Positions 1 to 64,000 of a stretch of 64,000 bases of DNA are shown piece after piece. The number at the start of each line of letters is the position of its first letter. Position 1 is the first letter of the stretch. Source of the DNA: Verrucomicrobiaceae bacterium. Its GTDB lineage: Bacteria; Verrucomicrobiota; Verrucomicrobiia; Verrucomicrobiales; Verrucomicrobiaceae. The stretch covers positions 1 to 64,000 of the forward strand of contig JAIYDW010000244.1 in NCBI GenBank assembly GCA_027487315.1. Direction: 5' to 3'. The notes beneath the pieces were generated by a model. That model was not told the origin of the DNA. It made no database searches and was given only the letters and a program-made list of their open reading frames with translations. A program made the translations under genes and the position numbers.

Positions 1-847
1 CATCACTTCTGCCGTTCACATCCGCCTTCGGCGATCCCACAAAAACATAGTCACTTGTGATGGCCACCGCGCTTCCAAATTCATCGCCATCTGCCACATC
101 CGCAGGCACCACATCCGTACTCACTGTCCCCCCTGGCACCATCCTCGAAAACGTCACCATCCCACAGCTCATCTTCCCCCCCACATCCCTGCTTGGCGAT
201 CCCACCACAAACTGCGCCCCCAAAAGTCCCATCACAGTGCCATAGCCGCAAAACTCCTGGCCTATCACCGGATTGAAAAACGTTCTCGTTTTTCCATCCA
301 CACACGACATGCATCTCACGATGCCTTGAAAAGCATATTGATCGAACACCGGATTCTCCGCCACCCATCCGGTCGGCATTCCCACCAAAAGAGTATCCCC
401 ATCCACCGCAAGGCTTCCAATGCTCGCTGCATTGATCGCCTGCCCCTGATCAAAAGCTTGCGTCCATACCCTCGCCCCAGTCGACAACTCGAAAGCGTGA
501 ACACGATTCGCCGCTTCGACAATAAAAACCCGACTCCCATTCACCGCAATCAATCCACCAAATCCCCCGCTCACCATAGGCTTCGGCGAACGCAACCGGC
601 GCAGATACTTGCCCGTCACAGCACTGAACACCTGCACCTCTCCCGCCGCCCCAGCTCCACTGTAGGTCGCACTCGGTATTCCAACCACAATGTAGCTTTC
701 GCTCACCGCGACCGATTGTTTGCTGCCCGAAATGGACGACGTTCCTGAAGGAAACGTCAACTCTGACGACATGCCCGTCGTCGCATAAACGGCTGCCGTC
801 TGAATCCAAGACAAACCCAAAACAAGCCCAAGAAGATGTCGTTTCAT
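1..847 (-). CDS. Secreted FG-GAP-like beta-propeller protein, 3' part cut off by window edge
   Basis: An open frame runs on the minus strand from an ATG at 845-847 to the window edge without a stop, about 282 residues. The N-terminus is a signal peptide (MKRHLLGLVLGLSWIQTAAVYA). After it come repeated blades of the type SVAVSESYIVVGIPS, GFGGLIAVNGSRVFIVEAA, SIGSLAVDGDTLLVGMP, FGSAVAITSDYVFVGSP. These are the hydrophobic strand plus V-G-x-P ending seen in FG-GAP/integrin-alpha-like propellers. A secreted or surface protein is therefore likely; no enzyme motif is visible. The stop lies outside the window. A palindromic site at 909-938 sits about 60 bases upstream of the start. The frame and the repeats are seen directly; the fold is an inference from the repeat pattern. 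Confidence 0.75.
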   Translation of the reverse strand, partial: MKRHLLGLVLGLSWIQTAAVYATTGMSSELTFPSGTSSISGSKQSVAVSESYIVVGIPSATYSGAGAAGEVQVFSAVTGKYLRRLRSPKPMVSGGFGGLIAVNGSRVFIVEAANRVHAFELSTGARVWTQAFDQGQAINAASIGSLAVDGDTLLVGMPTGWVAENPVFDQYAFQGIVRCMSCVDGKTRTFFNPVIGQEFCGYGTVMGLLGAQFVVGSPSRDVGGKMSCGMVTFSRMVPGGTVSTDVVPADVADGDEFGSAVAITSDYVFVGSPKADVNGRSD

Positions 848-1302
848 AATCAAAAGCGGAACCCGCCCCGCACGTTCTGACTCTCCCTCATCCTCTCTTC
901 CCAACCAATCCGCCTATAGTCCTAGGACTTTAGGCGGAGACGCCCCCTGCTCCCCGTCACCAGCCAACCAAGCTGCTCGTGCTCTCTCGCCAGAGGCAAA
1001 AAGGCAACGGCAACATCCCGTTCGTGGATGACAGACCACCCTCGGGTTCTCGACACACTTCCTGATCACCTTTCCGCTCAAGCCTCGGGCCTGCAGTTCG
1101 TCACGGGTGTGTGCGGTTAGATTCATCGAATGCGAAAGGGGCAATGATTGATGCCGCCTACCTCAAGGTGGGCTCCAAGTTGCAACGGCACCCCAAGACT
1201 GTCATCCCATCGCCATGCCCACAATCCGACTAAAGACCTAGCCTGATCGATTCAATCAAACCGCCGTCGGAGGCTCGTGCCCCAGATCGGTTGAGCCTCG
1301 AT
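848..1302. other. 455-base intergenic stretch with a palindrome and possible transposase scrap
   Basis: No convincing gene. It holds the 28/30 palindrome at 909-938 and a related half-site around 1226-1240 (TCCGACTAAAGACCTAG). On the plus strand from 1144 a short frame reads MIDAAYLKV and then loses any resemblance. That string recalls the catalytic region of IS5-type transposases, but it is too short to call. A minus-strand frame at 914-1144 has no recognisable content. Confidence 0.5.
909..938. promoter_or_regulatory. 30-base near-perfect palindrome centred on CCTAGG (operator-like)
   Basis: The arms TCCGCCTATAGT and ACTTTAGGCGGA flank the centre CCTAGG (921-926). Twenty-eight of 30 positions are self-complementary; only one mirrored base pair mismatches. 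With no loop at the centre it looks like a dimer-binding site, not a terminator. It lies 62-91 bases before the start codon of the propeller gene at 847. Related CCTAGGAC sites stand before the kinase (2655) and DUF4870 (3550) genes. Confidence 0.6.
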
Positions 1303-2655
1303 TCAAATGTGCTCGCCCAGTGTCAGACTCGACAAATCGTCCGCATTTGTCTCAAAAACAGGCAACACCACCGTAAAAGTCGTCCCCTGTCCCGCCGCTG
1401 ATACCAGCGTGATGCTGCCGCCATGAAACTCAACACACCGCTTCACAATCACCAATCCCAACCCCGTTCCCGGAATGTCCCCCACATTTGAAGCTCGATT
1501 GAACGACTCAAACAGGTGCTCTTGATCCTTCTCAGGAATCCCAATCCCGCGATCAGCAATGGAACAAATCGCACTGACTCCCTTGCGCTCGATTCTAACA
1601 GTCACTCGTTCCCCAGTGGGTGAATACTTCACCGCATTGGAAATGAGATTTCCCAAGATGTGCCGAATCAAGGCTTCATCTCCAACTGCCCCATCCAACT
1701 CACCTTCGGTCTCGATATAAATTGGGCATCGGCTTTCAGAAATGGATTGCTGTTCATCGACGATCTTTTGAATGAGCCCCACCAAGTTCAAAGGCATCGG
1801 CTTGAATCCTAACTTCCCAGCTTCGACACGCCCAAGTAACAACACATGCTCCATCAGGCTCGCCATATTCCGCGTCGCCGAATAGATATCGTCACAGAGT
1901 TCCCGCCTCTTGTCCGCAGACAGCTTCTCGTCGTAATGTCGGATAACCTCCACCGCAGACATCGTCACTCCAAGAGGTGTCCGAAATTCATGACTCACCA
2001 TCCCCACAAATCGACTCTTCAACTCACCCAATTCACGCTCTGCCAGCAACGCCTCGTTTAACTCCTTCCGCGCAGCCTCCAACTCGGCCGTGCGCAATGC
2101 CACCCTCTCCTCCAAAGTGTGATTAAGCGTCAGCATCGCCTCTTCCGCCCGCTTCGTTTCCGTAATGTCATTGTGAACGGTCACCACCTCCAACACCCGA
2201 CCTTCAACGTCTTTGACGGGATACAAGACCCCCCCAATCCATCGGGTCTGAGGCGGATCCGTATTCACAGGGAACGGCACCGGCGGCACATCCACAGTCT
2301 GACCCTCATCAAACGCTAACCGAATCAAATTCACCGCTCCTGTCTTAATCAAATCAGGGTCTTTCAATGGATTGAATGCCAACCCCTGTTCTTCTGTCAG
2401 GTGAAACAGTTTACGCCATCAAGCATTCACCCTCTTGGTCTGCCCGTCCGGTCTGAAAATCTGCACACTCAGTGGACTCTGTTCAAACAACAACCGCCAC
2501 CGTGTCTCACTCGCATGCGCCGCTTCACTCGCTACCCTGCTCTCTTGAAGTACCTCCTCACGCATGCGTCTTTCCCGCCCCCTAAAATACATCGACGACG
2601 CAACAAAGCCGCAGCCTAGTGCCGCCAAACTTGTAGCGAGAAAATGCACTTCCAT
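1303..2655 (-). pseudogene. Membrane PAS-containing sensor histidine kinase interrupted by one in-frame TGA
   Basis: Two frames at 2419-2655 and 1303-2382 are in the same phase and are separated only by a TGA at 2419-2421 (codon 79). Read through, they give one normal hybrid histidine kinase of about 450 residues. It has an N-terminal membrane segment (residues 4-24), a PAS domain that spans the stop (VNA-stop-WRKLF), a PAC segment, and a coiled coil. Then come a HisKA domain (SHEFRTPLG, phospho-His near codon 222) and an ATPase domain with N box (HILGNLISNAVKY), DRGIGIP and GTGLGLVIVKR. It would autophosphorylate and pass phosphate to a response regulator, but no regulator gene is nearby. 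All catalytic boxes are intact, so the stop is recent, is a sequencing error, or is read through. The start at 2655 precedes the membrane segment; a CCTAGGAC site lies about 50 bases upstream. Confidence 0.8.
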
Positions 2656-2704
2656 CCGCTAAGCCATTCAACACCCAGCAGAAAAACGCAAACCCAAAAA
2701 TAAC

Positions 2705-2728
2705 GGACTCCCTAGGACCGATTCCATC
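2705..2728. promoter_or_regulatory. CCTAGGAC site upstream of the histidine kinase gene
   Basis: GGACTCCCTAGGACCGATTC shares the CCTAGGAC core with the sites at 909-938 and 3628-3657, but its outer arms are poorly symmetric. It lies 50-73 bases before the kinase start at 2655. A shared transcription factor is inferred only. Confidence 0.3.
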
Positions 2729-2753
2729 CAGGAAAATGCCTCATCACACCGGC

Positions 2754-2787
2754 AAAAAACGCACAAAGCCAATTCAGGCTTTGTGCG
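2754..2787 (-). terminator. Intrinsic terminator of the small secreted Sm-like gene
   Basis: On the minus strand an 11-base stem CGCACAAAGCC / GGCTTTGTGCG (2760-2787) closes a 6-base loop and is followed at once by TTTTTT (2754-2759). This is a textbook Rho-independent terminator, 33 bases past the stop of the gene at 2821-3117. Confidence 0.88.
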
Positions 2788-2820
2788 CTCCCAATGGGAC
2801 AGTCACACGGTTCCATTCGT

Positions 2821-3117
2821 CTATTTTTGAGCCGCTGAGCGCACGATCACTGAACTGATGTCATCCAGCACCACCACCGCTTCAAACAACTCCTGCCCCA
2901 CCAACTCCGAGAGGTGGAGGATCGATGCGCTGACCTGAGCCACTTTGCCCTTGATCGTCTCACCTGACTCCAGTCGCAACTCGACCACCTGTCCTACCTG
3001 TCGTTGCAGCACCGCTTCAATCGTATCGTTGGCCTTGTATCCAAGCCCGATCGAAGGAGCCGCACAAGCCATGTTGCATACCACGACGGTCACAAAGAGA
3101 ATGAGAAATGTTTTCAT
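2821..3117 (-). CDS. Small secreted protein with Sm-like core
   Basis: A 98-residue protein with a clear signal peptide (MKTFLILFVTVVVCNMACAA). The mature part has the strand pattern VGQVVELRLESGETIKG, VAQVSASILHLSEL, EAVVVLDDISSVIV. This resembles the five-stranded LSm/Hfq-type barrel (strand, glycine turn, strand, G-x-V, and a final I-x-x-V strand). That fold is normally cytoplasmic, so an exported version would be unusual; the assignment is inferred from pattern only. The gene has its own intrinsic terminator just downstream and is followed in the same direction by the kinase gene. No function is claimed. Confidence 0.7.
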   Translation of the reverse strand: MKTFLILFVTVVVCNMACAAPSIGLGYKANDTIEAVLQRQVGQVVELRLESGETIKGKVAQVSASILHLSELVGQELFEAVVVLDDISSVIVRSAAQK

Positions 3118-3151
3118 AGTTGGATTGAGTTAGAGATTCAGCCGGCACTTC

Positions 3152-3550
3152 TTATTTGATCAGACGGAGATTGCCAGGATACCGCAACAGCCACCCTTGC
3201 TGCGCCTTCAAAGCTCCAATCATTACCAGAACCAGCATCGCAAAGCTCAGCACACTGGTGCCGATACTCACTACTGTCGCCAAAGCCATCGACCCTAGCA
3301 GTCCGCTGATGAATCCGATTGGAAACAGGACAATCAAAAGCGTGATCCCCATGTTGAGCGCCTCCTTGCCATGCGCATCCACAGCAGGACTCGCTTTTCG
3401 TTTCAAGGGCCAGACGATCAATGGAATCAAATGGGCCAGAAGCACAAAAGTCCGTTCCTTGTCTATGGACATGTCTCCTTGGCCAAAGGCTGGAGCAGCT
3501 TCAATACGAATGGGAAGGCGATTACTAGGGTCAAGTGTTTCAGTTTTCAT
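3152..3550 (-). CDS. DUF4870-like membrane protein
   Basis: A protein of about 132 residues. An N-terminal cytosolic stretch is followed by DKERTFVLLAHLIPLIVWPLKRK, then PAVDAHGKEALNMGITLLIVL, a glycine-rich hydrophobic segment and a last membrane segment before GWLLRYPGNLRLIK. The order (hydrophobic segment, acidic/H-x-K-E-A-L-N motif, paired membrane segments) is that of DUF4870 (Tic20-like) small membrane proteins of unknown function. A frame extends upstream to a TTG at 3619, but the ATG at 3550 starts a protein of normal family length. The extension would run through the sequence between the gene and the palindrome at 3628-3657. No Shine-Dalgarno sequence is evident. Confidence 0.75.
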   Translation of the reverse strand: MKTETLDPSNRLPIRIEAAPAFGQGDMSIDKERTFVLLAHLIPLIVWPLKRKASPAVDAHGKEALNMGITLLIVLFPIGFISGLLGSMALATVVSIGTSVLSFAMLVLVMIGALKAQQGWLLRYPGNLRLIK

Positions 3551-3627
3551 ATGGGATTCAAATATCGTGTTGATGATGTCATTCAGGATGACGCCACCAT
3601 CATGAACCCCTCGTCCCAAACCCGCTA

Positions 3628-3657
3628 TCGGACCTCCGTCCTAGGACCAAAGTCGGA
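3628..3657. promoter_or_regulatory. CCTAGG-centred imperfect palindrome upstream of the DUF4870 gene
   Basis: Centre CCTAGG at 3640-3645; left arm TCGGACCTCCGT, right arm ACCAAAGTCGGA; 8 of 12 arm positions pair. The right arm ends in GTCGGA, like the GGCGGA end of the site at 909-938. It sits between the stop of the MBL gene (3661) and the DUF4870 start (3550), about 80-110 bases upstream of the latter. Confidence 0.45.
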
Positions 3658-3660
3658 GCC

Positions 3661-4560
3661 CTACCCAATCGAGTTCAGATCGGAACTCGCCCAACCTCTC
3701 AACCCATCCGCGCACATCGACGTGCCATTCACCGCCTGGTATCGACCCCAAATCTCAATTGAATCACCTCCCAAAAGGCAACGCTCTCTCTCACTCATTT
3801 CAAATCGCGCTCGCCACGCCTCCTCTTCCAAACCTAACACGTTCGAGCGCCGCGCCTCAGCCGCCACTTCCTTCACACGATCTTCATATCGCATCAAGTG
3901 CCCAAGTGGATCATCTATCACACCAAAGTGTGTCAGATACAGTCGACTAAACTCACGCTCTCTCAATCTCTTCACCGATTGCAGGTAGGGCTCGAGTTCA
4001 AATTGAGGCGGCGCCGCCGCTACCGACAGATAAGCAGATCCTTCCAACTTCACGCCCGCCACATCCCCAGTAAAACATACATCGTTGACCGCAAAAGCAT
4101 GATGATGCCTGGCGTGTCCCGGCGTCTCAATGGCGACGATTCGCTCATCTCCAAATGCAATTTCCTCCCCATCTCGAAGCGCAGTCACCCTCTCCTGCGG
4201 CGCCGGCATCACTTCCCCCCATAAGGAATCAAACGCCGCCCCATAGACCTGCCTCGCCCCGTCGATCAGTCGACTGGGTTCCACCAAATGCCTCTCCGCC
4301 CGCGGATGACAGAACACCTGGGCACCCTGATTCGCCCACCACCCAGCTGCACCCGCATGATCCAAATGCACATGCGTCACGAAAACCTTTTTCACCCTTT
4401 CCAAAACCACGCCACACTCAAGGACCCCCTCACAAAGCCGCTCCAACGTACTTCCAGGCCCTGTCTCGATCAGTGCAATCTCATCTCGACTCTCCAAAAG
4501 ATACGCCGCAATCACTCCCGGCACTCCTTGGAATCTCAAATCAATCGTGTGGACCTTCAT
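3661..4560 (-). CDS. MBL-fold metallo-hydrolase
   Basis: 299 residues with the metallo-beta-lactamase superfamily motifs. These are THVHLDHAG near residue 62 (HxHxDH, the zinc-binding core), GHARHHHAF near residue 150 (third metal His), the bridging Asp in CFTGDVAG, and a late His in LYLTHFG. The family includes glyoxalase II, lactonases and other hydrolases; nothing here decides the substrate. No signal peptide is present, so it is cytosolic. The start is supported by GGAG eight bases before the ATG. It stands alone between lptD and the DUF4870 gene, with about 200 bases upstream containing no other gene. Confidence 0.9.
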   Translation of the reverse strand: MKVHTIDLRFQGVPGVIAAYLLESRDEIALIETGPGSTLERLCEGVLECGVVLERVKKVFVTHVHLDHAGAAGWWANQGAQVFCHPRAERHLVEPSRLIDGARQVYGAAFDSLWGEVMPAPQERVTALRDGEEIAFGDERIVAIETPGHARHHHAFAVNDVCFTGDVAGVKLEGSAYLSVAAAPPQFELEPYLQSVKRLREREFSRLYLTHFGVIDDPLGHLMRYEDRVKEVAAEARRSNVLGLEEEAWRARFEMSERERCLLGGDSIEIWGRYQAVNGTSMCADGLRGWASSDLNSIG

Positions 4561-4759
4561 TCACATATCTCCTTCGCCGCGAAAACGACCTTCTGTTCCT
4601 CCCAAAGCCACTTGAACTGGACCATTGAAACGGCACAAACAAAAAATGAATCACTACCCGTCGCCTTCCTCCATCCAACAACAATCAAGATGACTCACTC
4701 TCAAACGAGGGCCTCGCTCCGTTTCCCACCCCTCGATGGACTAGCCGGATACCTCTATC

Positions 4760-7240
4760 CTAGAACCGCCCACCACGACCCGTCGGATTCGGATCCATGT
4801 CCAAAGGAACCGTAACCTGTGGGAAATCCTTCAGTGTCAGCGAGAACAGCAATCCAAAATCACTCACACCGTTTCGGTTGTCCCGAACCATTGCTCCAAT
4901 CGAAGCCGACCAACTGCTCAAATCGCGATGCACCGAATAGCTTTGAAACTCAAGCGTGCTGTCGTCCATTTCATACACATGGTTCATCGAAAAACCCCAG
5001 TTCTCGTTCACACGCGTGTAGATCCGCGAGAACACCAAACTGCTGTCCTGAAAGAGAGGGTGTTCATTCATGAACTGTTGCCCAAGAGTCAAAGAAACCC
5101 GCTTCGTCGGCAACCACGTAAATCCGTAGTTCGCCTCAGTGAAGTTGTCATCACCACCGCCAATCGGAAGTTGTGTGTCAGCCCACAAACTGATCCAAGG
5201 AACAGGCCGCCAGAACAACTCGTTATACACATTGGATATATTCCGATCAAACTCAGGATCCTCGAAGAAGAGATCCGCATAAGTGTTCAACCCTGCCCAG
5301 GTATAGGTTTGCACCGCCTGCTCGGTAGCCTCCCGGAACGTCCCGTTCTCAGCAGACTGATAGTCGCGTTTCGTTTGTAGCAAGTTCCGCATCCCCACTC
5401 GTGCCACATTCCAGGACCGCAAATCGTCAACTGCCGTATACAACGGCACATCCAGTGAACGGGGCCGCGTTGTCGGAGCCAACCGATCAATGGAAGGAAA
5501 ACCAACTGGCACATCAGCACTCAAATAGGAGTAGTTCATGTACGGTTGAAAAATATGACGCAGCCCGTCCAATCCAAGCGTCTTACTCTGAACATCATCC
5601 CACGTCTTGGTCAGCTTAAATGACACATCCATACCCGCGCTAAACAGCCCCTTCGTTCTGTTGGAAAAACCGTCTGCACCCTCAATATTGCTGTACTGGG
5701 TGACGCCCCCACCAATACGAGGCACCACATTCAACCATCCAAAAAACGTCTTTGGATACAGGAACTCGTGGTAACTGTGCAATCGGGTGAACCCAGGCTC
5801 TTCCAATCGACTCTTCAAGATAGCCAAGGCCTGCTGAACCTCGTTATTCGCCACAATGGACTGCGGATCAAGACCCAACACGCGCCGAAAGCCTGATTCA
5901 TTCGAAACCGATGCTGTCGTGGGAAGTCCAGATAGGGGATCAATCGCCTGGTCCTGCTTCAGGAATTCTTCACCATCTTTGATCAATTGCCTGGTTTGAT
6001 CGACTTCCACACTCCCAAACTTCTCCTGGTAAATGCCACCCGTCGTATTGCCCTGATAAAACAACCCTGTGTCAAAGATGGGTTGGCGAATGAAGTCGAA
6101 TGCCAATTCCGGCAGTCGGCTCGCGGTCCGATAGAAGTCATTCAACTGAAATCGAGTCATCAATGTTGCCACATACCGATCATCCGTATGCACCAACGAG
6201 ATCTGATTATCAGGCTCACGATTCGCACGAAACTCCTCGAAAAAGAAATCCTGATAAAAGAACTCATCGCTCATCTTGTTCAGGTCGATGTCCACATACC
6301 ACGTGCTCTCCTCAGGACCTGGCACGTAAATGCGATGCTGGAAGTTGACGCGATATCTTCCCGTATCCAACGACTGCCGCTCAAAAGCTTCTCCTGCTCC
6401 CCCAGTCTGAGTCAAAGTCGGGTCGCTATCCTGAGCGTAATAAAGCTTCAAAGTTCCGAAGTTCGCCTGATTGTCCCTATGGCGCATCGAGATCAAATCC
6501 ACACCACCAGCAACACCCCTCGAACTCCTCAGATCGAGCCGATACTTCGCCAGGGTATGGTCGCCATGAATGACCCCATATTGATTCAACAAGAAAGCTC
6601 CCCAGTTACTGCTCCAACCCGGTGTAAACGTGTATCCCACCTCGTCATCAAGTGGTTGGGAGATATACGGCAGCCAGAGAACAGGCGTGTTCCCCGCGTA
6701 AAGAGTCACCTGCTTCATCACAATCCGGTTCTCCGGATAAATCGTCATCTTCTTCGCCCGAACCTTGTAATTCGGATTCGCCACATCATGGGTCGTAAAG
6801 AAAGCGTTCTCTCCATCAATCCGCTCAATGAACTTCGTTTCGGTTTCAAACTTATCGGTCGAGTAAAGCACCGTCCCTGAGCCCTTCGCCATCGAACTGC
6901 GAATGTTGTTCCCCGTCAAATCGCCAGTCTTGATGTTGTAAACAATGCTGTCGCTCCGGTAAGTGATCCCCTCTTTCCACACCAGCACGTCTTCACGCGC
7001 CATCACATCGCCTGTGTTCGCGTTGTAATCCGCCCGACCCGCTTTGATCTCCGTCCCGCCGTATTCGATTTGCACATTCCCAGTGGCCGAGGCAATCCCC
7101 GTTACCGGATCAAAAGTCGTCTCAAGACCCTCAATGTTGATGTTACTGGTCAGGTTTTGAAGAAAATCCTGAGCGCCAACTGAGGCGCCAATCACCAAAA
7201 ACAAGGCCAGGAAAGGGAGGTGACGATGTGTGGAAGTCAT
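4760..7240 (-). CDS. lptD: LPS-assembly protein LptD
   Basis: 826 residues starting with a signal peptide (MTSTHRHLPFLALFLVIGASVGAQ). Residues about 30-170 form an OstA/LptA-like beta-jellyroll: repeated GNVQIEYGGTEIKAGRADYN, REDVLVWKEGITYRSDSIVYN and RAKKMTIYPEN elements. The rest is a long aromatic-rich beta-barrel with many YRLDLRSS- and GWSSNWGAF-like strands, ending in SDFGLLFSLTLKDFPQ. In Gram-negative bacteria LptD with LptE inserts lipopolysaccharide into the outer leaflet. LptE was not seen here. The length fits the family (about 750-900). Recognition rests on domain order and strand texture, not on a short motif. Between this gene and the EVE-domain gene upstream are about 190 non-coding bases that must hold the promoter. 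Confidence 0.85.
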   Translation of the reverse strand: MTSTHRHLPFLALFLVIGASVGAQDFLQNLTSNINIEGLETTFDPVTGIASATGNVQIEYGGTEIKAGRADYNANTGDVMAREDVLVWKEGITYRSDSIVYNIKTGDLTGNNIRSSMAKGSGTVLYSTDKFETETKFIERIDGENAFFTTHDVANPNYKVRAKKMTIYPENRIVMKQVTLYAGNTPVLWLPYISQPLDDEVGYTFTPGWSSNWGAFLLNQYGVIHGDHTLAKYRLDLRSSRGVAGGVDLISMRHRDNQANFGTLKLYYAQDSDPTLTQTGGAGEAFERQSLDTGRYRVNFQHRIYVPGPEESTWYVDIDLNKMSDEFFYQDFFFEEFRANREPDNQISLVHTDDRYVATLMTRFQLNDFYRTASRLPELAFDFIRQPIFDTGLFYQGNTTGGIYQEKFGSVEVDQTRQLIKDGEEFLKQDQAIDPLSGLPTTASVSNESGFRRVLGLDPQSIVANNEVQQALAILKSRLEEPGFTRLHSYHEFLYPKTFFGWLNVVPRIGGGVTQYSNIEGADGFSNRTKGLFSAGMDVSFKLTKTWDDVQSKTLGLDGLRHIFQPYMNYSYLSADVPVGFPSIDRLAPTTRPRSLDVPLYTAVDDLRSWNVARVGMRNLLQTKRDYQSAENGTFREATEQAVQTYTWAGLNTYADLFFEDPEFDRNISNVYNELFWRPVPWISLWADTQLPIGGGDDNFTEANYGFTWLPTKRVSLTLGQQFMNEHPLFQDSSLVFSRIYTRVNENWGFSMNHVYEMDDSTLEFQSYSVHRDLSSWSASIGAMVRDNRNGVSDFGLLFSLTLKDFPQVTVPLDMDPNPTGRGGRF

Positions 7241-7432
7241 GGATCGATTTTAAGAGAGATTCCACAGCTGACTGAGAGCACAAAATCAGCCGTGTACGAG
7301 GCAGTCCTCTTTATCAGATAGGCCACGGGTTGGCGGGTGACAAGGCAAAAGATGGGATACCTTGGCTCCCCAGGAACACTTTTCCGCCAACTCCCTACCC
7401 AAGCGGAATCCGAACCCGTTTCGACCCCTTTT

Positions 7433-7903
7433 TCACCCCAAACACCCTCCTAAAGCGCAAATCCGCTCAAAATGCCTCGATTCAACCGGGGTGATGGAAA
7501 GGCGATTTCCCCGGCGCAAAATCAGCATTTCCGCCAACCTTGGATCCCCCTTCAACTCTTCCAGACTCACAAAACTCGGGAAATCCGCCTCCCAAGTCAC
7601 CTCCACCATCAGCCAACGTGGGTCGTTCGGCAGACTCTTGGGATCGAAATAGTCTGATTCAGAATCAAATTGTGTCGGGTCCGGATACGCCGCTTTCGAA
7701 ACCTTCACCAACCCCGCAATGCCCGGCACCGCCGTATTCGAATGGTAGAACAACCCAAGATCACCCACCTTCATCCCATCTCTCATGTAATTCCTCGCCT
7801 GATAATTCCGCACCCCATTCCAAGGCTCCGTCTTCTTCTTGCGCTTCTTCAGGTCGTCAAAAGAAAACTCATCGGGCTCGGATTTGAATAACCAGTAATT
7901 CAT
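7433..7903 (-). CDS. EVE domain protein
   Basis: A 156-residue single-domain protein. It shows the EVE hallmarks: MNYWLFKSEPDEFSFDDL at the start, then WNGVRNYQARNYMRDGMKVGDLGLFYHSN, GIAGLVKVSKAAYPDPTQFD, and RWLMVEVTWEADFP with LEELKGDPRLAEMLILRRGNRLSITPV. EVE domains are PUA-like folds that bind modified nucleobases (the human homologue is thymocyte nuclear protein 1). The cellular role of the bacterial stand-alone form is not settled. The length is typical. It is divergent from the MFS gene that begins about 100 bases away and is not linked to a restriction system in this window. Confidence 0.92.
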   Translation of the reverse strand: MNYWLFKSEPDEFSFDDLKKRKKKTEPWNGVRNYQARNYMRDGMKVGDLGLFYHSNTAVPGIAGLVKVSKAAYPDPTQFDSESDYFDPKSLPNDPRWLMVEVTWEADFPSFVSLEELKGDPRLAEMLILRRGNRLSITPVESRHFERICALGGCLG

Positions 7904-8004
7904 GTCCGCAAATGACGCCGAGGATTCCCTATGTCAATCTCAGGGAACCTCACTTCCACTTCTGAAGGTTGATTTTTGCTCTCCTTCGCTCCCTTTTGCT
8001 CCCA

Positions 8005-9222
8005 GTGTCCAATCCCTCCCCGCCAACCACGAGCCGCATTCGTTTGGCAGCCCTCTTTTTCCTCATGGCTCTCCCCATGGGCATGTGGACAGTCCCCCTC
8101 GGCAATGTGATGATCGCCTTCCAAAAAGGCCACCTCCTCCCCTGGGTCCTCGCCACCGGCGGCATCAGCGCCTTCATCTCACCCCTCGTCATTGGCGCTC
8201 TCGCAGACCAGCGCGTCTCCCCCACTCTCATCCTCCGCTGGCTCAGCCTTGCTACCAGCCTGCTCCTCGCTCTCGTATGCCGGGCCATCGAAGCCGGTTG
8301 GAGCGACGCCGCCATTCTTGCCTGCGCCCTCGCCATGTCTCTCGTTTCGACCCCTATGTGGGGCCTTGGCTCCTCAGTCGTCCTCTCCCAACTCCGCCAA
8401 CCTGGTCGTCAATTCGGCCCCGTCCGCGCCTGGGCCACCATCGGCTGGATGGCCGGCGGTTGGCTCGTCAGCTACGTCCTCCACTCCGATTCCAGCGTCC
8501 TCAGCGGCTACGTCGCCGCGGGTTTTTGGCTCGCCGTCACCGCTTTCACCTGCACCCTGCCAATCATCCCTCCCCCCGACGCAGGCGGTCATCGCGGCTG
8601 GAAACAAATCCTCGGCCTCGACGCCCTCGACCTCCTCCGCGATCCCAATCACCGCATGGTCTTCATCACCGCCGCACTCTACACCATGCCCCTCGCGGCT
8701 TTTTACCCCTACTGCGTCCGCCATCTCAAAGAACTCGGCGTCCCTGGTCCCACCGGGATCATGACCCTCGGTCAAATCACCGAGGTCCTCGTCATGATCG
8801 TCCTCGCCAACCTCATGACCCGCTTCCGTCTCAAATGGGTCTTCCTCTCCGGCATCGCCTTTGGCCTCCTGCGCTACCTCGTCTTCATGCTCGGCACTCC
8901 CTCATGGATCATCACCGGCATTGTCCTCCATGGTCTCGCCTACACTCTCTACTTCATCACCACTCAAATCTACCTCGAAGACCGCATCCCAACCATCCAG
9001 CGCGCACGCGCCCAAGCCCTCCTCACTCTCCTCTCTAGCGGCGTCGGCAACCTTGCAGGCTTCCTCGGCAGCGGCCTCTGGCTGGCCTATTGCGAAAAAT
9101 CCAACGGCGGCCATGTTCCCTGGTCCACCTTCTGGGGCGGCCTCGCCCTCGCCACAGGCTTCGTCTTCCTCTTCTTCGCAACCTTCTACAAAGGACGCGG
9201 CCGCCATCTCGAAAACTCCTAA
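8005..9222 (+). CDS. MFS transporter, nucleoside-permease-like
   Basis: About 405 residues with some 12 hydrophobic segments, starting LAALFFLMALPMGMWTVPLGNVM, and a cytosolic loop after the sixth. The early ALADQRVSPTLILRW matches the loop 2-3 G-x-L-A-D-R signature of major facilitator permeases. RQFGPVRAWATIGWMAGGW is the R-x-x-x-(T/S)-x-G-W motif seen in the NupG/XapB nucleoside:proton symporter and LacY-like branches. The substrate cannot be set from sequence alone. The start is unsure: TTG at 7969 and GTG at 8005 are both in frame. GTG gives MSNPSPPTTSRIRL just before the first membrane segment and is preferred. It is followed after 18 bases by the riboflavin synthase gene, so they may be co-transcribed. 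Confidence 0.85.
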   Translation: MSNPSPPTTSRIRLAALFFLMALPMGMWTVPLGNVMIAFQKGHLLPWVLATGGISAFISPLVIGALADQRVSPTLILRWLSLATSLLLALVCRAIEAGWSDAAILACALAMSLVSTPMWGLGSSVVLSQLRQPGRQFGPVRAWATIGWMAGGWLVSYVLHSDSSVLSGYVAAGFWLAVTAFTCTLPIIPPPDAGGHRGWKQILGLDALDLLRDPNHRMVFITAALYTMPLAAFYPYCVRHLKELGVPGPTGIMTLGQITEVLVMIVLANLMTRFRLKWVFLSGIAFGLLRYLVFMLGTPSWIITGIVLHGLAYTLYFITTQIYLEDRIPTIQRARAQALLTLLSSGVGNLAGFLGSGLWLAYCEKSNGGHVPWSTFWGGLALATGFVFLFFATFYKGRGRHLENS

Positions 9223-9240
9223 ACCCTAATTCATCACACC

Positions 9241-9840
9241 ATGTTCACCGGCCTCGTCGAATCCACCGCCTCCGTCCTCTCCCTCGAAGAAAAAGGCCAA
9301 AGCGCCCGCCTCCTCCTCCACTCCCCCACCCTCGCCCCTCAAGTCGCTCTCGGCGACAGCATCGCCATCAACGGCTGCTGCCTCACTGTCGCCGCCATCG
9401 ACATCCCCGCCGCCACCCTCGCCTTCGACCTCCTCGCCCAGACCCTCCGCGTCACCAGCCTCGGCGACCTCGCCCCCGGCTCCCTCGTCAACCTCGAACG
9501 CGCCATGCAAATCGGCGACCGCTTCGGTGGCCACTTCGTCCAGGGCCACGTCGACGCCACCGTCACCGTCCTCGATTGGTCACGCCACGGCCAGGACCAC
9601 CAACTCACTGTCTCCCTCCCCCCCGAACACCGCGGCCTCGTTATCCCAAAAGGCTCCGTCTGCCTCGACGGCATCTCCCTCACCGCCGCCGAAGTCACTC
9701 CCGACTCCATCACCTGCTGGATCATCCCCCACACCATCGAGATGACCCACCTCAAATCCATGTCCCCAGGCCGCCGCCTCAACATCGAGTTCGACATGCT
9801 CGGCAAATACGTCCAAAACCTCCTTGCCGCCCGATCCTGA
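9241..9840 (+). CDS. ribE: Riboflavin synthase, alpha chain
   Basis: 199 residues made of two lumazine-binding repeats. The first (about 1-90) opens with the diagnostic MFTGLVE and has [13 protein letters not shown]. The second (about 98-190) has [28 protein letters not shown] and IPHTIEMT. The enzyme dismutates two 6,7-dimethyl-8-ribityllumazine molecules to riboflavin as a cytosolic trimer. Length and motif order are normal. The remaining rib genes are not in the window. No FMN riboswitch fits in the 18 bases before the start. Confidence 0.97.
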
Positions 9841-9846
9841 AAGCCA

Positions 9847-9871
9847 AACGACTGCAAACTACGCAGTCGTT
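9847..9871 (+). terminator. Stem-loop between ribE and the DUF1501 gene
   Basis: A perfect 9-base stem AACGACTGC / GCAGTCGTT closes the loop AAACTAC, seven bases after the ribE stop. The U-tract is poor (TTACCTCG follows), so it may be a weak or Rho-assisted terminator or an mRNA 3'-end stabiliser. Confidence 0.45.
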
Positions 9872-9892
9872 ACCTCGTATCTTGGGGACGCC

Positions 9893-11347
9893 ATGAATCC
9901 CCTCCTCGACTTCCACCGTCTCCAGACCCGCCGCCAGTTCTTCGGAGACACCGGCCTCCGCGCAGGCAGCATCGCCCTCGCCTCGATGCTTGGCCATGAG
10001 ATGGCCTCCGCCAGCCAACTCCAAGCCCCCCTCCCTGGCCTCCCCCACTTCGCCCCCAAAGCCAAGCGCCTCATCTACCTCCACATGAACGGCGCCCCGT
10101 CCCAGCTCGACCTCTGGGACTACAAACCCCAACTCCAATCCCACTTCGACAAAGACCTCCCGGAAAGCATCCGCAACGGCCAGCGCATCACCACCATGAC
10201 CAGCGGCCAGGCCCGCCTCCCTGTCGCCCCCTCCATGTTCAAATTCACCCAACACGGCAAATCCGGCCGCTGGGTCAGCGAACTCCTCCCCCACACCGCC
10301 AAAGTCGTCGACGAACTCGCCGTCATCAAATCCGTCCACACCACCGCCATCAATCATGACCCCGCCTGCACCTACGTCATGACCGGCTCCGAGGTCCCGG
10401 GCAAAGCCTCCATCGGTTCCTGGCTCTCCTACGGCCTCGGCTCCGCCTCCAACGACCTCCCCGCCTTCGTCGTCTTCACCCCCTCCTTCCCCGCCGCCAG
10501 TCAGGCCCAGGCCCTCTTCACCCGCATGTGGAGCAGTGGCTTCCTTCCCACCAAATTCACCGGCGTCGCTCTCCGCGGCCAGGGCGACCCCGTCCTCTAC
10601 GTCAAAAATCCCCCCGGCGTCGACCCCTCCAACCGCCGCGCCATGCTCGACGCCCTCGGCGAACTCAACCACCTCAACCACTCCCGCATCGGCGACCCCG
10701 AAATCCAGACCCGCATCGCTCAATACGAAATGGCCTTCCGCATGCAAACCAGCGTGCCCGAACTCACCGACCTCACCAAAGAATCCAAAGCCACCCTCGA
10801 CATGTACGGCGACGACGTCCACCGCCAGGGCAGCTTCACCCAGAGCGCCATCCTCGCTCGCCGCCTCATCGAGCGTGGCACCCGTGTCGTCCAAATCCTC
10901 CACCGCGGCTGGGACCAGCACAACAACCTCCCCAAACTCATCAAAGGCCAGGTCGACGACAGCGAACGCGCCTGCGCCGCCCTCATCATGGACCTCAAAC
11001 AACGCGGCCTCCTGGAGGACACCCTCGTCGTCTGGGGCGGCGAATTCGGCCGCACCGTCTACTCCCAGGGCTCCCTCACCAAAGACAACTACGGCCGCGA
11101 CCACCACCCCCGCTGCTTCACCATGTGGATGGCTGGCGGCGGCGTCAAAGGCGGCATCGAGTTCGGCGAAACCGACGACTTCTCCTACAACATCACCAAA
11201 GACCCTGTCCACATCAACGACCTCAACGCCACCATCCTCCACCTCATGGGCATCGACCACCGCAAGTTCACCTTCAAATTCCAAGGCCTCGACCAGCGCC
11301 TCACGGGCGTCGAAGACCACCACGTCATCAAAGGCATCCTCGCCTAA
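9893..11347 (+). CDS. DUF1501 protein (sulfatase-like, Tat-exported)
   Basis: About 484 residues. The ATG at 9893 has GGGGA five bases upstream and yields [21 protein letters not shown], a twin-arginine (RRQFF) export signal. A frame reaching back to 9824 overlaps the stem-loop and ribE and is rejected. Family elements are present: [90 protein letters not shown] and [19 protein letters not shown]1501 proteins share the alkaline phosphatase/sulfatase fold and are abundant in Planctomycetes and Verrucomicrobia next to cytochrome/DUF1549 genes. Their reaction is not established. Forty bases separate it from the partner gene at 11387. Confidence 0.92.
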
Positions 11348-11386
11348 CTCCTCGTCCTCGTCCTACCCCATCGCCCCCGTCCCACG

Positions 11387-14300
11387 ATGTCCCCCCGCCT
11401 CCTCCTCACCCTCCTCCTGCTCACCGGCCCCACCCACGCCGCAGGCACCCTCGACTTCAACCGCGACATCCGCCCCATCCTCTCCGACAACTGCTTCGCC
11501 TGCCACGGCTTCGACGCCAAAAAACGTAAGGCCGACCTCCGCCTCGACACTCCCGAAGGCGCCTACGCCGCCATCGACGGCGCTTTCCCCGTCAAACCTG
11601 GCGACGCCCAATCCAGCACCATCATCCACCGCGCCCTCGCCACCGACGAGGACGAAGTCATGCCCCCACCCGAAACCAACAAAAAACTCACCTCCTCTCA
11701 AATCGAAACCCTCAAACGCTGGATCAGCGAAGGCGCTGAATACAAAAAACACTGGAGCTTCGAACCCCCTGTCAAAACAACTCCCCCACCCATCCCCAAT
11801 CCCCACATCCGCAACCCCATCGACAACTTCATCCAGGCCGAACTCCCCAAACACAACCTCTCGCCCGCCCCCGAAGCCTCCAAAGAAGCCCTCATCCGCC
11901 GCGTCACCCTCGACCTCACCGGCCTCCCTCCCACGCTCCAGGAAATCGACGCCTTCCTCGCCGACTCCTCCCCGGACGCCTACGAAAAACTCGTCGCCCG
12001 CCTCCTCAAATCCCAGCGCTACGGCGAACACATGGGCCGCTACTGGCTCGACGCCGCCCGCTACGCCGACACCCACGGCCTCCACCTCGACAACGAACGC
12101 AGCATGTGGCCTTACCGCGACTGGGTCGTCCGCGCCTTCAATGACAACCTCCCCTTTGACCAATTCACCACCTGGCAACTCGCCGGCGACCTCCTCCCAA
12201 ACGCCACCCTCGATCAAAAAATCGCCTCCGGCTTCAACCGCTGCAACGTCACCACCAGCGAAGGCGGCAGCATCAACGAAGAATTCGTCTTCCGCTACGC
12301 CGTCGACCGCACCGATACCACCGTCGCCGTCTGGCTCGGCCTCACCGCCGGTTGCGCCGTTTGCCACGATCACAAATTCGACCCCATCACCCAAAAGGAA
12401 TTCTACCAGCTCTACGCCTTCTTCAACAGCGCCGCCGACCCCGCCATGGACGGCAACATCCTCCTCACCCCACCCACCCTCCGCCTCAGCACCCCCGCCC
12501 AATCCAAACAACTCGCCGACCTCGATCAAAAAATCACCACGGTCCAATCCAAGATCCGCGACGCCCTCAAGACCCTGAACTACATCGACCCCGCCACCCT
12601 CACCCCACCTCCCCCCGTCGCCACCAGCGAAGTGGTCTGGTTCGAGGACGCCTTCCCCGCAGGCTCAGATCTCCAAACCGCCGGCGCCCCCACCGAATTC
12701 GTCACCCAGGAAACCGGCCCCATCTTCAGCGGCAAAAAAGCCCTCAAACGCACCGCCACCGGCGTCGCCCAGGACTTCTTCACCAAGGGCCGCAACTTCA
12801 CCGTCCCACCCAACGGCAAACTCAGCGTCCAGTGCTACCTCGACGAAAAAAATCCCCCCACCGCTGTCATGCTCCAATTCCACACCGCCGGCTGGAACCA
12901 CCGCGCCGTCTGGGGTGAAGAAGGTGCCATCCCCTTCGGCCAGGTCCGCACCCCCGAACGCGTCAAAGTCGGCCCCCTCCCCGCCCTCGGCAAATGGACC
13001 AAACTCGAAGTCGACGCCGCCAAACTCGGCCTCAAACCCGGTGCCAAAGTCACCGGCTTCGCCTTCACCCAATTCAACGGCACCGTCTTCTGGGACCACC
13101 TCGCCATGAGCTCCCGCGTCGATCCCGCCAAAGACCCCCAATGGTCCCTGCAAGCTTGGATCAAAGCCAACCAAGGCAAACGCGTCGCCGAACTCCCCGG
13201 CGATCTTCAAACCCTTGTGCGCGGCAAAAAAGCCGCCGAATGGCCCGCACCCGACGCCGCCCGCCTCAAAGACTGGTGGCTCGAAAACGAATACCAGGGC
13301 TCCCGCGAAATCATCGAAGGCATCGGCGCTCAAAAACTCGCACTAGAAGCCGAAAAGAAAGCCCTCGAAGACACCATCCCCGCCACCTTCATCATGGCGG
13401 ATCTGCCCGAACCCCGCCCCAGCTTCATCATGGACCGCGGCCTCTATGACAAACCCACCACTCCCGTCAGCCGCAACACCCCCGCTCTCTTTCCCCCTCT
13501 TCCCAACAAAGAAAACGCCTCCCGCCTCGACCTCGCCAAGTGGCTGGTAAGCCCCGAACACCCCCTCACCGCCCGCGTCGCCGTCAACCGCCTCTGGCAG
13601 CAATTCTTCGGCACCGGCCTCGTCAAAACCAGCAACGACTTCGGCTCCCAAGGCGCCCCTCCCACCCATCCCGAACTCCTCGACTGGCTCGCTGTCACCT
13701 TCCGCGAAGACGGCTGGGACATGAAAAAATTCGTCACCCGCCTCGTCACCTCCCACACCTATCGCCAAACCGCTCAATTCTCCCCCGAAAACCTCCAGGC
13801 GGATCCCGAAAACAAGCTCCTCGCCCGCGGCCCCCGCTTCCGCCTCGATGCCGAAGTCGTTCGCGACCAGGCCCTCTTCCTCTCCGGCCTCCTCTCCCCC
13901 ACCATGGGCGGCAAAGGCGTCCGCCCCTATCAACCCGAAAACATCTGGGAACCCGTCGCCTTCGGCGGCAGCAACACCAAAAACTACATCCAGGATCATG
14001 GCGAATCCCTCTACCGCCGCAGCCTCTACACCTTCTGGAAACGCACCGCACCGCCACCCAACATGACCTCCTTCGACGCCCCCAATCGCGAAAGCTATTG
14101 CCTCCAGCGCGAACGCAGCAACACCCCCCTGCAGGCCCTCACTCTCATGAACGACATCCAGTTCTTCGAAGCCTCACGCGCCTTCGCACAACGCGTCCTC
14201 ACCACCACCCCATCCACTCCGGATCGCCTCACCACCCTCTTCCGTTCCGCCACCGGCCGCCACCCCGAACCCTCCGAACTCACCATCCTCGAACAAGCCC

Positions 14301-14467
14301 TCTCCAAACACCTCGCCAACTTCAAAACCCAACCCGAAGCAGCCCAACAAGCCATCACCTACGGCGAGTCCAAACCCGACCCCGCCCTCAACCCCTCCGA
14401 ACTCGCCGCCTGGACCCTCCTCGCCAACCTCATCCTAAACCTCGACGAAGTCGTCACCAAAAGCTAA
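11387..14467 (+). CDS. Planctomycete-type cytochrome c / DUF1549 / DUF1553 protein
   Basis: 1026 residues with an N-terminal signal peptide ending THAAG. Residues 36-40 are a heme c-binding CFACH within a PSCyt1 domain (FNRDIRPILSDN, MPPPETNKKLTSSQI, LKRWISEGAEY). DUF1549 follows: RRVTLDLTGLPPTLQEIDAF, WLDAARYADTHGLHLDN, and a second CxxCH at about 322-326 (CAVCHDHKFDPI). A jellyroll-like insert of roughly 180 residues (about 415-600) precedes DUF1553 (LAKWLVSPEHPLTARVAVNR, ESYCLQRERSNTPLQALTLMND). It is exported, presumably to the periplasm, as a multiheme-type partner of the DUF1501 protein; what the pair does is unknown. Here the DUF1501 gene comes first. Coding strand use is extreme for C-ending codons. 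Confidence 0.93.
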   Translation: MSPRLLLTLLLLTGPTHAAGTLDFNRDIRPILSDNCFACHGFDAKKRKADLRLDTPEGAYAAIDGAFPVKPGDAQSSTIIHRALATDEDEVMPPPETNKKLTSSQIETLKRWISEGAEYKKHWSFEPPVKTTPPPIPNPHIRNPIDNFIQAELPKHNLSPAPEASKEALIRRVTLDLTGLPPTLQEIDAFLADSSPDAYEKLVARLLKSQRYGEHMGRYWLDAARYADTHGLHLDNERSMWPYRDWVVRAFNDNLPFDQFTTWQLAGDLLPNATLDQKIASGFNRCNVTTSEGGSINEEFVFRYAVDRTDTTVAVWLGLTAGCAVCHDHKFDPITQKEFYQLYAFFNSAADPAMDGNILLTPPTLRLSTPAQSKQLADLDQKITTVQSKIRDALKTLNYIDPATLTPPPPVATSEVVWFEDAFPAGSDLQTAGAPTEFVTQETGPIFSGKKALKRTATGVAQDFFTKGRNFTVPPNGKLSVQCYLDEKNPPTAVMLQFHTAGWNHRAVWGEEGAIPFGQVRTPERVKVGPLPALGKWTKLEVDAAKLGLKPGAKVTGFAFTQFNGTVFWDHLAMSSRVDPAKDPQWSLQAWIKANQGKRVAELPGDLQTLVRGKKAAEWPAPDAARLKDWWLENEYQGSREIIEGIGAQKLALEAEKKALEDTIPATFIMADLPEPRPSFIMDRGLYDKPTTPVSRNTPALFPPLPNKENASRLDLAKWLVSPEHPLTARVAVNRLWQQFFGTGLVKTSNDFGSQGAPPTHPELLDWLAVTFREDGWDMKKFVTRLVTSHTYRQTAQFSPENLQADPENKLLARGPRFRLDAEVVRDQALFLSGLLSPTMGGKGVRPYQPENIWEPVAFGGSNTKNYIQDHGESLYRRSLYTFWKRTAPPPNMTSFDAPNRESYCLQRERSNTPLQALTLMNDIQFFEASRAFAQRVLTTTPSTPDRLTTLFRSATGRHPEPSELTILEQALSKHLANFKTQPEAAQQAITYGESKPDPALNPSELAAWTLLANLILNLDEVVTKS

Positions 14468-14490
14468 CCGCGCTCCCACAACCGGGCACA

Positions 14491-14517
14491 GAGAACAGCG
14501 AACAGCGAACAAAATCC
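14491..14517 (+). repeat. Three phase-locked 7-base repeats (GAGAACA/GCGAACA family)
   Basis: GAGAACA and then two copies of GCGAACA are followed by AAATCC, in the gap between the cytochrome gene and the AsnC-like gene. The same family and the same AAATCC ending occur at 49987-50016. Confidence 0.7.
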
Positions 14518-14565
14518 ACCCACCTCTTCCCCTTGTGATTCGTTAATTCCCTGTAATCCTGCCCC

Positions 14566-15696
14566 ATGTCCGCTGCTCTCGAAACCCCCACCGAACACAC
14601 CGAAGAAATCAACGCCCGCATCCTCGCCGTCAGCGAAGACCGCGTGAAAGGTTTCCTCCAACACCCTTTCCAATTCATCGCCGAAGAAAGCGGCATCGAC
14701 TTCGACACCGTCGTCGAGCGCATCCGCGCCATGCTCAAAGCCGGCGTCATCCGCCGCGTCCGCCAAACCCTCCTCGCCAACAAACTCGCCGAAGGCGCCC
14801 TCGTCGCCTGGAAAGTCCCTGCCGACAAACTCGACGCCGCTTTCGAATTCCTCTTCAAACAGGATCCCTTCAGCGGCCATGTCGTCCTCCGCTCCACCGA
14901 TCGCGAAATCAGCGGCAGCGACTTCCGCCTCTGGACCACTCTCAAAGTCCCCCAGGACCGCAACATCAACGACCACTGTGACGTCCTCAAACGCCTCATC
15001 GGCGCCGAAGACTACTACACCATGCAGGCCCACGGCATCTTCGCCCTCGGCGTCGGTCACGTCCGCCGTAAATCCATGGAGCCCGGTGAAAAAGCCGACG
15101 TCCCCGCCGTCATGATGACCACCAACATCGCCGACCTCGACGCTGAAGAGTGGAACATCCTCCTCCATCTCAAAGGCGACCTCACCGCCGACGAAATCGG
15201 CCCCGAACCCTGGCTCGGCCGCGCCCAAGCCGCAGGCGTCTCCATGGAAAAGTTCTGCGAAGTCGCCAAACGCCTCGACTCCAAAGGCGTCATCGGTCGC
15301 TTCTCCACCTTCCTCGAACACGTCAAACCCAGCGCCACCGGCGTCCGCGTCACCCGCTTCAACGCCCTCTTCCACTGGAAAGTCCCCAAAGGCATGGAAG
15401 AACGCGCCGGCGGTGAAGTCGGTCGTCACCCCATCATGACCCACGCCTACTGGCGCGAAGGCGGCGAACGCTTCGCCAACGTCAACATCATGGGCGTCAT
15501 CCACGGCACCGACAAAGAAACCGTCCTCACCCACAAAGCCGCCATCGACAAACACCTCATCGACTCCGGCATCCCCGTCGAATACACCAACGTCTTCTGG
15601 GGCGGCCGCAGCGAGATCAAACCCAGCGAGATCTCCCCCATCATCTTCAACGAATGGCACGCCAAATGGAAAGACGTCCCCGGCCCCGTCATTTGA
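14566..15696 (+). CDS. Double AsnC/Lrp-like protein, siroheme-decarboxylase-like
   Basis: 376 residues with two similar halves, each a winged-helix-like segment followed by an AsnC-type alpha/beta domain. First half: FIAEESGIDFDTVVERIRAMLKAGVIRRVRQTLL and GALVAWKVPADKLDAAFEFLFK. Second half: LKGDLTADEIG, FCEVAKRLDSKGVIGRFSTFLEH and FNALFHWKVPKGMEERAG. The pattern G-V-I-R-R then A-x-x-x-W-x-V-P is that of AhbA/AhbB and NirD/NirL siroheme decarboxylases rather than of DNA-binding Lrp. In those, two chains or two halves form a heterodimer. A siroheme or heme-related decarboxylase is inferred; a transcription regulator is the alternative. No nir, ahb or nitrite reductase genes are adjacent; hemA/hemC are 24 kb away. 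Confidence 0.7.
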   Translation: MSAALETPTEHTEEINARILAVSEDRVKGFLQHPFQFIAEESGIDFDTVVERIRAMLKAGVIRRVRQTLLANKLAEGALVAWKVPADKLDAAFEFLFKQDPFSGHVVLRSTDREISGSDFRLWTTLKVPQDRNINDHCDVLKRLIGAEDYYTMQAHGIFALGVGHVRRKSMEPGEKADVPAVMMTTNIADLDAEEWNILLHLKGDLTADEIGPEPWLGRAQAAGVSMEKFCEVAKRLDSKGVIGRFSTFLEHVKPSATGVRVTRFNALFHWKVPKGMEERAGGEVGRHPIMTHAYWREGGERFANVNIMGVIHGTDKETVLTHKAAIDKHLIDSGIPVEYTNVFWGGRSEIKPSEISPIIFNEWHAKWKDVPGPVI

Positions 15697-15851
15697 TGTC
15701 TTGAGTCAAGCGCTGCTACCCACCCGGCGCACAAGATTCTTCATCAGATCATCCAAACCTCGAACATCATCGCCTCCTCCGGTGTCTATCACCGCAGGAA
15801 TCGTCGCGCTAAAGTCGGCGCACTCTTTCCCAATTCGCAACCTCGCTTCCG

Positions 15852-16649
15852 ATGCCTGCCATCCTCCCCCCTCCCTTCCCCACCACCTCCGAAGACAAGA
15901 ACGCCGAAGAATCCTATCGCTGCGAAGTCGACGACCGCCACCTCATCAGCGGCCCCAACCGCCGCCTCAAAGAACTCAGCCTCCTCTTCAAAGTCGTTCG
16001 CGACTTCTTCAACGGCTTCCGCGGCCTCCACTTCGTCGGCCCCTGCATCACCGTCTTCGGCTCCGCGCGCTTCAAAGAAGATCACCCTTCCTACCAGCTC
16101 GCCCGCCAAATGGGCGCCGCCATCGCCAAACTTGGTTTCACCGTCATCACCGGCGGCGGCCCCGGCATCATGGAAGCCGCCAATCGGGGCGCCAAAGACG
16201 TCAACGGCCGCTCCGTTGGCTGCAACATCGAACTCCCCTTCGAACAATCCCATAACCCCTACCTAGACAAGTGGGTCACGATGAAATACTTCTTCGTCCG
16301 CAAAGTCCTCCTCCTCAAATACAGCTACGGCTTCGTCATGATGCCCGGCGGCTTCGGCACCATGGATGAAATGTTCGAGTCTTTGACCCTCATCCAAACC
16401 GGTAAGATAAAGAACTTCCCTGTCGTCGTCATGGGAACCGAGTTCTGGGCTCCCATGAAACCTTTCCTCGACCACATGGTCAAATGCGGCACCATCAGCC
16501 CCGGCGATATCGACCTCATGCTCTTCACTGACTCCATCGATGAAGCCATCGATTACCTCACCCACCGCGCAGTCAAACAATTCGGCCTCAGACGCCACTG
16601 CATCCCCGTCAGCAATCCCCTCCTCGGCGAAAAAGGCCTCGACCGCTGA
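15852..16649 (+). CDS. LOG-family (TIGR00730) nucleotide phosphoribohydrolase-like protein
   Basis: 265 residues. The family motifs GGGPGIMEAANRGA (about residues 99-112) and MPGGFGTMDEMFE (about 165-177; PGGxGTxxE) are both intact. FGSARFKEDHPSYQLARQMG forms the first Rossmann element and WVTMKYFFVRKVLLLKYS the helix between them. LOG enzymes cleave cytokinin riboside 5'-monophosphate or purine nucleotides to the base and ribose 5-phosphate. They are often misannotated as lysine decarboxylases. About 50 N-terminal residues precede the core, as in the longer bacterial subgroup. It is separated from the AsnC-like gene by 155 bases, so co-transcription is possible but not shown. Confidence 0.9.
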   Translation: MPAILPPPFPTTSEDKNAEESYRCEVDDRHLISGPNRRLKELSLLFKVVRDFFNGFRGLHFVGPCITVFGSARFKEDHPSYQLARQMGAAIAKLGFTVITGGGPGIMEAANRGAKDVNGRSVGCNIELPFEQSHNPYLDKWVTMKYFFVRKVLLLKYSYGFVMMPGGFGTMDEMFESLTLIQTGKIKNFPVVVMGTEFWAPMKPFLDHMVKCGTISPGDIDLMLFTDSIDEAIDYLTHRAVKQFGLRRHCIPVSNPLLGEKGLDR

Positions 16650-16723
16650 ACCGACATTCGCCAGTCAAATAACCAGCCACTCCAGATGATTAACTTAGGC
16701 TAATCATTAAGAACCTCTACAAC

Positions 16724-16752
16724 TTGTCATTAAAATGTAAGTTATTTATGAT
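16724..16752 (+). promoter_or_regulatory. Sigma-70-type promoter of the alpha/beta hydrolase gene
   Basis: TTGTCA (16724-16729) and TATGAT (16747-16752) match the -35 and -10 consensus at 5 of 6 bases each, with an exact 17-base spacer. It lies in a conspicuous AT-rich gap (16690-16790), about 50 bases before the ATG at 16802. Confidence 0.6.
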
Positions 16753-16801
16753 AATTATATTGATTGTTCCCTAGTCAACTCCATATTGTCGGCCTTCACC
16801 C

Positions 16802-17713
16802 ATGAAGGACGCCTCTCTCACCCTCAGTTCAGGCTTGCGCCTTTGCTACGCCGAATTCGGCGATCCCCAGGGCGTCCCCACCTTCTACTTCCACGGCTGG
16901 CCCTGCTCTCGTCTCCACGCCTGGACCATGCACGAAGCCGCCCTCAAACAAGGCATCCGACTCATCTGCCCCGACCGCCCCGGACTCGGTCTCTCCGACG
17001 ACCACCCCGAACGCCAACTCCTCGACTGGCCCCCTGTCATCGAAGAACTCGCCCACCACCTCGGCTGGGAAAAATTCCACATCATCGGCGTCTCCGGTGG
17101 CGGTCCCTACGCCCTCGTCTGCGCCGCCCTCATCCCAAAACGCCTGCTCAGCACCCAAGTTGTCTGCGGCGCCCCACCCATTGGTGAACTCGGCACCCAG
17201 GACCTCTTCTGGATCTATCGTCTCCTCATCCGCCTTCGAAAAGTCAGCACCATCGCCCTCGGCCTCGTCTTAGGCTTCGGTGCCGAACTCGCCTCCAAAC
17301 ACCAGCACGACTTCCCCCTCCGCAATCTCATCGGTCTCCTCTCCCCCAGCGATCAAGCCTCCCTCCAAAACCCAGGCCACTTCAATACCATGGCGCTCAG
17401 CTTCCGCCACGCCGTCCGCAATGGCACCCGCGGCCTCATCACCGACGCCGACATCTACCTCAATCCCTGGAACTTCCGCTTCTCTGACATTACCATCCCC
17501 GTTCATTTCTGGCACGGCAAACAAGATCGCAACATCGCCTGGACCTACGCCGAAAAAATCGCCCGCCAAATCCCCAATGCCATCACCCACTGGTTTGACG
17601 ACGAAGGCCACTACTCCCTCCCCGTCAACCAGGCCCCCAACATCTTCGCCCAAGTCCTCGCCGCCCATCCTACCGATGCGTTCCCCTCTAGGCTCAACGC
17701 CCAAGTCGGTTAG
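16802..17713 (+). CDS. Alpha/beta hydrolase
   Basis: 303 residues. The oxyanion-hole element YFHGWPCSR (about residue 31) comes first. The nucleophile elbow GVSGGGPYAL follows (Ser98), then a cap region of about 110 residues. The acid is Asp in HGKQDRNIAW (about 241) and the base is His in DDEGHYSLP (about 270), so the catalytic triad is complete. DRPGLGLSD is typical of the soluble epoxide hydrolase/lipase-type branch. There is no signal peptide. The substrate is unknown. It has its own promoter in the AT-rich gap upstream and is followed after 47 bases by the phosphoesterase gene. Confidence 0.9.
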   Translation: MKDASLTLSSGLRLCYAEFGDPQGVPTFYFHGWPCSRLHAWTMHEAALKQGIRLICPDRPGLGLSDDHPERQLLDWPPVIEELAHHLGWEKFHIIGVSGGGPYALVCAALIPKRLLSTQVVCGAPPIGELGTQDLFWIYRLLIRLRKVSTIALGLVLGFGAELASKHQHDFPLRNLIGLLSPSDQASLQNPGHFNTMALSFRHAVRNGTRGLITDADIYLNPWNFRFSDITIPVHFWHGKQDRNIAWTYAEKIARQIPNAITHWFDDEGHYSLPVNQAPNIFAQVLAAHPTDAFPSRLNAQVG

Positions 17714-17760
17714 AGAAATTTAAAAAGAGAAGTGGTCGTTGAGTTGCTTTAATCTCCCTC

Positions 17761-18600
17761 GTGCCTCCCCTCTCCCGCCGCCGCTTTCTCCAATCCTTCA
17801 CCGCCGCCACCTTCGCTCTCGGCCCTGGCACCGCCGCCTACTCCGCCGGTTGGGAACGCCGCCGCCCCATCCTCAATCGCACCGAACTCCCCTGCCCCCA
17901 CCTCAAGGAATCCCAACGCGGCATCACCATCCTCCATCTCTCCGACCTCCATGTCGATGACTGGACTCCCACCATCGCCCTCGAACGCGCCGCCCAATTC
18001 GCCCACGAAACCCAGCCCGACCTCATCGTCCTAACCGGCGACTTCATCACCTCCCGCCCAGACCGCCTCCTCCCCGCCACTCAGGCCCTGCGCTCCTTGA
18101 AGGCTCCCCTCGGCATCTTCGCCTGCCTCGGCAATCACGACGTCTGGCACGGCTCCCGCCGTATCGCCTCCGATCTCCAACAACTCGGCATCCGCACCCT
18201 CATCAACGAATCCATCCGCCTCCAAACCTCCGGCGGCCCCCTCTGGATCACCGGCCTCGACTCCGCCTGGGCCGGCCAACCCAATCCCAAATCCGCCCTC
18301 CGCCACTGGAACCCCGCCGAACCCAACATCCTCCTCCTCCACGAACCCGACGCCGCCGACCACCTCGCCGCCCTAAACCTCGCCGCCGTCCAACTCGCCG
18401 GCCACACCCACGGCGGCCAAGTCCGCGCCCCCTTTATCGGCGCCATTGAAACCCCCCACCTCGGCCACAAATACGTCCTCGGCTACCACCGCGTTGGCGA
18501 CATCCATCTCCACGTCAACCCCGGCCTCGGCACCATGGGCGTCCCCTTCCGCTTCCTCTGCCCCCCCGAACTCAGCCTCCACACCCTCGTCCCAGCGTGA
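17761..18600 (+). CDS. Tat-exported calcineurin-like metallophosphoesterase
   Basis: 279 residues from a GTG start. The N-terminus SRRRFLQSFTAATFALGPG is a twin-arginine signal. All metal-binding blocks are present in order: LHLSDLHVDD, VLTGDFIT, CLGNHDVWHG, LLLHEPD and LAGHTHGGQVRAP. This GHTHGGQ form is characteristic of the YkuE/LpxG-like branch, whose members act at the outer face of the membrane on phosphodiesters or UDP-lipid intermediates. The exact substrate is not visible. No SD sequence precedes the GTG. The upstream bases are A/T rich and could hold a promoter. Confidence 0.9.
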   Translation: MPPLSRRRFLQSFTAATFALGPGTAAYSAGWERRRPILNRTELPCPHLKESQRGITILHLSDLHVDDWTPTIALERAAQFAHETQPDLIVLTGDFITSRPDRLLPATQALRSLKAPLGIFACLGNHDVWHGSRRIASDLQQLGIRTLINESIRLQTSGGPLWITGLDSAWAGQPNPKSALRHWNPAEPNILLLHEPDAADHLAALNLAAVQLAGHTHGGQVRAPFIGAIETPHLGHKYVLGYHRVGDIHLHVNPGLGTMGVPFRFLCPPELSLHTLVPA

Positions 18601-18656
18601 CCAAAAATTCCCGCATTTTCGCTACCCAAAATCTCCCCCAATTGTAACACGTCTCA

Positions 18657-19688
18657 ATGCCTTCTAACCTCAATTCAGCTCAACCTCCGCGACTCCTCAA
18701 ACTCGGCCGATTCGCTCTCCTCGCCCTTCTCTGGATCATCGCCGCAGGCTTCACTGCCTGGGCCTTCGGCGCCCTCCGCTTCGACTTCCCCTACTTTAAG
18801 AGCATCTCCCCCTGGGCCTTTCTTACCCTCATCATCGGCATCGTCCTGCTCACCCGCAGCCTCTGGAAAGCCCTCGCCCTCACCGCCCTCGCCTGCTCCC
18901 TCGTCCTCGCCTGGTGGTACACCCAAAAACCCCGCAACGACCGCCAATGGCAGCCCGATGTCGCCCAACTCGCCTGGGCCGAAATCAACGGCGACTCCAT
19001 CACCCTCCACAACGTCCGCAACTGCGACTACCGCTCCCCCACCGACTTCACCCCACGCTGGGAAACCCGCTCCGTCCGCCTCTCGCAACTCACCGGCGTC
19101 GACATGTTCATCAACTACTGGGGCTCCCCCTGGATGGCTCACCCCATCGTCAGCTTCCAGTTCGCCGATGCCCCGCCCATCTGCTTCTCCATCGAAACCC
19201 GCAAAGAAGTCGGCGAAAAATACTCCGCCATCGGCGGCCTCTACCGTCAATACGAACTCACCTACATCGCCGCCGACGAACGCGACGTCGTCCGCCTCCG
19301 CACCAACTACCGCAAAGGCGAAGAATCCTACCTCTACCGCACCAAAATCTCACCCGAACGCGCCCGCGAACGCTTCCTGGAATACCTCGCCACCATCAAC
19401 GAATTGCGCGACCAGGCACGCTGGTACAACGCCATCACCACCAACTGCACCACCGCCATCCGCTCCCAACACCCCAAGGCCGAACGCCTCCCCTTCGACT
19501 GGCGCCTCCTCGTCAACGGCAAAGGCGACGAACTGCTCTACGAACGCAAAGTCATCGCCACCGACGACCTCCCATTCCCCGAACTCCGCTCCCGCGCCCT
19601 CATCAACCCCGCCGCCCAAGCCGCCAACCAATCCCCCGACTTCTCCAAACTCATCCGCCAAAACCGCCCCGGCTTCCCACAAAACTAA
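18657..19688 (+). CDS. DUF4105 (Lnb N-terminal-like) membrane protein
   Basis: 343 residues. Three hydrophobic segments (about 17-40, 50-66, 70-88) are followed by a large external domain. That domain has WAEINGDSITLHNVRNCDYRS, SFQFADAPPICFSIETRKE, RLRTNYRKGE and WYNAITTNCTTAIRSQ. The N-x-x-T-x-N-C-T-T block with a single conserved Cys, plus the preceding FSIETRKE block, is diagnostic of DUF4105. That family is related to the N-terminal domain of lacto-N-biosidase and is often considered a papain-like peptidase relative. A periplasmic location is predicted; the substrate is unknown. Length and topology are typical of the family. Confidence 0.88.
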   Translation: MPSNLNSAQPPRLLKLGRFALLALLWIIAAGFTAWAFGALRFDFPYFKSISPWAFLTLIIGIVLLTRSLWKALALTALACSLVLAWWYTQKPRNDRQWQPDVAQLAWAEINGDSITLHNVRNCDYRSPTDFTPRWETRSVRLSQLTGVDMFINYWGSPWMAHPIVSFQFADAPPICFSIETRKEVGEKYSAIGGLYRQYELTYIAADERDVVRLRTNYRKGEESYLYRTKISPERARERFLEYLATINELRDQARWYNAITTNCTTAIRSQHPKAERLPFDWRLLVNGKGDELLYERKVIATDDLPFPELRSRALINPAAQAANQSPDFSKLIRQNRPGFPQN

Positions 19689-19712
19689 CCACCCCATCCC
19701 CTCATCCCTCCT

Positions 19713-19793
19713 CCCCTTCGTGCCCTTCGTGCGATTCGTGGTTCCCCCATTCATGTCTTTCGCTAGCCCTCCTCTCCGCGCCTCTGCGTGCCC
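19713..19793 (+). repeat. Composite 9-base-period intergenic repeat (modules A and D)
   Basis: Module A (19713-19747) contains CCTTCGTGC-like 9-mers and ends GTGGTTCCCCC. Module D (19771-19793) reads CCTCTCCGCGCCTCTGCGTG. The same two modules in the same order occur at 23386-23506 and 29182-29333. It fills the gap between the DUF4105 and esterase genes. Confidence 0.75.
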
Positions 19794-19877
19794 TCCCCAT
19801 CTCCAGCCTCCCACCCTTCCTGATTAAAAACACAACCACCCTTGCAAGACCCCCCACTCCTGGCGTGAAATAACCCC

Positions 19878-22049
19878 ATGCCCCTCGCTTCGTCCTCGTC
19901 CTCGCCCCATCTTCCATCTTCCATCTCCCATCTCCGGCGCGCCAGCGCCCTCCTCCTCTCCATCTTCGGCGCCCTAGCGCCCCTCCTCGCCGCCGACTTC
20001 CCCGAGCCCACCCCGGACACCCTTGGCAACCGCATGCTCCAGGGCTACCTCGAACGCAAAGTCGCCACCATCGAAAAAGCAGGCTCCCTCGCCCCCTTCA
20101 CCACCGCCGAGCAGTGGACCACCCAAAAAGCCGAAGCCCGCCACCAGCTCTTCGACATGCTCGGCCTCCACCCCCTCCCCGAGCGCACCCCCTTAAAGCC
20201 CACCATCACCGGCACCCTCGACGCCACCGACGTCCTCGTCGAACGCCTCCACTTCCAGTCCCGCCCGGGCCTCTACGTCACCGCCAACTTCTACAAACCC
20301 AAAACCCCCTCCAAAAAACCCCTCCCCACCATCCTCTACCTCTGCGGCCACGGCGTCATGAAGGAAAAGGGCATCAGCTACGGCAACAAAACCGCCTACC
20401 ACCACCACGGCCTCTGGTTCGCCCGCAACGGCTACACCTGCCTCACCATCGACACCCTCCAGCTCGGCGAAATCGAAGGCGAACACCACGGCACCCATCA
20501 CCTCAACAAATGGTGGTGGCTCTCCCGCGGCTACACCCCCGCCGGCGTCGAAGCCTGGAACTCCATCCGCGCCCTCGACTACCTCGAATCCCGCCCCGAA
20601 GTCGACCCCAAACGCATCGGCGTCACCGGCCGCTCCGGCGGCGGCGCCTACTCCTGGTGGATCGCCGCCCTCGACGACCGCATCGCCTGCGCCGCCCCCA
20701 CCGCCGGCATCACCGACCTCCGCAACCACCTCGTCGACGGCTGCATCGAAGGCCACTGCGACTGCATGTTCCAGGTCAACACCTACCGCTGGGACTACGA
20801 CCGCCTCGCCGCCCTTGTCGCACCCCGCCCCCTCCTCATCTGCAACACCGACGACGACCGCATCTTCCCCCTCGACGGCGTCGTCCGCCTCTACCAAAGC
20901 ACCCGCCGCCTCTACAAAACCCTCGGCAAAGAAGACCAAATCGGCCTCCACATCGCCCAAGGCCCACACAAAGACACCCAACCCCTCCACATCGGCGCCC
21001 AGCACTGGTTCAACCGCCACCTCCAAGGCGCCGACCTCATGCACACCACCAGCATGCCCGCCACCAAAGAACTCACCCCCGCCGCCCTCCGCGTCTTCGG
21101 CAAAGACCTCCCCCCAGACCAGCTCAACACCACCATCGACCACACCTTCGTCCCCGCCGCACCCGCCCCCGAAATCCCCGCCGACCGCCCCGCCTGGGAC
21201 AAACAAACCGCCTCCTGGATGCACGCCCTCCAGACCCAGGTCTTCGCCGCCTGGCCCACCGACCTCCCCGCCCCCGATTTGCAGAAAATCTCCTCCATGG
21301 AGCGCGACGGCGTCCGCATGACCACCTTCGACTTCGAAAGCGACGCCCCCTTCCGCCTCCGCCTCCACCTCACCCACCGCGCCGGTCTCCGCCCCCAGGA
21401 CCTCGACCTCGCCGTCTTGAACGTCCTCGACCAACCCGGCTGGGACCAATTCTGCAACACCTACCACACCCGCTTCGGCAAACTCATCGAATCCTACCCC
21501 CTCGTCAAAAAAGACGACACCGCCTTCGAGTCCGAACAGAAAATGTTCGCCGCCAACCCCTGGGCCATGATCTACTTCAGCCCCCGCGGCATCGGCCCCA
21601 CCGCCTGGGAAGGCAGTGAAAAAGCTCAGACCCACCGCCTCCGCCGCTTCCCCCTCATTGGCGAAACCCTCCACTCCACCCAGACCTGGGACATCCGCCG
21701 CGCCCTCCAAAGCATCCGCCAAATCGCCGGCTTCGAAACCACCCGGCTCTGGGCCACCGCCGAACGCACCCAGGCCGCCAACACCCTCCTCGCCTCCCTC
21801 TTCGAAGACGAAGGCCAGCTCGACCGCCTCGACCTCCACCACCTCCCCCCCACCCTCACCACCAGCGAAGCCCAGTACTTGAACATCCTCAAAATCCTCG
21901 ACCTCCCCACCGCCGTCGCCCTCGCCGCCACCCGCACCAAAACCATCCTCTACACCACCGAAGACCAAACCCCCTGGACCTACCCCCAATCCACCCTCAA
22001 AACCCTCACCCTAGAAAAGAACCTCCAACTCCGCCAACTCCCAAAGTAG
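19878..22049 (+). CDS. Secreted alpha/beta hydrolase, acetyl-xylan-esterase-like
   Basis: 723 residues. After a serine-rich start comes a hydrophobic signal (ALLLSIFGALAPLLAAD). The N-terminal domain (about 45-400) is an alpha/beta hydrolase. It has YVTANFYKP, LPTILYLCGHGVMKEKG (oxyanion region), CLTIDTLQLGEIEGEHHG and the nucleophile elbow GVTGRSGGGAYSW (Ser about 252). The acid is in LICNTDDDRIFP and the base His in AQGPHKDTQ. It belongs to the acetyl-xylan esterase/CE15-like group that acts on plant polysaccharide esters. The C-terminal 300 residues are a second, weaker hydrolase-like domain without an obvious triad. The first coding bases consist of the CCATCTT repeat block, so the true start may lie differently, but no later in-frame start precedes the signal. 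Confidence 0.85.
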   Translation: MPLASSSSSPHLPSSISHLRRASALLLSIFGALAPLLAADFPEPTPDTLGNRMLQGYLERKVATIEKAGSLAPFTTAEQWTTQKAEARHQLFDMLGLHPLPERTPLKPTITGTLDATDVLVERLHFQSRPGLYVTANFYKPKTPSKKPLPTILYLCGHGVMKEKGISYGNKTAYHHHGLWFARNGYTCLTIDTLQLGEIEGEHHGTHHLNKWWWLSRGYTPAGVEAWNSIRALDYLESRPEVDPKRIGVTGRSGGGAYSWWIAALDDRIACAAPTAGITDLRNHLVDGCIEGHCDCMFQVNTYRWDYDRLAALVAPRPLLICNTDDDRIFPLDGVVRLYQSTRRLYKTLGKEDQIGLHIAQGPHKDTQPLHIGAQHWFNRHLQGADLMHTTSMPATKELTPAALRVFGKDLPPDQLNTTIDHTFVPAAPAPEIPADRPAWDKQTASWMHALQTQVFAAWPTDLPAPDLQKISSMERDGVRMTTFDFESDAPFRLRLHLTHRAGLRPQDLDLAVLNVLDQPGWDQFCNTYHTRFGKLIESYPLVKKDDTAFESEQKMFAANPWAMIYFSPRGIGPTAWEGSEKAQTHRLRRFPLIGETLHSTQTWDIRRALQSIRQIAGFETTRLWATAERTQAANTLLASLFEDEGQLDRLDLHHLPPTLTTSEAQYLNILKILDLPTAVALAATRTKTILYTTEDQTPWTYPQSTLKTLTLEKNLQLRQLPK
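19907..19949 (+). repeat. CCATCTT 7-base repeats within the 5' end of the esterase gene
   Basis: Four phase-locked copies (CCATCTT twice, CCATCTC twice) run into CGGCGCGCCAGCGCCC. The same ending, CGGCGCACCCGCGCCC, follows CCATCT repeats at 30446-30476 and 53255-53290. Here the block is translated as part of the signal-peptide n-region (SSISHL). Confidence 0.8.
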
Positions 22050-22098
22050 CCATCACCTTCCAGGTGATGAGAACTCGAACTTTGCCGCACACTCCGCC

Positions 22099-22551
22099 AT
22101 GACTCGAAAGGCTTGCATAACACGGCTTGCAATAGCTGTTTTTGCAGTCGTTCTCCCAGCGATCTTCGTCAGGCAACATCATCACCATCGAGTGAGCGAT
22201 TGGTCCATCGGCCAAATGGGCCGTCTTTCTAAACTCACCTATGCAGTTAAAGGGTATGCTGAGTTCCACCAAGATCAAAACCCTGAAACACTCGCTAAAC
22301 TGGTCGAATCCGAGGAACTGAACGCCGCTCAATTTGCAGAACTCAAGTTTCAGCAATCTCCGTCCTCACCACCTCAAGACTGGCTCTACTTCCCAAATGG
22401 CACTCCCCAAGGTTGGATTCTATCCTCCCCCGTCCCCATCAAATATTTTGGAGACTCAAGGGAACGATACCTCGTCAGCTATCCAGATGGCGCCAGAGAA
22501 TTGGTTTCTCCCTCCAAGTGGAAGATACCGTCGCCCGCCACAGTGCAGTAA
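22099..22551 (+). CDS. Hypothetical membrane-anchored protein
   Basis: 150 residues. One hydrophobic segment near the N-terminus (about 9-24: RLAIAVFAVVLPAIFV) is followed by a His-rich turn and a soluble domain. That domain contains YAVKGYAEFHQDQNPETLAKLVESEEL and DWLYFPNGTPQGWILSSPVPIKY. The single N-terminal segment with an external domain recalls pseudopilin-like or anchored periplasmic proteins, but no prepilin cleavage motif is clear. It is not recognised as a named family. Base composition is more balanced than in flanking genes. It is convergent with the gene at 22703-23095. Confidence 0.65.
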   Translation: MTRKACITRLAIAVFAVVLPAIFVRQHHHHRVSDWSIGQMGRLSKLTYAVKGYAEFHQDQNPETLAKLVESEELNAAQFAELKFQQSPSSPPQDWLYFPNGTPQGWILSSPVPIKYFGDSRERYLVSYPDGARELVSPSKWKIPSPATVQ

Positions 22552-22702
22552 CCCCCTTCCAATCCATTGCTGGCGATAGCCTACTGGGAACTACGGGCGC
22601 TTACACCCCTCTCTGTTCGACCCCACCCGCTCGCTCACCCAAGAGGAGCGTGGGCACTCCTGCCCGCCACCCCCCACGCGGCATAGCCGCCATTTCTCCC
22701 CC

Positions 22703-23095
22703 TCAATGCCAATTCCCCGGACTGCGCAGCCCTTCTCCAAACTTCATCGTGCATCCCGTGACCGACATGAACAGCAACACGACCAGCCCTACCCAAATCG
22801 TCGTTAACACCTGCACACTGAACCGTTTTCGATTCACCAATCCAAGGACCATGAAAGACCAAAACACCAGATGGATACCAATCAGGGCCCCTTGGTGCCC
22901 GGATGCTTCCACCTCAAGACTGACATCATCAAAGTAGCTGATCACCCCAAGCGGAGCCAAGGAGACCACGATCGGAACAAAAAGCGCCCCCGGTCCCAAT
23001 CCCGGAATAGCAACCAAGTACGCCGCAAACGGCAGCATGACCCAGTATCGAGCCCGGCGAAGGAAATGCTCGGGATACCCGTCAGAATCACTCAT
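22703..23095 (-). CDS. Hypothetical four-helix membrane protein
   Basis: About 130 residues from the ATG at 23095, preceded by GGAAG at a good distance; a longer frame to 23137 overlaps the HicB-like gene and is rejected. Four hydrophobic segments are visible: VMLPFAAYLVAIPGLG, ALFVPIVVSLAPLGVISYF, IGIHLVFWSFMVLGLV and VLTTIWVGLVVLLFMSVTG. The last ends in a cysteine (GCTMKFG). No family is recognised. It lies 28 bases downstream of the HicB-like gene in the same direction, so they may share a transcript. Confidence 0.65.
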   Translation of the reverse strand: MSDSDGYPEHFLRRARYWVMLPFAAYLVAIPGLGPGALFVPIVVSLAPLGVISYFDDVSLEVEASGHQGALIGIHLVFWSFMVLGLVNRKRFSVQVLTTIWVGLVVLLFMSVTGCTMKFGEGLRSPGNWH

Positions 23096-23123
23096 TTTTC
23101 TTCCTGTCCGTTCGGCACCAAGC

Positions 23124-23285
23124 TCAATGAAAATCATCCCCCATCAACTCAATCGCTTCGACCAAACTCTGCCTCGTCTCCTCAAGCGTTTCACCCTGCC
23201 CGTTAGCCCCAGGCACCTCGGGACAAATTGCCCAATAACCACCCTCCGGTGCAGGCTCAATGATCGCAGTGAATTCCGATTTCAT
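23124..23285 (-). CDS. HicB-like small protein (orphan antitoxin-type)
   Basis: A 53-residue frame from the ATG at 23283-23285 to the TGA at 23124-23126. It reads MKSEFTAIIEPAPEGGYWAI, CPEVPGANGQGETLEETRQS, then LVEAIELMGDDFH. This is the HicB-type core: a strand, G-G-Y/W, C/x-P-E-x-P-G, G-x-T-x-E-E, and a helix of the L-x-E-A-I-E-L form. HicB proteins neutralise the HicA ribonuclease. No HicA frame (short, double-stranded-RNA-binding-like) is visible on either side, and the protein lacks a DNA-binding tail. It is either an orphan or a remnant. The match is to the family pattern, read by eye. Confidence 0.75.
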   Translation of the reverse strand: MKSEFTAIIEPAPEGGYWAICPEVPGANGQGETLEETRQSLVEAIELMGDDFH

Positions 23286-23385
23286 AAGCCCACTTTACTC
23301 GAAAGCTCAACTCACGCGAGTTTTTTACCTCCTCCCCAAAATCACCCATTCCCCACTCTTCTCCACCACCCCATTCGCTCCTCGC

Positions 23386-23506
23386 CCATTCGTGCCCTTC
23401 GCGCCATTCGTGGTTCCCCCTGTCTCCCCTTCTCCCAACTCACCACTGAATACTGATCACTCCCCCTCCCCGCCTCCTCCCCCTCTCCGCGCCTCTGCGT
23501 GCCCTC
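23386..23506 (+). repeat. Composite intergenic repeat (modules A, C, D)
   Basis: Module A (23386-23420) is built of CCATTCGTG-type 9-mers ending GTTCCCCC. Module C (23438-23466) is built of 7-mers such as CACCACT and GATCACT. Module D (23481-23506) reads CCCTCTCCGCGCCTCTGCGT. Same order as at 29182-29333. It ends on the stop codon of the giant propeller gene. Confidence 0.8.
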
Positions 23507-26500
23507 ACGGCCTCCCCTGCATCCAGAACCTCCCAGAACCGCGCACGTTGACATAGCTCCCCGTCACCAAACCCTGCTTCTGCAGCAGCACCCCGCCAAA
23601 ACTCTGGTTCACCCCCAGCGGCACATGCTTGTAGCTCCCCGTCACCAGACCCGTGCCCGCGTTCACTTTCACCGCCAACTTGTCCGGGCCGAAGTAAAGC
23701 ACCTGGTTCGCCGTCGTCCACGCCGCCACCCGGTCCAGCGCCGGCAGCGCCACCGTCGCCGACAAGCTCGGCCCCGCCCACCGGCACCACACATTGTACC
23801 AGCCGTCCGAGAGACCCGGCCAAGCCCGCACACCCCGGCCCGGCGGCGTCCATTTCGACCCCACCACCTCGCGCGTCACCTGAATGCCGCTCGCATACAC
23901 CGCTGGGTTCGTCACCGCCGTATTCAGCTTCACCCACCTCCAGGAACCGTCCACATCGCTCAACACCGCGTTCCGAAACGTCAGCTTCCCGCCCACATGA
24001 CCCCGCGCTGGATTGCCGCCATACAGCACCCGGTAAAAACTCCATTCCCCAAACGCCGACACATGCCCGGCAAAGGTCGTCTTCGCCCCCTCCGCCAGTA
24101 CCAGCGCCCCCGTGCACACCCCCGTCTTGCTCACCTTCAGCGTCGCATACCCATCCCCGCCCGGCTCGTTCACCGGATTCACCGGGTCCGGTGCCAGCAA
24201 TGCCAGCGTGTAGCTTCCTTCCTGCGCCGCCGCCTGCCCCCCGCTGTAGCCCGGCAAACGTTGCGCCGCCAGCGTGTGCGTTTGCGCCCCATCCACCACA
24301 GTCCCCGCCATCTGATAGCCTGCATTCGGCGCGTTCTCCTTTTTCAAAATCAGAGTGACCGTCAGCCCGCCCACATCAATCACCACGGTCGCCGGAGGGC
24401 CGCTGCTCAACTGCCCGCGCAGCGTGTGCTTCACCCCGTCCAGCCACAACACCCCGCTCACCGCCCCGCTGGCCGATACCTTGACATTCTCCAACCCCCC
24501 CGCCACACCGCTCCCATCGCCGAACACCCCGCTGTAGGTTCCCGCAGCACCCGCTTCCAGCGCAGCATCGCCCATCCCCGGTGGCGCAGCCTGCACAGCC
24601 GGTCCGTCAGCCAAAAGCCCCGCCCCCGCACTCTCGCCCCCCGGATAAGGAAAGCTTGTTCCCGGAACGATGCGCAGCGCGCCGCTCCCTGTTCCCAGCA
24701 CAAACTGCCCCGCCGCCATCTCCTGCTTCTGAAACACCACCCCCTGCGCGCTCACCCGCAGCTTGCTCACCGGATCGAGAAAACTGCCCGCCACCAAACC
24801 CGTGCTCCGGTTCGCGCTGCCGCTGAGTTTTTCCGGACCATAATGCAGCAGCTTGTTGTCCAGCAGCCAACTCAGCACCCGCTCCACCTCCTCACCTCTC
24901 GCCAGCGGCAAACTCGGACCAATCAGGTTGAACACCGCGTTCGGGTCCGCATCCTCCAGTTCCCCCAGCAAGCGAATGCCCACTGGATACGACGTGAAGC
25001 GACACCCCATCAGCACCACCTCCACGGTGAACCCGCTCGCATACTGCTTCTCCTTCACATCCGCACGCTTGACCCACTGCATCCGCCCGTCGAAATCGCT
25101 CACTCCGGGCAGGTCGCGGAAACGCATCCGCCCGCCGATACGCCCCTTCTCCGGCACGCTGCGATACAAATCGCGGTAGAGGCAAAACTCGCCCTGCGCG
25201 GAAAGATGCGCCGTCTCAGTAAAGGTCGCCCCGTCACCCAGCTTGCCTTTGACCGTCACCAGACCCGTCTTGGAAATCGTCACCGCGCCCCAGCCATCGC
25301 CACCCGGCTGAGTGCTTCCCCAGGCAAACTGGCTCGGCATCAGCACCGTGAATTTCCCCTGCCGCTCCACCGGCGCCACACCTGCCGCGCGCGGCAGAAA
25401 CGCCACAGCCACCAAATCAGGATCTCCCGGTTTTTTCCACGTCACCGTGCCAGATACCACGTCATCACCGCCCGGCAGCACCCGCCGCAACCACAGCCGC
25501 ACCTCCGCCACGATGCCACCCTTGACCTTCACATCCACACTCAGCGCACCCGCCGCCGTGAACGTCCCGCGCACCGTCACCGTCTGTCCCCGCAGCTTCA
25601 GCACCCCGCTCGCCGCGCCGCCTGGAGCGTTTCGACTCGCCTTGCTCACCTTGAAATTCTCAAGCGCTCCCAGCAGCGTCACACCATCCCCATTGTCCCT
25701 CAGCAGCCCGTCATAAATCCCCGGCGCACTCGGCATCCAGATGCCCACATTGCTGGTCGCAGGCAGCCCATTTTCCCAACCCGGCGGCTCCACCACCTGC
25801 CGGTCCGCGCGATGGTCCAGCACCAGCGTTCCCGTCGCCCCGCCCTCATACGCCACGTCATCCACCTCCGCCACCACCGCATAAGAACCCAGCGCAGTGG
25901 GCGGCACGGAATTGCCCCCATAAGTCACCACCACGTTCAACCCCGGTGGCACCGTCGTCACCGTCACCGGCTTCGGACTGCCATCCGGTGCCTGCATCAG
26001 TTTAGAAAGCAGCACCGTAGCCGGCGGCAAAACCGTCCCCTGCCCCTGCACGACGAACGTGAAAGGTGTCTCATCCGCGTCATCGTTGACGATGCTGATG
26101 GTCGCCGTACGCAAGCCGCTGCCCGAGGGCGTGAACGTGATCTCAAAAGACGTGACCCCCTGCGCCGCCACAGGCGAGCTGGGCTGCGTCGTGACCACAA
26201 AATCCGCCGCGTGCGGTCCACCGCGCTGCACTCGAGGCGATCCCGAAAGCGTCAGCGGCCCCGTACCCGTATTGGCCAGCGTAAACGTCCGCTCCACAGA
26301 ACCGACCGTCACCTGCGCCGCGCCAAAATCCGTGTGATCCTCCAGTCGCGGCGTCGCATCGCCATTGGCAATGTTCACCGCATTCCCCGAAACCGCGATC
26401 TCCGGCACGGCCAGATCATTGAGTCCATAGACCACAGTGAGGAAATCGGCGTCCCCCGAAGGACCAAACCTAGACTGTCCGGCAATGGCGATCACCCCCC

Positions 26501-29075
26501 CAGGTCCCAGGGCGAGCGCATTGACAGAGTCGTAACCTCCGGTAGCACCCGCAAAAGTCGCCTCCTTCAGCGCCGCACCATCCGCCGACGCATAGACCAC
26601 CGTGTAAATATTGTCCAGTGAGCCCCCCGTAACCACCGCATTCCCGTCGCCATCCACCTTCACACTGGTGCCGTATCCAAAATCATCGCCGGGGGGAGGA
26701 GCGTAGCGTTTCTCCCACAGCAACGCGCCATTCGCCGCCGCATACTTCGCCGTGTAATAGTCCGAATCCGTGCTGGAACCATAAGAATAACCAGTCACAA
26801 AGACATCGCCCACCCCGTCCACCGCCACGCCGTAGCCATAGTCGTAAATGGCGGGCCCGTTGTAGCGTCTCACCCACATCTGCTGGCCATTCGCTGCCGC
26901 GTATTTGACCGTGGCGTAGTCTGGATTCGAGCCGGAGTTGTTGGAATAGCCGGTCACGAGGACATTGCCTTCCCCGTCCACCGCCAGCGCATTGGCGTAG
27001 TCGTTGGCATTCGCGGGGCCATTGTAGCGGCTCTCCCACAGCAGCTCGCCATCCGCCGCCGCATACTTCGCCGTGTAGTAGTCCGTATTCGAACTGGCGC
27101 TGCGGGATTGGCCGGTCACGAGGACGTTGCCCCCCCCGTCCAAACCCAGCGCAATGGGGACGTCAGTGCCATTCGCCGGGCCATTGTAACGCTTCTCCCA
27201 CAAAAGCGCGCCATCCGCCGCCGCATACTTCGCCGTGTAATAATCGACATTCGCACCGGCACCTTGGGATGAGCCCGTGATGATGACGTTGCCCACGGCA
27301 TCCACGGCCACGGCAGAGGCACCATCGCTGCCATTGCCCGTACCATTGTAACGTCTCTCCCACAGCAGGCTACCGGTGGTGGCGGCGTATTTAACGGTGC
27401 AGATGTCATTATTGACGCCATTAGCCGAGGCCCCCGTGACGATGACGTTGCCCGCACCATCCACCGCTGCGGCACTTGCGCTATCATAGTCATTGGCGGG
27501 CCCATTGTAGCGCGTTGCCCACATCAGACTGCCCGTAGCCGCGGCATACTTCGCTGTGTAATAATCTCGATTCGTGCCCGCTCCTTGGGAAGAGCCCGCA
27601 GCGACGATATTGCCCACCCCATCCACCGCCACGGCAGCGCAACTGTCAATATTCGAGCCGATCTTGTTGTGGCGTGTTTCCCACAGCAGGCTGCCGCTGT
27701 TGGCGGCGTACTTGACAGTGTAAAAGTCAGCACCCGATCCTGAAGACAGGGAGCCCGTCACGATGGCGTTTCCTGCGCCATCCACGGCAACAGCACTGGC
27801 GTTGGCCGAGCTCGACTGGGACGTGGGGGCAGCCGCGCGCTTTTCCCATAGCAGCGCTCCGCTGTCTGCCGAATACTTCGCTGTGTAATAATTCGATTTC
27901 CCGTCGGAGCCTTGGGAGGTGCCAGTGACGATGACGTCGTCCGAATCGTCCAGCGCCAATGAAGTCGCCGTGTCATAGCTGTTGTTAGAACCATTGTAGC
28001 GTTTTTCCCACAACAGATCGCCATTCCCAACCGCATACTTCACCGTGTAATAATCCGTGTTTGAGATGCTTCCTGAAGAGTATCCGGTCACAATGACATT
28101 GTTGGCACTATCCACTGCCAAGGAGTAGGGGATGTCGGTGTTGTTTCCAGAAGCCGTGTAACGTTTCTCCCAGATAAAAGCCCCGTCCGCCGCCGCATAC
28201 TTGATGGTATGGTAGTCGGCATTCGTCCCCGCTCCATAGGAATAACCCGTCACCACGACATTGCCCGCGTCATCCACCACCACCGCCTGCGCGAAGTCGT
28301 TATTGTTGCTGGCATTGTTGTAGCGCTTCTCCCACAACACATTGCCATTCGCAGCCGCATACTTCACGGTATGATAATCCCAATGCGTGCTCGAATACCT
28401 CGCACTCCCGGTGACGATCACATTGCCTGCCGCATCCACCGCCACGTCACGGGCAAAGTCACTGTTGTTGGCCGCTCCATTGTAGCGCTTCTCCCAGATC
28501 AATGCACCGGTCGCCGCCGCATACTTGGCCGTGTAGTAGTCCGAGTTTCCTCCCGAACCTGTCGACTCCCCGGTGACGACGATATTACCCGCGCCGTCCA
28601 CTGCCGCACCGAACGCGAAGTCATTACCTGCACCGGAACCATTGTAACGCACTTCCCAAATCAACGCTCCATCCACCGCCGCATACTTTGCAGTCCAATA
28701 GTCACGGCCTGTTCCTGCGCCTTCTGAGGTCCCTACGACAATCACATTGCCTTCCGCGTCCACTGCTAAGTCGTTGGGAAATTCGTAGCCATTGCCAGGG
28801 CCATTGTAGCGCGCCTCCCACAAGAGGCTTCCCGTATTGCGGTTGTACTTGTGCACCACAATGTCATCCCCGGTCCGGTTGGAATCGCTGGTGCCCGCCA
28901 CAATGACATTGCCCACTGCATCCAAGACAAATTCACGGGCCTGCTCATTCGTGTCCGCCGCTCCTTGATCATACAAGTTAAACCAACGCTGCACCAGCGG
29001 GTCCGCCGAGCGCAGAGTCTCAGGAGCCGCCAACAACAGAACACCCAGCAAAAGAAAGGAAGCTCGATGAGGCAT
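23505..29075 (-). CDS. Giant secreted beta-propeller protein with ASH and MBG-like domains
   Basis: 1856 residues with an N-terminal signal peptide (FLLLGVLLLAAPETLRSAD). From about residue 30 to 850 it has about 15 tandem units of 54 residues of the form VIVTGxSxG..DYxTxKYAAxDGxLLWEKRYNGxxN, of the SBBP/NHL-like propeller type. Fourteen have the LLWEKRYNG signature; the last is degenerate. Then come a choice-of-anchor/ASH-type domain (TFTLANTGTGPLTLSG, SFEITFTPSGSGLRTATISI) and an MBG-like domain (LPPATVLLSKL..AYEGGATGTLVL). Last are two related modules of about 330 residues sharing STGLVAGS, GP(E/D)KL and VVFQKQ elements. No catalytic motif is visible; surface attachment or adhesion is a guess. 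No PEP-CTERM anchor is present. Confidence 0.88.
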   Translation of the reverse strand: MPHRASFLLLGVLLLAAPETLRSADPLVQRWFNLYDQGAADTNEQAREFVLDAVGNVIVAGTSDSNRTGDDIVVHKYNRNTGSLLWEARYNGPGNGYEFPNDLAVDAEGNVIVVGTSEGAGTGRDYWTAKYAAVDGALIWEVRYNGSGAGNDFAFGAAVDGAGNIVVTGESTGSGGNSDYYTAKYAAATGALIWEKRYNGAANNSDFARDVAVDAAGNVIVTGSARYSSTHWDYHTVKYAAANGNVLWEKRYNNASNNNDFAQAVVVDDAGNVVVTGYSYGAGTNADYHTIKYAAADGAFIWEKRYTASGNNTDIPYSLAVDSANNVIVTGYSSGSISNTDYYTVKYAVGNGDLLWEKRYNGSNNSYDTATSLALDDSDDVIVTGTSQGSDGKSNYYTAKYSADSGALLWEKRAAAPTSQSSSANASAVAVDGAGNAIVTGSLSSGSGADFYTVKYAANSGSLLWETRHNKIGSNIDSCAAVAVDGVGNIVAAGSSQGAGTNRDYYTAKYAAATGSLMWATRYNGPANDYDSASAAAVDGAGNVIVTGASANGVNNDICTVKYAATTGSLLWERRYNGTGNGSDGASAVAVDAVGNVIITGSSQGAGANVDYYTAKYAAADGALLWEKRYNGPANGTDVPIALGLDGGGNVLVTGQSRSASSNTDYYTAKYAAADGELLWESRYNGPANANDYANALAVDGEGNVLVTGYSNNSGSNPDYATVKYAAANGQQMWVRRYNGPAIYDYGYGVAVDGVGDVFVTGYSYGSSTDSDYYTAKYAAANGALLWEKRYAPPPGDDFGYGTSVKVDGDGNAVVTGGSLDNIYTVVYASADGAALKEATFAGATGGYDSVNALALGPGGVIAIAGQSRFGPSGDADFLTVVYGLNDLAVPEIAVSGNAVNIANGDATPRLEDHTDFGAAQVTVGSVERTFTLANTGTGPLTLSGSPRVQRGGPHAADFVVTTQPSSPVAAQGVTSFEITFTPSGSGLRTATISIVNDDADETPFTFVVQGQGTVLPPATVLLSKLMQAPDGSPKPVTVTTVPPGLNVVVTYGGNSVPPTALGSYAVVAEVDDVAYEGGATGTLVLDHRADRQVVEPPGWENGLPATSNVGIWMPSAPGIYDGLLRDNGDGVTLLGALENFKVSKASRNAPGGAASGVLKLRGQTVTVRGTFTAAGALSVDVKVKGGIVAEVRLWLRRVLPGGDDVVSGTVTWKKPGDPDLVAVAFLPRAAGVAPVERQGKFTVLMPSQFAWGSTQPGGDGWGAVTISKTGLVTVKGKLGDGATFTETAHLSAQGEFCLYRDLYRSVPEKGRIGGRMRFRDLPGVSDFDGRMQWVKRADVKEKQYASGFTVEVVLMGCRFTSYPVGIRLLGELEDADPNAVFNLIGPSLPLARGEEVERVLSWLLDNKLLHYGPEKLSGSANRSTGLVAGSFLDPVSKLRVSAQGVVFQKQEMAAGQFVLGTGSGALRIVPGTSFPYPGGESAGAGLLADGPAVQAAPPGMGDAALEAGAAGTYSGVFGDGSGVAGGLENVKVSASGAVSGVLWLDGVKHTLRGQLSSGPPATVVIDVGGLTVTLILKKENAPNAGYQMAGTVVDGAQTHTLAAQRLPGYSGGQAAAQEGSYTLALLAPDPVNPVNEPGGDGYATLKVSKTGVCTGALVLAEGAKTTFAGHVSAFGEWSFYRVLYGGNPARGHVGGKLTFRNAVLSDVDGSWRWVKLNTAVTNPAVYASGIQVTREVVGSKWTPPGRGVRAWPGLSDGWYNVWCRWAGPSLSATVALPALDRVAAWTTANQVLYFGPDKLAVKVNAGTGLVTGSYKHVPLGVNQSFGGVLLQKQGLVTGSYVNVRGSGRFWMQGRP
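26540..28990 (-). repeat. About 15 tandem 162-base coding repeats
   Basis: DNA encoding the propeller blades repeats every 159-162 bases. Nearly identical stretches such as GCCGCCGCATACTTCGCCGT recur at that spacing, with the phrase for LLWEKRYNG next to them. Adjacent units differ at scattered third positions, so they are diverged but still recognisable at DNA level. Confidence 0.85.
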
Positions 29076-29181
29076 CCCGAATCATGGGGTGAAGCCCAAG
29101 AATGTCAAGGTCCCCGCCATCTTCTGCCTTCCCCCAAAAATTTCGCCAAACAACACCCTCCACCCCCAGAATCCCTCCTCC

Positions 29182-29333
29182 CCATTCGTGTCCTCCGCAC
29201 CATTCGCGGTTCCCCCCTGTCTCCCCGCCTCCTTCTCCCAACTCACCACTCACCACTGATTCCTGATTACTGATCACTCCCCCCCAGTCTCCCCCTCTGC
29301 GCCTCTCCCCTCTCCGCGCCTCCGCGTGCCCTT
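29182..29333 (+). repeat. Composite intergenic repeat (modules A, C, D), longest copy
   Basis: Module A (29182-29216) has CCATTCGTG and CCATTCGCG 9-mers ending GTTCCCCC. Module C (29241-29285) has phase-locked 7-mers CACCACT, GATTCCT, GATTACT, GATCACT. Module D (29292-29333) ends CTCTCCGCGCCTCCGCGTGC. Same order as at 23386-23506. Confidence 0.8.
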
Positions 29334-29339
29334 TCATCC

Positions 29340-29367
29340 TTCAAAGTTCGACGTTCAACGTTCAAAC
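29340..29367 (+). repeat. Four 7-base repeats of the TTCAACG family
   Basis: TTCAAAG, TTCGACG, TTCAACG and TTCAAAC follow one another without gaps, 45 bases before the lgt start at 29413. Confidence 0.75.
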
Positions 29368-29412
29368 CCCCTTGCACCCCCGCCCTTCCCCGCCACCTTC
29401 CCCCACCCGCCG

Positions 29413-30354
29413 ATGCCCCACCCCGCCTACTACCTCCACGACCTCACCCCCCACGTCGTCAAACTCTTTGGTGGCCTCGCCATCCACTGGTACGGCCTCG
29501 CCTACGTCCTCGGCTTCTACCTCACCTACCGCGTCATGCGTTACCTCGCCGAGCGCGGCCTCTCCGAACTCAAGCCCGATCAAGTCGCCGACTTCATCAC
29601 CCTCGTCGCCTTCTTCGGCGTCGTCCTCGGCGGCCGCCTCGGCTACATGCTCCTCTACAACTTCGACGAATTCATCCGCGCCCCCTGGATCCTCTTCCTC
29701 ATCAACCAGGGCGGCATGGCCAGCCACGGCGGCATCGCCGGCGTCGCCCTCTTCTGCCTCTGGTACGCCCGCAAACACAAAATCTCCTGGGTCGGCCTCG
29801 GCGATACCCTCGTCTGCGGCGCCCCCCTCGGCGTCTTCCTCGGCCGTCTCGCCAACTTCATCAATGGCGAGCTCTTCGGCCGCGTCACCACCGTCCCCTG
29901 GGCCGTCAAATTCCCCACCGAACTCCACCACGAAGACTACCTCGCCCAGGGCGGCCAACCCATCGCCCTCCCCCCCCAACTCCAGCACAGCCCCGAAATC
30001 ATAGAGTGGTTCGAAGACAACGCCGGCGGCCGCGCCCAACTCGAAAACATCCTCCACCCCCGCCACCCCTCCCAGCTTTATGAAGCCTTCGGCGAAGGCC
30101 TCCTCATCACCATCATCCTCCTCACCCTTCGCATCAAATACCCCAAACTCCCCCACGGCGTCCTCACCGGCCTCTTCTTCCTCCTCTACGCCATCGCCCG
30201 CATCACCCTCGAAAACTACCGCCAGCCCGACAGCGGCGCCGAACCCATCCTCGGCCTCACCAAAGGCCAATTCCTCACCCTCTTCATGATCCTAGTCGGC
30301 CTAGCCTTCCTAGCCTACGCTAAACTCCAAAAACCCAAACCCCAACCCACCTAA
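29413..30354 (+). CDS. lgt: Prolipoprotein diacylglyceryl transferase
   Basis: About 313 residues from the ATG at 29413 (MPHPAYYLHDLTPHVV); the frame upstream is repeat-derived. It has seven or so membrane segments and the Lgt blocks in order. These are IHWYGLAYVLGF (the essential His/Tyr region), GGRLGYMLLYN, GGMASHGGIAGV (H-G-G), the signature GRLANFINGELFGRVT and HPSQLYEAFGEG. Lgt transfers diacylglycerol from phosphatidylglycerol to the lipobox cysteine of prolipoproteins in the inner membrane. An insert of about 30 residues (ELHHEDYLAQGGQP..NAGGRAQLEN) between the signature and HPSQLYEA makes it slightly longer than the E. coli form. Confidence 0.97.
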   Translation: MPHPAYYLHDLTPHVVKLFGGLAIHWYGLAYVLGFYLTYRVMRYLAERGLSELKPDQVADFITLVAFFGVVLGGRLGYMLLYNFDEFIRAPWILFLINQGGMASHGGIAGVALFCLWYARKHKISWVGLGDTLVCGAPLGVFLGRLANFINGELFGRVTTVPWAVKFPTELHHEDYLAQGGQPIALPPQLQHSPEIIEWFEDNAGGRAQLENILHPRHPSQLYEAFGEGLLITIILLTLRIKYPKLPHGVLTGLFFLLYAIARITLENYRQPDSGAEPILGLTKGQFLTLFMILVGLAFLAYAKLQKPKPQPT

Positions 30355-30438
30355 ACTCCGAAAGCCCCACCCAACTCCCACCGTTCTCACCCTCCAGAGT
30401 ACCCGTCACCGCTCCGCGTGACGACCCTCACCCAATCT

Positions 30439-30518
30439 CCTATCTTCCATCTCCCATCTCCGGCGCACCCGCGCCCCCCGCAATCCGCAATCCGCAATCC
30501 GAAATCCGAAATCCCCAC
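30439..30518 (+). repeat. Two 7-base repeat families leading into the ThuA start
   Basis: CCTATCT/TCCATCT/CCCATCT units (30439-30459), then CGGCGCACCCGCGCCC, then five phase-locked units (three CCGCAAT, two CCGAAAT; 30478-30512). The ATG follows at 30524. Twenty-four consecutive bases from 30453 are identical to those from 53262. Confidence 0.85.
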
Positions 30519-30523
30519 TCCCC

Positions 30524-31447
30524 ATGCGCCTCCTCCTCCCCCTCCTCACCTGCCTCCTCTCCCTCACCCTCGCCAACAGCCCTCAACCCAAATTGAAGGC
30601 CCTCATCCTCGACGGCCAAAACAACCACAAGTGGGACATCACGACCCCCGTCCTCCGCCACGCCCTCGAATCCTCCGGCGCCTTCACCGTCGCCGTCTCC
30701 ACCACCCCGCCCAAAGGCGCCCCCAAAGACGCCTGGGCCACCTGGAACCCCGACTTCACCGCCTACGACGTCGTCGTCTCCAACTACAACGGCGAGACCT
30801 GGCCTGACACCGTCCGCACCGCCTTCGAAGCCTACGTCAAAAACGGCGGCGGCTTCGTCCCCGTCCACGCCGCCAACAACGCCTTCGGCGACTGGCCCGA
30901 ATACAACCGCATCATCGGCGTCGGCGGCTGGGGCGGTCGCGATGAAAAATCCGGCCCCTGGCTCTACGTCAAAGACGGCAAACTCTTCCGCGACACCACT
31001 CCCGGCAAAGGCGGCGCCCACGGCCCCCAGCACGAATTCGTCGTCGAAGTCCAAACCCAGGACCACCCCATCACCAAAGGCCTCCCCCACCGCTGGCTCC
31101 ACACCCAGGACGAACTCTACAGCCGCCTCCGCGGCCCCGCCGAAGACGTCACCATCCTCGCCGCCGCCACCTCAGACCTCACCGCCGTCAAAGAACCCAG
31201 CTTGATGGTCATCAATTACGGCAAAGGCCGCGTCTTCCACACCACCCTCGGCCACGCCGACTACTCCATGCTCTGCCTCGGCTTCTACGAAACCCTGCAG
31301 CGCGGCACCGAATGGGCCGCCACCGGCGCCTGCACCCGCACCGCCGACCTCCCCGAAGACTTCCCCACCGAAGCCACCGTCCACCCCATCACCCTCGAAG
31401 GCCACCCCAAGCAAGACCGCCCAAAGCCCAAACCCGCTGGCAAATAA
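30524..31447 (+). CDS. Secreted ThuA-domain protein
   Basis: 307 residues with a signal peptide (MRLLLPLLTCLLSLTLANS). The ThuA fold (glutamine-amidotransferase-like) is recognised from LILDGQNNHKWDITTPVLRHAL, YDVVVSNYNGETWP, FEAYVKNGGGFVPVHAANNAF, YNRIIGVGGWGGR, HEFVVEVQTQDHPITKGLP, HTQDELYSRL and GKGRVFHTTLGHAD. ThuA proteins are linked to trehalose and other sugar use. In this phylum they are usually secreted proteins near DUF1080 or oxidoreductase genes, and the reaction is not known. The start codon has no SD, because CCGAAAT repeats and CCCCACTCCCC fill the leader. Confidence 0.93.
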   Translation: MRLLLPLLTCLLSLTLANSPQPKLKALILDGQNNHKWDITTPVLRHALESSGAFTVAVSTTPPKGAPKDAWATWNPDFTAYDVVVSNYNGETWPDTVRTAFEAYVKNGGGFVPVHAANNAFGDWPEYNRIIGVGGWGGRDEKSGPWLYVKDGKLFRDTTPGKGGAHGPQHEFVVEVQTQDHPITKGLPHRWLHTQDELYSRLRGPAEDVTILAAATSDLTAVKEPSLMVINYGKGRVFHTTLGHADYSMLCLGFYETLQRGTEWAATGACTRTADLPEDFPTEATVHPITLEGHPKQDRPKPKPAGK

Positions 31448-31497
31448 CGACAAAAGGGCGGCACCACACCTTCCCAACTAGTCTTCAGTCTACCCTC

Positions 31498-31935
31498 CTA
31501 CTTCGATCCAGGGCAAATAGCAGGTTTGCCAGTTCCGTCCTGTTCAGAACCTTTTCGGGTAATGAGGTCATCTTCAGGATCGTCTTCAGAATCAGCAATG
31601 AGGAGTTCGAACCCAACATTCTTCTCTTTGAGTGTACTGATTAATGGCCAAATCACTCTCAGATCCAGATTCGACTTCAATTTCGGGAAAAGAATAAGCC
31701 GCAATGCCGGCTCAGTGCCCTGCATCCTCCACTGTTCGCAGGTTTTCAGGAGTTGATCCGTTGTGCGGAGACCGGAATCGGACAGCAGCGTTCCATCGTC
31801 TCGAACCCAAACCATGATCCCTTCCGCTGCCTTCGGCGGCCCTTCCGGGCTCCAGTGAAGTATCACCTGATCGGCGAGTGCCATGGAGCCGCAGAAAACT
31901 GCGAAAATGAATTGAACGAAAATTTGCATGCTCAT
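31498..31935 (-). CDS. Hypothetical secreted protein
   Basis: 145 residues with a signal peptide (MQIFVQFIFAVFCGSMALA from the second Met). The mature part has VILHWSPEGPPKAAEGIMVWVRDDG, LRTTDQLLKTCEQWRM, LRLILFPKLKSNLDLRVIWPLISTLKEKNVGFELLIADSEDDPE. That strand-helix-strand layout, with a variable-helix-strand ending, recalls ExbD/TolR-like periplasmic domains, but without their membrane topology. No family is claimed. The gene is convergent with thuA, and base composition is balanced compared with its neighbours. Confidence 0.65.
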   Translation of the reverse strand: MSMQIFVQFIFAVFCGSMALADQVILHWSPEGPPKAAEGIMVWVRDDGTLLSDSGLRTTDQLLKTCEQWRMQGTEPALRLILFPKLKSNLDLRVIWPLISTLKEKNVGFELLIADSEDDPEDDLITRKGSEQDGTGKPAICPGSK

Positions 31936-32012
31936 TCTGTTTTTCTCGGATCAGGCAACCCTGACCGGAGAGCACCCGTTTCGCAACAGATACCCTGCCC
32001 CCCGCACCCCAT

Positions 32013-32612
32013 TCATCCACCCTTCTGCGCCACGACGAAAACATGCTTCTCCGGCCACTGATCATACTCCAAATGCCGGCACACACACCCGGCCTCCGCC
32101 ACCGTCTGCAGCGTCTTCGTTATCCCCAAAACACTGTAATAAACCGTCGGCCCCATGGACGAATCCCGCTTCTCCTCCGGCCCATCCAGCCCGCCCATCG
32201 TCCAAATCAAAACACCACCCGGGTTCAGCGCCCCGCACAGCTTCCGCAGCACATCCTCGCTCCGCTCCAGCGGCACATGCCAAATGCTATCCCACGCCGT
32301 GATGAAATCATACCGCCTCGCAGGCACCCACTCGCACACATCCGCCTGAAAAAACGTCGCATCAGGATTCCACACCCTCGCCAACGCAATCATCTCCGCA
32401 GACACATCCATCCCCTCCACCTCATAACCCTCACCCACCAGCAATCGGGCAAACCGCCCACTGCACCCGCACCCCACATCCAGCGCCACACCACCGCCCC
32501 CGCGAAACCTCAGCGCCCTCTCATGCTGGCGCATCCCGTTCATCTCCAACCCCGGATCAAGCCACCGCGCAGCGATCGCATCGTAACTCTCGCCAAGCTC
32601 AGAAGGTTGCAT
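32013..32612 (-). CDS. Class I SAM-dependent methyltransferase
   Basis: 199 residues. The SAM-binding motif I is ALDVGCGCSGRFARLL (about 43-58), followed by the acidic residue of motif II in VEGMDVSAEMIALAR. ATFFQADVCEW is next, then motif IV-like YDFITAWDSIWHVPLERSEDVLRKLCGALNPGGVLIWTMGG. The fold is that of Methyltransf_11/25 enzymes, which act on small molecules or cofactors; the substrate is unknown. It stands alone: the next genes are 77 bases downstream and 212 bases upstream, and the upstream gap holds no visible gene. Confidence 0.9.
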   Translation of the reverse strand: MQPSELGESYDAIAARWLDPGLEMNGMRQHERALRFRGGGGVALDVGCGCSGRFARLLVGEGYEVEGMDVSAEMIALARVWNPDATFFQADVCEWVPARRYDFITAWDSIWHVPLERSEDVLRKLCGALNPGGVLIWTMGGLDGPEEKRDSSMGPTVYYSVLGITKTLQTVAEAGCVCRHLEYDQWPEKHVFVVAQKGG

Positions 32613-32824
32613 GATTCAAAAGTTGAACACCCCGGCAAAAACGCCCACCGGCAGGCCCCACCATCGGCACAACAAACACCCCACGCACCCCTTTTTCTTC
32701 GGCCTCATTCCAGTCACTCTCAGATAAATCATGGCCGTTCATCCGAATGCGCCCTCCCCACCCACTCCCGCATCCCTTTTCACCCCTTCATTGACCCTGG
32801 TGTTTCCTCATGTGGCAATAAGAG

Positions 32825-33334
32825 CTATTTCCCTGCCAGCCGATGGAGGACGAACCGCAAGCTGCCATCTGCTGCCGCGCCGACGGCAATGTACTTCACG
32901 GATCCTCCACCCTTCTCGGTGCGAATGGAAATTTCAAACACTCCGACCACCGGAAGATTCGGCACGTAGGTGTGACCATTCATCACCTTTGGCTTCTCCC
33001 AACCTTCCAAAAGATTGGTGAAAATGCCCGTTACCCCCTTTTCAGCGGCAGCCTTCTTCTGAACCTCGGCGCGATCATGGAAAGCCGTTATGGTAAGCTT
33101 CGCCTCCGGCAAATACTTTTTCTGATCCCCCCAAGACGAGACCAAGGTATCGATTTGGAACGGTTCAGCTCCATCCTGGTGGTAGAGCTTATCAAATGCA
33201 GCGTCAGTCCCCGCCTGCCATGCTGACTCGATCTCTTTGCTGAAGGCCGCGACCTGGGCTGGTGCGGGGGACTGACAAAACGCATCGGCAATGCAGAGCA
33301 CGCTACTGAGGATGATAAGTCGAATGGGCTTCAT
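32825..33334 (-). CDS. Hypothetical secreted protein
   Basis: About 169 residues from the ATG at 33334; the longer frame to 33403 lacks a signal. The signal peptide reads MKPIRLIILSSVLCIADAFC, and the cysteine at its end might be a lipobox variant but the -3 to -1 residues are poor. The mature part includes AFSKEIESAWQAGTDAAFDKLYHQDGA, KLTITAFHDRAEVQKKAAAEKGVTG, and PNLPVVGVFEISI..VKYIAVGAAADGSLRFVLHRLAG. That ends as a small beta-sheet domain like those of NTF2-like or secreted stress proteins. No named family is recognised. Composition is balanced (no C excess on the plus strand). Confidence 0.65.
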   Translation of the reverse strand: MKPIRLIILSSVLCIADAFCQSPAPAQVAAFSKEIESAWQAGTDAAFDKLYHQDGAEPFQIDTLVSSWGDQKKYLPEAKLTITAFHDRAEVQKKAAAEKGVTGIFTNLLEGWEKPKVMNGHTYVPNLPVVGVFEISIRTEKGGGSVKYIAVGAAADGSLRFVLHRLAGK

Positions 33335-33474
33335 AGGAAGGTTAAAGCGCTTGGTTTCTTGGGCGAACCACTTGATCAAAAACAATTCCACCGAATACGT
33401 CAAGAGCCTTATGGCCGACAGTTTGGTCGAGTGCCAGCGTGGAAAGCCATCGCCGTGGGTCCACCTCGGAAGGG

Positions 33475-33675
33475 TTAGCCTTCAGACAGGTAAGCCATTA
33501 CCCCGATGTTGGAGACACTGGTCGCGAAAAGGTAGGCGATCACCAACACCCCCGTGCGCCTAACGATGGAGAGCCGTCGGCATCTGATCAACAAGGCGAT
33601 CAAAATTGCAATTCCATACCGGAAGAAGTCAGTTGGACAACGATGAACCATGGCACCCGCTACCGGGAGCTCCAC
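33475..33675 (-). CDS. Possible small membrane protein
   Basis: 66 residues from a GTG (58 from the internal ATG at 33651). Two hydrophobic segments, YGIAILIALLIRC and TGVLVIAYLFATSVSNIGVMAYL, are joined by a basic turn (RRLSIVRR). Nothing in the sequence identifies it. It fills a gap of 375 bases between the beta-lactamase gene and the secreted hypothetical gene, both also on the minus strand. It could equally be a remnant of a longer membrane protein. Confidence 0.35.
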   Translation of the reverse strand: MELPVAGAMVHRCPTDFFRYGIAILIALLIRCRRLSIVRRTGVLVIAYLFATSVSNIGVMAYLSEG

Positions 33676-33709
33676 GCCGCAATTGGGTTAAAGATTGTAG
33701 TCACGAGGG

Positions 33710-34564
33710 TCATTTCGACTCGACACGGGTAGCCGGTTGTCCACCACCGCCTTGTTCTGCCTCAGGCTTGAGTGCGCCCATGGAAGCAAGAATCGCTCGT
33801 GTGATTCCTTCCCGCTTCGGAAGATCCTCCATCCGTCCTGGGGTATCGATGTTCAGCGCGAAGAAAACGGCGCCAGCTGGATGCTCAACCCAACCGACCC
33901 ACCAACCCACTGCGCCGCTCCATCCAGTCTTTCCTCTCAGAATCCAATCACGGCCAGCTTCCACAAGAATCAAATCTTTAACCAATCGTTGGGCAGCGAC
34001 ATCGAAGGGAAGCTTGTTCCTGTAAAGCTGCCTGAGAAAGCCAATTTGTTCATGCGCTGAGATCTGAAGATTCCCTTCAACCCAAAAAGGCCCCTTCCCC
34101 GTGGTGTCTTGGTTCCCGTATTGAATGCGTTCCAAATATTCCCGTTCCTTGGGCTCGCCGATCATTTCCGCAAACCTTTCATACACCCAGACAGCGGAGT
34201 GCCGCATAGAGGATCGGAGATCCTGATCCTGATTCCAAATCGGAACCGATCTCCGGATTCCATCCCACTTGATCTTCTCGAACTCATCCTGAACCACACC
34301 TGCATCCAAAGCGAAAAGAGCGTGCGGAATTTTGAATGTGGATGCGGGTGAATACCGTCTTCCAGCCCGCTCGGTGTTGAATGCCATGTAGCCTTTCGAG
34401 GCAGCGCGCTCGTCGCAGATCACAATCGTTCCCTCGGCCTTATACTGGCTGAAGAAATCTCCCCAATCAGCCCGTTCAACGGCGATATCAGCCTGCGCAA
34501 TGCACGACAACATCGCAAACAGCGCACCGAAGAGACTCGTTGGACAATGAAGGGTTCGATGCAT
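33710..34564 (-). CDS. Class D (OXA-type) beta-lactamase
   Basis: 284 residues with a signal peptide ending around CIAQA. All serine beta-lactamase class D motifs are present. These are S75-T-F-K78 (nucleophile and carbamylatable Lys, in SPASTFKIPHAL), S123-A-V125, Y149-G-N151, W161 in PFWVEGNLQIS (the Trp that stabilises the carboxylated lysine), and K212-T-G214 in RGKTGWSG. WWVGWVEHP follows, as in the family. The enzyme hydrolyses beta-lactams in the periplasm. BlaR1-type sensors have the same domain, but no membrane sensor part is attached, so this is the free enzyme. No blaI/blaR regulator and no mobile element are adjacent. The local base composition differs from that of flanking genes. 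Confidence 0.95.
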   Translation of the reverse strand: MHRTLHCPTSLFGALFAMLSCIAQADIAVERADWGDFFSQYKAEGTIVICDERAASKGYMAFNTERAGRRYSPASTFKIPHALFALDAGVVQDEFEKIKWDGIRRSVPIWNQDQDLRSSMRHSAVWVYERFAEMIGEPKEREYLERIQYGNQDTTGKGPFWVEGNLQISAHEQIGFLRQLYRNKLPFDVAAQRLVKDLILVEAGRDWILRGKTGWSGAVGWWVGWVEHPAGAVFFALNIDTPGRMEDLPKREGITRAILASMGALKPEAEQGGGGQPATRVESK

Positions 34565-34721
34565 CTTTTTTGCAGAGCAGTTCGATTATCGACAAATTCG
34601 TTCTTTTGTCAGCACCTTTATCTCCGGCAGATAGGTTGCTCTCCGATGGAGTTTTGGATTTCGAACGCTTCGTTTGCCACTCACTGGCGCACAAAGCCAA
34701 AAAATGGAACGCCCACCCACC

Positions 34722-35957
34722 TCACTTCACCTTCCCATCCAACTCCTCAAGCTTAAACCGCACACTCACCACATAAGCCGGCTCCCCCTCCGTCCAGTGC
34801 CCATAAGTCGTCGTCACAAACGTCCCATCCGGCAGCAACTCCACTCCCGGATACGTGCAGTCCGCCCCATTCGTGTTGTCCATGATCCGCACACGATACT
34901 GCCCCTCCGTACCCTTCACGATGTCCTCATACCTCCCCACCCAGCCCACCCAGTCACCCTTCGTCGCACTCACATGCGTCGTGTCTCGGAAACTGATGAA
35001 CAGCCGACCGTCCGGCGCATACTTCGCCACATGCCGATCCCCCGTCAGCGCCGCCGGCAACTCCTTCGGCTCGCTCCAGCTCAACCCCTCATCATCTGAA
35101 AAAATCACAAACGAGTTGTACGTCCGCGAGTTCTCCCGCAGCAGCACCGCAATCTGCTTCCCATCCGGCGACCTCAACGCCCCCGGCTCACACAGACTCG
35201 CATCCGGCAGCATCGCAATCGGCACCGGCACACTCCACGTAAGCCCCCCATCCTTCGAAAGGCAGGTGTAAACCCAAAACCGCCAGGGCTTCGCCGTCGA
35301 AGACGTGTGCTCACTGTGCGGACTCTTCACCCGATACTTCTCCACCTCCCCACCCCGAATAAACCGCCCATCATCATGAAAAAACGCCAGGTAATGTCCC
35401 GGCGTCTTCAACTCCATCACCGTCGACATCGTCACCACCCCGCCAAAATCCCCAATCGCCTTCAGCTCACTCCACGTCCCACCATCATCCTCAGACACCG
35501 CCATCCGAATCGGATAAAGCCCGCTAAACATAATCAGCCGCTTCTTCCCCGCCGCATCCACCACCCGATGCAACGTCGGCACCTCCAACGAAGTCTTCCA
35601 ATTCTCCGGCGTCGGCAACCGCTCGCTCCACGTCAACCCCGCATCCGCGCTCCGCTTGTAAACAATCGCCCCGCGCCCATGCCCCTTCGGATACACCGTC
35701 AGCATCGTCTTGTTGTCCTCCAGCAACACCGTCGTCGGATGCCCCAAATACTGCCCCTTCTCGCGATCCACAATCACCTGCCTCCCCGTCTCCCCACTGA
35801 TGTCCACCACAGGGATCGTGTACCCCGGCGCCAACGTCGTCTTCAAATTCTTCGGCGGCAAAAGCACCGTGTCCTTCTTCTGCAAAGCCATCTGCTGCCC
35901 CCAAGAAACCCCACCCAACAGCCCCACCATCACAACACTCGATAAATGCATTTTCAT
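34722..35957 (-). CDS. Secreted exo-sialidase-like (BNR/Asp-box) protein
   Basis: About 411 residues. The frame extends to 36146, but the extension is translated repeat DNA; GGGAGG stands just before ATGs at 35957 and 35951, which open a signal peptide (MHLSSVVMVGLLGGVSWGQ). Four Asp boxes of the S-x-D-x-G-x-T-W type mark a six-bladed sialidase propeller: SADAGLTWSE, SEDDGGTWSE, SKDGGLTWSV and SDDEGLSWSE. CEPGALRSPDGKQIAVLLREN and DRHVAKYAPDGRLFISFRD carry candidate catalytic Glu and Arg residues. Similar proteins are called sialidases or BNR-repeat glycosidases; the true substrate is unknown. It is divergent from the M14 peptidase gene. Confidence 0.88.
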   Translation of the reverse strand: MKMHLSSVVMVGLLGGVSWGQQMALQKKDTVLLPPKNLKTTLAPGYTIPVVDISGETGRQVIVDREKGQYLGHPTTVLLEDNKTMLTVYPKGHGRGAIVYKRSADAGLTWSERLPTPENWKTSLEVPTLHRVVDAAGKKRLIMFSGLYPIRMAVSEDDGGTWSELKAIGDFGGVVTMSTVMELKTPGHYLAFFHDDGRFIRGGEVEKYRVKSPHSEHTSSTAKPWRFWVYTCLSKDGGLTWSVPVPIAMLPDASLCEPGALRSPDGKQIAVLLRENSRTYNSFVIFSDDEGLSWSEPKELPAALTGDRHVAKYAPDGRLFISFRDTTHVSATKGDWVGWVGRYEDIVKGTEGQYRVRIMDNTNGADCTYPGVELLPDGTFVTTTYGHWTEGEPAYVVSVRFKLEELDGKVK

Positions 35958-36050
35958 CATCCTCCCAAACGCACCACCCCCCACCCACATTGCAACCCCA
36001 ACCCTCCGCAAAAACAAATCTAGCAAGAACCCCCCTCTTCCCCACATTAT

Positions 36051-36113
36051 CTCCACTCTCCACTCTCCACTCTCCACAATCCGCAATCCGCAATCCGCAA
36101 TCCGAAATTCCCC
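36051..36113 (+). repeat. Nine phase-locked 7-base units abutting the M14 peptidase start
   Basis: Four CTCCACT/CTCCACA units, then three ATCCGCA, one ATCCGAA and one ATTCCCC, with no gap. One base later comes the ATG at 36115. The switch from one family to the other keeps the 7-base register exactly. Confidence 0.9.
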
Positions 36114-36114
36114 C

Positions 36115-38712
36115 ATGCGCTCCCTCACCCTCCTCCTTCTCCTCACCCTCGCCGCCGCCGCCGTCGAAGTCCCCTCCCTCGACTACTACCTCCCCAAAGG
36201 CACCAACCCCGACCCCGCCATTCCCACCCCCAAACAAGCCCTCGGATCTGAGTTCGCCGACTGGCATCTCCATCACCTCGAACTCATCAGCTACCTCAAT
36301 CAAATCGATGCCAAGTCTGACCGCGTCACCCTCACTGAATACGCCCGCTCCCACGGCCGCCGCCCCCTCGTCTACCTCGCCATCACCGCCCCCGAAAATC
36401 ACGCCAACCTCGAAACCCTCCGCCAAGCCCACATCGCCCGCGTCACCACCCCCGAAAAACCAACCGATCTCTCCAAAGCCCCCATCGTCGTCTGGATGGG
36501 CTACGGCATCCACGGCAACGAACCCAGCGCCACCCACGCCGCCGCCCTCCTCGCCTACCACCTCGCCTCCGCCCGCGACCAAGCCACCACCGACTTCCTC
36601 AAAAACGCCATCGTCATCCTCGACCCCTGCCTGAACCCCGACGGCTTCGAGCGCTTCTCCTCCTGGACCAACAGCCACCGCGGCCAGCACCCCAGCGCCC
36701 ATCGCAGCGACCGCGAACATCAGGAAGGCTGGCCCAATGGCCGCTCCAACTACTACTGGTTCGACCTCAACCGCGACTGGCTCCCCGCCGTCCACCCCGA
36801 GTCCCAAGGCCGCCTCAAACTCTTCCACCACTGGCAGCCCAACATCGTCACCGACTACCACGAAATGGGCAACGTCAACCGCACCTACTTCTTCCAGCCC
36901 GGCATCGCCAAAATGGTCCACCCCCTCACCCCAAAGGCCAACCAAACCCTCACCGAAAAGATGGCGCAAGAACACGCCAAAGCCCTCGACGCCATCGGCT
37001 CCCTCTACTACACCGGCGAATCCTATGACGACTACTACATCGGCAAAGGCTCCACCTACCCCGACGTCAACGGCTCCGTCGGCGTCCTCTTTGAGCAGGC
37101 CAGCTCCCGCGGCTTCCACACCAACACCGAACACGGCCTCCTCACCTTCCCCTTCACCATCCGCAACCAGTTCGTCACCTCCCTCTCCACCCTCAAATCC
37201 GCGCACGCCCTCCGCACCGAATTCCTCACCTACCAGCAGACCTTCTACCTCGACGCCCTCAAAGAAGCCGCCGCCTCCAAAACCCAAGCCTACGCCTTCT
37301 CCGCCCCCGGCGATCCCGCCCGCCTCGCCGCCTTCGAAACCCTCCTCACCCGCCACCAAATCACCTCCCACCACCCATCCGCCAATCTCAAAATCGGCGA
37401 CCAAACCTTCCCCGCCACCACCACCCTCATCGTCCCGGTCAAACAACGCCAGTTCCGCCTAATCAACGCCATGTTCGAGACCCGCACCAAGTTCGAGAGC
37501 AACATCTTCTACGACGTCTCTGCCTGGCACCTCCCCTCCGCCTTCGGCCTCCTCCACACCGCCCTCGAAACCATCCCCGCTCCCGCCGAAAATCCCCGCC
37601 TCACCCCCAAAGGCTCGCTCATCGGCCCCGACCCCGCCTACGCCTACGTCTTCTCCTGGACCCCCCGCCACGCCCCCACAGCCGTCTTCAACCTCCTCAC
37701 CTCCAAAGTCCGCTGCTGGACCGCCACGCGATCCTTCACCACCATCACCGACGGCAAAAAAACCACCTGGCCTCAAGGCAGCATCGTCGTCCCCGTCACC
37801 ACCCAAGACACCATCACCCCCCAAGCCCTCCGGACAAAACTGAAAGCCCTCGCCGAATCCCACACCCTCCCCATCCACGCCCTCGCCACCGGCTACCACG
37901 GAGCCGTCCCCGACCTCGGCAGCCCCACCTTCGAACCCCTCCAAAACAAGGGCATCCTCCTCCTCACCGGACCCGGAGTGTCCTCTACCACAGCAGGCGA
38001 TGTCTGGCACCAATTCGACCAAGTCTGGCACACTCCCATCACCATGGCCGAAGCCACCCAACTCAACTCCCGCCTCCTCGCCGACTTTTCCACCGTCATC
38101 ATCCCCAGCGCCTCCTTCACCAGCCTCCCCAGCACCGCCCAAAGCGCCCTCCAGTCCTGGGTCAAAGCCGGCGGCTGCCTCATCGGCATCGGCTCCACCG
38201 CCGCCTCATTCGCCAACCAGGACTGGTGCAAATTCGAACTCGCCAAATCCTCCTCTCCCGACCCCAAAGACAAACCCAAGCCTGTCGCTCCACCCCCTCC
38301 CTACGATCAAGCCGCCGAACGCCTCACCGAAAAAGCCCTCAACGGCGTCATCGTCTCCGCCACCTTCGACCCCACCCACCCCCTCGCCTTCGGCCTCGGC
38401 AACCGCTCCCTCATCCAACTCATGCGCGACGGCACCACCTACCTGAAGCCCGCCACCAACACCTACCTCAACCCCCTTCGCTATTCAGAAAACCCCCTCG
38501 TCTCGGGTGCCGCCTCCCAAGCCAATCAAGACCTCATGAAAGGCACCACCCCCGTCCAAATCAAACCCATCGACGCCGGCCACGTCATCCTCTTCACCGA
38601 CAACCCCGTCTTCCGCGGCCATTGGCTCGGCACCGAAAAACTCCTCGCCAATGCCATCCTCTTCGGCCCACTCATCAAAACCACCGGCGGCGACGCCGAC
38701 GACAACCACTAA
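36115..38712 (+). CDS. Secreted M14 family zinc carboxypeptidase
   Basis: About 865 residues with a signal peptide (MRSLTLLLLLTLAAAAVE). The peptidase domain (about 45-400) has the zinc ligands in GYGIHGNEPSATHAAALL (His132, Glu135) and DYHEMGNVNRTYFFQPG (His249). ILDPCLNPDGFERFS and FDLNRDWLP are substrate-binding elements, and the catalytic Glu is in GVLFEQASS (about 326). The long C-terminal part (about 420-865) includes LLLTGPGVSST and LQSWVKAGGCLIGIGSTAASFA, a glutamine-amidotransferase-like Rossmann domain without catalytic motif, as in other large secreted M14 proteins of this phylum. It removes C-terminal residues or cross-bridges from external peptides. The start codon directly follows 7-base repeats, with no SD. 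Confidence 0.92.
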   Translation: MRSLTLLLLLTLAAAAVEVPSLDYYLPKGTNPDPAIPTPKQALGSEFADWHLHHLELISYLNQIDAKSDRVTLTEYARSHGRRPLVYLAITAPENHANLETLRQAHIARVTTPEKPTDLSKAPIVVWMGYGIHGNEPSATHAAALLAYHLASARDQATTDFLKNAIVILDPCLNPDGFERFSSWTNSHRGQHPSAHRSDREHQEGWPNGRSNYYWFDLNRDWLPAVHPESQGRLKLFHHWQPNIVTDYHEMGNVNRTYFFQPGIAKMVHPLTPKANQTLTEKMAQEHAKALDAIGSLYYTGESYDDYYIGKGSTYPDVNGSVGVLFEQASSRGFHTNTEHGLLTFPFTIRNQFVTSLSTLKSAHALRTEFLTYQQTFYLDALKEAAASKTQAYAFSAPGDPARLAAFETLLTRHQITSHHPSANLKIGDQTFPATTTLIVPVKQRQFRLINAMFETRTKFESNIFYDVSAWHLPSAFGLLHTALETIPAPAENPRLTPKGSLIGPDPAYAYVFSWTPRHAPTAVFNLLTSKVRCWTATRSFTTITDGKKTTWPQGSIVVPVTTQDTITPQALRTKLKALAESHTLPIHALATGYHGAVPDLGSPTFEPLQNKGILLLTGPGVSSTTAGDVWHQFDQVWHTPITMAEATQLNSRLLADFSTVIIPSASFTSLPSTAQSALQSWVKAGGCLIGIGSTAASFANQDWCKFELAKSSSPDPKDKPKPVAPPPPYDQAAERLTEKALNGVIVSATFDPTHPLAFGLGNRSLIQLMRDGTTYLKPATNTYLNPLRYSENPLVSGAASQANQDLMKGTTPVQIKPIDAGHVILFTDNPVFRGHWLGTEKLLANAILFGPLIKTTGGDADDNH

Positions 38713-38724
38713 CCACTGATTCCT
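38704..38724 (+). repeat. Three 7-base units over the M14 peptidase stop codon
   Basis: AACCACT twice, then GATTCCT, in register. The TAA stop of the peptidase gene lies inside the second unit. The same CACCACT/GATTCCT series forms module C at 29241-29285. Confidence 0.6.
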
Positions 38725-38797
38725 AGACCGGTTCCCGAAAAGAGAGTCATTTTGATTCGGCGAGCGCAGCGACTTCAGTGGCAAGGAAGTCGCGCAG

Positions 38798-38820
38798 CCC
38801 GCTATTCAATCAATAGCGGG
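38798..38820. repeat. Perfect stem-loop in a 254-base convergent gap
   Basis: CCCGCTATT and AATAGCGGG pair perfectly over 9 bases around a CAATC loop. It lies in the gap 38725-38966 between the convergent M14 and hemC genes. That gap is G-rich and unlike both neighbours in base composition. It may be a two-way terminator (no U-tract) or a piece of a dispersed repeat. No gene is supported in the gap. Confidence 0.5.
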
Positions 38821-38966
38821 CAAGCGGCTAACGCAGCCAATGAGCCCGCTCCGCCGCTGGGCAAGGTGACAAGCGTTTCGAGAGTCGGTCTAGGCGACGA
38901 CAGACGAAGAAGAAGCTACCAGCCAATTCACACCCCACCCCGCAAACCGCTTCCTCACCAATCCCC

Positions 38967-39911
38967 TCACAACCCCGCCGCCAACTCCCTCGCCAGCCCC
39001 ATCGCCTCACCCACACCAGCCTTCCCCTCCCGCTCCACCGGCGCCGCCCCTTCATCCTGCTCATTGAACACCCGCACCCGCATGTGCAGTTCTCCCCCGG
39101 TCACCCACGTGTGCGCCCCCACCGGCGTCTGACAGCCCGCTCCCAAAATTTTGAGAAACTCCCGCTCCGCCGACACCCGCACCTCCGTCTCCGCATCATT
39201 GATCCCCCGCATCAGCTCCCTCACCTCACCACTCCCCGTCAAACACTCCACCGCCACCGCCCCCTGCCCCGCCGCCGGCAAAAACACCATCGGATCCAGC
39301 GCCAACGCCGCCAGTTTCACCCCGTCCATCGTCAACTCCCCCTTTGCCGCATCCATCAGCCCCAACCGCAACAGCCCCGCCGCCGCCAGCATCACCGCAT
39401 CCAGCGGCTCCTCCCCCAGCACCTTGCGCACCCGCGTCGCCACATTCCCGCGAATCTCCACGATCTGCACATCCGGCCTCAACCACTTCAACTGCCGCGC
39501 CCGCCGCACACTGCTCGTCCCCACCCGCGCCCCCAACTTCAGCGTCTCCAAAGTGACCGCCTCCCGCGTGATGAGCACATCCTCAATCGGCGCCCGCGGC
39601 AGCACCGCCGCAATCTGAAACCGATCCTCCAACTCCGAAGGCACATCCTTCAAACTGTGCACCGCCGCATGCACCCGCCCCTCGTCCAGCGCCACTTCCA
39701 GCTCCTTGATGAAAATCCCTTTGTCCGCCAGCGGCACCGCTCCCCCATGAAAATCCGCAAACCTCAAATCCGTCCGCTTGTCCCCAATCGTGTGAATGAT
39801 CTCCCGTTCGACCTTCAAATCCGCCACCGCCTCCTCCAACGCCCCCGTCACCATCGTCGTCTGCATCAGCGCCAGCTCACTGCCCCGCGTTCCTAAAATC
39901 ACATGCTTCAT
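38967..39911 (-). CDS. hemC: Hydroxymethylbilane synthase
   Basis: About 314 residues. The start is one of three tandem ATGs at 39917-39911, after GAAGGA; the frame beyond begins with TTG. The protein shows ILGTRGSELALMQT, the substrate-binding DKGIFIKELEVAL, AVHSLKDVPSEL and GTSSVRRARQL, and GNVATRVRKV. The dipyrromethane-cofactor cysteine is in ILGAGCQTPVGAH. The enzyme polymerises four porphobilinogens to hydroxymethylbilane. It follows hemA by about 20 bases and is the last gene of a hemX-hemA-hemC operon on the minus strand. Confidence 0.97.
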   Translation of the reverse strand: MKHVILGTRGSELALMQTTMVTGALEEAVADLKVEREIIHTIGDKRTDLRFADFHGGAVPLADKGIFIKELEVALDEGRVHAAVHSLKDVPSELEDRFQIAAVLPRAPIEDVLITREAVTLETLKLGARVGTSSVRRARQLKWLRPDVQIVEIRGNVATRVRKVLGEEPLDAVMLAAAGLLRLGLMDAAKGELTMDGVKLAALALDPMVFLPAAGQGAVAVECLTGSGEVRELMRGINDAETEVRVSAEREFLKILGAGCQTPVGAHTWVTGGELHMRVRVFNEQDEGAAPVEREGKAGVGEAMGLARELAAGL

Positions 39912-39931
39912 CATCATCAATCCTTCGTCAT

Positions 39932-41023
39932 TCAAATCGTTTCCAATTGCCCCTCCTCACCCTCACTCAATGGCGCAAACAGGCGCCCCCGCCCAAACTT
40001 CTCCAATTGCTCCTCCACAATCACCTCACACGCCGCCAACTGCCTCAACCGTTCCCGCCGCCCATCCTCCGCAATCGCCTGCAACGCATCGATGTCATAC
40101 AAATACACCCCCTCAATCTCATTCACCTTCGGATCCACATCCCTCGGCACCGCAATATCGATGATAAACAACGGCTCCCACCGCCGCTTCCGCATCACCT
40201 GCTCCACCATCTCCGGCTTGATCACAAAATGCGGCGCCGACGTCGATGAAATAATCACATCCGTCTCATGCAGCACCGTCTCCCACTCATCAAACTTCAA
40301 CGCCCGCCCGCCCATCTCCGTCGCCAACTCCACCGCTCGGTCATACGACCGATTCGAAACAATCACACTCTTCGCCCCGCGCGACATCAAACTCTGCGCG
40401 CAGGTCCGGCTCATCTCCCCCGCCCCCACCAGCATCACCCGGCACCGCTTCAAATCGAACACCTTCTCGCACAAATCCACCGCCACCGACCCCACCGAAG
40501 TCGACCCCCGCTGAATGCTCGTCTCATTGCGCACCTTCTTGCCCACCTGAAACGCCTGTTGAAACAGCTTGTTCAGCATCTTCCCCGTCGCCTCACTCTC
40601 CAGCGCCGTCTTGTACGCCTGCTTCACCTGCCCGAAAATCTCCGTCTCCCCAAGCACCATCGAATCCATCCCGCTCACCACCCGAAACAAATGCCGCACC
40701 GTCTCGTCCGCCTCCAAATGATAAAACGAAAGCGCCTCCGCATGCTCCGCCTCCAGCTCAAAAGACTCCACCAGATAATCCCTCAGTAGTCCAAATCCCT
40801 CCTTCGACTCCTCCGCCCCCTGCACCGCGTAAAGCTCCACCCGGTTGCACGTCGAAAGCACCACACTCTCCTCAAACCCCGGCAACGCCCGCATCTTCCG
40901 CAGCGCCTCCGGTAGATGCGCCTCCGGAAACGCAATCCGCTCCCTCACCTCCACCGGCGTCGTCCGGTAGTTCAGCCCCAAACACAGGAGGCGCTTCTCG
41001 TTCTCAGATTCGGAAAGCGACAT
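39932..41023 (-). CDS. hemA: Glutamyl-tRNA reductase
   Basis: 363 residues. It has GLNYRTTPVEVRERIAF, the catalytic cysteine in LSTCNRVELYAV (Cys59), VVSGMDSMVLGETEIFGQVKQAY, and the NADPH-binding VMLVGAGEMSRTCAQSL. SNRSYDRAVELA, ISSTSAPHFVI and IDIAVPRDVDP follow. It reduces glutamyl-tRNA to glutamate-1-semialdehyde, the first step of C5 tetrapyrrole synthesis. The protein ends soon after the spinal-helix region (LYDIDALQAIAEDGRRERLRQL..). It therefore lacks most of the C-terminal dimerisation domain found in the 415-420-residue forms. The stop overlaps the leader of hemC. The start lies 4 bases from the hemX stop, which implies one transcript. Confidence 0.97.
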   Translation of the reverse strand: MSLSESENEKRLLCLGLNYRTTPVEVRERIAFPEAHLPEALRKMRALPGFEESVVLSTCNRVELYAVQGAEESKEGFGLLRDYLVESFELEAEHAEALSFYHLEADETVRHLFRVVSGMDSMVLGETEIFGQVKQAYKTALESEATGKMLNKLFQQAFQVGKKVRNETSIQRGSTSVGSVAVDLCEKVFDLKRCRVMLVGAGEMSRTCAQSLMSRGAKSVIVSNRSYDRAVELATEMGGRALKFDEWETVLHETDVIISSTSAPHFVIKPEMVEQVMRKRRWEPLFIIDIAVPRDVDPKVNEIEGVYLYDIDALQAIAEDGRRERLRQLAACEVIVEEQLEKFGRGRLFAPLSEGEEGQLETI

Positions 41024-41026
41024 GGT

Positions 41027-41809
41027 TCACGACACAATCCACAACGACACAAACGGCAGGATGAAACCCGCCACCGCCAGCCACGCCATCCGCCTCGGCG
41101 CCATCACGTGCCGCCACATCAGCACCGCAATCACCGCATACAAACCCCACACCCCCCACGCAAACACCACCTTCGACCCCGTCACCGCCACCGACGGCTC
41201 CAACGCAAACGTCAGCCCCAGCGCCACACTCAGCAACCCCAACCCCAGCAGCACCAACCGCAAAATCGCCCGCGCCAACTCCCGAATCGGCGGCAACTGA
41301 AAAAACATCTGCCCGATCTTGTGCGACTTCAGCATCCGCTCCTGCAGCAAATACATCACCCCCGTCACCGCCGCCATCGCAAACGCCGCATACGCCACCA
41401 GCGCCACCGCCACATGCAACTCCACCAGCGCCACAATCTTCGCCTTCGCCGGATACGCCCCAAACGCCCCCGGTAACCCCGCCGAAAGCGCCAGCAACCC
41501 CGCCACCATCGGCCCCGTAAACACCCCCAGCAACGACAGCCGATACGCCGACCCCACCAGAAAATACAGCAGCACCATGCTCCAGGAAATGAACACCAGA
41601 ATGTCCGGCAGCGACTTCATCGGACACTGCCCCACCTCACGCCCCCGCCAATAAAGAAAACCCGTCTGCAACGCAAACCCCACCAAAATCAGCACCCAAT
41701 GCCACCGACTTTGATGCCACCGCCCCGCCTTCAACGCCACAAACGCATGCACCGCCCCCCCGGCAAAAGCCAGAGTCGCTAGCAAAAGAAGCAGTTGTGT
41801 GATCGTCAC
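41027..41809 (-). CDS. HemX/CcsA-like cytochrome c assembly membrane protein
   Basis: About 260 residues from a GTG at 41809 (MTITQLLLLLATLAFAGG); a TTG at 41872 is in frame but would add a polar leader. Eight hydrophobic segments are present. SLPDILVFISWSMVLLYFLVG, VALVELHVAVALVAYAAFAMAAVTGVMYLLQERMLK and SKVVFAWGVWGLYAVIAVLMWRH are in the positions of the CcsA/ResC/HemX heme-handling family. Conserved histidines in LVELHVAVAL and VLMWRHVMAP are plausible heme ligands. HemX in other bacteria lies next to hemA and tunes its level, and this order (hemX-hemA-hemC) is the same. Heme export or assembly is the alternative role. Confidence 0.85.
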   Translation of the reverse strand: MTITQLLLLLATLAFAGGAVHAFVALKAGRWHQSRWHWVLILVGFALQTGFLYWRGREVGQCPMKSLPDILVFISWSMVLLYFLVGSAYRLSLLGVFTGPMVAGLLALSAGLPGAFGAYPAKAKIVALVELHVAVALVAYAAFAMAAVTGVMYLLQERMLKSHKIGQMFFQLPPIRELARAILRLVLLGLGLLSVALGLTFALEPSVAVTGSKVVFAWGVWGLYAVIAVLMWRHVMAPRRMAWLAVAGFILPFVSLWIVS

Positions 41810-41919
41810 GGAAAAATGAAACGCCGGAGCGAGGCAAACAAATGCATTCGCCCCGCTTTTGCCAGATTGCAAAAGGCAATGACTGTGAAACGGTAGTCAA
41901 ACCCGTCATCTTGGCAATT

Positions 41920-42456
41920 ATGGAGCTCTCACCCGCAATTCAAACCCTCGCAAACGCCGTCCGCGACGTCCCGGACTTCCCCAAACCCGGCATCCTCTTC
42001 AAGGACATCACCCCCGTCCTCGCCGACCCCGCCCTCCTTTCCGCCACCATCGACGGCATGATCGCCGCCACCGGCATCACCCGGGTCGACAAAGTCATCG
42101 GCATCGACGCCCGCGGCTTCATCTTCGGCTCCCTCATCGCCGCCAAACTCAACGCCGGCTTCATCCCCATCCGCAAAAAAGGCAAACTCCCCTGGAAAAC
42201 CCTCGGCACCAGCTACGACCTCGAATACGGCTCCGCCACCATCGAAATCCACCAGGACGCCATCCGCCCCGGCGAGTCCGTCCTCCTCGCCGATGACCTC
42301 CTCGCCACCGGCGGCACCGCCGCCGCCGCCCTCGACCTCATCCACCAACTCGGCGGCCACGTCCTCGGCTCCGTCTTTTTCATCGAGCTCGCCTTCCTCA
42401 ACGGACGCGAAAAACTCGCCGGCAAAGGCCCCGTCCACGCCCTCCTCACCTACTGA
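41920..42456 (+). CDS. apt: Adenine phosphoribosyltransferase
   Basis: 178 residues from the ATG at 41920. A longer frame back to 41842 overlaps the opposite hemX leader and is rejected. The protein starts with the typical LANAVRDVPDFPKPGILFKDITPVLAD. It has IGIDARGFIFGS, FIPIRKKGKLPWKTLG and the PRPP-binding SVLLADDLLATGGTAAAAL. It converts adenine and PRPP to AMP and pyrophosphate. The length is normal. The gene is divergent from hemX, with a shared gap of about 110 bases. glnD begins 20 bases after its stop, so the two are probably co-transcribed. Confidence 0.97.
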   Translation: MELSPAIQTLANAVRDVPDFPKPGILFKDITPVLADPALLSATIDGMIAATGITRVDKVIGIDARGFIFGSLIAAKLNAGFIPIRKKGKLPWKTLGTSYDLEYGSATIEIHQDAIRPGESVLLADDLLATGGTAAAALDLIHQLGGHVLGSVFFIELAFLNGREKLAGKGPVHALLTY

Positions 42457-42476
42457 TCGACGAAGGCCCGGACCCC

Positions 42477-45266
42477 ATGACCGAACGCGAATACCAGCGC
42501 AACCTCCAGCGCATCATCGACCGCATCTTCGGTCCCATCGGAGACAAACCCCGCAGCCGCACCGACCTCCTCCGCCTCAGCAAACAATACCTCCGCCTCA
42601 AGGAAACCCGCATTCGCATGCGCCATGACACCGGCCTCTCCGGTAGCGAACTCTGCCGCATGCGCTCGGACATGATCGACCAGCTCATCCGCACCCTCTG
42701 GCAGCACTCCCTCCTTTCCCTCCCCGAAAAACAACGCGCCACCCTCCAGCTCTCACTCTGCGCCCACGGCGGCTACGGCCGCCGCGTCATGTCACCAGGC
42801 AGCGACATCGACCTCACCTTCCTCCTCCCCGGCAACTCATCCAACGTCTCCCCCGAAATTGCCGAACTCATCCGCCAGTTCCTCATGCTCCTCTACGACG
42901 TCCGCTTCAAAGTCGGCCACGGCGTCCGTTCCGTCGGCGACTGCATGCGTCTCGCCAACGAAAGCATGGAAACCAAAACTGCCCTCATGGAGTTGCGCCA
43001 ACTCTGCGGCGACACCCTCGCCTACGACCAGTTCCGCGCCCGCTTCGACAAAGAATGCATGAAAGGCCAGGAAACCGCTTTCCTCCGCCTCCGCCAGCAG
43101 GACCTCGCCACCCGCCACAGCAAATTCGGCAACACCCCCTTCGTTCAGGAACCCCACGTCAAAAACGGCTGCGGCGGCCTCCGCGACTACCAGAACCTCA
43201 TCTGGATGAGCTACGCCAAATACCGCTCCCTCAAACCCAGGGACCTCATCGAAAAAGGCCTCATCTCCGCCGCCGGCTGGAAGGAAGTCTCCAAAGCTTA
43301 CGACTTCATCCTCCGCACCCGCAACGCCATGCACTACGCCGAGCGCCGCTGCGAAGACCAGCTCACCCTCCGCCTCCAGGGCGTCGTCGCCACCCAACTC
43401 GGCTACAAACAAAAACGCGTCCTCAACCGCATCGAAGCCTTCATGCGGGACTACTACACCGCCACCCGCGACATCCTCCAGCGCTCCAGCGAAATCATGG
43501 ACCGCTTCCACCTCCAGGACGTCGACGCCGAAGCCAAAAAACGCCGCCCCCTCGCCTTCCTCGCCCGCAACCGCGTCGCCAAAGTCTCCAAGTTCGACAG
43601 CTTCATCGCCCGCAACGAACGCATCTTCCCCGAAGACCCCAACCTCTTCAAAGACGACCCCCACCGCCTCATCCGCCTCTTCGCCCACACCCAGCAGCGC
43701 CACCTCCGCCTCAGCCCCGAACTCTTCCAGCTCGTCCAGGAAAGCTTCCGCCTCGTCAACGCCTCCTTCCGCTACCAGAAATCCGTTCGCGACACCTTCC
43801 TCTCCATCCTCTCCCGCAAAGGCGACGTCGGCCGCACCCTCCGCCAAATGCACCGCGTCGGCTTCCTCGGCCGCCTCGTCCCCGAATTCGGCGCCCTCAC
43901 CTGCCTCGTCCAGCACGAATTCTTCCACCAATACACCGCCGACGAACACACCCTCCGCACCATCGAAATGCTCGACGGCCTCTCCGGCGAACCCAACCTC
44001 GCCCTCGCCTTCTACCAAAAACTCTGGCGCAGCATCGACGAACCCTGGATCCTCTACCTTGCCCTCCTCATGCATGACACCGGGCGCGCCGCCAACGCCA
44101 AAAGCCACGACGACGAAAGCGTCATCCTCGCCAACGCCGTCTGCCGCCGCTTCGTCATCAAAGGCCCCCAGCGCCAGCTCCTCATCTTCCTGGTGGACAA
44201 CCACCTCCTCATGTACCGCACCGCCACCGGCAAAAACCTCGAAGACCCCCGCGTCGTCGAAGAATTCGCCGGCATCATCCGCACCCAGGCCAACTTGGAC
44301 ACCCTCCTCGTCATGACCTACGCCGACTCCAAAGGCACCTCCACCCAAAGCTGGTCCGGTTACAAAGAAGCCTCCATCCGCCGCCTCTACCACCTCACCA
44401 CCGAATTCCTCAACGCCCCGGCCGACTTCATGGAGCGCGCTGCCGCACCCGTCCACGAACTCCGGGACGCCGTCATCAAAAAACTCGGCGCCGGCTGGTC
44501 CGAAGAACTCAAAGCCCACTTCGAGGGCATGCCCCCGGCCTACTTCAACTTCCTCGACGCCGAAACCGTCGTCGCCCACCTCCGCCAGTTCCGCGCCTTC
44601 TTCGTCCACCTCACCGAGGAGCACTCCTCCAGCGGCCTCCTCCCCATCGTCACCTGGAAAGATCTCCCCGAACAAGGTTGCTCCGAAATCACCCTCACCT
44701 GTTGGGACCGCCCCCAACTCCTCGCCCGTGTCGCCGGCGCCCTCGCCGCCCAAAGCATCAACATCCTCGGCGCCGACCTCTACCGCCGCAGCGACGACCT
44801 CGTCCTCGACACCTTCCGCGTCTGCAACACCAACTTCGCCCCCGTCACCTCCAAAAACGCCCGCCTCCGCTTCGAACAGGACCTCAACAACTCCTTCCTC
44901 GACACCCAGTTCGACTTCAGCAAAGCCATCACCCCCCAGAAAAAACCCTCCCCCGAGTTCGAAGCCATGCTCGCTGAGATCCCACAGCGCATCTTCATCG
45001 ACACCACCGTCTCCCCCGACGAAACCATCATCGAACTCCAAGCCGTTGACCGCCTCGGCCTCCTCTACGACGTCCTCAAAACCATCGGCAAATACCGCCA
45101 CAACGTCACCCACGCCCGCATCAACACCGAAAAAGGCGTCGCTGTCGACGCCATCTACATCCGCAACGCCCAAGGCCAAAAAATCACCTCCCCCACCGAA
45201 CTCAGCACCCTCGCCAAAGCCCTCGCCAAAGCCATACAAGGCGAAATCGCCACCGCCATCCGCTAA
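42477..45266 (+). CDS. glnD: PII uridylyltransferase/uridylyl-removing enzyme
   Basis: 929 residues with the full GlnD layout. The nucleotidyltransferase domain has CAHGGYGRRVMSPGSDIDLTFLL (about 98-120; G-S-D-I-D metal site), and PHVKNGCGGLRDYQNLIW is typical of the family. The HD domain has FHQYTADEHTLRTIEML and YLALLMHDTGRAANAKSHDDES (about 480-545). Two C-terminal ACT domains follow (SEITLTCWDRPQLLARVAGALAA, about 735; ETIIELQAVDRLGLLYDVLKTIG, about 845). It uridylylates PII when glutamine is low and removes UMP when it is high. No glnB or glnK is in the window. The initial MSPGSDIDL is slightly unlike the common HPYSDIDL, but both metal aspartates are present. Confidence 0.95.
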   Translation: MTEREYQRNLQRIIDRIFGPIGDKPRSRTDLLRLSKQYLRLKETRIRMRHDTGLSGSELCRMRSDMIDQLIRTLWQHSLLSLPEKQRATLQLSLCAHGGYGRRVMSPGSDIDLTFLLPGNSSNVSPEIAELIRQFLMLLYDVRFKVGHGVRSVGDCMRLANESMETKTALMELRQLCGDTLAYDQFRARFDKECMKGQETAFLRLRQQDLATRHSKFGNTPFVQEPHVKNGCGGLRDYQNLIWMSYAKYRSLKPRDLIEKGLISAAGWKEVSKAYDFILRTRNAMHYAERRCEDQLTLRLQGVVATQLGYKQKRVLNRIEAFMRDYYTATRDILQRSSEIMDRFHLQDVDAEAKKRRPLAFLARNRVAKVSKFDSFIARNERIFPEDPNLFKDDPHRLIRLFAHTQQRHLRLSPELFQLVQESFRLVNASFRYQKSVRDTFLSILSRKGDVGRTLRQMHRVGFLGRLVPEFGALTCLVQHEFFHQYTADEHTLRTIEMLDGLSGEPNLALAFYQKLWRSIDEPWILYLALLMHDTGRAANAKSHDDESVILANAVCRRFVIKGPQRQLLIFLVDNHLLMYRTATGKNLEDPRVVEEFAGIIRTQANLDTLLVMTYADSKGTSTQSWSGYKEASIRRLYHLTTEFLNAPADFMERAAAPVHELRDAVIKKLGAGWSEELKAHFEGMPPAYFNFLDAETVVAHLRQFRAFFVHLTEEHSSSGLLPIVTWKDLPEQGCSEITLTCWDRPQLLARVAGALAAQSINILGADLYRRSDDLVLDTFRVCNTNFAPVTSKNARLRFEQDLNNSFLDTQFDFSKAITPQKKPSPEFEAMLAEIPQRIFIDTTVSPDETIIELQAVDRLGLLYDVLKTIGKYRHNVTHARINTEKGVAVDAIYIRNAQGQKITSPTELSTLAKALAKAIQGEIATAIR

Positions 45267-45335
45267 ACGGCAACCCCAGTGCTCCGCTCACCGCCCCCTC
45301 CCAAAAAAGTGAGAGCGTGAGTCCCCAAATGTACC

Positions 45336-45352
45336 ACGCCTGTCCCAGGCGT
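45336..45352. terminator. Stem-loop between convergent glnD and the next gene
   Basis: ACGCCTG / CAGGCGT closes a 3-base loop in the 95-base gap between the two convergent genes. There is no U-tract on either side, though AAAAAA lies upstream at about 45303. It may serve both directions. It also resembles short GC-rich intergenic hairpins that recur in this phylum. Confidence 0.4.
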
Positions 45353-45361
45353 CCCTCTGCG

Positions 45362-46099
45362 TCACGGTGTCACCAACCGCGCCGTCACCAGACACAACAC
45401 GCGCAATGCATGATTCGGTGACCCATCCTCGTTCGGAGGCGTGTTCATCCCGCACAGCGCCGTGCCGCCCGGCCGCATCGCCACCGCCGTTGTGTTTTTC
45501 ATGGAGTAAAACTCGGGCATCGACTGCACCTCCCTTTCACCCGTATCATGGGGCAGGGTCATGATGGCTTTGTCACCCAAATGAATCACCGCTTCAGGGG
45601 CGAGATTGAGATCAATGATCGTGCCATCGGGGGAAAGCACAGGGTCCACTTCCAATCGAACACCCACAGGACGCATTTCAAAACTCGACGCCGAAACCAG
45701 GTCCACAGCAGTCAGTCCTGCCGGAACGGGAGGACTATTGCTATCACGTCCTTTGGCACCCGTGTACTCGGTGGGGTAGATATGTTCCTGGACCGACTCA
45801 CAGGTGGCTCGCTGTCCGCTCTTGGTGGACACACTGATCGAACCCACAAGCTTGCCTTTGCCCTCTTTGACCAGATGGATCATCGTTTCATGCCAGGCCA
45901 GACTCGTCGTCGGCGCGTCTTTCCCATGCAACAGGGCCCCAGCGTCTTCGGCAGCCATTTGCACATAGTCCACGGTGATCTCGATCAACGGCGACACAGT
46001 TTCAGCCTTTGTCCCGTTCGGCGCAAACGGATCGGCCGCATGGATGGCCGAGATGAATAAGAAGGAGGCGCTGGCTAGCAGGATGGCAGGGGTTTTCAT
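45362..46099 (-). CDS. Secreted protein with secretin-like beta domain
   Basis: 245 residues with a signal peptide (MKTPAILLASASFLFISAIHA). The mature part opens VSPLIEITVDYVQMAAEDAG, a strand-helix start like that of secretin N-domains. It later has MRPVGVRLEVDPVLSPDGTIIDLNLAPEAV, which matches the amphipathic strand pair of type II/III secretin C domains (V-G-x-x-L-x-V-x-P-x-x-x-x-D-G-x-I-x-L). The conserved gate and membrane-strand regions are missing, so it cannot form a full secretin channel. It lies 15 bases downstream of the DUF1549-type gene and is probably co-transcribed. The function is unknown. Confidence 0.7.
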   Translation of the reverse strand: MKTPAILLASASFLFISAIHAADPFAPNGTKAETVSPLIEITVDYVQMAAEDAGALLHGKDAPTTSLAWHETMIHLVKEGKGKLVGSISVSTKSGQRATCESVQEHIYPTEYTGAKGRDSNSPPVPAGLTAVDLVSASSFEMRPVGVRLEVDPVLSPDGTIIDLNLAPEAVIHLGDKAIMTLPHDTGEREVQSMPEFYSMKNTTAVAMRPGGTALCGMNTPPNEDGSPNHALRVLCLVTARLVTP

Positions 46100-46114
46100 G
46101 GTGGGATTGGAGGA

Positions 46115-47977
46115 TCAGGGTTGGAACAAAAATTCAGCGCTGTTGATCAGCGACCACGCCAGTTCAGCGGGACCGAACTCACGAGCAAACAAAAAGGCGC
46201 TAGCCTGCTCAGCCTTCTCAGGCTGGCGACCGAGCACGGTCAAGTAAAGAGTCTCCACCTGCCGCTCCAGACTGTCCAGTCCAGCCGCCCCACCACTGCG
46301 CATGGCCAGTTCCTCCGCCGCCCGTCGCACACGCACGTCCTCTTGGAAAAAGCGCGCCACCGAAAAAGAAATCACCGCCAGACTTTCATCCGCCCACTCG
46401 CGCGATCCACGACCCAGCACCCGCAGCGCATGGTTCTCCTCCGGCACTTGCGGAAGATCGACAGACCTTGACTCCCCCGCCGACTCGGGCAGCCAGGACA
46501 CCAAAGCATCCCACACCACCTCGGCAGGCAATCGCCGAATCTGTGGCGCGTGCAAAGGCACTGCAGCATACGGCTGGGGTCCTTGCCCTACGCGTTGATA
46601 AGCCTCCGTCCGCGCCAGCACGCGCTGAAACTCCCGCAGGTCCATCTTGCATCGACTCAGAGATTGCATCACAGCCTGAAACCAACGCTCCTCAAGCCAC
46701 TCAGGCTGTAACCTTGCATAGTCACCCCCGTTCGGCGGCGAGTCACAGCTTTGCAATCGGACCGCTTCGGTGGCAGAAACCCTTGCCGTTGCCGACTCCC
46801 TCCACGCCACCTGCGCCTCATTCCGCAAAGGCCCAAACAGCCACTCCCAAACGCGCAACGCTGTCGCCGCAGTGAACCGAGGATTCGCCCGTTCCGTCCA
46901 CCAGTGCGCCAGTCCCTGCATCCCCTCTTTGATCCCCCTTTCGCCTGCGGGCGGAGGCCTGCTCCATCGCAAAGCCCGAGCCGCCACCAGTTCGCCCGCT
47001 TTTCCATCCCGATACGCATAACGTTCTGGCAAAGGCAGACCCAGGAAGGGCTGATTCCGCGCCACGCTCAAGGTCTCCCCCATAGCCAGGGGCCGCAGTG
47101 GATCAGGCGTGAGCGCCGCATCAGGCCAGAGTTGACCAGGCGATATCGTGACCAAAACCTTTTGCCGATTCACTTCACTGTTTCGGCGACCTACCGGCGT
47201 GGCCGATGGCAGGATCGTTCGTGATCGGTTCGCTGCACTCGCCCGCACTCTCTCCGCCACCTGAGTCGTCCCTTTGCTACGCTCGACTTTCACCGCTCCA
47301 AAGCACGCAGCGAACTGCGTTACCCCCATCTGCGTCCAATTCTCAAAGGGATGGTCATGGCAATGCGCACAGTGCAGGTTCTCTCCCAAAAAAGCCCTCA
47401 CCAGTTCTGTCGCCGTCACCTTCAATTCCCCGCCATCCCGCACCAGCAGCCCCACTGCCGGATTCGAAGCCACACTTCCCTCGGCTATCAGCAGCTTTTG
47501 CAACAATTCATCAAAAGGCGTCTGCATGCGCATCTCCGCCTTGAGCCAATCAATGTAACCCTGCTGCGACTCCCCCAAAACGCCATCCTTCACCCGGAGC
47601 GCGTCCGCCAGCCGCTGAAACCGCCACTCATCCGCCCCCGCCTCCAGCAGCAGCCGATCCACCAACCGCGCCCGCTTGTCCGCAGCCGCATCCACTAGAA
47701 AAGCCCGCACCTCCTCCGCCTCCGGCAACCGACCCGCCAAATCAACGCTGGCCCGCCGTAAAAACACCTCATCACCAACCCGCTCCGGCAACTCCTTCAC
47801 CGAATCCTGCGCCACCTGTCGCTGCTTCTCCCACTGCAACCGCAGTGCCGCATCAATCCTCCCCGCCTCCCCCGCAACTTCAGTCTCGCTAAGTCGAAAT
47901 TCCGTCCCTGCCATTCCCGGCACTGCCAGCAAAAAGCTTCCAAGGAAAACAAACCGAACCACATCCATCGCCTTCAT
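46115..47977 (-). CDS. DUF1549/DUF1553 secreted protein with CxxCH
   Basis: About 620 residues from the ATG at 47977 (MKAMDVVRFVFLGSFLLAVPGMAG, a signal peptide); the longer frame to 48043 lacks support. DUF1549 features are FLRRASVDLAGRLPEAEEVRAFL, RLVDRLLLEAGADEWRFQRLADALR, and a heme-type LHCAHCHDHPFENWTQ (CAHCH). DUF1553 features follow: WWTERANPRFTAATALRVWEWLFG and LREFQRVLARTEAYQR. There is no N-terminal PSCyt1 domain, so it is shorter than the 1026-residue protein at 11387. No DUF1501 gene is beside it; its neighbour is the secretin-like gene. Codons end mainly in G, unlike the paralogue on the plus strand. Confidence 0.88.
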   Translation of the reverse strand: MKAMDVVRFVFLGSFLLAVPGMAGTEFRLSETEVAGEAGRIDAALRLQWEKQRQVAQDSVKELPERVGDEVFLRRASVDLAGRLPEAEEVRAFLVDAAADKRARLVDRLLLEAGADEWRFQRLADALRVKDGVLGESQQGYIDWLKAEMRMQTPFDELLQKLLIAEGSVASNPAVGLLVRDGGELKVTATELVRAFLGENLHCAHCHDHPFENWTQMGVTQFAACFGAVKVERSKGTTQVAERVRASAANRSRTILPSATPVGRRNSEVNRQKVLVTISPGQLWPDAALTPDPLRPLAMGETLSVARNQPFLGLPLPERYAYRDGKAGELVAARALRWSRPPPAGERGIKEGMQGLAHWWTERANPRFTAATALRVWEWLFGPLRNEAQVAWRESATARVSATEAVRLQSCDSPPNGGDYARLQPEWLEERWFQAVMQSLSRCKMDLREFQRVLARTEAYQRVGQGPQPYAAVPLHAPQIRRLPAEVVWDALVSWLPESAGESRSVDLPQVPEENHALRVLGRGSREWADESLAVISFSVARFFQEDVRVRRAAEELAMRSGGAAGLDSLERQVETLYLTVLGRQPEKAEQASAFLFAREFGPAELAWSLINSAEFLFQP

Positions 47978-48064
47978 GAAACGATCCACCCCCCGCTTCC
48001 TTGGATAAATCTCAAACCCCAACCCCATCCCCCAAAAACCCACGCCCTCCCCTACCCCAAAAAA

Positions 48065-49876
48065 TCACCACCCCGCACCCACAAACGCCGCCCGCAAAAA
48101 CGCCCCCCTCGTCTCTTTCCCCGCCAAATCCGCCTTCACCCCCAGCTTCTCCGCCAGCGCCACCCACCGCTTCCGCGTCACCTCATCCAGCGGCTTCTCC
48201 AACTCCACCGCGTGCCCCGGGTTCGCCTTGTAATACTGCCCGTGCAGATTCTCCCCTCGCTGCCCCGGCTTCTCCGGCATCGGATTCAACCCATGCCAGC
48301 CGCCTGCAACACCCCACCACTGCACCATCGCAAAGTCCGCATCCCCTGGCAGCACATCACTCACATAAATCAGCGCCGACTCATCCTCAGCCAACCGCTT
48401 TTGCAGTCCCTTCACCTCCACCTTCTGCACCAGCCCGTCACCCTTCGCAGCCATCGCCGCCGCATGACCCGCCGCCTGCCCCAGCGACATCCAAATCGGC
48501 TCCAACCTCAGCGCACAAAACCCCACGTGCGATGACGAAACCGCCACCGGCACCAGCAAATTCTCACAGTCCCCATCCTTCGGCACCAACACCCCGTAGG
48601 GCACCTGATAAGGCGGCACTGCATTGTAAAATTCCCCTCCATGATGCCCTCCAAGTTGCGGCCCCTCATGATTCGTCCCATGACAATTGTTGCCGTAGTC
48701 CCCCATCGCAATCGCATCCCCAAACAGCTTCGCCCGCGCATCCCCCGCCGCATGCTCACTGTCCGCCTGCACATACACATGCTTCCCGATCATCCGCCTC
48801 GCCTCTCGCACATACAACTGCGGCGGCAAATGCCCCGTCTCCACAAACTCATCCTTGCACCACCCCCACGGCGCCGCCATCTCCCGATACTTCATCGGCA
48901 CCGCCTCATCATGCTGCAAAAAATACAGCAGCCCCACATTGTACCTCAAGTGCTCCGCATAAATCTGCCTCCGCGTCACCTCATCCCCTTCCGGCCAGTC
49001 CAAGTTGTAACCCGGCATCGAAAGCCTCACCATCCCCCGTGACACATCGTTGATGTCATACTTCCGGTTCGGCAACGCCGGCAAATGCGCCTTCACAACG
49101 CACCCCGACGGATACCCAAACACCGTCTTAAATTTCCCCTCCTCAAGCATCGGCAACACCGCCAAAAAATCCTCCCGCTTATACCCCTCAGGCGCCTCAA
49201 TCGGCACTCGATTCGCCGGATCATCCGTCGCGCAGAATCGAAAATTGTAAGCCTGCAACTGCTCGTCCGCCACCTCCGGCGCCAGCGACTCCCCATACTG
49301 CATCGCCCCCTCCCTCCCCACATGAAACGGCACCCCCGCCTGCGCCATCAGATCCCCCTCATAACTCCCATCCACAAAAACCTTCGCCTTCACCGTCAAG
49401 CCCTCGCCCGCCTTCGACTCAAACACCGCCTCCATCAGCCGCGCCCCCTGCTTCCCCACCGACTTCAAATGCCACGCTTTCTTCACCTCCACACCCGCCT
49501 GTTCTGCCAACATTCCCTCCAGCACCAAAAGATTCACCTTCGGCTCCCCAAACGTCCCCTCATAACTTGCCTTCACCTGCTCCGAATCCACTCCATACGT
49601 TTTCACGTAATGCGCCTTCACCCGCTGGCTGAACTCCAAAAACGTCCCGCTCAACGACTCCAGCGAATGAAAATCCGTGTGCGACAACCCACTCGTCACC
49701 AGCCCACCCACTCGCTCCGTTGGCTCCACCAACAACACCTTCGCCCCCGACTTCCCCGCCGCCACCGCCGCCGCAATCCCTCCCGGCGTCGCCCCATACA
49801 CCACCACGTCCACAGCCACGCCCTCCGCCCTCACCCAAGAAACCCAAATCAGTCCAAGCCAAATCAATCGCTTCAT
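48065..49876 (-). CDS. Secreted FAD-dependent oxidoreductase
   Basis: About 603 residues from the ATG at 49876 (signal MKRLIWLGLIWVSWVRA). The FAD-binding dinucleotide fold is VDVVVYGATPGGIAAAVAAGKSGAKVLLVEPTERVGGLVTSGL (about 22-63), followed by GMLAEQAGVEVKKAW and VFVDGSYEGDLMAQAGV. VPYGVLVPKDGDCENLLVPVAVSSSHVGFCALRLEPIWMSLGQAAGHAAAMA is the C-terminal FAD-domain return. This is the FAD_oxidored family, widespread in Planctomycetes and Verrucomicrobia as secreted proteins of unknown substrate. It is divergent from the MFS gene at 50017, and the 140-base gap between them holds both promoters and a 7-base repeat. Confidence 0.92.
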   Translation of the reverse strand: MKRLIWLGLIWVSWVRAEGVAVDVVVYGATPGGIAAAVAAGKSGAKVLLVEPTERVGGLVTSGLSHTDFHSLESLSGTFLEFSQRVKAHYVKTYGVDSEQVKASYEGTFGEPKVNLLVLEGMLAEQAGVEVKKAWHLKSVGKQGARLMEAVFESKAGEGLTVKAKVFVDGSYEGDLMAQAGVPFHVGREGAMQYGESLAPEVADEQLQAYNFRFCATDDPANRVPIEAPEGYKREDFLAVLPMLEEGKFKTVFGYPSGCVVKAHLPALPNRKYDINDVSRGMVRLSMPGYNLDWPEGDEVTRRQIYAEHLRYNVGLLYFLQHDEAVPMKYREMAAPWGWCKDEFVETGHLPPQLYVREARRMIGKHVYVQADSEHAAGDARAKLFGDAIAMGDYGNNCHGTNHEGPQLGGHHGGEFYNAVPPYQVPYGVLVPKDGDCENLLVPVAVSSSHVGFCALRLEPIWMSLGQAAGHAAAMAAKGDGLVQKVEVKGLQKRLAEDESALIYVSDVLPGDADFAMVQWWGVAGGWHGLNPMPEKPGQRGENLHGQYYKANPGHAVELEKPLDEVTRKRWVALAEKLGVKADLAGKETRGAFLRAAFVGAGW

Positions 49877-49986
49877 CACACCCCCACCTAAGCACAACCT
49901 CCCACAAGTTAAAATTCAAATCCATCGCCTCCACAAATTCCTTGCCACCCCCCTCCCCAACCCAAACACTCCCGACACAACAAATC

Positions 49987-50016
49987 GCGAACCGAGAACA
50001 GAAAACAAAATCCCCC
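49987..50016 (+). repeat. 7-base repeats (GAGAACA family) abutting the MFS start
   Basis: GCGAACC, GAGAACA and GAAAACA in register, then AAATCCCCC and the ATG at 50017. The same series, including AAATCC, stands at 14491-14517 upstream of the AsnC-like gene. Confidence 0.8.
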
Positions 50017-51300
50017 ATGCCCCCCACCGCCGTCCGCCATCACATCCTCGCCACCGCCACCGTGGTCGCGTTCCTGATGTACCTGGACCGCATCTGCCTC
50101 GCTCAAATCATCTCCTCAGACTCCTTCCAAAAAAACATCCACCTCTCCCCCGACCAGATCGACTGGGTCAAAGGCAGCTTCTTCTGGGCCTACGCCCTCG
50201 CCCAAGTCCCCGCAGGCTGGCTCAGCGACCGCTTCGGCACTCGCATCCTCGTCACCCTCTACATCGCCCTCTGGTCCTTCTTCACCCTCGCCACCAGCTT
50301 TTCCCTCGGCTTCACCACCCTCCTCCTCACTCGCCTCGGCTGCGGCCTCGCCGAAGCCGGGTACTACCCCGCCAGCTCCAGCCTCCTCACTCGCTGGGCG
50401 CACATCGACGCCCGAGGTTTCGCCAGCAGCCTCATCTCCTGGGGCGGACGCATCGGCGGCGCCATCGCCCCCGGCCTCACCGCCTACCTCATCCTCCAAT
50501 CCGGCGACTGGCGTTGGGCCGGTTGGACCTACGGATTCATCGGCCTCGCCGTCGCCGCCCTCTATTGGACCGTCTTCCGCGACCACCCCCGCCTCCACCC
50601 CCGCTGCAACCCCGCCGAAATCAATCTCCTCGCCGAAGGCCGCGGCGCCTTCCTCCCCACCACCGATCCCCCCCGCCGCTTCCCCCTTCGCCTCGCCTGT
50701 GCCAGCACCACCCTCTGGCTCACCAACATCGTCCAGTTCTTCAACAACATCGGCTGGGCTTTCCTCATCCTCTCCCTCCCCGACTACCTCAAAAAGGTCA
50801 AACACCTCGACGACGGCACCACCGGCCTCATCACCACCGCCGCCCTCACCGTCGGCATCGCCGCACTCCCGCTCGGCGGCCTCATCACCGATCGCCTCAC
50901 CCGGTCTAATGGCAGACGCCTCGGCCGCATGCTCCCCATGGCCCTCACCAAATTCGCCGCCGCCGCCAGCTACACCCTCGCTCTCTACACCGATTCCCCC
51001 TGGGCCATGGCCTTCGCCTTCGGCCTCGTCGCCTTCTTCGCAGACATTGGCCTGCCCGCCATGTGGACCACCCTCCAGGACATCAGTGGCAAACACCAAG
51101 CCCAACTCTTCGGCTGGTCCAACATGTGGGGCAACTTCGGCGCCGGCCTGCAACCCATCCTCTTCACCGCCGTCCTCGCCGCCTACGACACCAATCACGA
51201 CTTCCAGGAAGGCATTTACCTCTGCGCCCTCGCCTTCACCGTCTCCGGCCTCGCCGCCCTCTTCGTCAACGCCGAAAAGCCCGTCACCGACTCCCCTTGA
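50017..51300 (+). CDS. MFS transporter, anion:cation symporter type
   Basis: About 427 residues from the ATG at 50017; the open frame upstream is non-coding. Twelve membrane segments are visible. ATVVAFLMYLDRICLAQII matches the N-Y-x-D-R signature of TM1 in the ACS family (hexuronate, phthalate, D-galactonate and similar acids). WVKGSFFWAYALAQVPAGWLSDRFGTRILVTLY carries the G-x-x-x-D-R-x-G-x-R loop 2-3 motif. LTRLGCGLAEAGYYPASSSLLTRW is typical of the same group (R-x-x-x-G-x-x-E-A). The substrate is probably a sugar acid or other organic anion, but is not decided by sequence. A LysR gene follows after about 110 bases and may control it. Confidence 0.9.
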   Translation: MPPTAVRHHILATATVVAFLMYLDRICLAQIISSDSFQKNIHLSPDQIDWVKGSFFWAYALAQVPAGWLSDRFGTRILVTLYIALWSFFTLATSFSLGFTTLLLTRLGCGLAEAGYYPASSSLLTRWAHIDARGFASSLISWGGRIGGAIAPGLTAYLILQSGDWRWAGWTYGFIGLAVAALYWTVFRDHPRLHPRCNPAEINLLAEGRGAFLPTTDPPRRFPLRLACASTTLWLTNIVQFFNNIGWAFLILSLPDYLKKVKHLDDGTTGLITTAALTVGIAALPLGGLITDRLTRSNGRRLGRMLPMALTKFAAAASYTLALYTDSPWAMAFAFGLVAFFADIGLPAMWTTLQDISGKHQAQLFGWSNMWGNFGAGLQPILFTAVLAAYDTNHDFQEGIYLCALAFTVSGLAALFVNAEKPVTDSP

Positions 51301-51408
51301 CCCTGCGCAGCAACAGTCCCCAAACTTCGACCCGTTCACAGCCTCCACGAACTCTCTCTTTCCCTTCTCTCAGTAGTGTGATTGGATGCCCCTACTCGCT
51401 CCCTCCCC

Positions 51409-52314
51409 ATGGACCTCCGCCACCTTCGCTACTTCCAGGCCGTCGCCGAGGAACTCAGCTTCTCCAAAGCCGCCCGCAAACTCCGCATCGCCCAGCCCGC
51501 CCTCAGCCGCACCGTTCAAGAACTTGAACTCGAACTCGGCTGCCGCCTCATGGACCGCGACCGCCGCAGCGTCCGCCTCACCCCCGCAGGCTCCACCCTC
51601 CTCGAAGAAACCGGCCTCCTCCTCGATCGGCTCGAAGAATCCCTCCGCCGCGTCCGCCGGGCCGCCTCCGGCGAAGACGGCGAACTCCGTCTCGGCTACA
51701 TCGGCCCCCCCACTCGCCCCTTCCTCGGCCCCCTCCTCCTCGAATATCGCAACCGCTTCCCCCGCATCACCGTCATCCTCGAAGAACGCACCCCCGAACG
51801 TGTCTGGGAAATGGTCTCCCGCGGCCGCCTCTCCATCGGCCTCACCCGACCCGTCATCGCCCATGAAGCACTCGACCTAAAATCCCTCACTCTGCGTGAG
51901 GAAACCCTCTGCGCCGTCGTCCCCTCCCAACACCCCTTTGCTCAAGAATCCTCCCTCCCCTGGGAAAAACTCGCCAACCAACCCATCATCCTCCTCGCCC
52001 GCCGCGAAGGCGCCGGCTCCCACGACACCATCCTCGCCGCCTGCCAAAAAGCCGGCTTCACCCCCCGCATCGCCCACACCCCCAGCCTCATCGGCACCAT
52101 CTTGCAATACACCGAAGCCGGCGCCGGCATCGGCATCGTCCCAGAGAGCGTCCTCCCCCTCGATCCCAGCCTCAAACTCCTCCCCCTCACCCCTCATCAC
52201 ACCATCCCCCTCGTCATGGTCTGGTCCAAAGACGGCGACGACCCCGCCGTCATCGCCTTCCGCTCCCTCATCGAATCCCACCTCCAAGCCCAAACCCTCT
52301 GGCCCCATCTTTGA
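51409..52314 (+). CDS. LysR-type transcriptional regulator
   Basis: 301 residues from the ATG at 51409 (MDLRHLRYFQAVAEELSFSKAA); a start at 51382 is also open but adds a foreign leader. The winged HTH occupies residues 1-60 (FSKAARKLRIAQPALSRTVQELELELG, then LMDRDRRSVRLTPAG). The linker helix follows, then the periplasmic-binding-type effector domain (ELRLGYIGPP, TVILEERTPERVWEMVSRGRLSIGL, VVPSQHPFA, GAGIGIVPESV). It resembles the BenM/CatM-like and aromatic-acid-responsive LysR subgroup in layout. The effector is unknown. It is tandem to the MFS gene and is followed after 45 bases by tyrA. Confidence 0.92.
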   Translation: MDLRHLRYFQAVAEELSFSKAARKLRIAQPALSRTVQELELELGCRLMDRDRRSVRLTPAGSTLLEETGLLLDRLEESLRRVRRAASGEDGELRLGYIGPPTRPFLGPLLLEYRNRFPRITVILEERTPERVWEMVSRGRLSIGLTRPVIAHEALDLKSLTLREETLCAVVPSQHPFAQESSLPWEKLANQPIILLARREGAGSHDTILAACQKAGFTPRIAHTPSLIGTILQYTEAGAGIGIVPESVLPLDPSLKLLPLTPHHTIPLVMVWSKDGDDPAVIAFRSLIESHLQAQTLWPHL

Positions 52315-52324
52315 CCCGCTAACC

Positions 52325-52359
52325 AATCCGCAATCCGCCCTCCGAAATCCGCAATCCCC
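52325..52359 (+). repeat. Five 7-base repeats ending at the tyrA start codon
   Basis: AATCCGC twice, CCTCCGA, AATCCGC and AATCCCC in exact register. The last unit touches the ATG at 52360, leaving no room for an SD. Confidence 0.88.
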
Positions 52360-53238
52360 ATGCCCTCCCCCGAACCCCACCTCGCCATCCTCGGCCCCGG
52401 CCTCCTCGGCGGCTCGCTCGCCCTCGCCGCCAAACAACGCGGCGCCGCCAACCGCGTCTCCCTCTGGGCCCGCCGCCAGCCATCCATCGACCACATCCTC
52501 CAAAATCACCTCGCCGACTCCGCCTCCACCGACCTCGCCGAAGCCACCTCGGGTGCCACCCTCATCGTCCTCGCCACCCCGGTCGAAATCATGCCCGCCC
52601 TCGCCGCCCAACTTGCCAGCCTCCCCCTCTCAGCCGGCACCCTCATCACCGATGTCGGCAGCGTCAAAGGCAGCGTCGTCCGCCAACTCGAACCCCTCTT
52701 CGCCAACTCCCCCGCCACCTTCCTCGGCAGCCACCCCATGGCCGGCTCCGAAAAAACCGGCATCGACGCCGCCCGCGCCGATCTCTTCCACAGCCAAAAC
52801 GCCGCCTGCATCCTCACCCCCACCGACACCACCTCCCCCATCGACCTCGACCGCCTCATCGCCTTCTGGCAAACCATCGGCTGCCGCGTCCTCCCCCCCA
52901 TGTCCCCCGAACGCCACGACCAGGAAGTCGCCCGCGTCTCGCATCTCCCCCAGCTCATGGCCTGCGTCACCACCCTCGCAGCCCTCCAATCAGACCCCTC
53001 CGTCCTCCGCTGCTCCGGCAACGGCTTCCGTGACACCACCCGCATCGCCTCCGGCGACCCCGCCCTCTGGACCGGCATCATCACCCAAAATCACTCCGCC
53101 ATCCTCCCCGCCGTGCGCGACGCCCACCGCCACCTCGGAGAGCTGCTTGAAATCCTCGAAACCCTCGACGAAGTCAAACTCCAACACTTCCTCACCTCCG
53201 CCCAAACCCTCCGCAACCTCCTCCCCCCAAAACCCTAG
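52360..53238 (+). CDS. tyrA: Prephenate dehydrogenase
   Basis: 292 residues. NAD-binding ILGPGLLGGSLALAAKQRG starts at residue 9. LIVLATPVEIMPAL and LITDVGSVKGSVVRQLE follow. The substrate-binding block is FLGSHPMAGSEKTGIDAARADLF, then VARVSHLPQLMACVTTLAAL and GNGFRDTTRIASGDPALWTGII. It oxidises prephenate to 4-hydroxyphenylpyruvate in tyrosine synthesis; arogenate may be accepted instead. No ACT domain is attached, so feedback control through ACT is absent. It heads the tyrA-aroA-cmk-plsC run on the plus strand, with gaps of 56, about 8 and 57 bases. Confidence 0.95.
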   Translation: MPSPEPHLAILGPGLLGGSLALAAKQRGAANRVSLWARRQPSIDHILQNHLADSASTDLAEATSGATLIVLATPVEIMPALAAQLASLPLSAGTLITDVGSVKGSVVRQLEPLFANSPATFLGSHPMAGSEKTGIDAARADLFHSQNAACILTPTDTTSPIDLDRLIAFWQTIGCRVLPPMSPERHDQEVARVSHLPQLMACVTTLAALQSDPSVLRCSGNGFRDTTRIASGDPALWTGIITQNHSAILPAVRDAHRHLGELLEILETLDEVKLQHFLTSAQTLRNLLPPKP

Positions 53239-53254
53239 TCGCACCCGCTCTCCG

Positions 53255-53290
53255 CCCCATCTCCCATCTCCGGCGCACCCGCGCCCTCCC
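53255..53290 (+). repeat. CCCATCT repeat plus CGGCGCACCCGCGCCC upstream of aroA
   Basis: Two CCCATCT units lead into CGGCGCACCCGCGCCC, then CTCCCACCC and the aroA ATG at 53295. Bases 53262-53285 equal 30453-30476 exactly, and the block at 19907-19949 is a variant. Confidence 0.8.
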
Positions 53291-53294
53291 ACCC

Positions 53295-54593
53295 ATGCCC
53301 ACCCTCACCGTCAAACGCCTCCAAACCATCCCCGCCGAACTCACCGTCCCAGGGGACAAAAGCATCTCCCATCGCTCCGCCATGTTCGCCGGCCTCGCCG
53401 ACGGCACCACCGTCATCGACGGCTTCCTCCCCAGCGAAGACTGCCTCTGCACCGTCCACGCCATGGCCGCCCTCGGAGCCACCGTCACCCCCATCCATGA
53501 GGAACCCGGCGTCGGCCTCGTCAAAATGGCCATCACAGGCACCGCCGGCCACCTCACCGCCCCCGCCTCACCTGTCGACTGCGGCAACTCCGGCACCACC
53601 ATGCGCCTCCTCTCCGGCATCCTCGCCGGACAACCATTCACAACCACCCTCTTCGGCGACGCCTCCCTCTCCAAGCGCCCCATGAAACGAATCGCCGATC
53701 CCCTCGGCCTCATGGGCATCACCATCACCGGTCAGGGCGAAAAAATCTGCGCCCCCATCACCATCCACGGCGGCCCCGTCCAACCCATCGACTACACCCT
53801 CCCCGTCGCCAGCGCCCAGGTCAAAAGCGCCGTCCTCCTCGCCGGCCTCTTCGCCCCCGGCACCACCTCCGTCATCGAACCCGTCGCCACCCGCAATCAC
53901 ACCGAGCGCATCATGGCCCACTTCGGCATCGACTGCCAACGCGAAGGCACCCGCATCTCCGTCCAAGGCGGCCAGATCCCCAAAGCCACCGACATCCTCG
54001 TCCCTGGCGACATCTCCTCCGCCGCCTTCTGGCTCGTCGCCATCGCCTCCCAACCCGCCGCCTCCCTCCGACTCAACAACGTCGGCCTCAACCCCACCCG
54101 CACCGGCATCCTCACCGTCCTCGAACGCATGGGCGCCCGCATCACCCTCAGCGACGTCCGCGAACACGGCGAACCCTGCGGCACCGTCACCATCGCTGGC
54201 ACCACCCTCCAGGGCACCACCATCGGCGGATCCGAAATCCCCAACGTCATCGACGAACTCCCCATCCTCGCCGTCGCCGCCGCCCTCGCTCAAGGCAAAA
54301 CCCTCATCAAAGACGCCGCCGAACTCCGCGTCAAAGAAACCGACCGCATCGCCGCCGTCGCCGCCAACCTCCGCCTCATGGGCGTCACCGTCACCGAATT
54401 CGACGACGGCATGGAAATCACCGGCGGCGCCAAACTCCACGGTGCCACCATCCCCACCTTTCACGACCACCGCATCGCCATGGCCTTCGCCATCGCCGGC
54501 CTCTTCGCCGACGGCGAAACCCTCATCGAAGGCGCCGAATGCATTCGCACCTCCTACCCCAATTTCGAGCAGCACCTCGCTCAATTTCAGTGA
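53295..54593 (+). CDS. aroA: 3-phosphoshikimate 1-carboxyvinyltransferase (EPSP synthase)
   Basis: 432 residues. It has the PEP- and shikimate-binding blocks LTVPGDKSISHRSAMFAGLADG, VDCGNSGTTMRLLSGILAG, GDASLSKRPMKRIADPL, YTLPVASAQVKSAVLLAGLFA, RNHTERIMAHFG, and VIDELPILAVAAALAQG. Also present are RVKETDRIAAVAANL and DHRIAMAFAIAGLFA. The NSGTTMR and KETDR motifs are intact. The enzyme joins phosphoenolpyruvate to shikimate 3-phosphate in the aromatic pathway. LSKRPM and NSGTTMR are as in the class found in many Gram-positive and deep-branching bacteria. The stop overlaps or nearly touches the cmk start. Confidence 0.97.
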   Translation: MPTLTVKRLQTIPAELTVPGDKSISHRSAMFAGLADGTTVIDGFLPSEDCLCTVHAMAALGATVTPIHEEPGVGLVKMAITGTAGHLTAPASPVDCGNSGTTMRLLSGILAGQPFTTTLFGDASLSKRPMKRIADPLGLMGITITGQGEKICAPITIHGGPVQPIDYTLPVASAQVKSAVLLAGLFAPGTTSVIEPVATRNHTERIMAHFGIDCQREGTRISVQGGQIPKATDILVPGDISSAAFWLVAIASQPAASLRLNNVGLNPTRTGILTVLERMGARITLSDVREHGEPCGTVTIAGTTLQGTTIGGSEIPNVIDELPILAVAAALAQGKTLIKDAAELRVKETDRIAAVAANLRLMGVTVTEFDDGMEITGGAKLHGATIPTFHDHRIAMAFAIAGLFADGETLIEGAECIRTSYPNFEQHLAQFQ

Positions 54594-54601
54594 TCGCACC
54601 C

Positions 54602-55261
54602 GTGAACACCTCCTCTCCAGTCATCACCATCGACGGCCCCGCCGCCTCCGGCAAAAGCAGCGTCGCCCGCCTCGTCGCCGAACGTCTCCACTACACCTAC
54701 GTCAACACCGGCAACATGTACCGCGCCATGACCTGGGCGGTCCTCGACGCCGGCATCGACCCCGCATCAGACCCCGCCTCCGTCGCCACCTTCAGCGCCA
54801 GCGCCCCCATCGACTGCACCGTCATCGATGGCCAAACCACCATCACCATCGCAGGCCACCTCCTCACCGCCGAAGAACTCAATAGCGACCCCGTCAACCG
54901 CGCCGTCTCCCACGTCGCCGCCGTCCTCGAAGTCCGCAACGCCCTCGTCGCCGCCCAGCGCGCCCTCCAATCCATCGGCCCCCTCGTCATGGAAGGCCGC
55001 GACATCGGCTCCGTCGTCTTCCCCGAAAGCCCCTTCAAATACTACATCGACGCCTCCGAAGAAGTCCGCTCCGCCCGCCGCCGCGCCCAGGGCCACGCCG
55101 ACCAAGTCGCCGAACGCGACCGCATCGACTCCACCCGCAAAGCCTCCCCCCTCGTCATCCCAACCGGCGCCACCGTCATCGACAACTCCCACCTCACCCT
55201 CGACCAAGCCGTCGAAGCCGTCCTCACCTCCCTAAAATCCCAAGGCCTCCCCACCCCCTAA
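54602..55261 (+). CDS. cmk: Cytidylate kinase
   Basis: About 219 residues from a GTG at 54602 (MNTSSPVITIDGPAASGKSS); a GTG at 54590 that overlaps the aroA stop is also possible. The P-loop is GPAASGKSSVARLVA, followed by YVNTGNMYRAMTW, the Cmk-specific VNRAVSHVAAVLEVRNALVAAQRAL, MEGRDIGSVVFPE, KYYIDASEEVRSARR and RDRIDSTRKASPLVI. The enzyme phosphorylates CMP and dCMP. The length is normal. Spacing of about 8 bases from aroA indicates translational coupling. plsC follows, the order aroA-cmk-plsC being found in several phyla. Confidence 0.95.
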   Translation: MNTSSPVITIDGPAASGKSSVARLVAERLHYTYVNTGNMYRAMTWAVLDAGIDPASDPASVATFSASAPIDCTVIDGQTTITIAGHLLTAEELNSDPVNRAVSHVAAVLEVRNALVAAQRALQSIGPLVMEGRDIGSVVFPESPFKYYIDASEEVRSARRRAQGHADQVAERDRIDSTRKASPLVIPTGATVIDNSHLTLDQAVEAVLTSLKSQGLPTP

Positions 55262-55283
55262 CACTCCCCCCTTCCTGCAGACC

Positions 55284-55318
55284 AATCCGCAATCCCCATT
55301 CCGCATTCCGCAATCGAG
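55284..55318 (+). repeat. Five 7-base repeats abutting the plsC start codon
   Basis: AATCCGC, AATCCCC, ATTCCGC twice and AATCGAG, in exact register, end at the base before the ATG at 55319. Confidence 0.88.
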
Positions 55319-55939
55319 ATGAACCTCAGCTACGCCATCGGCCACCGAATCTTCCGCGAGACCGCCCATGGCTTGTTCGACTTCCGCATCATCAACCAAG
55401 CCGGCCTCCACTTCAAAGGCCCCGCCCTCATCTGCAGCAACCACGTCTCCTTCCTCGACCCCCCCTTCATCGGCCAGGCCTTCGACGAAGCCATCCACTT
55501 CTTCGCCCGCAAATCCCTCTTCAGCAATCCCCTCGTCGGAGCCATCCTCCGCAGCTGGCAGTCCATCCCCATCGACCGCGACAAACCGGATCCCTCCAGC
55601 CTCAAGACCACCATCCGTCTCCTCAAATCGGGCGGTCGCGTCCTCATGTTTCCCGAAGGCACCCGCTCCTACGACGGCAACCTCCTCCCTGCCGAGCCCG
55701 GCGTCGGCCTCTTCATCGCCAAAGCCGCCGCACCCGTTCTCCCCGTCCGCATCCATGGCACCTACGAAGCCCTCGCCCGCGGCGCCAAATGCCTCCACCC
55801 CGCCACCATCACCCTCGTCGTCGGCGACCTCTACAAACCCGACCTCACCCCCCTCTCCCACCTCCCCCCCAAAGACCTCTACAAGCACCTCGCCGACGAA
55901 GTCATGACCCGCATCGCCGCCCTCCCGCTTCCCCGTTGA
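55319..55939 (+). CDS. plsC: 1-acyl-sn-glycerol-3-phosphate acyltransferase
   Basis: 206 residues with the four glycerolipid acyltransferase blocks. Block I is CSNHVSFLDPPFIG (about 40-53, H-x-x-x-x-D), with FFARKSLFSNPLVG after it. Next come QSIPIDRDKPD (block II), VLMFPEGTRSYDG (block III, F-P-E-G-T-R-S) and APVLPVRIHGTYEAL (block IV). It acylates lysophosphatidic acid to phosphatidic acid at the inner membrane. It is short, as in the bacterial stand-alone form. It ends inside the minus-strand PEP-CTERM gene, with a 61-base tail-to-tail overlap. Confidence 0.95.
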   Translation: MNLSYAIGHRIFRETAHGLFDFRIINQAGLHFKGPALICSNHVSFLDPPFIGQAFDEAIHFFARKSLFSNPLVGAILRSWQSIPIDRDKPDPSSLKTTIRLLKSGGRVLMFPEGTRSYDGNLLPAEPGVGLFIAKAAAPVLPVRIHGTYEALARGAKCLHPATITLVVGDLYKPDLTPLSHLPPKDLYKHLADEVMTRIAALPLPR

Positions 55940-56553
55940 GTTCGGCCCACACCCTCCGCATCCGGCCGTCTACGCCGATTTCCGGCGGCGACAAGACCCA
56001 GAAGCAGCAGCAGCGCCCGCGAAGGCTCAGGTATGGCGATCGGAGCTCCCGTGTTCTCATACGCCCAGTCAAAAATCATGCCTCCAGACGTGTTGTTTGT
56101 GAACGACACACGCATCCATCCATAATACGGTCCCTCGCTCGCGTCCGTAAAAAAGCGAAACCCCAGATACCCCTCCTCCCCGGCCTCAAATTGATCAGGA
56201 CCCACACCGATGTGGGCGAAGGGATCACCCGAGCCACCAAATCCCGAAGCAAAATCCATCAAGCCGCTGATGCTGTCCCCCCAGTCCACACGATGCAGAG
56301 GCGCGTCGTTGGCAGTGCCAATCCTCGCCGGCTGAAATGAAGAGCTGTTCGCCACCCCTGCCCCCCCAAAAAACGGATTGATGTCCCAACCCGCCATCGG
56401 AGACGTGCCCGTGGAGCCGTCGTCAATGTTCAGGTAGACACCATCAAATCCCGTCGGAATGGCAATGTTTCGAATCCCGCTGTAAATCACCGCCGCGTCA
56501 GCGGAGCAAGCAAACAGCAAGGGGCAGATGGCTATGATGAGAAGTTGCTTCAT
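55879..56553 (-). CDS. PEP-CTERM sorting-signal protein
   Basis: About 224 residues from the ATG at 56553. The signal peptide is MKQLLIIAICPLLFACSADA. The extracellular part has GFDGVYLNIDDGSTG, FFGGAGVANSSSFQPARIG, GYLGFRFFTDASEGPYYGWMRVSFTNNTSGGMIFDWAYENTG (a lectin-like beta-sandwich). Near the end stands the sorting signal IPEPSRALLLLLGLVAAGNRRRRPD: PEP motif, hydrophobic helix, Arg cluster. Exosortase-family enzymes recognise this signal; none is in the window. Unusually, about 27 further residues follow the Arg cluster, where such proteins normally stop. These are encoded by the region overlapping plsC. Confidence 0.9.
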   Translation of the reverse strand: MKQLLIIAICPLLFACSADAAVIYSGIRNIAIPTGFDGVYLNIDDGSTGTSPMAGWDINPFFGGAGVANSSSFQPARIGTANDAPLHRVDWGDSISGLMDFASGFGGSGDPFAHIGVGPDQFEAGEEGYLGFRFFTDASEGPYYGWMRVSFTNNTSGGMIFDWAYENTGAPIAIPEPSRALLLLLGLVAAGNRRRRPDAEGVGRTQRGSGRAAMRVMTSSARCL

Positions 56554-56564
56554 AAGTCTGGAGA

Positions 56565-59500
56565 TCAATTGGGAGTGACTGTGACACGAAAGAAGCGGGC
56601 CTTCTGGCCATTCACGAAGAAGGGATACTTCACAGCGACGACCTGATAGGTGCCGTCGTCGGCGATCACCGTTGGAACCACGACGCTCGACTGCCAGGTG
56701 CTCAAATCGGCGCTGAACTGAACGGTGTAGGTGAGGCCCGCCGTGGATTGATCTTTGCGACGACAGAAGGCAGCTCGAAAATCGACGCCGGTTGGAGTGT
56801 TCGTTATCGTCACAACTGGACTTCCTCTTTTGACGATGGAGTTCCCGCTCACTTCCAGTGTGCCGGTGTCGTTGACGCTAGGATTGGTGCCGAATGCGAA
56901 CTCGACAAAGTTGCTAATTCCATCACCGTCGCCGTCCGAAGTGGAATCCGCAGCGATGTTGCGATTGAGTCCGTTGGCGAGCTCAAATTCATCCGTGAGG
57001 CCGTCGCCGTCCGTGTCTGCCGCACCTTGTTTGACGATGGTGTAGTTGTCTGGAGCGCTGCCGTTGGATTGGATGAAGGTGGCGACGAGGGTGTTACCGT
57101 TGATGTCGAGATTCACCGTGCCGACCTGGTTGTAGCTGATGTACATGGCACTGTGATTGATCGCGCCCGCATCGGCTAGTCCGGACATGCCAGCTGTGTT
57201 ATACACGGCTCCAAAGTGGTCACGCGGACCGGTCAGCGGCTTCATGTAGGCTCCGTTTGGCGCGATGACGGTGCCTGCGACGGTCGCGGTGGCGGTGAAG
57301 CCGTTGGCGGCATTGCGGATGACGCCACTGGCGCTGGTGGTGAAGCCTGTGGTGCTGCCGTTGCCAGCGTTTTTCTTCATGGCAGCGGTGATGGTGCCGG
57401 TGGTGCCGTAGTTGCCGTCGAGGAGCACGCTTCGCTCGTAGTTGTGGCTGTGACCGCAGAGCACGAGATCGACACCGCCGGTTTCGAGGATGGGATTGAA
57501 GTTGGTCCGCATCTGCACCATCGCGGCCTCCGTATCGGAATCATGGCTGCCTTTGGAATAAGGTGGATGATGGAAGAAGGCAATGATCCAGGTCCGCGTG
57601 GTGCTGGCGAGGTCTTGGCGCAGCCAAGTGGCCATCGGCCCGTCTTCATTCACTCCGGTCGTGGCGGGATTGTCCACGGTCCGGGTGGAGGAGTTCGAGT
57701 CGAGGCAGATGAAGTGAATGTTGCCGTAATCAAAGCTGTAGTAGTGCTCCGTGCCGCTGGCGACGCCGCCTGCTTCACCGGCAGTCGGAAAGGTGAACAT
57801 GTCGAAGTAAGGATAGGAATAGGGGCCACCGCCGCTGGGGGTGGTGTTGTTGGCATCGTGATTGCCTAGCGTGCTCCACTGCGGCATCTTGCGGAAGATG
57901 GTGGGATACATGGCGAAGTAGCCGGTTTGGTATTCCGAGTCCGTGCCGGAATTGTAGGCGTTGTCACCGAGTTGGAGGTTCAGGTCGGGAACGCGGCTGC
58001 CCATCCAGTTGTAGTAGGCGTCACGGCCTGAGGCCTGTGTGGCGCTGCCACGACCGCAATCGCCTACGACCCAGATGCGTGTGTTCGTCGCCGTGCCGGG
58101 CGTGGGAGAGGTCCGGAAGGTGTAATCCGCCGCGGTAGGTGCAGGGATAGTGTAGGCGGCGGTGCGGACGCTGGTGGTGTCTGCGGCTTCAGGCGTGAGT
58201 GCATCGGTAGCCGAGCCGACGCTGTAATAGTAGCGTGTGTGTGGTGTGAGTCCGGTGAGGCGCACGACGTGATTTGTCTGAGCGGTGGCCTCATCCGTGA
58301 ACTGGTCGAGATTGGTGGATGTCGTGCCGTAGCGTACGCGGCCAACGACGGACTGACTGCTGCGCCAGCGGACGACGATGCTGTTGTGGTTCGGCATGTT
58401 CAGATACGGGCCGCGTGCCAGCGTGCCTGAGGGGCCGAGTGTGACGGTGGCGGTGACAGCGGCAGAGGTGGCGGTGGAGCCGAAGTCATCCGTGGCGCGG
58501 GAAGTGAGGGTGTAGGTGCCCGCGGTGGCATTCGCCAAAGTGAACTCATAGGGCGAGGTGAGGTCTTCACCCAGCTTGGTCGCGCCATTGAAGAACTCGA
58601 CCTTCGTGATGGTTCCATCACTGTCTGTCGCACTGGCGACGATGGGGATGCTGTTTCCTGGAAGGAAACTGGCGTTGTTCGCAGGGGAAGTGATCGACAC
58701 CAATGGCAGCGCATTGCCACCGGCGAGGGTGGTGATGAGATCCATGTCAAAGCTGAGGTCAGAGCTGGCGTTGTCACGCTGATGCAGCTCCACCGCGATG
58801 ACGTTGCTACCCGTGACGAGTGCGGATGCAGGCAGCGTGAACGGCAGGTAGGTGGTCTCATCCGTGCCGCTGATGGTGGTGGAGGAATTGGTGAGATAAT
58901 CAATGACTCCAGCAGGCATGTTGCTGCGGGCGACTTCGACGCCGTTGAGATACACGACCGCCCCGTCATCACGCAGCAGGTTGATTGCCAAGGCGAGAAC
59001 CTGACTGGCATCCGTGACGGTGAAGGTCTTGCGGAAGTAGTAGGTGATGAACTTTGTCACGCTGGTCAGCCCATCGGGACCTTCGCGCAGCGTGGTGACA
59101 GGTGCGTCAGCGTAGCCTAGCTCGGCAGGTCCTGAGGCCCAGGTGCTGTCGTCGAAGGCACTGTCTTTCCAGGTGGTGCCCAGATCAGTGCCCTGATCGA
59201 AATACTTCCACGTCGCACCACGCGGGATGGTCGTCACATCGGTGAAAGCGGTGGCGTTGACACTGATGGCGGTTGAAGTGGTGACACCCGCATCGTTGTC
59301 CGTGGCGACCGCCGTGAGAGAGTGAGTGCCGACAGGAACACCGACCCAAGTGAAGGTAAATGGTGCGCTGGTGTCTTCACCGAGCTTGGTGGCCCCGTTG
59401 TAGAACTCGACCTTGCTCACGACGCCGTCCGTATCACTGGCCGTGGCGTTGATGGTAAGGCTGGAGGCTGGGACAAGTGCGTTGTTCAGCGGCGAAGCGA

Positions 59501-62500
59501 TGGCTACAGCGGGAGCGACATTGCCTGGATTCGTCACCGTGACGTTCACAGCGGCGGATGTGGTGGAGGAAGCGTCGTTGTCGGTGGCTCTGGCGGTGAG
59601 CACATAGGCACCTGAAATCATGCCCGACCAAGCGAATTCATACGGCTCGGTGGTGTCTTCACCCAGCTTCGTGGGACCTGCGAAGAACTCGACCTTGGTC
59701 ACGGTGCCATTGGCATCCGCCGCAGTGGCAGCAAGATTGACCGGGCCGGGCAGTGGGACGGAGGCGTTGTTTGCTGGGGCGGTGAGAGCCACAGTCGGCG
59801 CAGGCTGTGGGAGCGTGATGCTCACATTGTCGAGGCCGAAAATTTGGTCGGGGGAGGAGGCCTGCGCATTATCATCCACCCAGCGCAGACGCAGGGTGCC
59901 GCCCACTGTCCAAGGGCTGGCGAGGTTCACGACGGTGGGCGGCACATTGGTCACGCCGACGGTGTTTGGCACATTGATCGTGCCACCACTGACCACCGGA
60001 TTGAGCGTGCTGACGTTCGACCATGTGGCGCCGCTATCCACGGAATAGAAGAGCCAGTAACCGGGCAGATCATTGACATTCGTGGGAGCCGTGAAGCGCT
60101 GGATGTCATAGCTGATGTTGAGGTTTGAGATGGCGGCGGCACTGATATTCGTGAGTTCCACCTGGAAAGCCATCCCACCGAGCGAGGTGGGAGCGCTGCC
60201 GAGCATTCGGTTCGCCGAATCACCAGGAGCGCCAGCGTTGTAGCCGTTGTTGGCATTGGCCGTCGGGGCATTGCTGGCGGTGAGTGAAGCGCTGGAGAGA
60301 GTCATCAGGCCGATGCTACCAGCCGTGCTGGAAGGTCCACCGATAATGCCGGTAGCAGCGGTCCAGAGCGTGTTGCTCGTGCCGGGACCATTCCACACGG
60401 TCCAGGCAGCGGGCGGTGTCGTGCCAGCCGTGCCCATGCTGCTGAAATTCTGGCTGTAGGTGTTCGTGAAGCTTCCGACAGGAGTCACCGTGATTGCCAC
60501 GGCGCTCGATGTTGTTACGCCGCCATCGTTGTCCGTGGCGACTGCGGTGAGAGAGTAGCTGCCTGCGGCGACACTCGTCCAACTGAAGGTGTGAGGCGCT
60601 GTGGTGTCCTCACCCAGTTTCGTCGCGCCATTGAAGAATTCGACCTTTGCGATGGTGCCATCCGTGTCGCTCGCCGTCGCTTCGAGGGCGATGGTTCCGG
60701 CTTCAAAGCTCGCGTTGTTGGCTGGTGAGGTGATTGCCACCGTCGGCAGCATGTTGCTGGCATTGACGACGGTGATATTCACCACGCTCGACAAGGTGGC
60801 AGCCCCGGTATTGTCCACGGCGACAGCGGTGAGAGCATAGGCTCCAGAAGGCGCAGCCCACACAAACTCATAGGGCGCGGTGAGATCCTCACTGAGCTTG
60901 ACTGCACCTTGATAAAACTCCACGCGGGCGATGCTGCCGTCCGTGTCTGCCGCATTGGCAGTGAGATTCACGGTGGCTGGGAGATTGATGGTGGCGTTAC
61001 TGACCGGTGTGGTGATCGACACGGTTGGCGCGACATTGGCCGTGGTGCTGAAGCGGCGTGTGGAGCTGCTGGCGAGGTTGGTCCCGTCATTCGCCGTCGC
61101 ATACCACTCATAGTTGCTGCCGACTTCCAAACCGGTCCAGTTCAGCGAGGCGCTGGTGCCAGCAGCGGCCACATTGGCTGTGCCGAGCGGAATCCAATCC
61201 GTGAGAGAACTCTGCATGTTGTAGGGCAGTGTGAACTGGCTGTCCGCATCCGTTTCAAACGTGCCTGCGGCTGGATTGATCGGATTCGAGACGCGGTAGG
61301 TCTTCGCACTGATTGTGTTCGCGGTGGGGGAGAAGGTGAAGTAGCGCAGCCAGCCATCGCCGCCATTGCTGCGGCCTTGATAGTCCTGCAGCACGCTGTG
61401 TACCGTGCGGCCCTGGAAGGTGTCGCTACGCTGGCCTTCGCCAGCCACATGGCCGCAGAGCATGAGGAAAAAGTTCGGATTGTCCTTCAGGTTGTCATAG
61501 ATGGCCTGCCCCTGCGTGCTGAAGGTCGCGGGATTGCCCGTGTTCACGATCCAGTGACTCGTCACGATGGCGCGGCGATTGGGGAAAGCCTTCATCACCG
61601 CATCCGCCCAGTCCAAAATGACCTGATAGCTCGAAACAGCACGCGCATCATATTCGAGGTGCAGAATGATGAAATCCAGACCGCTGGCGCTGAAGACCTG
61701 GTAGTTGTTGTTATTGTTCGTCAGTGACTCATTGCCGCCCCAGTAGCTGCGGCCCGCGTAACGGCTAGCTCCGAAGAGATTGTTATAAAACACATTCGCG
61801 CCGCCCGCGTTGCCGATGCTCGTCTGATCGTGATTTCCCGGCGCAGCACCCCATGGGATGCCATAGGCACGCAGCGTGGCCACTTGGTTCTCGATCCGCT
61901 TCATCGACTCATCCGCCACCGTCCACTCGGCAGGCACGGCGTCACCATTTTGCACGATGTCTCCCATGTGGCTGACAAACGCGAGGTTCAGCGTATCGCG
62001 ATTATCGACGAGCCACTGAGTCTGCGCATGGAAAGTGGCCGCACGGCCATTGTTGCTCAGATTCTCCGAATAAAACTGCGTGTCGGGAAGCGTGGCGATG
62101 GTGAAATCTGGTCCTGGGACGGCTGGAGTCGTTTTGCGACCATAAAAGGTCACCGTCATCGCATCGCTCTCGTTATCGCTCAAGTTGGCGTTCAGCATCG
62201 TACTGCCGCCGATGCCCGTGGCGGCATTCGCCGGCGTAGAAAGCGTGATCACAGGCGCTTGATTGGAGTTTGGCGTGATGGTGATGCTCACCGCTGCCGA
62301 GGTCGCCACTGCGCCGCCATTGTCCGTGGCCTTCGCGGTGAGTGAAAACGTGCCGGTGTCCGCATTCGTGCGGCTCCAGTCGTATTGATACGGTGCGGTG
62401 GTGTCCTCGCCGATCTTCGTCACGCCGTTGAAGAACTCCACTTTTGCGATGCTGCCATCGCCGTCCGCTGCATCCGCCGTGAAGCTCACCGTGGCCGGAG

Positions 62501-64000
62501 CCATCGTGGAGAAGCCGTTCACTGGCGCTGTGATCGCGACGGTGGGTGCGTTGTTGGGGGTGAAGGAACGCCCGTGCATCCAGACCGGACTCGCCACCAG
62601 CGTGCCCGCAGGTGAACCTGCCACGGAACTCGCAGCCGTGGTTCCCGTGCCTTCGGCGAAACCATAGCGTCCCAACAATCCGGTGCCGGTGGTGATTTCG
62701 GCATCCTTGCCCGCCAGAATCTCTGCACTGGTGCGAGCCACATTCCACACGCGAACTTCATCGATGAGACCGAGAAACGTGCCCTCACGCACACCACCCG
62801 ATGTCATAGCGGTGCCTATGGCAAAGTGCTGCGTGCTGATGGCCTCCGGAACGGCATTGGCAATCGTGTTGACGCCTGCTGTCGCGCTCGTGGTGTCTTT
62901 GACGCCGTTGATGTAGAGCTTCCACTTCTCGCCGTCGGTCGCAGCACCGTCATAGGTCGCGGCGATGTGCGTCCATTGATTGAAAGGGATCGAGCTGGTG
63001 CCGATGACGGGATAATTCTGCCCGGTCGTGACACCAGATGTTGCCGCCGCCTCGAAGTCGGCCACAAGGCGGTTCGAGGTGTCGATGCCCATGAAGTAGT
63101 TGCAGTTCAAACCCGCTGTCTCGGATTCACCACGTCCCTTCGTCACCACGGGATACGCGGTGACGCCGCCGGTGCCGGTGGAAGTCGTGGTGCCGTTCCC
63201 GGTGCGATAAATCCAGGCCTCCAGCGTGAAAACGGACGCGCCAAGGGTGCTCGTGGCAGCCCCCATCGTCACGTGATTCGACGAACCATTGAAGAACAAC
63301 GCGCTGTTCGTTTCGGTGGTGAAAACGAAGTCATCAATCGCCAAGCCCTGCTCATTGCCGCTCTCGTTCGTGTCTGTGATGCGCAGCCACAGATCCTGTC
63401 CAGGTGCCCAGGAAAGGCCCGTGACCAGACGTGCCACACCACGACGATTCGCGGATGAGTTGCCATCCAGCGAACGCGCTGTCGTTCCCGTGATCACCGG
63501 AGCGGTAAAGGTGGTGAAATTGGAGACATAAGTGCCGCTCGTGAGTGATGTGGCACCGATGGAGTAATCCACCTGCAACGTGTGCGCTGCGGACTGCGTG
63601 CTCGCATACCACTGCTCACCAGTGAACATCACCGAGAAGCTGGTGATGGTCTGCGCCGTGCTGTTCACCAGCCGCACGCCATATTGCACGGGCGCGTTGG
63701 TCGTGCTCAGCGAGTTCGTGCTGGTGGCGCGTGAACCCAGCGCCCGATCCGTGCTGCTCGCGCTGCCAAAGCTGATCATGCCGATGTTGTTGGCACTGTT
63801 AGTAGCGTCAAAAGTCGCCGCCGTTCCGCCCATGGTACCATTCGTGACTTGGTAGCCCGACTTCGAGGAATACCATCCAGGCAAGGTGCTGTTGTCCGTC
63901 CAAGTTACATTGGCCGTGTTGTTGGTGGTGCCTTGCAGCGTGTTGAAATCCTGGAGATAGACTCCGCCGGTGTAGCTGACCTGCGCCGCTCCGGTGAGAG
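56565..64000 (-). CDS. Giant multidomain protein with LamG, Ig-like repeats and two phosphoesterase domains, 5' end outside window
   Basis: The frame is open to the right edge, so the start lies outside; about 2477 residues are visible and the stop is at 56565. In order, it has a DFNTLQG..TLPGWY domain, then a LamG-type jellyroll (LFFNGSSNHVTMG, FNQWTHIAATYDGAA, GLIDEVRVWNVARTSAEI). Several Ig-like repeats follow (TVAITAPVNG.., GSIAKVEFFNGxTKxGEDT). The first calcineurin-like phosphoesterase has TLPDTQFYS, SHMGDIVQNGD and GNHDQTS. More Ig repeats and a DUF4465-like sandwich come next. A purple-acid-phosphatase-type domain has a fibronectin-like front (LARGPYLNMPNHNSIVVRWR), GDCGRGS, QLGDNAYNSG, GNHDANNT and CGHSHNYERS. 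The end carries DTDGDGLTDEFELANGL repeats. It is secreted and possibly surface-bound; substrates are unknown. Its strand skew differs from the rest of the window. Confidence 0.92.
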   Translation of the reverse strand, partial: LTGAAQVSYTGGVYLQDFNTLQGTTNNTANVTWTDNSTLPGWYSSKSGYQVTNGTMGGTAATFDATNSANNIGMISFGSASSTDRALGSRATSTNSLSTTNAPVQYGVRLVNSTAQTITSFSVMFTGEQWYASTQSAAHTLQVDYSIGATSLTSGTYVSNFTTFTAPVITGTTARSLDGNSSANRRGVARLVTGLSWAPGQDLWLRITDTNESGNEQGLAIDDFVFTTETNSALFFNGSSNHVTMGAATSTLGASVFTLEAWIYRTGNGTTTSTGTGGVTAYPVVTKGRGESETAGLNCNYFMGIDTSNRLVADFEAAATSGVTTGQNYPVIGTSSIPFNQWTHIAATYDGAATDGEKWKLYINGVKDTTSATAGVNTIANAVPEAISTQHFAIGTAMTSGGVREGTFLGLIDEVRVWNVARTSAEILAGKDAEITTGTGLLGRYGFAEGTGTTAASSVAGSPAGTLVASPVWMHGRSFTPNNAPTVAITAPVNGFSTMAPATVSFTADAADGDGSIAKVEFFNGVTKIGEDTTAPYQYDWSRTNADTGTFSLTAKATDNGGAVATSAAVSITITPNSNQAPVITLSTPANAATGIGGSTMLNANLSDNESDAMTVTFYGRKTTPAVPGPDFTIATLPDTQFYSENLSNNGRAATFHAQTQWLVDNRDTLNLAFVSHMGDIVQNGDAVPAEWTVADESMKRIENQVATLRAYGIPWGAAPGNHDQTSIGNAGGANVFYNNLFGASRYAGRSYWGGNESLTNNNNNYQVFSASGLDFIILHLEYDARAVSSYQVILDWADAVMKAFPNRRAIVTSHWIVNTGNPATFSTQGQAIYDNLKDNPNFFLMLCGHVAGEGQRSDTFQGRTVHSVLQDYQGRSNGGDGWLRYFTFSPTANTISAKTYRVSNPINPAAGTFETDADSQFTLPYNMQSSLTDWIPLGTANVAAAGTSASLNWTGLEVGSNYEWYATANDGTNLASSSTRRFSTTANVAPTVSITTPVSNATINLPATVNLTANAADTDGSIARVEFYQGAVKLSEDLTAPYEFVWAAPSGAYALTAVAVDNTGAATLSSVVNITVVNASNMLPTVAITSPANNASFEAGTIALEATASDTDGTIAKVEFFNGATKLGEDTTAPHTFSWTSVAAGSYSLTAVATDNDGGVTTSSAVAITVTPVGSFTNTYSQNFSSMGTAGTTPPAAWTVWNGPGTSNTLWTAATGIIGGPSSTAGSIGLMTLSSASLTASNAPTANANNGYNAGAPGDSANRMLGSAPTSLGGMAFQVELTNISAAAISNLNISYDIQRFTAPTNVNDLPGYWLFYSVDSGATWSNVSTLNPVVSGGTINVPNTVGVTNVPPTVVNLASPWTVGGTLRLRWVDDNAQASSPDQIFGLDNVSITLPQPAPTVALTAPANNASVPLPGPVNLAATAADANGTVTKVEFFAGPTKLGEDTTEPYEFAWSGMISGAYVLTARATDNDASSTTSAAVNVTVTNPGNVAPAVAIASPLNNALVPASSLTINATASDTDGVVSKVEFYNGATKLGEDTSAPFTFTWVGVPVGTHSLTAVATDNDAGVTTSTAISVNATAFTDVTTIPRGATWKYFDQGTDLGTTWKDSAFDDSTWASGPAELGYADAPVTTLREGPDGLTSVTKFITYYFRKTFTVTDASQVLALAINLLRDDGAVVYLNGVEVARSNMPAGVIDYLTNSSTTISGTDETTYLPFTLPASALVTGSNVIAVELHQRDNASSDLSFDMDLITTLAGGNALPLVSITSPANNASFLPGNSIPIVASATDSDGTITKVEFFNGATKLGEDLTSPYEFTLANATAGTYTLTSRATDDFGSTATSAAVTATVTLGPSGTLARGPYLNMPNHNSIVVRWRSSQSVVGRVRYGTTSTNLDQFTDEATAQTNHVVRLTGLTPHTRYYYSVGSATDALTPEAADTTSVRTAAYTIPAPTAADYTFRTSPTPGTATNTRIWVVGDCGRGSATQASGRDAYYNWMGSRVPDLNLQLGDNAYNSGTDSEYQTGYFAMYPTIFRKMPQWSTLGNHDANNTTPSGGGPYSYPYFDMFTFPTAGEAGGVASGTEHYYSFDYGNIHFICLDSNSSTRTVDNPATTGVNEDGPMATWLRQDLASTTRTWIIAFFHHPPYSKGSHDSDTEAAMVQMRTNFNPILETGGVDLVLCGHSHNYERSVLLDGNYGTTGTITAAMKKNAGNGSTTGFTTSASGVIRNAANGFTATATVAGTVIAPNGAYMKPLTGPRDHFGAVYNTAGMSGLADAGAINHSAMYISYNQVGTVNLDINGNTLVATFIQSNGSAPDNYTIVKQGAADTDGDGLTDEFELANGLNRNIAADSTSDGDGDGISNFVEFAFGTNPSVNDTGTLEVSGNSIVKRGSPVVTITNTPTGVDFRAAFCRRKDQSTAGLTYTVQFSADLSTWQSSVVVPTVIADDGTYQVVAVKYPFFVNGQKARFFRVTVTPN

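Follow-up and report, generated by a model that had tools for sequence, protein, structure and literature searches.

Among described systems, the nitrate regulon of E. coli is the closest to the one reported here. The NarL dimer binds pairs of heptamers separated by two bases (7-2-7 sites), and activates from positions of about -40 to -49 at napF and about -38 to -47 at yeaR (PMC4549865). The GTAG/CGTC REP palindromes that accompany RAYT, which are likewise short and intergenic, are known in Verrucomicrobia too (PMC3733652).

The window analysed here is a stretch of 64,000 nucleotides on contig C109 of the genome of a Verrucomicrobiaceae bacterium (G000; 5.87 Mb in 256 contigs). It carries two copies of a 34-base element, which reads TCCGACTWWRGTCCTASKMCNWWGGTCCGATASC in the sense direction of its target. 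As in the NarL/NarX(Q) nitrate regulon, inverted heptamers lie two bases apart, and the candidate regulator joins a receiver to a LuxR-type (GerE) domain. This protein matches both NarL (1a04; E=3.5e-20, residues 4-206) and VraR (5hev; E=6.3e-17, residues 5-209), NarL/FixJ-family response regulators with solved structures, over its full length; in the wider list of matches the similarity is mostly that of receiver domains, and DNA target and partner kinases differ. Unlike the engineered NarL site TACCCCTAAAGGGGTA (PMC4549865), the heptamer here is T[CA][CG]GAC[TC]. Furthermore, nearly every promoter has two pairs with two bases in common, and in place of respiration genes the targets encode secreted propellers and DUF proteins. 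We found no description of such a regulon in Verrucomicrobia in the open-access library that was searched.

Results

Two window sites belong to a conserved element

The initial annotation had proposed a regulon marked by palindromes centred on CCTAGGAC. This sequence is found at 921, 2711 and 3640, with five strand-matches in the window versus 0.49 expected from shuffles. As had been noted, each of the three sites is intergenic and precedes a minus-strand gene (ATG at 847, about 2657 and 3550), and the palindrome at 909-938 is self-complementary at 28 of its 30 bases. The distance to the ATG is 62 bases from 909-938 to 847, and 78 bases for the site before 3550. The features concerned are as follows.

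2-847, minus strand: secreted beta-propeller protein, a predicted target cut by the contig end (FG-GAP_2, 2.3e-8; PQQ_2, 2.8e-8)
880-885, minus strand: -10-like hexamer GAGAGT of the propeller promoter (columns 54-59, same register; weaker than in other copies)
906-938, minus strand: predicted operator element of the propeller promoter (R1, 27.1 bits; R2, E=1.0e-5, as a training-set member)
1225-1242, plus strand: half-element TCCGACTAAAGACCTAGC, one possible 7-2-7 pair of doubtful function, without promoter geometry
1303-2657, minus strand: orphan sensor histidine kinase (HisKA, HATPase_c), with no regulator beside it
2705-2728, no strand assigned: occurrence of CCTAGGAC excluded from the element family
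2821-3117, minus strand: small predicted secreted protein, separated by a 34-base gap from the DUF4870 gene
3152-3550, minus strand: DUF4870 membrane protein, a predicted target (PF09685, E=4.9e-17)
3599-3604, minus strand: -10-like hexamer CATGAT of the DUF4870 promoter (alignment columns 54-59)
3624-3657, minus strand: predicted operator element of the DUF4870 promoter (R1, 33.5 bits; R2, E=1.1e-14 genome-wide, as a training-set member)

By itself, CCTAGGAC did not hold as a marker. The ten-base palindromic core GTCCTAGGAC occurs at three places in the genome against five for the reversed control; being at background, the exact core was dropped. The information lies in the full 34-base element, present at 906-938 and at 3624-3657. 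A looser pattern, TCCGACYWWRGTC, gives 14 strand-matches in the genome versus one in the control. Background frequency or a mostly intragenic location had been named as grounds for refutation; the 8- to 10-base words are indeed at background, but the full element is neither at background nor mostly intragenic.

Two search models were built from sequence only: R1, with 35 positions from nine copies, and R2, with 74 positions from 26 non-redundant copies. In the source genome, R2 finds about ten places at E<=1.4e-4, including 3588-3658 (1.1e-14) and 872-940 (1.0e-5), two values that are optimistic since both window sites are in the training sets. More than 60 copies were found across 15 genomes of the order, the best model match having E=8e-16. 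At E<=0.01 the element is present in 14 of the 68 genomes of the family, strongly so in 12. Outside the family, it is found at E<=1e-4 only in G126, G210 and G214 among the 289 order genomes searched, and all three are from another, second family. The sites in these three genomes and in G058, G059, G062, G068 and G072 were found later and are outside the training sets.

The genome-wide count of GTCCTAGGAC is in keeping with a mere chance cluster of an 8-mer. For 906-938 and 3624-3657, however, this explanation is refuted by conservation in relatives and by the strength of the model matches, and as an account of the whole we give it practically no credence. The element at 3624-3657 is conserved in G001 and G003, and its core is intact in the near relative L090. 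The copy at 906-938 is the most symmetrical one, with C for A in its outer heptamers, and the propeller orthologue in G001 is preceded by the same element.

Two of the four places originally named, 909-938 and 3628-3657, were kept as members of the element family; 2705-2728 and 1226-1240 were not. The site at 2705-2728 is matched neither by R1 in the window at E<=10 nor by R2 at E<=1. Its core reads TTAGGTCAG in L090, which is about 86% identical over this stretch; because the core is not conserved there, the site was ruled out as a promoter site of the kinase, and is probably a chance occurrence of the 8-mer. The proposal that the kinase gene is itself a target is therefore unsupported. As for 1225-1242, it matches only the left half of the element (one mismatch in 18) and points towards the kinase gene from its 3' side, which is why it was not placed as a promoter; it is at best a lone half-element.

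Probable promoter layout of the element

The element can be divided into TCCGACT-WW-AGTCCTA and TAGGACC-WW-GGTCCGA, with two-base spacers and a TA common to both pairs; at 3624-3657 it reads TCCGACT-TT-GGTCCTA and TAGGACG-GA-GGTCCGA, again with the TA in common, followed by TAGC. When all 7-n-7 layouts are ranked, the 7-2-7 pairs at columns 1-16 (63% paired) and 15-30 (57%) come first and third, the second rank being taken by columns 9-22 around the overall dyad. From its sequence, the element reads as a NarL/LuxR-type layout of two inverted 7-2-7 heptamer pairs.

A -10-like NANNNT follows at a fixed register. Its A (column 55) is present in 40 and its T (column 59) in 38 of the 45 aligned copies, about eight of which lack the A or the T at this register, and it is at these two positions that the sigma70 -10 hexamer is best conserved. 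A weaker GTCA is seen at columns 66-69 in the same ungapped register. There is no recognisable -35 (TTGACA), columns 31-36 being TASCCG, which fits an activator-dependent promoter. We consider it very probable that the element is a promoter element.

Some copies depart from this layout. Lone heptamer pairs occur too, such as TCCGACTTTGGTCGGA, 56 bases 5' of the kinase gene on contig C237. The elements at a divergent locus, located between a zinc-ribbon gene and a CDP-alcohol phosphotransferase-like gene (G000:C203, G001:C21 and G003:C113), are off the -10 register. Furthermore, the right half and the -10 alone are found at L193 5396-5451, L198 5480-5535, L199 5509-5562 and L197 5910-5965, before secreted-protein-like genes; these half-element promoters are perhaps single-site members of the regulon.

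An inverted repeat 5' of start codons could also form an RNA hairpin that acts in cis from the 5' leader, such as a riboswitch, a thermometer or a terminator-like structure. However, the conserved -10-like hexamer lies downstream of the element, which would then be untranscribed from that promoter; the outer arms have a conserved C/G mismatch, which points to recognition of the DNA sequence; and Rfam has no match within the window. An RNA hairpin is thus very improbable.

The copies might instead be dispersed REP/MITE-type palindromes, moved by a RAYT transposase and devoid of a regulatory role, a reading that draws on their being short, intergenic and patchily distributed, and on the RAYT-type genes in the genome. 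We rejected this reading and rate it as low as the hairpin: the RAYT loci of the source genome are free of the element and are accompanied by different inverted repeats, whereas the copies face genes of recurring families in one orientation and at a fixed distance from the -10. Unlike the REP palindromes described earlier (PMC3733652), the element has no terminal GTAG/CGTC tag, its ends being TCCGAC and GATASC; it is not located at RAYT genes here, and its promoter geometry is fixed. It should also be noted that the Y1 transposase (RAYT-like) genes at L048, L049 and L052 (G000:C27, C103 and C129) have inverted repeats of their own, e.g. GGGGCAAGCATCTTGCTTGCC and CCGGTGGTTGCACCACCGG.

Genes behind the element

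With genes called by a home-made ORF scorer, an ORF start was found 33-104 bases downstream of the element, always in the one orientation, for 53 of the 56 copies that were individually examined; two copies listed at +151 reflect mis-chosen starts, the true ATG being at +73. The exceptions are G012:C32:85354 and G068:C509:7080, in both of which the next gene is over 400 bases away, and G000:C103. In the last case (L101 4600-5036), a full element with intact -10 features is followed by no convincing gene, for which we offer gene loss or a small RNA as alternatives. The less clear copies are those at contig edges and those of the zinc-ribbon/CDP-alcohol locus.

The domains found in 51 target proteins include FG-GAP_2 (15), DUF7453 (8), PQQ_2 (7), DUF4412 (5) and DUF4870 (5). 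By a simple hydropathy rule, signal-peptide-like N-termini are present in 38 of 53 targets compared with 86 of 310 other genes of these loci (p=2.5e-9). At non-orthologous places in several genera, and with differing upstream neighbours, the element is found again and again before DUF4870, DUF4412 and propeller genes, and small secreted proteins are also among the recurrent targets. DUF4870 orthologues stand behind the same element in G001, G011, G018 and G024, as well as in G126 of the other family; in G126 and G214, too, the element stands before DUF4870 and DUF4412 genes. In the window, the protein encoded at 2821-3117 shares 48% identity with a G011 protein whose gene is preceded by a separate element, and the window gene probably forms one transcription unit, a predicted operon, with the DUF4870 gene. 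Taken together, there is good support for the initial proposal of a regulon in which a palindromic operator precedes genes of secreted or membrane proteins.

Two further groups of loci were observed. In G012:C32 and G000:C138 (L108 and L100), FG-GAP propeller genes form tandem pairs in which either gene has an element of its own, an arrangement conserved between genera. In G062 and G059, elements precede genes of NHNETLVRAKDLxPKGxIKGG-type repeat proteins, near a C39-peptidase ABC transporter (PF03412, 4.8e-38) and an HlyD protein. The repeated GG suggests that these proteins may be precursors of secreted peptides that are cut several times. Their loci are the following.

L176, 9094-13419
L177, 11716-12351 and 17311-17742
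L178, 6048-6521
L179 and L180

A LuxR-type candidate regulator

The candidate regulator of the source genome is encoded on G000:C237 (C237:15620-16255). Its clade, within which identity is 64-97%, has receiver and GerE/LuxR domains (PF00072, 1.7e-29, and PF00196, 3.2e-20, in L186:18358-18996; likewise in L177:10879-11520). In the phospho-acceptor region, IIED, the D of LILCDVMMPE and the K of LTKP are aligned in nine of nine proteins, the G001 protein having E at LILCE.

A search with the G011 protein finds the regulator at identities of at least 64% in 12 of the 68 family genomes, namely G000 (68%), G001, G011, G012, G013, G018, G024, G058, G059, G062, G068 and G072; the identity cut-offs were set after this list was seen. 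The strong-element genomes are the same set minus G013 plus G003. Both regulator and element are thus present in 11 genomes, either one alone in one genome each, and neither in 55 (p=9e-11), a value inflated by genome relatedness, as the positives G000/G001/G003 and G011/G018 are not independent; common descent can by itself produce such co-occurrence. G013, with the regulator and no clear element (best E=0.08), is a real exception; in G003, which is 85% complete, elements are present and the regulator was not found.

The second family offers a better test than this within-family table. There, the regulator is found in all three element genomes (60, 59 and 73%) versus none of seven element-free relatives (best 55%); the 73% match is to a contig-cut piece, and the element lies on that same contig of 3.6 kb. 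When 25 regulators were placed in a tree, the 13 of element-positive genomes grouped with that of G013 in one clade, with support of only 89/95. The recognition helix of this clade is SE[KR]T[AV]K[QH]H, unlike that of the paralogues. A paralogue of 53-58% identity was ruled out as the factor, being present in the element-free G005, G006, G015, G017, G048, G061 and G081.

Gene neighbourhood points to the same protein. Element clusters adjoin sensor kinases and the response regulator (receiver and LuxR-type) in G011, G018 and G062, and in G059 and G024 element copies lie next to genes for kinases or receivers. Hence, the earlier suggestion that a response regulator is the factor is supported by co-occurrence, neighbourhood and operator layout.

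The element could instead be the genuine operator of another factor, a transcription factor or an alternative sigma that reads the GGTCCGATA half, with the LuxR-type regulator merely travelling along. In some copies the right half and the -10 do outconserve the left half (partial matches at 17-72 or 19-72 in G000:C32, G003:C38 and G004:C81). Nevertheless, the LuxR-type regulator is favoured by the layout of the dyad and its fit to 7-2-7 pairs, by the diagnostic recognition helix and by the co-occurrence seen again in the second family, and we consider another factor unlikely.

The initial annotation had also suggested that the regulator might be the missing partner of the window kinase. The catalytic half of this kinase shares 55% identity across 278 residues with the kinase encoded alongside the C237 regulator, an identity that allows both to feed the same regulator. 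The C237 protein is a plausible partner, although it has its own neighbouring kinase; input from the window kinase would be a possible case of cross-talk. The window kinase gene has an in-frame TGA at 2419-2421. This frame is open in L090, and the TGA would thus be a point mutation or a sequencing error.

A histidine kinase is encoded beside the regulator in G011, G018, G062 and G000:C237. Between the kinase and regulator genes of C237 lies a gene for a single-domain globin (L107 2353-2781; PF00042, 1.4e-14), and similar globin genes are found beside the regulator in G001, G012, G058, G059 and G062. From this neighbourhood, our guess is that the signal may be related to oxygen or NO.

Discussion

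The best explanation for these observations is that the G000:C237 regulator binds the element and, through this predicted binding, activates the element promoters; we put the probability at roughly 0.78. The element would be the operator of an activator-dependent promoter, and the NarL/LuxR-type response regulator would occupy it as dimers on two 7-2-7 heptamer pairs that overlap by two bases. Given a transcription start about seven bases past the -10, the site centres would lie at about -57 and -43. Next to a -10 without an obvious -35, the regulator would recruit RNA polymerase. In the window, it would switch on the propeller gene (2-847) and the unit of the DUF4870 protein and the small secreted protein (3550-2821). 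The comparisons show the element family, its constant spacing to a -10-like hexamer, its place in front of genes, the recurrence of target families and the association with the regulator by co-occurrence and neighbourhood; from these we infer the binding, activation rather than repression, where transcription starts, which kinase is the partner and what the signal is.

The regulon is real, apparently undescribed and of a known kind. The broader picture, to which we give even odds, is that of a two-component system with an undescribed operator (two 7-2-7 sites fused by TA in a near-fixed promoter cassette), which may control varying sets of secreted beta-propellers and small envelope proteins, is globin-linked in several genomes, and may have been passed between Verrucomicrobia families together with its target genes. 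The analysis defines the operator sequence precisely, names a candidate for the regulator and one for the kinase, and lists their targets, most of them secreted propellers and DUFs of unknown role. Since these families recur behind one switch, they can be studied jointly.
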